Shown here: positions 1-14,756 of the stretch, one piece after another
How the letters are laid out: each line of letters opens with the position of its first letter
Numbering within the stretch: the first letter of the stretch is position 1
Assembly: GCA_016176745.1 (NCBI GenBank)
Contig: JACOWO010000001.1
Span: forward strand, 1-14,756
DNA: 14,756 bases
Source of the DNA: Nitrosopumilales archaeon
GTDB lineage: Archaea; Thermoproteota; Nitrososphaeria; Nitrososphaerales; Nitrosopumilaceae
Direction: 5' to 3'
The notes under the pieces: model-generated
Database searches by the model: none
What the model was told of the DNA's origin: nothing
What the model saw: the letters and a program-made list of their open reading frames with translations, nothing else
Position numbers and translations under genes: made by a program

Positions 1-273
1 ATGACTCTCAAAGAACCACAAACAAAGGAACTAGTTGAAGTAATCTTTGATGATCCTGCCGAGTTTGATACCAACTATGACAAGAATCTCATGCCAATTG
101 AATGTAGAACGATCGGATGGTTAGAAGATAGAGACAAAACCATGGTGAGAATATCATGGCTTAAAGAGACCAATAATGCCCCATACGTAGGATTAACGGT
201 TCCAATAGGCTGCGTGAAGAAGATCAGGTACCTGAGCTCAAACCAAATCGAAGAAACGGAGGGATTGAATTGA
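1..273 (+). CDS. Small hypothetical protein, first gene of a ParB-like/RusA cassette
   Basis: A 90-residue acidic protein that I do not recognise. It begins with ATG at the first base of the window, so an upstream extension or other start cannot be excluded. The middle (about residues 34-80) alternates hydrophobic residues in a beta-rich pattern, with TIGWL near residue 37 and VPIGCVKKIRYL near 67-78. This recalls small beta-barrel domains, but that is only an impression. Its stop codon overlaps the TTG start of the ParB-like gene by 4 nt (TTGA), so the two are almost certainly co-transcribed and translationally coupled. No cysteine cluster, signal peptide or membrane segment is visible. Function unknown. 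Confidence 0.7.
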   Translation: MTLKEPQTKELVEVIFDDPAEFDTNYDKNLMPIECRTIGWLEDRDKTMVRISWLKETNNAPYVGLTVPIGCVKKIRYLSSNQIEETEGLN

Positions 274-1304
274 GTCTATGCAAAGTAAAAAAGTTCTATG
301 ACGGTCCAATTGATGTTGCGCTAAAAAACCTCATATTGGATCAGCACAACGTACGCTTCAAACATCTTCCTCAATTAATGAGTGACAGACAAATCGAAGA
401 GTGGTTGTTAGACGAACAAGATGTTAGACAACTAATAAAACAAATTCTTCGAATAGGATATCTTGAACAGCCAATCTTTGTAAAAAAACAAGATGGAAAA
501 TACATTGTCAAAGAAGGAAACAGAAGAACTGTAGCACTTCGAGAAATTACAAGGCAGATCATAACTGGAAAAATCAAGAATTTTGAGAAAGGACATTTTG
601 ATATTGTCACAGTCATGGTTCTAAATGGTACAGAAAAGGAAATCGACTTGTTCTTAGGAACAGCTCATGTTTCTGGTCCTAAGGAGTGGGCAGCAGCAAA
701 CAAGGCGGGTCATATCTTTGACCTAATAGAGAAACATAATGAGACCTACGAAAGCGTTGCAGAATACCTTGCAATGACAAAGCGTGAAGTAATGAACTAT
801 TACTTTGCCTCAAAAGCTGCCCAAACATACGGAAAAAGGTACCCGCAAGACAAGAACTATCTTCACAAGTTCTCGTTCTTTGGTGAGCTCTACAACAGCA
901 GAGTTCTTCGGGAATGGCTTGAAGAAGACCCATCAAACCTTGATCATTTCATCGATATGGTTGCAGGAAAGAAATTTTCTGTAACATATAGGGATGTTCG
1001 CAAATTTGCAAAAATAATTGCCATGCAAGAACCAAAATGTTCCCAAGCACTTGCTATCTTAAACAAAGAAGATGGCAACATTGAAAAAGCATACGATTTT
1101 GTTTGTGAAACTCTAACAAGCAAGACAAACTCTTGGAAGAAGATCGAAAATATCCACAAAACATTGAAGGAAATGACATACGAAGAATATTCTGAAGAGA
1201 TTTCCGATCCCAAAAAACAATTCCTTTTGGAGGATTTATCTCGGTTAGTAACAACCATGAAGGAAAATGTTTCAAGACTTAAGACTGGAGCAGTGAGTAG
1301 TTGA
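270..1304 (+). CDS. ParB/sulfiredoxin-like domain protein
   Basis: A 344-residue protein. Residues about 18-95 look like a ParB N-terminal (ParB/Srx) domain: ILDQHNVRF near 22-30, a helix, GYLEQPIFV near 63-71, then YIVKEGNRRTVALR at 78-91, which corresponds to the GERR nucleotide-binding box of ParB proteins. Residues about 133-185 (AHVSGPKEW, then SVAEYLAMTKREVMNYY) resemble the second ParB motif followed by a helix-turn-helix. The rest is helical and unrecognised. Family members bind CTP and DNA, or act as nucleases; the role here is unknown. The start is TTG with a strong Shine-Dalgarno GGAGGG at 258-263, 6 nt upstream, overlapping the previous stop. No ParA partner is visible, which argues against plain chromosome partitioning. 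The stop overlaps the RusA-like gene by 4 nt. Confidence 0.75.
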   Translation: MSLCKVKKFYDGPIDVALKNLILDQHNVRFKHLPQLMSDRQIEEWLLDEQDVRQLIKQILRIGYLEQPIFVKKQDGKYIVKEGNRRTVALREITRQIITGKIKNFEKGHFDIVTVMVLNGTEKEIDLFLGTAHVSGPKEWAAANKAGHIFDLIEKHNETYESVAEYLAMTKREVMNYYFASKAAQTYGKRYPQDKNYLHKFSFFGELYNSRVLREWLEEDPSNLDHFIDMVAGKKFSVTYRDVRKFAKIIAMQEPKCSQALAILNKEDGNIEKAYDFVCETLTSKTNSWKKIENIHKTLKEMTYEEYSEEISDPKKQFLLEDLSRLVTTMKENVSRLKTGAVSS

Positions 1305-1651
1305 AGGGAGTACAATTATTCAAGACACAAATCCCAGGTGAAGTTTGTACAAATGGTAACAAAGAGGTAATAAGTAGATGGAGAATGACTCTTGATACCA
1401 TTCTCATCTCTACTTCTCCTCCTTTGTTACAAACAAGAAGAATCTCAGTCCAAATCAAATTCTGGTTATCAGAAAAAAGACTATACAAATTATCAGGTAA
1501 CGATTTGGATAATTTATCAAAGCCAATCTTGGATTCAATGAAAAGGATAGGAATGATTTATGATGATGACCAAATTTATCATTTAGAGGCAACAAAATAT
1601 CCAACAAAAGGTTTTGAAGAAATTGAAATTATTATAAGAGATTGGAATTAA
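1301..1651 (+). CDS. RusA-family Holliday-junction endonuclease
   Basis: A 116-residue protein whose C-terminal half carries the RusA signature: GNDLDNLSKPILDSM (66-80) followed by IYDDDQI (86-92) and a lysine near 99. The aspartates (68, 70 and the 88-90 group) match the metal-binding acidic residues of RusA, which cuts Holliday junctions symmetrically as a dimer; K74 matches the conserved lysine. Length is normal for the family (about 120). The start is TTG, overlapping the previous stop as TTGA, the same junction as between the first two genes. A GGAG lies about 10 nt upstream at 1287-1290. RusA proteins are usually carried by viruses and mobile elements, so a mobile origin of this cassette is plausible, but no integrase or capsid gene is visible here. 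Confidence 0.85.
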   Translation: MKGVQLFKTQIPGEVCTNGNKEVISRWRMTLDTILISTSPPLLQTRRISVQIKFWLSEKRLYKLSGNDLDNLSKPILDSMKRIGMIYDDDQIYHLEATKYPTKGFEEIEIIIRDWN

Positions 1652-1667
1652 TCTCTAAAATATATAG

Positions 1668-2417
1668 CTAAAGTACCTGCTTTAGTATCGATTCATCCCC
1701 AATTATTGTCCCATCAAGTGTAAGGATTTTTGCAGATAATGCATCTTTTGTCTTTTCTATTATGGGTGAGATTGATCTTTTGTGTTGCTTTTTGTATGTT
1801 GCATAAAAGTACTTGTTAAATGATGGGACAATTAGAATCTCTATCTCCCCTGACGCAGAAGGAAATATTTTCTGTTTTTCTGTCTTTATTGTAACCCATA
1901 CTCTCTGGCCATTAAGAACAGAATCTTGATCAAAAAATACTGGATGTACATGACCCATAATTATCTTGTCTACATGAGAAAAATTCTCAGACGGCATGGT
2001 ATGGCCATGTGTCAATAGCATGTTTTCCACAACTAGACCAGCTGAGCTAATCATACTAACTCCATCAGGGACAAGTCTCTGAACATTAGCATCATGGTTT
2101 CCAGGAACAAGTGTGACATCGCATTTTTCTTTTATTTTATTAAAAAACAAAGGAACCTCGTCCCACTCATTTTTTGAAATCGACTTGATGCTTGATTTTA
2201 CATCACCTAAAAGTATCAGCGAATCAGCATTTGTATCATCAATTAGAGATTCAAGCTCTGATATTGTCTCATTAATTGAGGTATTTTTCCCAACAAAGAT
2301 GTCATTTGTAGCCAAATTACTCTCAAAGCCAATATGCAGGTCTGTTACTACAAGAAAACGACTTTTACCTTCAACAATAAGCGCAGGATGTGATGGCACT
2401 ATTTTTGTTTGAACCAT
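1668..2417 (-). CDS. Calcineurin-like metallophosphoesterase (archaeal SbcD-related, COG1407-like)
   Basis: A protein of 249 residues from ATG at 2417 (a TTG one codon upstream at 2420 is possible). The metallophosphoesterase motifs appear in order: DLHIG near residue 26, GDV near 71, GNHD near 106, and GHTMPS then GHVHP between about 138 and 156. These bind a two-metal centre that hydrolyses phosphoesters. Length and motif set fit the archaeal SbcD-related phosphoesterases, whose bacterial relatives often travel with Lhr-type helicases; no helicase is adjacent here. The substrate (nucleic acid or nucleotide) is not shown by the sequence. The gene converges on the RusA-like gene with 16 nt between stops and diverges from the SWIM protein gene across a 34-nt promoter gap. 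Confidence 0.88.
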   Translation of the reverse strand: MVQTKIVPSHPALIVEGKSRFLVVTDLHIGFESNLATNDIFVGKNTSINETISELESLIDDTNADSLILLGDVKSSIKSISKNEWDEVPLFFNKIKEKCDVTLVPGNHDANVQRLVPDGVSMISSAGLVVENMLLTHGHTMPSENFSHVDKIIMGHVHPVFFDQDSVLNGQRVWVTIKTEKQKIFPSASGEIEILIVPSFNKYFYATYKKQHKRSISPIIEKTKDALSAKILTLDGTIIGDESILKQVL

Positions 2418-2419
2418 CA

Positions 2420-2443
2420 AAAATATACCAGTCGTTTTAAATT
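2420..2443. promoter_or_regulatory. Compact divergent promoter pair
   Basis: The 34 nt between the divergent starts (2417 leftward, 2452 rightward) hold AAATATAC at about 2420-2427, which sits about 27 nt upstream of the GTG at 2452. They also hold TTTTAAATTA at about 2434-2443, which read on the minus strand lies about 20-25 nt upstream of the ATG at 2417. Both positions fit archaeal TATA boxes for leaderless transcripts, so the two boxes would face each other in an interleaved arrangement. This is inferred from spacing only. Confidence 0.5.
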
Positions 2444-2451
2444 AAATCCTT

Positions 2452-2748
2452 GTGAGTGACGAAAAAATTGATTCTGTAATATCTGAGAATAGAGTCAAGC
2501 TACATGTCTTTGAGCCAAGCCAAAGAAAAATCTGGACTGTAGTTGGAAAAGAAAAAGAATACTGGCTTGATCCAGAAGCTGACTTTTGCTCATGTGCAAG
2601 CTATTATTTTGGAAAAATGGAAGGAAAAGGAGACTGTTATCATCTAAAGTCTGTAAGGCTTGCTCAAAAAGAAAACAAGGCAGAGATAATAAAATTCTCA
2701 GATGACGAGTTTGTAGATTTTATAGCAAGCCTTGCAATGGATTTTTAG
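2452..2748 (+). CDS. SWIM zinc-finger domain protein
   Basis: A 98-residue protein starting at GTG. The central segment has CSC near residues 46-48, then a spacer, then CYH near 62-64 (CxC...CxH), the zinc-binding pattern of the SWIM domain. The preceding WTVVGKEKEYWLDPEADF fits the beta strands that come before the SWIM cysteines. SWIM domains bind DNA or proteins and occur in archaeal homologues of Sws1/Shu2 recombination factors and in MuDR-type transposases. This is a single-domain protein with no transposase part. A nucleic-acid or recombination role is plausible given the divergent phosphoesterase and the nearby RusA, but is not proven. It abuts the next gene tail-to-tail with no spacer. 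Confidence 0.8.
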   Translation: MSDEKIDSVISENRVKLHVFEPSQRKIWTVVGKEKEYWLDPEADFCSCASYYFGKMEGKGDCYHLKSVRLAQKENKAEIIKFSDDEFVDFIASLAMDF

Positions 2749-3045
2749 TTACAGCTTTACTGTAAATAGTTCATCTTTTGACACGCCTTTCCACAGTCCA
2801 ATCACTCCTTCAGGTACTACCTCTTCAACTTTGGTAATTTTTTGTATTTTTATGTGATCAGGGTTTGGGGGCATCCAAAGCATTGCCATATAGTCGCCAA
2901 CATTTCCTACCTTGTTTGGCACTGCAGAAATTATCTTGTCCTTTGAGAATCCATTTGCCACTAGTGCGTCAGTTGATTTTTGCATCAAGTCAAATCTTCC
3001 ATGTACAAAAAGATACACGTCTTTTCCCTTGTCAATTTGTTCCAT
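2749..3045 (-). CDS. Conserved-looking small hypothetical protein
   Basis: A 98-residue soluble protein starting at ATG that I do not recognise. The N-terminus reads as a strand-helix unit (KGKDVYLFVHGRFDLMQ), followed by a charged middle and a C-terminal WKGVSKDELFTVKL. There are no cysteines, membrane segments or catalytic signatures. Its TAA stop (2749-2751) directly follows the TAG of the SWIM gene on the other strand, leaving no room for a separate terminator. A weak TATA-like ATTTAGT (minus strand, about 3065-3071) lies about 23 nt upstream of the ATG, fitting a leaderless start. A complete ORF flanked by compact genes supports a real gene. Confidence 0.6.
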   Translation of the reverse strand: MEQIDKGKDVYLFVHGRFDLMQKSTDALVANGFSKDKIISAVPNKVGNVGDYMAMLWMPPNPDHIKIQKITKVEEVVPEGVIGLWKGVSKDELFTVKL

Positions 3046-3107
3046 GATTGCTAGTGCAAATCCAAACTAAATCAAGGTTTTGGATTTTAGAAATAAAATT
3101 TTGGATA

Positions 3108-3130
3108 GGAGTTTAACTACTCCAGTAGTT
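3108..3130. other. Overlapping inverted repeats in the 3046-3262 gap
   Basis: AACTACT (3115-3121) and AGTAGTT (3124-3130) form a perfect inverted repeat. GGAGT (3108-3112) and ACTCC (3119-3123) form a competing one, so two small hairpins are mutually exclusive. No T-run follows and no gene is visible in this gap. It may be a regulatory site or chance. Confidence 0.3.
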
Positions 3131-3262
3131 TCTGTTCGTTTCTGTAAGTCAATGAAAAGAAATGTGCTTTATGCTGATTTTGTAATGATGTATTATGAAT
3201 ACAAGGCATGATTTTAACAAGCCAAAATGTCCCGGCATATTGTAAGCATCATGATCCATTTT

Positions 3263-3298
3263 TATACTAGAATATACTATAGTATACTGTAGTATACC
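3263..3298 (+). promoter_or_regulatory. Antitoxin promoter with four tandem 10-bp operator-like repeats
   Basis: Four consecutive 10-bp units begin TATAC: TATACTAGAA (3263), TATACTATAG (3273), TATACTGTAG (3283) and TATACCATGG (3293); the last one runs into the antitoxin ATG at 3299. The segment 3273-3286 (TATACTATAGTATA) is a perfect 14-bp palindrome, and 3283-3296 is a near palindrome. A 10-bp period places each unit on the same face of the helix, which fits stacked ribbon-helix-helix dimers. The first unit also lies where the TATA box of a leaderless transcript would be, so binding would block transcription initiation. Confidence 0.7.
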
Positions 3299-3532
3299 AT
3301 GGAACAAAGTACGATTAAACTTTCTAAAAAGCTCAAAAACGATCTCAGAAAGCAGATGAATCATCCTAGAGAAACCTACGAGACGGTGATTGCTAGACTC
3401 TTAAAAATTACTCAGGCAGATGACGTGCTAAGTCAGTCCACAATCAAAAATATTGAAGAGGGAATAGCAGACATCAAGGCGGGGCGTGTGTATACGTCAG
3501 AACAGGTCAAAAAGAAGCTAGGACTAAAGTGA
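3299..3532 (+). CDS. relB: RelB-type antitoxin with ribbon-helix-helix N-terminus
   Basis: A 77-residue protein. The N-terminus (STIKLSKKLKNDLRKQM, then ETYETVIARLLK around 25-36) has the strand-helix-helix pattern of an RHH DNA-binding dimer. The C-terminus (IEEGIADIKAGRVYTSEQVKKKLGLK) matches the toxin-wrapping helix and tail of archaeal RelB-like antitoxins. It would neutralise the RelE-type toxin encoded 1 nt downstream and repress its own promoter through the TATAC repeats directly upstream. The ATG at 3299 is chosen because the RHH strand begins immediately after it and a TATA-like element lies about 30 nt upstream. relB is used as a family name. Confidence 0.85.
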   Translation: MEQSTIKLSKKLKNDLRKQMNHPRETYETVIARLLKITQADDVLSQSTIKNIEEGIADIKAGRVYTSEQVKKKLGLK

Positions 3533-3533
3533 G

Positions 3534-3788
3534 ATGGTATGGCAAGTTATTTGGTCGGAGAAATCTGTAAAACAGTTAGAAAAGATCGATAAGAAAAATG
3601 CACAACGGATTTATGATGGAGTTTTAGGTTGTACCCAAGATCCGTTCAAAAATGTGATAAGACTGGTCAATTCGCCATTTTACAGATTGCGTGTAGGAAA
3701 TTACAGGGTCATTTTGGATTTGCAGCAAAGCAAATTGATAATCTTTGTTGTGGAAACTGACCGCAGGGCAAGAATTTACAAAAAATAA
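3534..3788 (+). CDS. relE: RelE/ParE-family toxin
   Basis: An 84-residue basic protein. Family hallmarks are the N-terminal strand VWQVIWSEKSVKQLEKIDKK, the central FYRLRVGNYRVILDL (49-63, with the arginines typical of RelE), and the terminal strand IIFVVETDRRARIYKK. RelE toxins cleave mRNA in the ribosomal A site; ParE relatives target gyrase. The RLRVGNYRVI core favours the archaeal RelE side, but the target cannot be read from sequence alone. The start lies 1 nt after the antitoxin stop, so the two are translated as a unit. Both partners look intact, with normal family lengths. Confidence 0.87.
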   Translation: MVWQVIWSEKSVKQLEKIDKKNAQRIYDGVLGCTQDPFKNVIRLVNSPFYRLRVGNYRVILDLQQSKLIIFVVETDRRARIYKK

Positions 3789-3796
3789 GGATGGAA

Positions 3797-3890
3797 TATT
3801 GTAAGCGTTCCAATCGCTTCTGCGTCACTGATCTAGGTTTCCGTCAACAAATCTTGTCGGGTTCCTTCGGATCCGAACTCAAAATCCCCT
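3797..3890. other. GC-richer block with inverted repeats, origin unclear
   Basis: This stretch, downstream of the toxin and before the next promoter, is richer in G and C than its surroundings. It holds a hairpin AAGCG (3803-3807)/CGCTT (3815-3819) and a perfect palindrome TTCGGATCCGAA (3866-3877). Read on the minus strand, about 3890 to 3833 translates as a short open stretch containing FEFGSEGTRQDLLTET followed by a stop, with no start codon. It could be the 3' end of a lost gene, an insertion footprint or a dispersed repeat; none of these can be settled from this window. Confidence 0.3.
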
Positions 3891-3974
3891 TTATTGGTTA
3901 TCTCATAATAACAAAATAGTTTTTGTTATCTACAAAACCAAGAATTGAAAAGAATTATTTCCAAAAAGAATTAA

Positions 3975-4292
3975 ATGAACTTGACAAAAACGATTTTTGT
4001 GAAAATTGTAACTGTTGGAAGCAGAGTTTTTGTCACAAGCTTTCAGGTTGCAGGAGTTCAAGGCAAAATAGTTGACTCGCCAGAAAAAGCATATGATGAG
4101 ATAAAACAGCTTACTTCAGATCCTAGTGTAGGGTTAATTCTTGTAAGCGATGACATGTCAAACCCAATTACTGACAAATTGACTAGCCTTAGGACAGCAA
4201 AGTCTACACCACTAGTATTCTCATTGCCTTCTCAAGGAGGCAAAAAAAGCATAGACTATGGAATGATGCTAAAAAAGATACTAGGAGTATAA
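3975..4292 (+). CDS. atpF: A/V-type ATP synthase subunit F
   Basis: A protein of up to 105 residues. KIVTVGSRVFVTSFQVAGVQG matches the first strand and helix of subunit F (V/A-type), VGLILVSDD near residues 54-62 matches its central strand, and LVFSLPSQGG followed by MLKKILGV matches the end. Subunit F forms part of the central stalk of the A1 sector and couples rotation to ATP synthesis. ATG at 3975 is given, but GTG at 3999 is a serious alternative. It would begin directly at the conserved KIVTVG, and AATTAAAT at about 3969-3976 would then be its TATA box. The gene stands alone, away from other ATPase subunit genes, with the dehydrogenase following on the same strand. Confidence 0.75.
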   Translation: MNLTKTIFVKIVTVGSRVFVTSFQVAGVQGKIVDSPEKAYDEIKQLTSDPSVGLILVSDDMSNPITDKLTSLRTAKSTPLVFSLPSQGGKKSIDYGMMLKKILGV

Positions 4293-4302
4293 CTGAAAGC
4301 TC

Positions 4303-4310
4303 TATAATTT
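4303..4310 (+). promoter_or_regulatory. TATA box of the alcohol dehydrogenase gene
   Basis: TATAATTT lies with its centre about 25 nt before the ATG at 4331, the spacing expected of an archaeal promoter with a leaderless transcript. This favours ATG 4331 over the in-frame TTG at 4313. Confidence 0.55.
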
Positions 4311-4330
4311 GCTTGAAAACTGGGTCTGTT

Positions 4331-5356
4331 ATGAAGGCTGCATTTGTCAAGGGCGCATCAAAAGTAGCTGTTGAAGATATTGAAACGCCAAATCTAGGCA
4401 AGGGGGAAATAATGGTGCAAATGCATGCCTGTGGAATTTGCGGCTCTGATGTCGAAAAGGTTTTTGGAAATTACAGCCAGCCCTCAATGAAGCTAGGTCA
4501 CGAACCATCAGGAATTATCTCAGAAGTTGGAGAAAATGTATCTGGTTTTAAAAAAGGTGACAGGGTTTTTGTGCATCACCATGTTCCATGCTATTCGTGT
4601 CACTATTGCCTGCATGGAAACGAAACAATGTGTGAAAAATACTATGAGACAAACCTTTCTCCATGTGGATTATCAGAGCAGTTTGTAGTGCCAGCTTGGA
4701 ATGTGGAACATGGCGGTGTCCTAAAGATATCTGATTCTATTTCATTTGAGGAAGCTGCAATGATCGAGCCTTTAGCATGTTGTGTCAGGGCATGGAAAAA
4801 GTTTCCATTTCACAAAGGTGACTCTGTTGCAATATTTGGTGTTGGGGCAACAGGCATGATGCATGTTATGCTTGCAAAATCAAATGATGCAGGCAAAATA
4901 TTTTGTTTTGATAAAAACGACTTTAGACTGGATTTTGCAAAAAAGTTTGGAATAACTAAAGCATTCAAGTCAGATGAGAATGCAAAGAAAAAAATCCTTG
5001 ATGAAACAGACAGAAGAGGAGTTGATGTTGCAATTATTGCAACAGGAAACCTTCAAGCCTTGCTTGATTCAGTAGGCTATGTGAGGCGCGGTGGCTGGAT
5101 AGTGTTGTTTGGCGTTCCATCAAAAGGTGCAACACTTGAACTTGATATGAGTGTCATATATTCAAAAGAAATCACACTTGTTACAAGCTATGCAGCATCT
5201 GATATTGATACTAAAGAATCACTAAATCTAATAGAAACTGCAAAGACTCCAGTTGGCAAGTTAATCACACACAGATACTCGATTTTTGATTCTCAAAAGG
5301 CATTTGATCATGCACATAGTGGTGAGAGTGCGATGAAGATAATTATCACAAACTGA
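4331..5356 (+). CDS. Zinc-dependent medium-chain alcohol/polyol dehydrogenase
   Basis: 341 residues from ATG 4331. Catalytic zinc ligands are readable: C37 in GICGSD, H57-E58 in LGHEPSG and E146 in EPLACC, as in sorbitol and threonine dehydrogenases. A structural zinc site has cysteines at 87, 90, 93 and 101 (CYSCHYC...C). The Rossmann motif is GVGATG (170-175), and an aspartate ends the second strand (FCFDKND, D194), which suggests NAD rather than NADP. The exact substrate, a secondary alcohol or polyol, is not decided by these motifs. The LsrF-like aldolase gene begins 46 nt downstream on the same strand, suggesting linked roles in sugar or keto-phosphate metabolism. Confidence 0.9.
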   Translation: MKAAFVKGASKVAVEDIETPNLGKGEIMVQMHACGICGSDVEKVFGNYSQPSMKLGHEPSGIISEVGENVSGFKKGDRVFVHHHVPCYSCHYCLHGNETMCEKYYETNLSPCGLSEQFVVPAWNVEHGGVLKISDSISFEEAAMIEPLACCVRAWKKFPFHKGDSVAIFGVGATGMMHVMLAKSNDAGKIFCFDKNDFRLDFAKKFGITKAFKSDENAKKKILDETDRRGVDVAIIATGNLQALLDSVGYVRRGGWIVLFGVPSKGATLELDMSVIYSKEITLVTSYAASDIDTKESLNLIETAKTPVGKLITHRYSIFDSQKAFDHAHSGESAMKIIITN

Positions 5357-5373
5357 GAAAGGCTTAAGAAAGG

Positions 5374-5382
5374 TAAAAATTT
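5374..5382 (+). promoter_or_regulatory. TATA box of the aldolase gene
   Basis: TAAAAATTT is centred about 25 nt before the ATG at 5403, fitting a separate leaderless promoter in the gap after the dehydrogenase stop. Confidence 0.45.
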
Positions 5383-5402
5383 TCAATTCAGAAAGAAGAA
5401 AC

Positions 5403-6239
5403 ATGGATTGGGGACTAAAAAACAGGCTTGCAAGAATAATCAATCCAATTAATGGACGAGCTGTAATGCTTGCAGTTGATCATGGATACTTTTTAGGTCC
5501 AACAGAAAGCCTTGAGGTTCCACATCTGACAGTAAAACCACTGCTAAAATATTGTGATTCACTCATGCTTACAAGAGGAGTTTTACGAACATCAGTTGAT
5601 GCAAACTTTCCAGTACCTATAGTGCTGAGGGTTTCTGGGGGAAGTAGCATAATTGGCGAGGACCTATCAAATGAAAAAATCACAACAAGTGTAAAAGAAG
5701 CAATCAGGCTAAATGCAAGTGCGCTAGCAATGTCAATTTTTGTTGGTGCAAAATATGAGCACAACAGTTTGGTAAACTTGGGAAATCTTGTCAACGATGC
5801 AGAAGAATTTGGAATCCCAGTTCTTGCAGTAACTGCTGTTGGAAAAGAACTTAAAAAACGTGATACACGATACCTTTCGTTATCATGCAGAATTGCAGCA
5901 GAGTTTGGAGCACATATGGTCAAAACATACTATTGTGAAAACTTTGAAAAAGTTGTAAACACATGTCCAGTGCCTGTAATAATTGCAGGTGGGCCAAAGC
6001 TTGAGGAACGACAAGCACTAGAGCTAACATACAATGCAATAAAGTCTGGTGCATCAGGTGTTGATATGGGACGAAACATTTGGCAATCAAAATATCCTGT
6101 CCCGATGATTCGAGCAGTACGCGCAATAGTTCATGAAAACTCAAATGTTGCCAAGGCATATGATCTGTTCAAAAAACTATGCAACGAAAAACCTACAAAA
6201 CCAAAAAAACTAATCCAGCCAAAAATCCAGACAAAATAA
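5403..6239 (+). CDS. lsrF: LsrF-family class I aldolase/thiolase (DhnA-type)
   Basis: A 278-residue TIM-barrel aldolase. It tracks bacterial LsrF closely: MDWGLKNRLARI and GRAVMLAVDHGYFLGPT (18-34), SNEKI near 89, RIAAEFGAHMVKTYY (163-177) with the Schiff-base lysine at K174, IIAGGPKL (193-200) for phosphate binding, and GASGVDMGRNI near 216-226. LsrF acts on phosphorylated AI-2 in enteric bacteria; related archaeal enzymes are fructose-bisphosphate aldolase and aminodeoxyheptulosonate synthase. No other lsr gene is present, so an AI-2 role is unlikely and the substrate is open. The C-terminus carries a lysine- and proline-rich tail (about 262-278). It converges on the NTF2-like gene with 1 nt between stops. 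Confidence 0.85.
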   Translation: MDWGLKNRLARIINPINGRAVMLAVDHGYFLGPTESLEVPHLTVKPLLKYCDSLMLTRGVLRTSVDANFPVPIVLRVSGGSSIIGEDLSNEKITTSVKEAIRLNASALAMSIFVGAKYEHNSLVNLGNLVNDAEEFGIPVLAVTAVGKELKKRDTRYLSLSCRIAAEFGAHMVKTYYCENFEKVVNTCPVPVIIAGGPKLEERQALELTYNAIKSGASGVDMGRNIWQSKYPVPMIRAVRAIVHENSNVAKAYDLFKKLCNEKPTKPKKLIQPKIQTK

Positions 6240-6240
6240 G

Positions 6241-6648
6241 CTAGTAGTCTTTTATCTTTGAAAGATGAATGTGGACAATCTTCCACGTTGACTTTTTTAC
6301 AAAAACAAATGTTGCCCTTCCATTAATTGAAATGTGCTCGCCTGTGAATGCCTTGTTATCTACTAGCATTCCTTTCTGGTTGAGCTCAAATGCTGCAACG
6401 GCAGTCTCACCAAAAATGCTAATCTTTGGATTCGTGATTTTATAATCATAGTCTGAGATGCTCACAAATTTTAGCTCCTCAAGCATCACCGTTGTTGCAA
6501 AGTCTTTTAGATCATAGGGCGGAACATCGCTAAAGCTTGAAAAGCTAGAGTCGTCTAGCTGAATCTCTTTTAGCTTTGTCAAATCTTTTGTTTTTCCTGC
6601 ATCAAAGAATATCTCAATCACATCGATTATTTGTTCTCTATCTGACAA
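6241..6648 (-). CDS. NTF2/SnoaL-like domain protein
   Basis: A 135-residue protein with the alpha-beta cone pattern of NTF2/ketosteroid-isomerase-like proteins. A helical N-terminus (REQIIDVIEIFFDAGKTKDL) is followed by paired strands, with ETAVAAFEL near 80-88 and the closing NGRATFVFVKKSTWKIVHIHLSKI near 108-131. That last segment strongly resembles the final strands of SnoaL/DUF4440-like families (TFVF..WKIVH.HLS). These folds can be isomerases, dehydratases or simply ligand-binding or stress-related domains; no catalytic residue set is evident. The start is TTG at 6648; no clear Shine-Dalgarno is present. Its promoter must lie in the 6649-6740 gap, which is shared with the ilv operon. Confidence 0.75.
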   Translation of the reverse strand: MSDREQIIDVIEIFFDAGKTKDLTKLKEIQLDDSSFSSFSDVPPYDLKDFATTVMLEELKFVSISDYDYKITNPKISIFGETAVAAFELNQKGMLVDNKAFTGEHISINGRATFVFVKKSTWKIVHIHLSKIKDY

Positions 6649-6744
6649 AGTGGTGTTTTGTTTGTCTTGATGCGACTTTAAGTTTTATGTGATTGCAAGT
6701 AACTTTGGTTTTTTGCAAAATTGAGGCAAATCATTCTAGCAATA

Positions 6745-6752
6745 TTTATAAA
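6745..6752 (+). promoter_or_regulatory. TATA box of the ilv-leu operon
   Basis: TTTATAAA, within AATATTTATAAATTAA, is the clearest archaeal TATA box in the window. Its centre is about 24-25 nt before the ATG at 6772, placing the start of transcription at or a few nucleotides before the leader ORF start codon. The upstream part of the gap (6649-6740) is AT-rich with no further gene visible. Confidence 0.75.
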
Positions 6753-6771
6753 TTAAACACGACCGCAATAG

Positions 6772-6843
6772 ATGGCTGATATGGCTAAACAAAACTCAAC
6801 TAGCACACTAGGTATTCTATCGCTAGTTGGCCTGCTACTGTAA
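6772..6843 (+). CDS. Branched-chain-rich leader peptide of the ilv-leu operon
   Basis: A 23-codon ORF (ATG 6772, TAA 6841-6843), 60 nt before the likely ilvB start. Its first half is polar (MADMAKQNSTST); the last 11 residues read LGILSLVGLLL, with six Leu, one Ile and one Val. The three final sense codons are all Leu (CTG CTA CTG), and all six Leu codons are CTA or CTG, with no TTA or CTT. The composition matches the end products of the downstream enzymes, as in bacterial ilv and leu leader peptides. The TATA box at 6745-6752 predicts a transcript beginning at this ATG, so the ORF would be read as a leaderless message. An unrelated micro-protein is possible, but placement and composition favour an attenuation leader. 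Confidence 0.72.
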   Translation: MADMAKQNSTSTLGILSLVGLLL

Positions 6844-6861
6844 ACTAGTTAGTCTAGTTTT
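6797..6861 (+). promoter_or_regulatory. Putative ribosome-mediated attenuator (four alternative pairing segments)
   Basis: Segment 1, CAACTAGC (6797-6804), is the exact reverse complement of segment 2, GCTAGTTG (6822-6829). Segment 3, AAACTAG (6842-6848), is the exact reverse complement of segment 4, CTAGTTT (6854-6860), with a 5-nt loop. Segment 2 can instead pair with segment 3 (CTAGTT 6823-6828 with AACTAG 6843-6848, 6 bp). So 1:2 plus 3:4 competes with 2:3, as in classical attenuators. The Leu/Ile/Val codons lie from 6808 to 6840, over the loop, segment 2 and the start of segment 3. Segment 4 ends in only four T, a weak terminator. Control of ilvB translation, with its SD at 6891-6896, is an alternative output. 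Confidence 0.55.
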
Positions 6862-6903
6862 CACGATCAAACCTAATAGAAAATGTGAATGGTGATAAAA
6901 AAT

Positions 6904-8592
6904 ATGGAAAATATGTCTGGTTCTAAAGCATTAATGAAGGCCCTAGAAAAAGAAGGAGTAAAGGAAGTCTTTGGTCTACCAGGTGGTGCAAACCTTCCAA
7001 TGTATGATGAGCTTTACAAAAGTAACATACGTCATATTCTTGTAAGGCATGAGCAGTCAGCTGCCCACATGGCAGACGGTTTTGGAAGAGTTAGCAGAAA
7101 GGCTGGTGTATGTTTTGCAACATCAGGTCCTGGTGCGACAAATATCATAACAGGGCTTGCAACAGCGCAAGCTGATTCTGCACCAATGATTGCAGTGACA
7201 GGTCAGGTGCCTGTAAAAATGATTGGACGTGATGCGTTCCAAGAAAGCGACATTATTGGAATATCAAATCCTATTGTAAAATATGCATTCCAACCACGTG
7301 AGGCAAGCGAAATCCCCGAAGTTGTCAAAAAAGGATTTTACATTGCAGAAACTGGAAGGCCGGGTGCCGTACTAATTGACATACCAAAGGATGTGCAGCA
7401 AAATGAGGCAGAGATGAGCTTTCCTGATGAGGTTAGAATACGCGGATATCATCCATGGACAGATCCTGATGTATTAGAAACAGAGCGTGCAATTGATCTT
7501 CTCTTGTCTGCACAAAGGCCAATTATTTTGGCAGGTGGAGGTGTGATAATCTCTACTGCATTTTCTGAGCTCCAATCACTAGCTGAGATGCTAATGATTC
7601 CAGTAGTTACAACATTCAAAGGAAAAGGTGCATTTCCAGAAAATCATGTACTCTCGCTTGGGCCAATTGGCATGCACGGTCATGCTGAGGCAAATAAGCT
7701 AATGGTTGAGGCAGATTGTGTTCTTGCTATAGGAACAAGATTTTCTGACAGGTCCGTTGGAACATTTGAAGAATTTGAAAAAAACTTGAAGATAATCCAC
7801 ATGGATGTAGACCCAGCTGAAATTGGGAAAAACCAGACAACCCATGTTGCAGTAGTAGGAGATGTAAAAGCATCACTTAGGATTATGGTAAAGTTACTCA
7901 TCAAAAGAGCACTAAAAAAATCAGATGACAATGTATGGATAAAACATGTAAACGAGGTTCGTGACTATTGGCGACAAAATCTAAAAATTCATCCAGGTGA
8001 GATGGGTGCTGCAAAAATTTTACGCAAGCTACGTGAGGTATTGCCAAAAGAGGCTATAGTTACAACCGAAGTAGGGCAGCACCAGATGTGGGCATCACTA
8101 TTCTTTGATGTAATTCATCCTGGCACATTTTTTAGCTCAACTGGTCTTGGAACAATGGGCTGGGGCTTTCCAGCAGCAATTGGTGCAAAGACTGCAAGGC
8201 CAGATGTTCCTGTAGTTGACATTGCAGGTGATGGAAGCTTTAACATGACTGAAAACTCGCTTGCAACATCGGTACTAGAAAATCTTCCAGTGATTGTGTT
8301 TTTAGTAAACAACTATTCTCTTGGCATGGTAGCCCAGTGGCAGCGAACATTCTATGACAGAAGAATGATTGGAGTTGATCAAAAAAACTGTCCTGACTAT
8401 GTCAAGCTTGCAGAATCATACGGCGCGCAGGGAATAAGGGCCCAGTCACTTGATGAGCTTGGTAAAGCAATAAAGGCAGGACTCAAAAGTGATGTTGCTA
8501 CTGTAATTGATATTCCAATAGATCCAGAAGAAGACGTCTTACCATTTGTGGCGCCTGGAACGTCACTAAAGGACATGATACTTCCATCATAG
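6904..8592 (+). CDS. ilvB: Acetolactate synthase large subunit
   Basis: 562 residues from ATG 6904. It is a thiamine-diphosphate enzyme condensing two pyruvates to acetolactate, or pyruvate with 2-oxobutyrate, the first common step of Val, Leu and Ile synthesis. The N-terminal domain has VFGLPGGANLPMYD and the catalytic glutamate in RHEQSAAHMADGFGR (near residue 50). The central FAD-type domain contains PIILAGGGV, and the C-terminal domain has the ThDP/Mg motif GDGSF (442-446) ending in NN (469-470). ATG 6904 is chosen because GGTGAT at 6891-6896, complementary to the 16S 3' end, lies 7 nt before it; ATG 6889 upstream in frame lacks an SD. It is the first full gene after the leader ORF. Confidence 0.95.
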   Translation: MENMSGSKALMKALEKEGVKEVFGLPGGANLPMYDELYKSNIRHILVRHEQSAAHMADGFGRVSRKAGVCFATSGPGATNIITGLATAQADSAPMIAVTGQVPVKMIGRDAFQESDIIGISNPIVKYAFQPREASEIPEVVKKGFYIAETGRPGAVLIDIPKDVQQNEAEMSFPDEVRIRGYHPWTDPDVLETERAIDLLLSAQRPIILAGGGVIISTAFSELQSLAEMLMIPVVTTFKGKGAFPENHVLSLGPIGMHGHAEANKLMVEADCVLAIGTRFSDRSVGTFEEFEKNLKIIHMDVDPAEIGKNQTTHVAVVGDVKASLRIMVKLLIKRALKKSDDNVWIKHVNEVRDYWRQNLKIHPGEMGAAKILRKLREVLPKEAIVTTEVGQHQMWASLFFDVIHPGTFFSSTGLGTMGWGFPAAIGAKTARPDVPVVDIAGDGSFNMTENSLATSVLENLPVIVFLVNNYSLGMVAQWQRTFYDRRMIGVDQKNCPDYVKLAESYGAQGIRAQSLDELGKAIKAGLKSDVATVIDIPIDPEEDVLPFVAPGTSLKDMILPS

Positions 8593-8593
8593 T

Positions 8594-9085
8594 GTGATAG
8601 TGATGTGGGCAATATTGTCAATTCTAGTTGAAAACAAACCAGGTGTACTCTTTAAGGTCACAAACTTGTTTAGGGCACGAAATTTTAACATAGATAGCAT
8701 CTCAGTAGGAATAACTGAAAACCCCGAGTTTTCACGTATGACTATAACGACATATGGTGATGAAAAGCAAATCCAACAAATAGTAAAGCAACTAGACAAG
8801 ATGATTGATACTATAGAGGTAAAGCGCCTTGATGAGCATAAAACCGTATACAGGGAGGTTGTCTTGTTTAAGATTAAAGTCAGTAAAGCAGCAGATAGTA
8901 TGGAGATAAACAAGTTGGCAAACGCATATGGGGCAAAGGTCCATGATGCAAAAAAAGACTCTATAATGGTTGAGCTAACTGCAACACCTGATCAGATATC
9001 TGCGTTTGAAGAATTAGTAAAGCCATTTGGCATATTGGAAATCGCAAGAACAGGAATAGCTGCATTACAGAGGAGCGGGGTATGA
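8594..9085 (+). CDS. ilvN: Acetolactate synthase regulatory small subunit
   Basis: Up to 163 residues. An ACT domain opens the protein (ILSILVENKPGVLFKVTNLFRARNFNIDSISVG), followed by the C-terminal ALS_ss domain (EVVLFKIKV...LANAYGAKVHDAKKDSIMVELTATPDQISAFEELVKPFGILEIARTG, read across residues about 97-157). It activates IlvB and usually confers feedback inhibition by valine. GTG 8594, GTG 8600 and ATG 8603 are all in frame. ATG 8603, giving MWAILSIL, is attractive because GTGAT at 8594-8598 can serve as its Shine-Dalgarno. The ORF begins 1 nt after the ilvB stop and overlaps leuA by 4 nt (ATGA), so the three genes are translationally coupled. Confidence 0.93.
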   Translation: MIVMWAILSILVENKPGVLFKVTNLFRARNFNIDSISVGITENPEFSRMTITTYGDEKQIQQIVKQLDKMIDTIEVKRLDEHKTVYREVVLFKIKVSKAADSMEINKLANAYGAKVHDAKKDSIMVELTATPDQISAFEELVKPFGILEIARTGIAALQRSGV

Positions 9086-10599
9086 GAGTTAGAATATTTG
9101 ATACAACACTAAGGGATGGAGAGCAGACTCCTGGCGTTGCATTATCGCCTGAGCAAAAGCTACTCATTGCAAAAAAGCTTGACGCACTAGGCGTAGATGC
9201 AATTGAAGCTGGGTTTCCTATAGTATCAGACGGTGAGCGAGAGGCAGTAAAACTAATTGCACATGCAAACTTGAATGCTGAGATTTGCGGTCTTGCAAGA
9301 ACTAGCAAAAAAGATATCGATGCTATAATAGATTCTGATCTAAGCTATGTCCATACCTTTATTGCAACATCTGACATTCATTTACAGTACAAGCTAAAAC
9401 TAACTAGAGAGCAAGCACTTGAAAAGGCAATAGAGTCTGTCGAGTATGCAAAGTCACACGGACTACAAGTCGAGTTTTCAGCAGAGGATGCAACAAGAAC
9501 TGATCGTGAATTTCTAAAAAAAGTTTATGCTGCAGTAGCAAAGGCAGGAGCAGACAGAGTAAACATTCCAGACACTGTTGGCTATTCTACACCACAGTAT
9601 TTTGCTGAAATCACAAAGGAAACAGTTGAGGTAACAAAGCTTCCAGTTAGTGTACACTGTCATAATGACTTTGGCTTGGCAGTTGCAAACTCGATTGCAG
9701 GACTAGAAGCAGGAGCAGTGTGTGCACATGTTACAATTAATGGATTAGGTGAACGTGCAGGAAATGCATCACTTGAGGAGCTAGTCATGGCATTACAATG
9801 CTTACAGTTTGATAAAAAATGGGAAACAAACATCAACACAAAGCTTCTCTATGATACATCAAGATTTGTTTCAAATCTTGTTGGAATTGCAGTTCAGCCA
9901 AACAAGGCAATAGTTGGCGAAAATGCATTTGGCCATGAATCAGGAATTCACACACATGGAATCTTGAGCAACCCATTGACCTACGAGCCTATCAGTCCAG
10001 AACTTGTAGGCAGAACAAGGTGGCTTCAGGTAGGAAAGCATGCAGGAATTCATGGAATGCTTGCAATGCTTGAAGACTATGGAGTAAAGCCAAACGAAAA
10101 GCAAACACACCAGATACTTGACAGAGTCAAGGCAATAGGAGATCAGGGAAAACATGTTACAGATGTTGAGTTGCTTTCAATTGCAAGCGAAGTAATGGGA
10201 GAACATGGAATAAAAAGAATAGTTCAGCTAACCGGATTTTCTGTCTCAACAGGAATTGGCACAATGCCTTATGCCTTTGTAAAAATAAACATCGACGGTA
10301 AGGACTATTTTGCAACAGACTATGGAGTCGGACCTGTTGATGCAGCACTTAATGCAATACAAAAGATAACAGGAAAAATATCTGAAGTCAGAGTAAAAGA
10401 GTACAGACTAGACTCTATCTCTGGCGGCTCTGATGCATTATGTGAGGTAACAATAAAGCTTGAAGACGCATATGGCAACAAGGTTTCATCAAAATCAGTT
10501 GGCGAAGACATTGTAACAACAAGCGTTCAGGCAATGATTGATGGAATAAACCGAGTAATGCTAAAGAAATCACTAAAGGAAAGCAAGGTAGGAAGTTAA
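9082..10599 (+). CDS. leuA: 2-isopropylmalate synthase (LeuA-type)
   Basis: 505 residues, close to the usual archaeal length. The TIM barrel begins with RIFDTTLRDGEQTPGV (R11, D12 bind substrate and metal). HCHND (192-196) supplies the HxH metal ligands, and INGLGERAGN lies near 213-222. The C-terminal regulatory LeuA dimer domain, about 375-500, includes TDYGVGPVDAALNAI and SISGGSDA, where leucine binds in LeuA. It condenses acetyl-CoA with 2-oxoisovalerate. Citramalate synthase (CimA) has the same architecture, but the neighbouring leuB and Leu-rich leader favour LeuA. ATG 9082 overlaps the ilvN stop and has AGGAG at 9071-9075, 6 nt upstream. Confidence 0.88.
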   Translation: MRVRIFDTTLRDGEQTPGVALSPEQKLLIAKKLDALGVDAIEAGFPIVSDGEREAVKLIAHANLNAEICGLARTSKKDIDAIIDSDLSYVHTFIATSDIHLQYKLKLTREQALEKAIESVEYAKSHGLQVEFSAEDATRTDREFLKKVYAAVAKAGADRVNIPDTVGYSTPQYFAEITKETVEVTKLPVSVHCHNDFGLAVANSIAGLEAGAVCAHVTINGLGERAGNASLEELVMALQCLQFDKKWETNINTKLLYDTSRFVSNLVGIAVQPNKAIVGENAFGHESGIHTHGILSNPLTYEPISPELVGRTRWLQVGKHAGIHGMLAMLEDYGVKPNEKQTHQILDRVKAIGDQGKHVTDVELLSIASEVMGEHGIKRIVQLTGFSVSTGIGTMPYAFVKINIDGKDYFATDYGVGPVDAALNAIQKITGKISEVRVKEYRLDSISGGSDALCEVTIKLEDAYGNKVSSKSVGEDIVTTSVQAMIDGINRVMLKKSLKESKVGS

Positions 10600-10615
10600 T
10601 CTTTTAACGATTAAC
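10595..10615. repeat. Perfect 7-bp inverted repeat across the leuA stop
   Basis: GTTAATC (10595-10601) and GATTAAC (10609-10615) flank the 7-nt spacer TTTTAAC, and the first arm contains the leuA stop codon. It could fold as an intercistronic hairpin before leuB or be a repressor site. The enclosed CTTTTAA also lies about 25 nt upstream of the leuB ATG, so an internal TATA box is possible. Confidence 0.45.
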
Positions 10616-10629
10616 TAGGAAAGTAAGCA

Positions 10630-11646
10630 ATGTATCACATTTCACTAATTACAGGGGATGGTATTGGGCCTGAGATCTCAGAATCTGCAATTTCTGTACT
10701 AGAGACAATTAATGACAAACTTGGACTCAAGTTGTCAGTTGAGACACTACTTGCCGGCGATACTGCGCTTAAAAAAATAGGCAAGGCATTGCCTGATGAG
10801 ACACTAGACTCGGTAAAAAAATCTGATGCGTGTCTCAAGGCACCTGTAGGTGAAAGTGCAGCAGATGTAATTGTAGTATTGCGAAGAATGCTTGATCTTT
10901 ACGCAAACATAAGACCTGCAAAATCGTATCCTAACATGCCGGCTCTAAAAGATAACATTGATCTTGTTATTGCACGGGAAAATACAGAGGACCTTTACAC
11001 AGGAGCAGAGTTTGAAATTGATAACGCAGCAGTTGCAATGAGGATAATTTCAGATCCTGCATCAAGGCGAATTGCAAAATATGCATTTTCTCTAGCAAAG
11101 CAAAGAAACCAAAAAAAGAAGGTAACATGTGTTCACAAATCAAATGTTATGCGAAAAACTGACGGTATATTTGCTAAAGCATGCAGTGAAGTTGCAAAAA
11201 ACTATCCTGATATCAAATTTGAGCAAATGTATGTTGATGCATGTGCGATGAACCTTATCCGACAGCCTGAAGAGTTTGATGTGATTGTAACAACAAACTT
11301 GTTTGGTGATATTTTATCAGATGAGGCAGCACAGGTAGTAGGAGGCCTTGGGATGGCACCTGCTGCAAACATTGGCGATAACTTTGCTTTGTTTGAGCCT
11401 GTACATGGTGCTGCATTTGATATTGCAGGAAAACACATTGCAAACCCATCATCATTTGTCTTATCAATTAAGATGATGCTTGACTGGCTTGGGGCAAAAA
11501 ACAATGACAAAAAATGCTTTGAGGTTGCAAAAAAAGTAGAATCTGCAGTTTATGATGTTGTAAAATCAGGTTCTAAAACTAAAGACATTGGAGGAAACAA
11601 GACAACTTCAGAGTTTACAGCAGAGATAATTAGAAAACTAATATAA
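10630..11646 (+). CDS. leuB: 3-isopropylmalate dehydrogenase
   Basis: 338 residues of the isocitrate/isopropylmalate dehydrogenase family. Motifs are ITGDGIGPE (7-15), the substrate-binding LRRMLDLYANIRP (near 86-98), IARENTEDLYTGAE (near 113-126), the metal ligands in NLFGDILSDE (D227, D231) and the NAD loop FEPVHGAAFDIAGKHIANP (near 257-275). It oxidises and decarboxylates 3-isopropylmalate to 2-oxoisocaproate. LDLYANIRP and the similarity to methanogen LeuB proteins favour LeuB over isocitrate or homoisocitrate dehydrogenase. ENTED replaces the usual ENTEG, a modest oddity. AGGAAAG (10617-10623) is the likely ribosome binding site. leuC and leuD are not adjacent. Confidence 0.88.
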   Translation: MYHISLITGDGIGPEISESAISVLETINDKLGLKLSVETLLAGDTALKKIGKALPDETLDSVKKSDACLKAPVGESAADVIVVLRRMLDLYANIRPAKSYPNMPALKDNIDLVIARENTEDLYTGAEFEIDNAAVAMRIISDPASRRIAKYAFSLAKQRNQKKKVTCVHKSNVMRKTDGIFAKACSEVAKNYPDIKFEQMYVDACAMNLIRQPEEFDVIVTTNLFGDILSDEAAQVVGGLGMAPAANIGDNFALFEPVHGAAFDIAGKHIANPSSFVLSIKMMLDWLGAKNNDKKCFEVAKKVESAVYDVVKSGSKTKDIGGNKTTSEFTAEIIRKLI

Positions 11647-11678
11647 TTTAATGAAACATTGTCTTTAGAACTGATTTT

Positions 11679-11710
11679 GTAATTTTCATAATCCTAATTG
11701 AAATTACGAA
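11679..11710. repeat. Motif copy A: inverted repeat around ATCCTAAT core
   Basis: GTAATTT (11679-11685) and AAATTAC (11701-11707) form a perfect inverted repeat around a 15-nt centre. The stretch ATCCTAATTGAAATTACGAA (11691-11710) matches a site at 14040-14059 in 18 of 20 positions. It lies in the gap between the convergent leuB and membrane-protein genes. Confidence 0.5.
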
Positions 11711-11743
11711 TTTACGCACAAAATGGAGCCAAAATAATTCCAA

Positions 11744-11751
11744 TTTTTTTT
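11744..11751 (+). terminator. T-run terminator downstream of leuB
   Basis: Eight consecutive T about 100 nt after the leuB stop, in the gap between convergent genes. Archaeal RNA polymerase terminates at such T-runs without needing a strong hairpin, and none is seen here. It would end the ilv-leu transcript. Confidence 0.45.
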
Positions 11752-11774
11752 CCAAGCTATAGACGTATACTTGA

Positions 11775-12407
11775 TTACTTTTGAATGACATTGGACTTTG
11801 ATAAAAATATCATGCTTGTCCCTGTTATAACAAATGCAATGGATGTATGCAATGCCATAGCAGTACTCCACCCTTCTATTTCATAATACAAAAAAGACAA
11901 ACCAGAGGCATATCCTATCAAAGACAGACTGTTAGTTGCGATTATAATGTTACCAATAATAAAAACTGATTTATTTTTTAGTGGTTTAAAAGTAAGCAGT
12001 AAACTTGCTATAACAACTGCAATAAAGCTAGTTATTGTTGCAATAGAAGGTCTGCCTGGAGTTACTGACCTTATTGCCTCAGTTTCTTTGATAAACACAT
12101 CCTCAATGCCTGTACGAATCCCAGATATGCTAGAAAACAAAAATACTGTCATAAAAAATATAATCACGGTAATTGGAGCAACAAGAACTATTTTTGCAAA
12201 ATTGGAGTTTTTGTGTTTTATTTCATTCATCAAATAAATAATTACTCCACTCATTACAAATGAAATTGCTGTACTAACTTTCATTGTGACAAAAGAAGGT
12301 GACACACTTTTCAAAACCTGAATGTCAAAAAACCATCCAATTATTACCATTGCTCCAATTCCAGTTACTATAGTTGCTAAAATTTTTACTATATTGTATT
12401 TTTGCAA
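11775..12407 (-). CDS. Six-helix membrane protein resembling a stand-alone sensor domain
   Basis: 210 residues from TTG at 12407. About six membrane helices are visible (roughly 8-25, 42-60, 72-92, 122-140, 147-165, 180-202). The loop after the third helix contains GIRTGIEDVFIKE and then TPGRPSIATITSFI. This matches the PGRM-P-TA-FLL pattern of an N-terminal membrane sensor region found in many PAS-type histidine kinases. Here the chain ends after the last helix, with only a short tail (LSKSNVIQK) and no PAS, kinase or cyclase domain. It would sit in the cytoplasmic membrane and, if it signals, do so through a separate partner. Function unknown. Confidence 0.65.
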   Translation of the reverse strand: MQKYNIVKILATIVTGIGAMVIIGWFFDIQVLKSVSPSFVTMKVSTAISFVMSGVIIYLMNEIKHKNSNFAKIVLVAPITVIIFFMTVFLFSSISGIRTGIEDVFIKETEAIRSVTPGRPSIATITSFIAVVIASLLLTFKPLKNKSVFIIGNIIIATNSLSLIGYASGLSFLYYEIEGWSTAMALHTSIAFVITGTSMIFLSKSNVIQK

Positions 12408-12452
12408 TTATTTTATTATCCATTACATTGCATACTAATACTTACAGTTTTA

Positions 12453-12468
12453 CGAACGAAGTGGTTCG
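12453..12468. other. Short hairpin in the divergent gap
   Basis: CGAAC (12453-12457) and GTTCG (12464-12468) enclose a 6-nt loop, in the gap between the membrane-protein gene and the DUF6659-like gene. The following GGTTCGAGTCC resembles a tRNA T-arm, but no tRNA body is present. A weaker relative of the ATCCTAAT motif (ATCCTAGTGAAGATTATCGG, 12495-12514) lies nearby. Confidence 0.25.
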
Positions 12469-12605
12469 AGTCCAAATAGTTTCATTCTTGCATAATCCTA
12501 GTGAAGATTATCGGTAATGGTGAAAAGATCTAAAAATTTTGTTCAGCCTTTTTTCTTTTTAATTCAAAGTTTTATTTGTATTAAATCCATACTTGCACGA
12601 TCGTG

Positions 12606-12617
12606 TTTTAATAATAA
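12606..12617 (+). promoter_or_regulatory. TATA box of the DUF6659-like gene
   Basis: TTTTAATAATAA is centred about 26 nt upstream of ATG 12637, fitting a leaderless transcript and supporting that start over the one at 12517. Confidence 0.5.
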
Positions 12618-12636
12618 CAAAATCGTATCTCGTTTA

Positions 12637-12999
12637 ATGGATTTCGAAGGGCTGTATAATGAAATAATGAATCTTGATCCTAATGTTAGGTTTGCTGTAG
12701 TTTTGAATCGGAACGGAGAAAGAATTTACGGTGGCTATCGAGAAAATCTAAAACATTTTCTGACCCCAGATGAACTTAACATGGTCATTTATCATGCATG
12801 TCAGCGTTGGGAAGGAAGAAAACACTTGGCACACAAGATTGGCAAGGCACTATATTCAATGACCGAATATGAAAAAGTCAAAAGAATATCTTTTCCTATA
12901 GATGAAAATTACATGATGCTAATCAGTATTGACACTTTTGTAGATCATACCAAGATAATTAATGGCGTGTTAAATTTAATAAAAATAGTTAATGAATAA
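12637..12999 (+). CDS. DUF6659-like archaeal protein
   Basis: 120 residues from ATG 12637. The sequence runs MDFEGLYNEIMNLDPNVRFA, then NGERIYGGYRENLKHFLTPDE, HACQRWEGRKHLAHKIGKA, YSMTEYEKVKRISFPI and a final LISIDTFVDHTKII. This matches my memory of the DUF6659 family, small soluble proteins frequent in ammonia-oxidising archaea, often in several copies per genome. The pattern of strands and helices is loosely profilin/roadblock-like. Biochemical function is not established. The ORF stays open upstream to ATG 12517, but that extra 40-residue part is hydrophobic and low-complexity and overlies the likely TATA box, so it was excluded. Confidence 0.72.
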   Translation: MDFEGLYNEIMNLDPNVRFAVVLNRNGERIYGGYRENLKHFLTPDELNMVIYHACQRWEGRKHLAHKIGKALYSMTEYEKVKRISFPIDENYMMLISIDTFVDHTKIINGVLNLIKIVNE

Positions 13000-13034
13000 T
13001 TCAGGAAATGAAAGCACACTGCGTATACTCCATG

Positions 13035-13976
13035 TTACTCTAAAACATGAATCAAATCTTTTAGTTTTCTTCTAGATTTTGGTGGTCTCTTATGATCAGG
13101 ATAACCAATACAAAGTATGGAAGAGGGTTTCAAATCTGTTCCAATTATCTTCTTTATTTGTTCTTCATCAATCATGCCAATCCATATTGAGCTTAGTCCA
13201 AGGGCAGAAGCTGCAAGCTGAGAATATGCTGCAGCCAAAGTTGCATCTTGTAAGGAAAACTTTGCTAACATTTCAGACGGAAAATTCATTTTTACTCTGG
13301 CAGGATCCATGCAAAAAACTAGCACAATAGGTGCATTAACATAAGGTTGTTTGTTTGCAGCCTCGATTAGTCTTTTCTTTAGTTCTTTATTTTTTACATA
13401 AAAGATCTCAAATCCCTGAAAGTTGCCAGCGGATGGGGCTGTATCTGCAGCTGCCAGTATTTTTTCTACCTTCCATTCTTCTATCATTCTTGAAGTGTCA
13501 AAGTTTCTTGTTGATCTTCTAGTAGACATGACTCTGAAAAGATCCGATACATCAATAGTTTGATTGGTACTGCCTGAGAGTATAGTGTTTAAAAGTTTGT
13601 TTCTAACCTCGTCGTCTTCTTTTTCTATCTCAATTGAAGGAAAAAATTCTTTTGGGTAAATTTTGATTGGTTTTGGTTCATGTGGAATTTTTCTAAATTC
13701 CAAGATATTTTTCCTTAGAACTGATGTTTGTGCTTCTAGTGTTTTATGATCTCTAAGGTGGAATTGAGTAGTGTCTGTATTTATCAAAATGTTGCTAAAC
13801 TCATCTTCTAGCTCTACTCTTCCAGTAGAGTCTTTTGATAATATCTCAACTAGTTTGTCAAACTCGCCTTTGTCAAGTACAACTACATCTTGTTCATCTT
13901 CATTAATTCCCTTCCAGATTAACCTGCAGCCGTCTTTGGATAGATAGGATGGCTCAATTTTGGCAAATTCTGTCAT
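13035..13976 (-). CDS. Nitroreductase-family flavoprotein with N-terminal extension
   Basis: 313 residues. The C-terminal part (about 147-313) is a nitroreductase fold: STRRSTRNFD (151-160) and PSAGNFQGFE (181-190) for FMN binding, AAAYSQLAASALGLSSIWIGM (248-268), then ILCIGYPDHKRPPKSRRKL. Such enzymes use NAD(P)H and FMN to reduce nitro compounds, quinones or other electron acceptors. Residues 1-145 are an extension that I do not recognise: soluble, strand- and helix-forming, acidic, with no cysteines beyond C17. It starts VVLDKGEFDKLVEIL around 32-46. ATG 13976 has AGGAGT at 13983-13988 as ribosome binding site, 6 nt upstream, and TTATAAAA (minus strand, 14008-14015) as probable TATA box. 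Confidence 0.85.
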   Translation of the reverse strand: MTEFAKIEPSYLSKDGCRLIWKGINEDEQDVVVLDKGEFDKLVEILSKDSTGRVELEDEFSNILINTDTTQFHLRDHKTLEAQTSVLRKNILEFRKIPHEPKPIKIYPKEFFPSIEIEKEDDEVRNKLLNTILSGSTNQTIDVSDLFRVMSTRRSTRNFDTSRMIEEWKVEKILAAADTAPSAGNFQGFEIFYVKNKELKKRLIEAANKQPYVNAPIVLVFCMDPARVKMNFPSEMLAKFSLQDATLAAAYSQLAASALGLSSIWIGMIDEEQIKKIIGTDLKPSSILCIGYPDHKRPPKSRRKLKDLIHVLE

Positions 13977-14007
13977 AGTTTTACTCCTTTATGTTGATAA
14001 TTATTTG

Positions 14008-14015
14008 TTTTATAA
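14008..14015 (-). promoter_or_regulatory. TATA box of the nitroreductase gene
   Basis: Minus-strand TTATAAAA lies about 35 nt upstream of the ATG, leaving a short 5' leader that could include the AGGAGT ribosome binding site. The inverted-repeat motif at 14034-14060 begins 19 bp upstream of it. Confidence 0.5.
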
Positions 14016-14033
14016 CAGTTCTAAATATTCTAA

Positions 14034-14060
14034 TTTCGTATCCTAATCGAGATTACGAAA
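14034..14060. promoter_or_regulatory. Motif copy B: candidate operator upstream of the nitroreductase
   Basis: TTTCGTA (14034-14040) and TACGAAA (14054-14060) form a perfect inverted repeat with a 13-nt spacer. The stretch ATCCTAATCGAGATTACGAA (14040-14059) matches the site at 11691-11710 in 18 of 20 positions. Its place just upstream of the nitroreductase TATA box fits an activator or repressor site. Confidence 0.5.
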
Positions 14061-14061
14061 A

Positions 14062-14412
14062 CTATCTTCGTTTAATGTCTGATGCAGGGGGATTACGTGA
14101 CCAAAAAAACAGCATGAATCCTGCTGGAATCATAAACAAAATAGCTGCAATCAATGTAACCCAGTAAAATGTTGGGTCAAGTCCTGGAATAAATGGTCCA
14201 GGATACACAGCATAAAACCAAACAAATGCAATAAATCCTAAAATAATTTTATTTTTCTTTATGACTCTAAAGACTCCAAGCTTTTTTCTGTCAAGAAAAC
14301 ATTTTTTGCATCTTGACTTGTCATCTACTAGACACGAAGTGCAACATGCTTTCTCGCAAAAGTAGCATTTGTAGTCCCCAAACTTTGAACCGCAAAACTC
14401 ACAGCTTTGCAT
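14062..14412 (-). CDS. Zinc-finger protein with two membrane helices
   Basis: 116 residues. The N-terminus has nine cysteines, at 4, 7, 16, 19, 23, 24, 27, 35 and 38: CEFC, CYFC, CCTSC and CKKC. This is enough for two interleaved zinc sites, in a pattern reminiscent of B-box or HIT-type fingers. Two hydrophobic helices follow, about 53-71 (KIILGFIAFVWFYAVY region) and 82-104, and a short basic tail (DIKRR). The zinc domain would probably face the cytoplasm. I do not recognise a named family. It lies 32 nt downstream of the aspS stop on the same strand, so it may be read through from aspS, since no clear TATA box is seen in the gap. Confidence 0.7.
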   Translation of the reverse strand: MQSCEFCGSKFGDYKCYFCEKACCTSCLVDDKSRCKKCFLDRKKLGVFRVIKKNKIILGFIAFVWFYAVYPGPFIPGLDPTFYWVTLIAAILFMIPAGFMLFFWSRNPPASDIKRR

Positions 14413-14444
14413 TTTATGTTTTAGGGAAAGATATGATTTACCTT

Positions 14445-14756
14445 TTATGGTGCTAGTCTTTCAGAGTCACGCGGATACAAAACAACTTCGCGAATATTGT
14501 CAATTTTGGTTATAGTTGCAATTAGCCTGTCAAGGCCAAGGCCCCATCCTGCATGAGGCGGCATTCCCCACTCAAATGCACGCAGGTGATCTGCAAACTT
14601 TGTTGGGTCAAGGTCTTGCTCTTTTAGCCTTGATTTTATCTTCTCAGGGTTGTGAAGCCTTGTCCCTCCAGATGACAGCTCAAGATATCCATATTGCAAA
14701 TCAAATGATTTTGAAAGGGTAGGGTCATCGTCTTTTTCATGAATATAAAACGGCTT
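14445..14756 (-). CDS. aspS: Aspartyl-tRNA synthetase, C-terminal part (runs off the window)
   Basis: The last 103 codons of a class II synthetase; the reading frame is open to the right edge, so the 5' end is outside. The sequence enters with KPFYIHEKDDDPTLSKSFDL, then YGYLELSSGGTRLHNP (class II motif region), FADHLRAFEWGMPPHAGWGLGLDRL (motif 3 with its arginine) and NIREVVLYPRDSERLAP at the end. This is typical of archaeal AspRS. The enzyme charges tRNA with aspartate in the cytoplasm; many archaeal forms are non-discriminating and also charge tRNA-Asn, which cannot be judged from this part. An apparent TTG start at 14699 is internal and was rejected. Confidence 0.93.
   Translation of the reverse strand, partial: KPFYIHEKDDDPTLSKSFDLQYGYLELSSGGTRLHNPEKIKSRLKEQDLDPTKFADHLRAFEWGMPPHAGWGLGLDRLIATITKIDNIREVVLYPRDSERLAP

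Follow-up and report, generated by a model that had tools for sequence, protein, structure and literature searches.

The window, a stretch of 14,756 nucleotides, carries a short open reading frame (ORF) followed by ilvB, ilvN, a leuA-like gene and a leuB-like gene, in that order; all four genes score above the cut-offs of their NCBIfam models (Table 1). The assembly is 1.12 Mb in size, consists of 244 contigs and is 74% complete. Among named records, the closest relatives of the ilvB of the window come from Nitrososphaerota (e.g., Nitrosotenuis, Nitrosopumilus and Nitrosotalea).

Table 1. Features of the ilvB locus, in coordinates of the window.
Feature	Position	Strand	Basis or remark
TATA-like box TTTATAAAT	6745..6753	+	read from sequence
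In-frame upstream ATG and two further codons	6772..6780	+	probably outside the conserved leader
Leader ORF, MAKQNSTSTLGILSLVGLLL and stop	6781..6843	+	20 codons, end LGILSLVGLLL and stop, TAA 6841-6843
Helix A 5' arm CAACTAGC, inside the leader	6797..6804	+	predicted fold; helix class: 0/1000 genus permutations
Helix A 3' arm GCTAGTTG, over the control codons	6822..6829	+	predicted fold; genus permutation
Helix B 5' arm AAACTAG, from the leader stop codon	6842..6848	+	predicted fold; window z -0.3 against shuffles
Helix B 3' arm CTAGTTT	6854..6860	+	predicted fold; TTTT at 6858-6861
GGTGA, possible Shine-Dalgarno (SD) element of ilvB	6891..6895	+	8 nt before ATG 6904
ilvB, acetolactate synthase large subunit	6904..8592	+	TIGR00118, 710.6 bits (cut-off 538.35)
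ilvN, acetolactate synthase small subunit	8594..9085	+	TIGR00119, 176.4 bits (cut-off 56.9)
leuA-like 2-isopropylmalate synthase	9082..10599	+	NF002085, 651.1 bits (cut-off 517)
leuB-like dehydrogenase	10630..11646	+	TIGR02088 (LEU3_arch), 421.3 bits (cut-off 409.8)

The initial annotation of this DNA described a 23-codon ORF behind a TATA box, starting at 6772, rich in branched-chain residues at its end and preceding genes for branched-chain amino acid synthesis. The box, the end of the ORF (8 of its last 11 residues are L/I/V) and the nature of the downstream genes are borne out. The frame and the stop of the ORF read from ATG 6772 (MADMAKQNSTSTLGILSLVGLLL, followed by the TAA) also stand, but its start probably does not. 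In one congener (L083) a GTG, which could still start translation, takes the place of the ATG at 6772, and in another (L084) a one-base insertion puts this first ATG out of frame and into a stop, whereas ATG 6781 and the remaining ORF are kept in both. This argues that the leader is 6781-6843 and that its start codon is probably 6781, about 36 nt after the TATA-like box. The ilvB gene has an additional in-frame ATG at 6889.

The six Leu codons of the leader are four CTA and two CTG, as the initial annotation had stated. Its suggestion that these codons may be rare holds for CTG, the rarest Leu codon in 11 genes of the window (12/279, 4%), but not for CTA, which is common (74/279, 27%). Among the eight terminal codons of 88 family leaders, CTG accounts for 185 of the 384 Leu codons, the background being that of the 11 window genes. 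It is also part of the helix at the leader stop codon (GCTGTA in several genera), so that the roles of sensing and folding are not separable from codon use.

Conservation of the leader codons

The search for ilvB in the family of the window was positive in 217 of 250 genomes (E <= 1e-200). The first set of upstream sequences, made of the window, 29 loci from this search, 60 stretches and 17 named loci (107, of which 100 are unique), was reduced to 99 by leaving out L017, which has no upstream DNA. The ORF is kept in 94 of these 99 upstreams, eight times with a TTG start; MQQQATIGTFGITLLVDLLL, MTKVDSTSISSILLQVELVL, MKLGGSASISGILLLVDLLL and MSTEFTGTFGKVVPVIILL, each followed by a stop codon, are examples. 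The leader is absent in L015, L108, L141 and L148, and doubtful in L165. Seven further family upstreams comprise three (genus g21) with a shorter version and four without the leader, and in all, nine family upstreams have no leader or a doubtful one. The family members that lack it, L108, L211 (genus g3), L141, L148, L015, L205, L209 and L210, are usable as natural deletions.

The codon profile rests on 94 leaders, a set that excludes L165 and the ATG version of L122, the latter being re-entered with a TTG start. The last sense codon is Leu in 94/94 (with L165, which ends in Tyr, left out): all 86 leaders with an ATG start, for which L/I/V/M within the final eight residues had been the selection rule, end in Leu, and the eight TTG leaders were chosen by a rule that demands a final Leu. 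T predominates at the second position of codons -1 to -7 (heterozygosity 0-0.25), apart from codon -4, whose second position is mainly A (0.44) and which encodes Asp or Glu in 64 of the 94 leaders; third positions are variable (0.22-0.70). The conservation of second positions next to variable third positions indicates selection on the leader codons, and not solely on the RNA; the ORF is kept while its nucleotides vary, which the initial annotation had proposed to check.

A TATA-like hexamer lies 31-38 nt upstream of the leader start in 71 of the 94 family members. From this spacing a leaderless or almost leaderless transcript is expected, and the leaderless placement suggested by the initial annotation fits in this near-leaderless form. 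The distance from the leader stop to the first in-frame ATG of ilvB is 27-36 nt in 62/94 and up to 59 nt in the others, and SD-like elements before ilvB vary among the family upstreams.

For the class, 40 upstreams from a class search (33 of its 40 outside-family matches supplied the genomes used) and 29 from an even draw of the order (minus five weak or partial matches) were added. Removal of the duplicates L135 and L287 and of L017, for which upstream DNA is missing, brought the resulting 169 down to 166: 105 from the family of the window and 61 from 19 other families. Families f4, f7 and f11 gave no ilvB match at the cut-off, and f24 lay outside the leader sampling. Among short ORFs of 12-36 codons whose end lies 18-110 nt ahead of ilvB, the one with the highest L/I/V count in the final ten residues was selected, and the same rule was run on the real DNA and on 3,320 dinucleotide shuffles.

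At least seven L/I/V among the last ten residues are found in 102/166 ilvB upstreams, versus 1.2% of the shuffles, and at least six in 123/166, over the 20 families, versus 4.5%. Seventeen of the 20 families hold at least one leader at six of ten. None was found in f2 (0/6), f10 (0/3) and f18 (whose best is one at five), and f3 (8/15) and f21 (2/5) have it in part. Both the conserved ORF in relatives, which the initial annotation had named beforehand as a test, and the branched-chain enrichment that went with it are therefore found.

The same rule gives no excess over chance at six of ten for the upstreams of trpE and hisG (2/58), whose starts were set at a fixed distance from the domain, nor for those of ilvC (0/30) and ilvD (1/29), whose start codons were guessed; the reverse complements of the ilvB upstreams give 2/166. 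When ORFs were picked for any of LIVFMAWC, L/I/V made up 91.8% of such residues, compared to 58.8% in shuffles. The enrichment is specific to L/I/V and does not extend to hydrophobic residues generally. Over 32 groups, positions -2, -3, -5 and -6 are L/I/V in 84-90%, a descriptive profile since the leaders were chosen for these residues. The beginnings of the leaders, their nucleotides and their hairpins differ between families.

In five loci of family f3 (L187-L189, L191 and L192, genus g24), a variant short ORF has a poorer branched-chain end (e.g., MGSIKTINCEMVNRKIFHVKGFLLL and stop), but LL or LLL always precedes the stop; no strong post-stop hairpin was found in the four loci that were folded. 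Outside the class, in a sample of 40 out of 56 genomes, 2/40 upstreams reach six of ten, which is about chance level. Both come from family f41 (L348 and L349) and are alike: a similar leader, MNKSFIIPFRLLLIKVAKLLAPSLVIVVILK and stop, has a long inverted repeat (AAGCGCCTTAAG..CTTAAGGCGCTT) downstream of it. They may represent either a second lineage or a transfer.

The trpE (L212-L239) and hisG (L240-L269) upstreams share a short motif of another kind, G-[DEG]-x-[FLVI]-X, in which X is Trp in 23 of the 28 trpE loci and His in 12 of the 30 hisG loci, other residues occurring 0-3 times. In the trpE loci the motif mostly comes directly after ATG or TTG (MGGHLW, MGDNLW and MGDLVWS, each with a stop). 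At the nucleotide level the motif seems invariant (GGNGRNNNNNTT and, behind it, TGG or CAY), and on visual inspection some hisG loci carry two copies, spaced about 19-20 nt; the motif could thus be an element of the RNA or DNA that displays the cognate codon, and not a peptide. The trpE motif occurs elsewhere at 40 sites in five family genomes; at L336, the site that was examined further, a short ORF lies behind a TATA-like element, with one longer reading frame 3' of it among those listed. Searching for runs of W or H codons gave scattered matches only.

RNA structure around the leader

In the family, helix A can form between codons 2-10 of the leader and its last eight codons, and the 20 nt that follow the stop are able to pair either with the last codons and the stop or with the start region. 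Covariation was tested by comparing the duplex energy of arms from the same genus with that of arms permuted among 13 family genera (1000 permutations). Same-genus arms pair better for N:C (-12.56 versus -10.23 kcal/mol, 0/1000), S:P (-7.04 versus -4.95 kcal/mol, 0/1000) and E:P (-6.58 versus -5.23 kcal/mol, 0/1000), and also for C:P (7/1000) and P:Q (2/1000). The contrast pairs S:C (703), S:E (310), C:Q (517) and N:P (124 of 1000) are not significant. Several pair types occur at many duplex positions, although they were counted on predicted duplexes and are thus biased towards pairing. Helices predicted within the leader and around its stop codon show covariation between genera, and N:C, S:P and E:P point to an RNA fold that could be altered by a ribosome in the leader.

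In 16 other families (42 sequences), the start and the end of the leader also pair beyond permutation (0/1000). Outside the family, pairing between the two halves of the post-stop segment is no better than under permutation (377/1000), and that of the leader end with the post-stop arm is not conserved (303/1000). The post-stop segment folds better than its shuffles on average (mean z -1.48, n=58, 20 values below -2). In the window itself, neither this segment (Table 1) nor the leader (z -0.44; 60/200 shuffles fold at least as well) folds better than shuffles.

The first hairpin starts between -9 and +6 nt from the leader end in 43/44 sequences outside the family and 89/93 inside, counts made without a shuffle control. 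A UUUU within 12 nt after this hairpin is present in just 3/44 sequences outside the family and 31/93 inside, which does not fit an intrinsic terminator in general; genus g17 has it in 12/14, and in the window the TTTT overlaps the 3' arm of helix B. No conserved antiterminator (2:3 pairing) was found over the 13 family genera (619/1000), and an Rfam scan over the whole window gave no match at gathering score. A model in which arms of the leader sequester the SD region of ilvB was rejected, as such pairing shows no excess over permutation (E:SD 647, H5:SD 938, S:SD 361 of 1000).

In family f20 (L303, L304, L306, L311 and L312), the leader begins with ATGGAGGAC and its end holds GTCCTCC (GTCATCA in L306), and AGGAGG precedes the ilvB start. 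A switch over the ilvB ribosome site is possible in this family; pairing of this kind is not general.

A candidate sensing leader and its rivals

Sequence comparison, with the conserved ORF, its L/I/V selectivity, its position and the covarying helices, supports the interpretation of the ORF as a branched-chain-sensing leader. That it senses and acts in cis is very likely, and the overall reading, in which a translated leader peptide would sense the branched-chain supply and control ilvB-ilvN-leuA-leuB in cis, is likely. In the proposed mechanism, transcription would start a few nucleotides before the leader, as expected from the TATA spacing, so that a ribosome would load at or near the 5' end, and the leader would respond to the supply of charged Leu, Val and Ile tRNA. 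When branched-chain amino acids are ample, the ribosome would pass the L/I/V codons, terminate and leave, and the RNA would form the neighboring helices A, in the leader, and B, at the stop codon, which is taken as the low-expression state. When charged tRNA is scarce, the ribosome would wait on the terminal L/I/V codons and melt helix A; waiting near the stop, it would also cover one arm of helix B, and ilvB expression would be favored. The output could be either transcription, e.g., through termination dependent on FttA/aCPSF1, or translation of ilvB. We infer that the leader is translated and that ribosomes stall on it, and so too the sign of the effect and its transcriptional or translational output. 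The step in which the waiting ribosome melts helix A and masks helix B is the favored form of the switch, yet a tentative proposal that may well prove wrong; an objection to the masking of B is that, given the ribosome footprint, helix B lies beyond the reach of a ribosome halted at the first control codon.

The same features could be read differently. In the genus of the window, the four CTAG-bearing segments CAACTAGC (1), GCTAGTTG (2), AAACTAG (3) and CTAGTTT (4) are complementary and could form a trp-type attenuator, with 1:2 and 3:4 (as in the predicted fold) or 2:3 paired. A ribosome at codon 10, the first Leu, would mask segment 1, 2:3 would form, and the 3:4 hairpin with its TTTT would be avoided; by the general size of a ribosome footprint, codon 10 is placed such that segment 2 lies just ahead of the stalled ribosome. 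This is nonetheless rather unlikely, because neither the 2:3 pairing over the 13 family genera nor that of the leader end with the post-stop arm outside the family is conserved, and the genus is represented by three closely related genomes, too few for covariation. Covarying helices would also be expected of a structured RNA element, riboswitch-like or a protein-binding pair of hairpins, that regulates ilvB and has the ORF as a by-product. The Asp/Glu codon -4 sits in an arm of helix A, so the conserved peptide in part reflects conserved RNA. Such an element is improbable all the same: the codon pattern is frame-specific, start and stop codons are kept, L/I/V-rich ends recur in most families despite differing nucleotides, peptide beginnings and hairpins, and Rfam has no match in the window.

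The short distance between the leader stop and the first in-frame ilvB ATG, together with the variable SD-like elements, would suit a translated upstream ORF that merely loads or re-initiates ribosomes for ilvB without sensing. As this explains neither the L/I/V selectivity nor the absence of leaders before ilvC and ilvD, it is decidedly improbable. A small functional hydrophobic protein, to which the hydrophobic end and conserved position might point, is hardly credible, since L/I/V prevails so strongly over the other hydrophobic residues, the beginnings of the leaders differ between families, and the hydrophobic stretch, at about 8-10 residues, is rather short for a typical membrane helix.

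For the sensing leader, the balance tips slightly towards a wider reading: across most families of Nitrososphaeria, a near-leaderless leader would sense branched-chain aminoacyl-tRNA and control ilvB via helices at its stop codon, dispensing with the U-run terminator and the antiterminator used by bacteria, as an archaeal form separate from the bacterial one. As part of this reading, the occurrence of leaders in most families suggests that the leader has probably been present since early in the class.

What is new here is a putative variant, in another domain of life, of the sensing of amino acids by a ribosome on a leader, a textbook bacterial mechanism. If the reading is true, archaea read their amino acid supply in the same way as bacteria, and the leader would offer a direct assay for the effect of a ribosome on fresh mRNA on archaeal transcription or downstream translation. 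For ammonia-oxidizing archaea, an abundant group in which genetics is difficult, it would also provide a cis-regulatory mechanism that can be tested.

Relation to known systems

No precedent for an archaeal amino acid leader peptide was found in the open-access literature, in line with the initial annotation, which knew of no established example; most subscription papers lay outside the search, and priority is unproven.

The leader peptides of the enteric ilv, leu and trp attenuators are rich in codons for the amino acids that their operons produce, and the archaeal leader resembles them in this. It differs from them in that it has no general U-run or 2:3 pairing, its control codons lie at its very end, and its start is near-leaderless. 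T-box and other leaders also sense amino acid supply at the RNA level before biosynthesis genes; the archaeal leader is sited like these Rfam leaders but, unlike them, gives no match at gathering score in the window. By the title of a paper of Morbach from 2000, a leader peptide is reportedly formed without a ribosome binding site in Corynebacterium.

In two reports on Actinobacteria (PMC1262725, PMC11857589), a short ORF that contains stretches of codons for Ile, Val and Leu precedes ilvB or ilvBNC and adjoins or overlaps a hairpin; the hairpins are followed by poly-U, and the Corynebacterium leader is modelled as terminator, antiterminator and anti-antiterminator. The archaeal leader shares with them the short ORF with branched-chain codons before ilvB and the adjoining or overlapping hairpin, whereas it mostly has no U-runs, no conserved antiterminator, and works with archaeal transcription and translation machineries. 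In the archaeon Methanosarcina mazei, ribosome profiling assigned 10% of the unannotated small ORFs to 5' UTRs (PMC11456600). The accessible part of that report names no amino-acid-sensing leader among them; like them, the leader described here is a small ORF in the 5' UTR of an archaeal gene.
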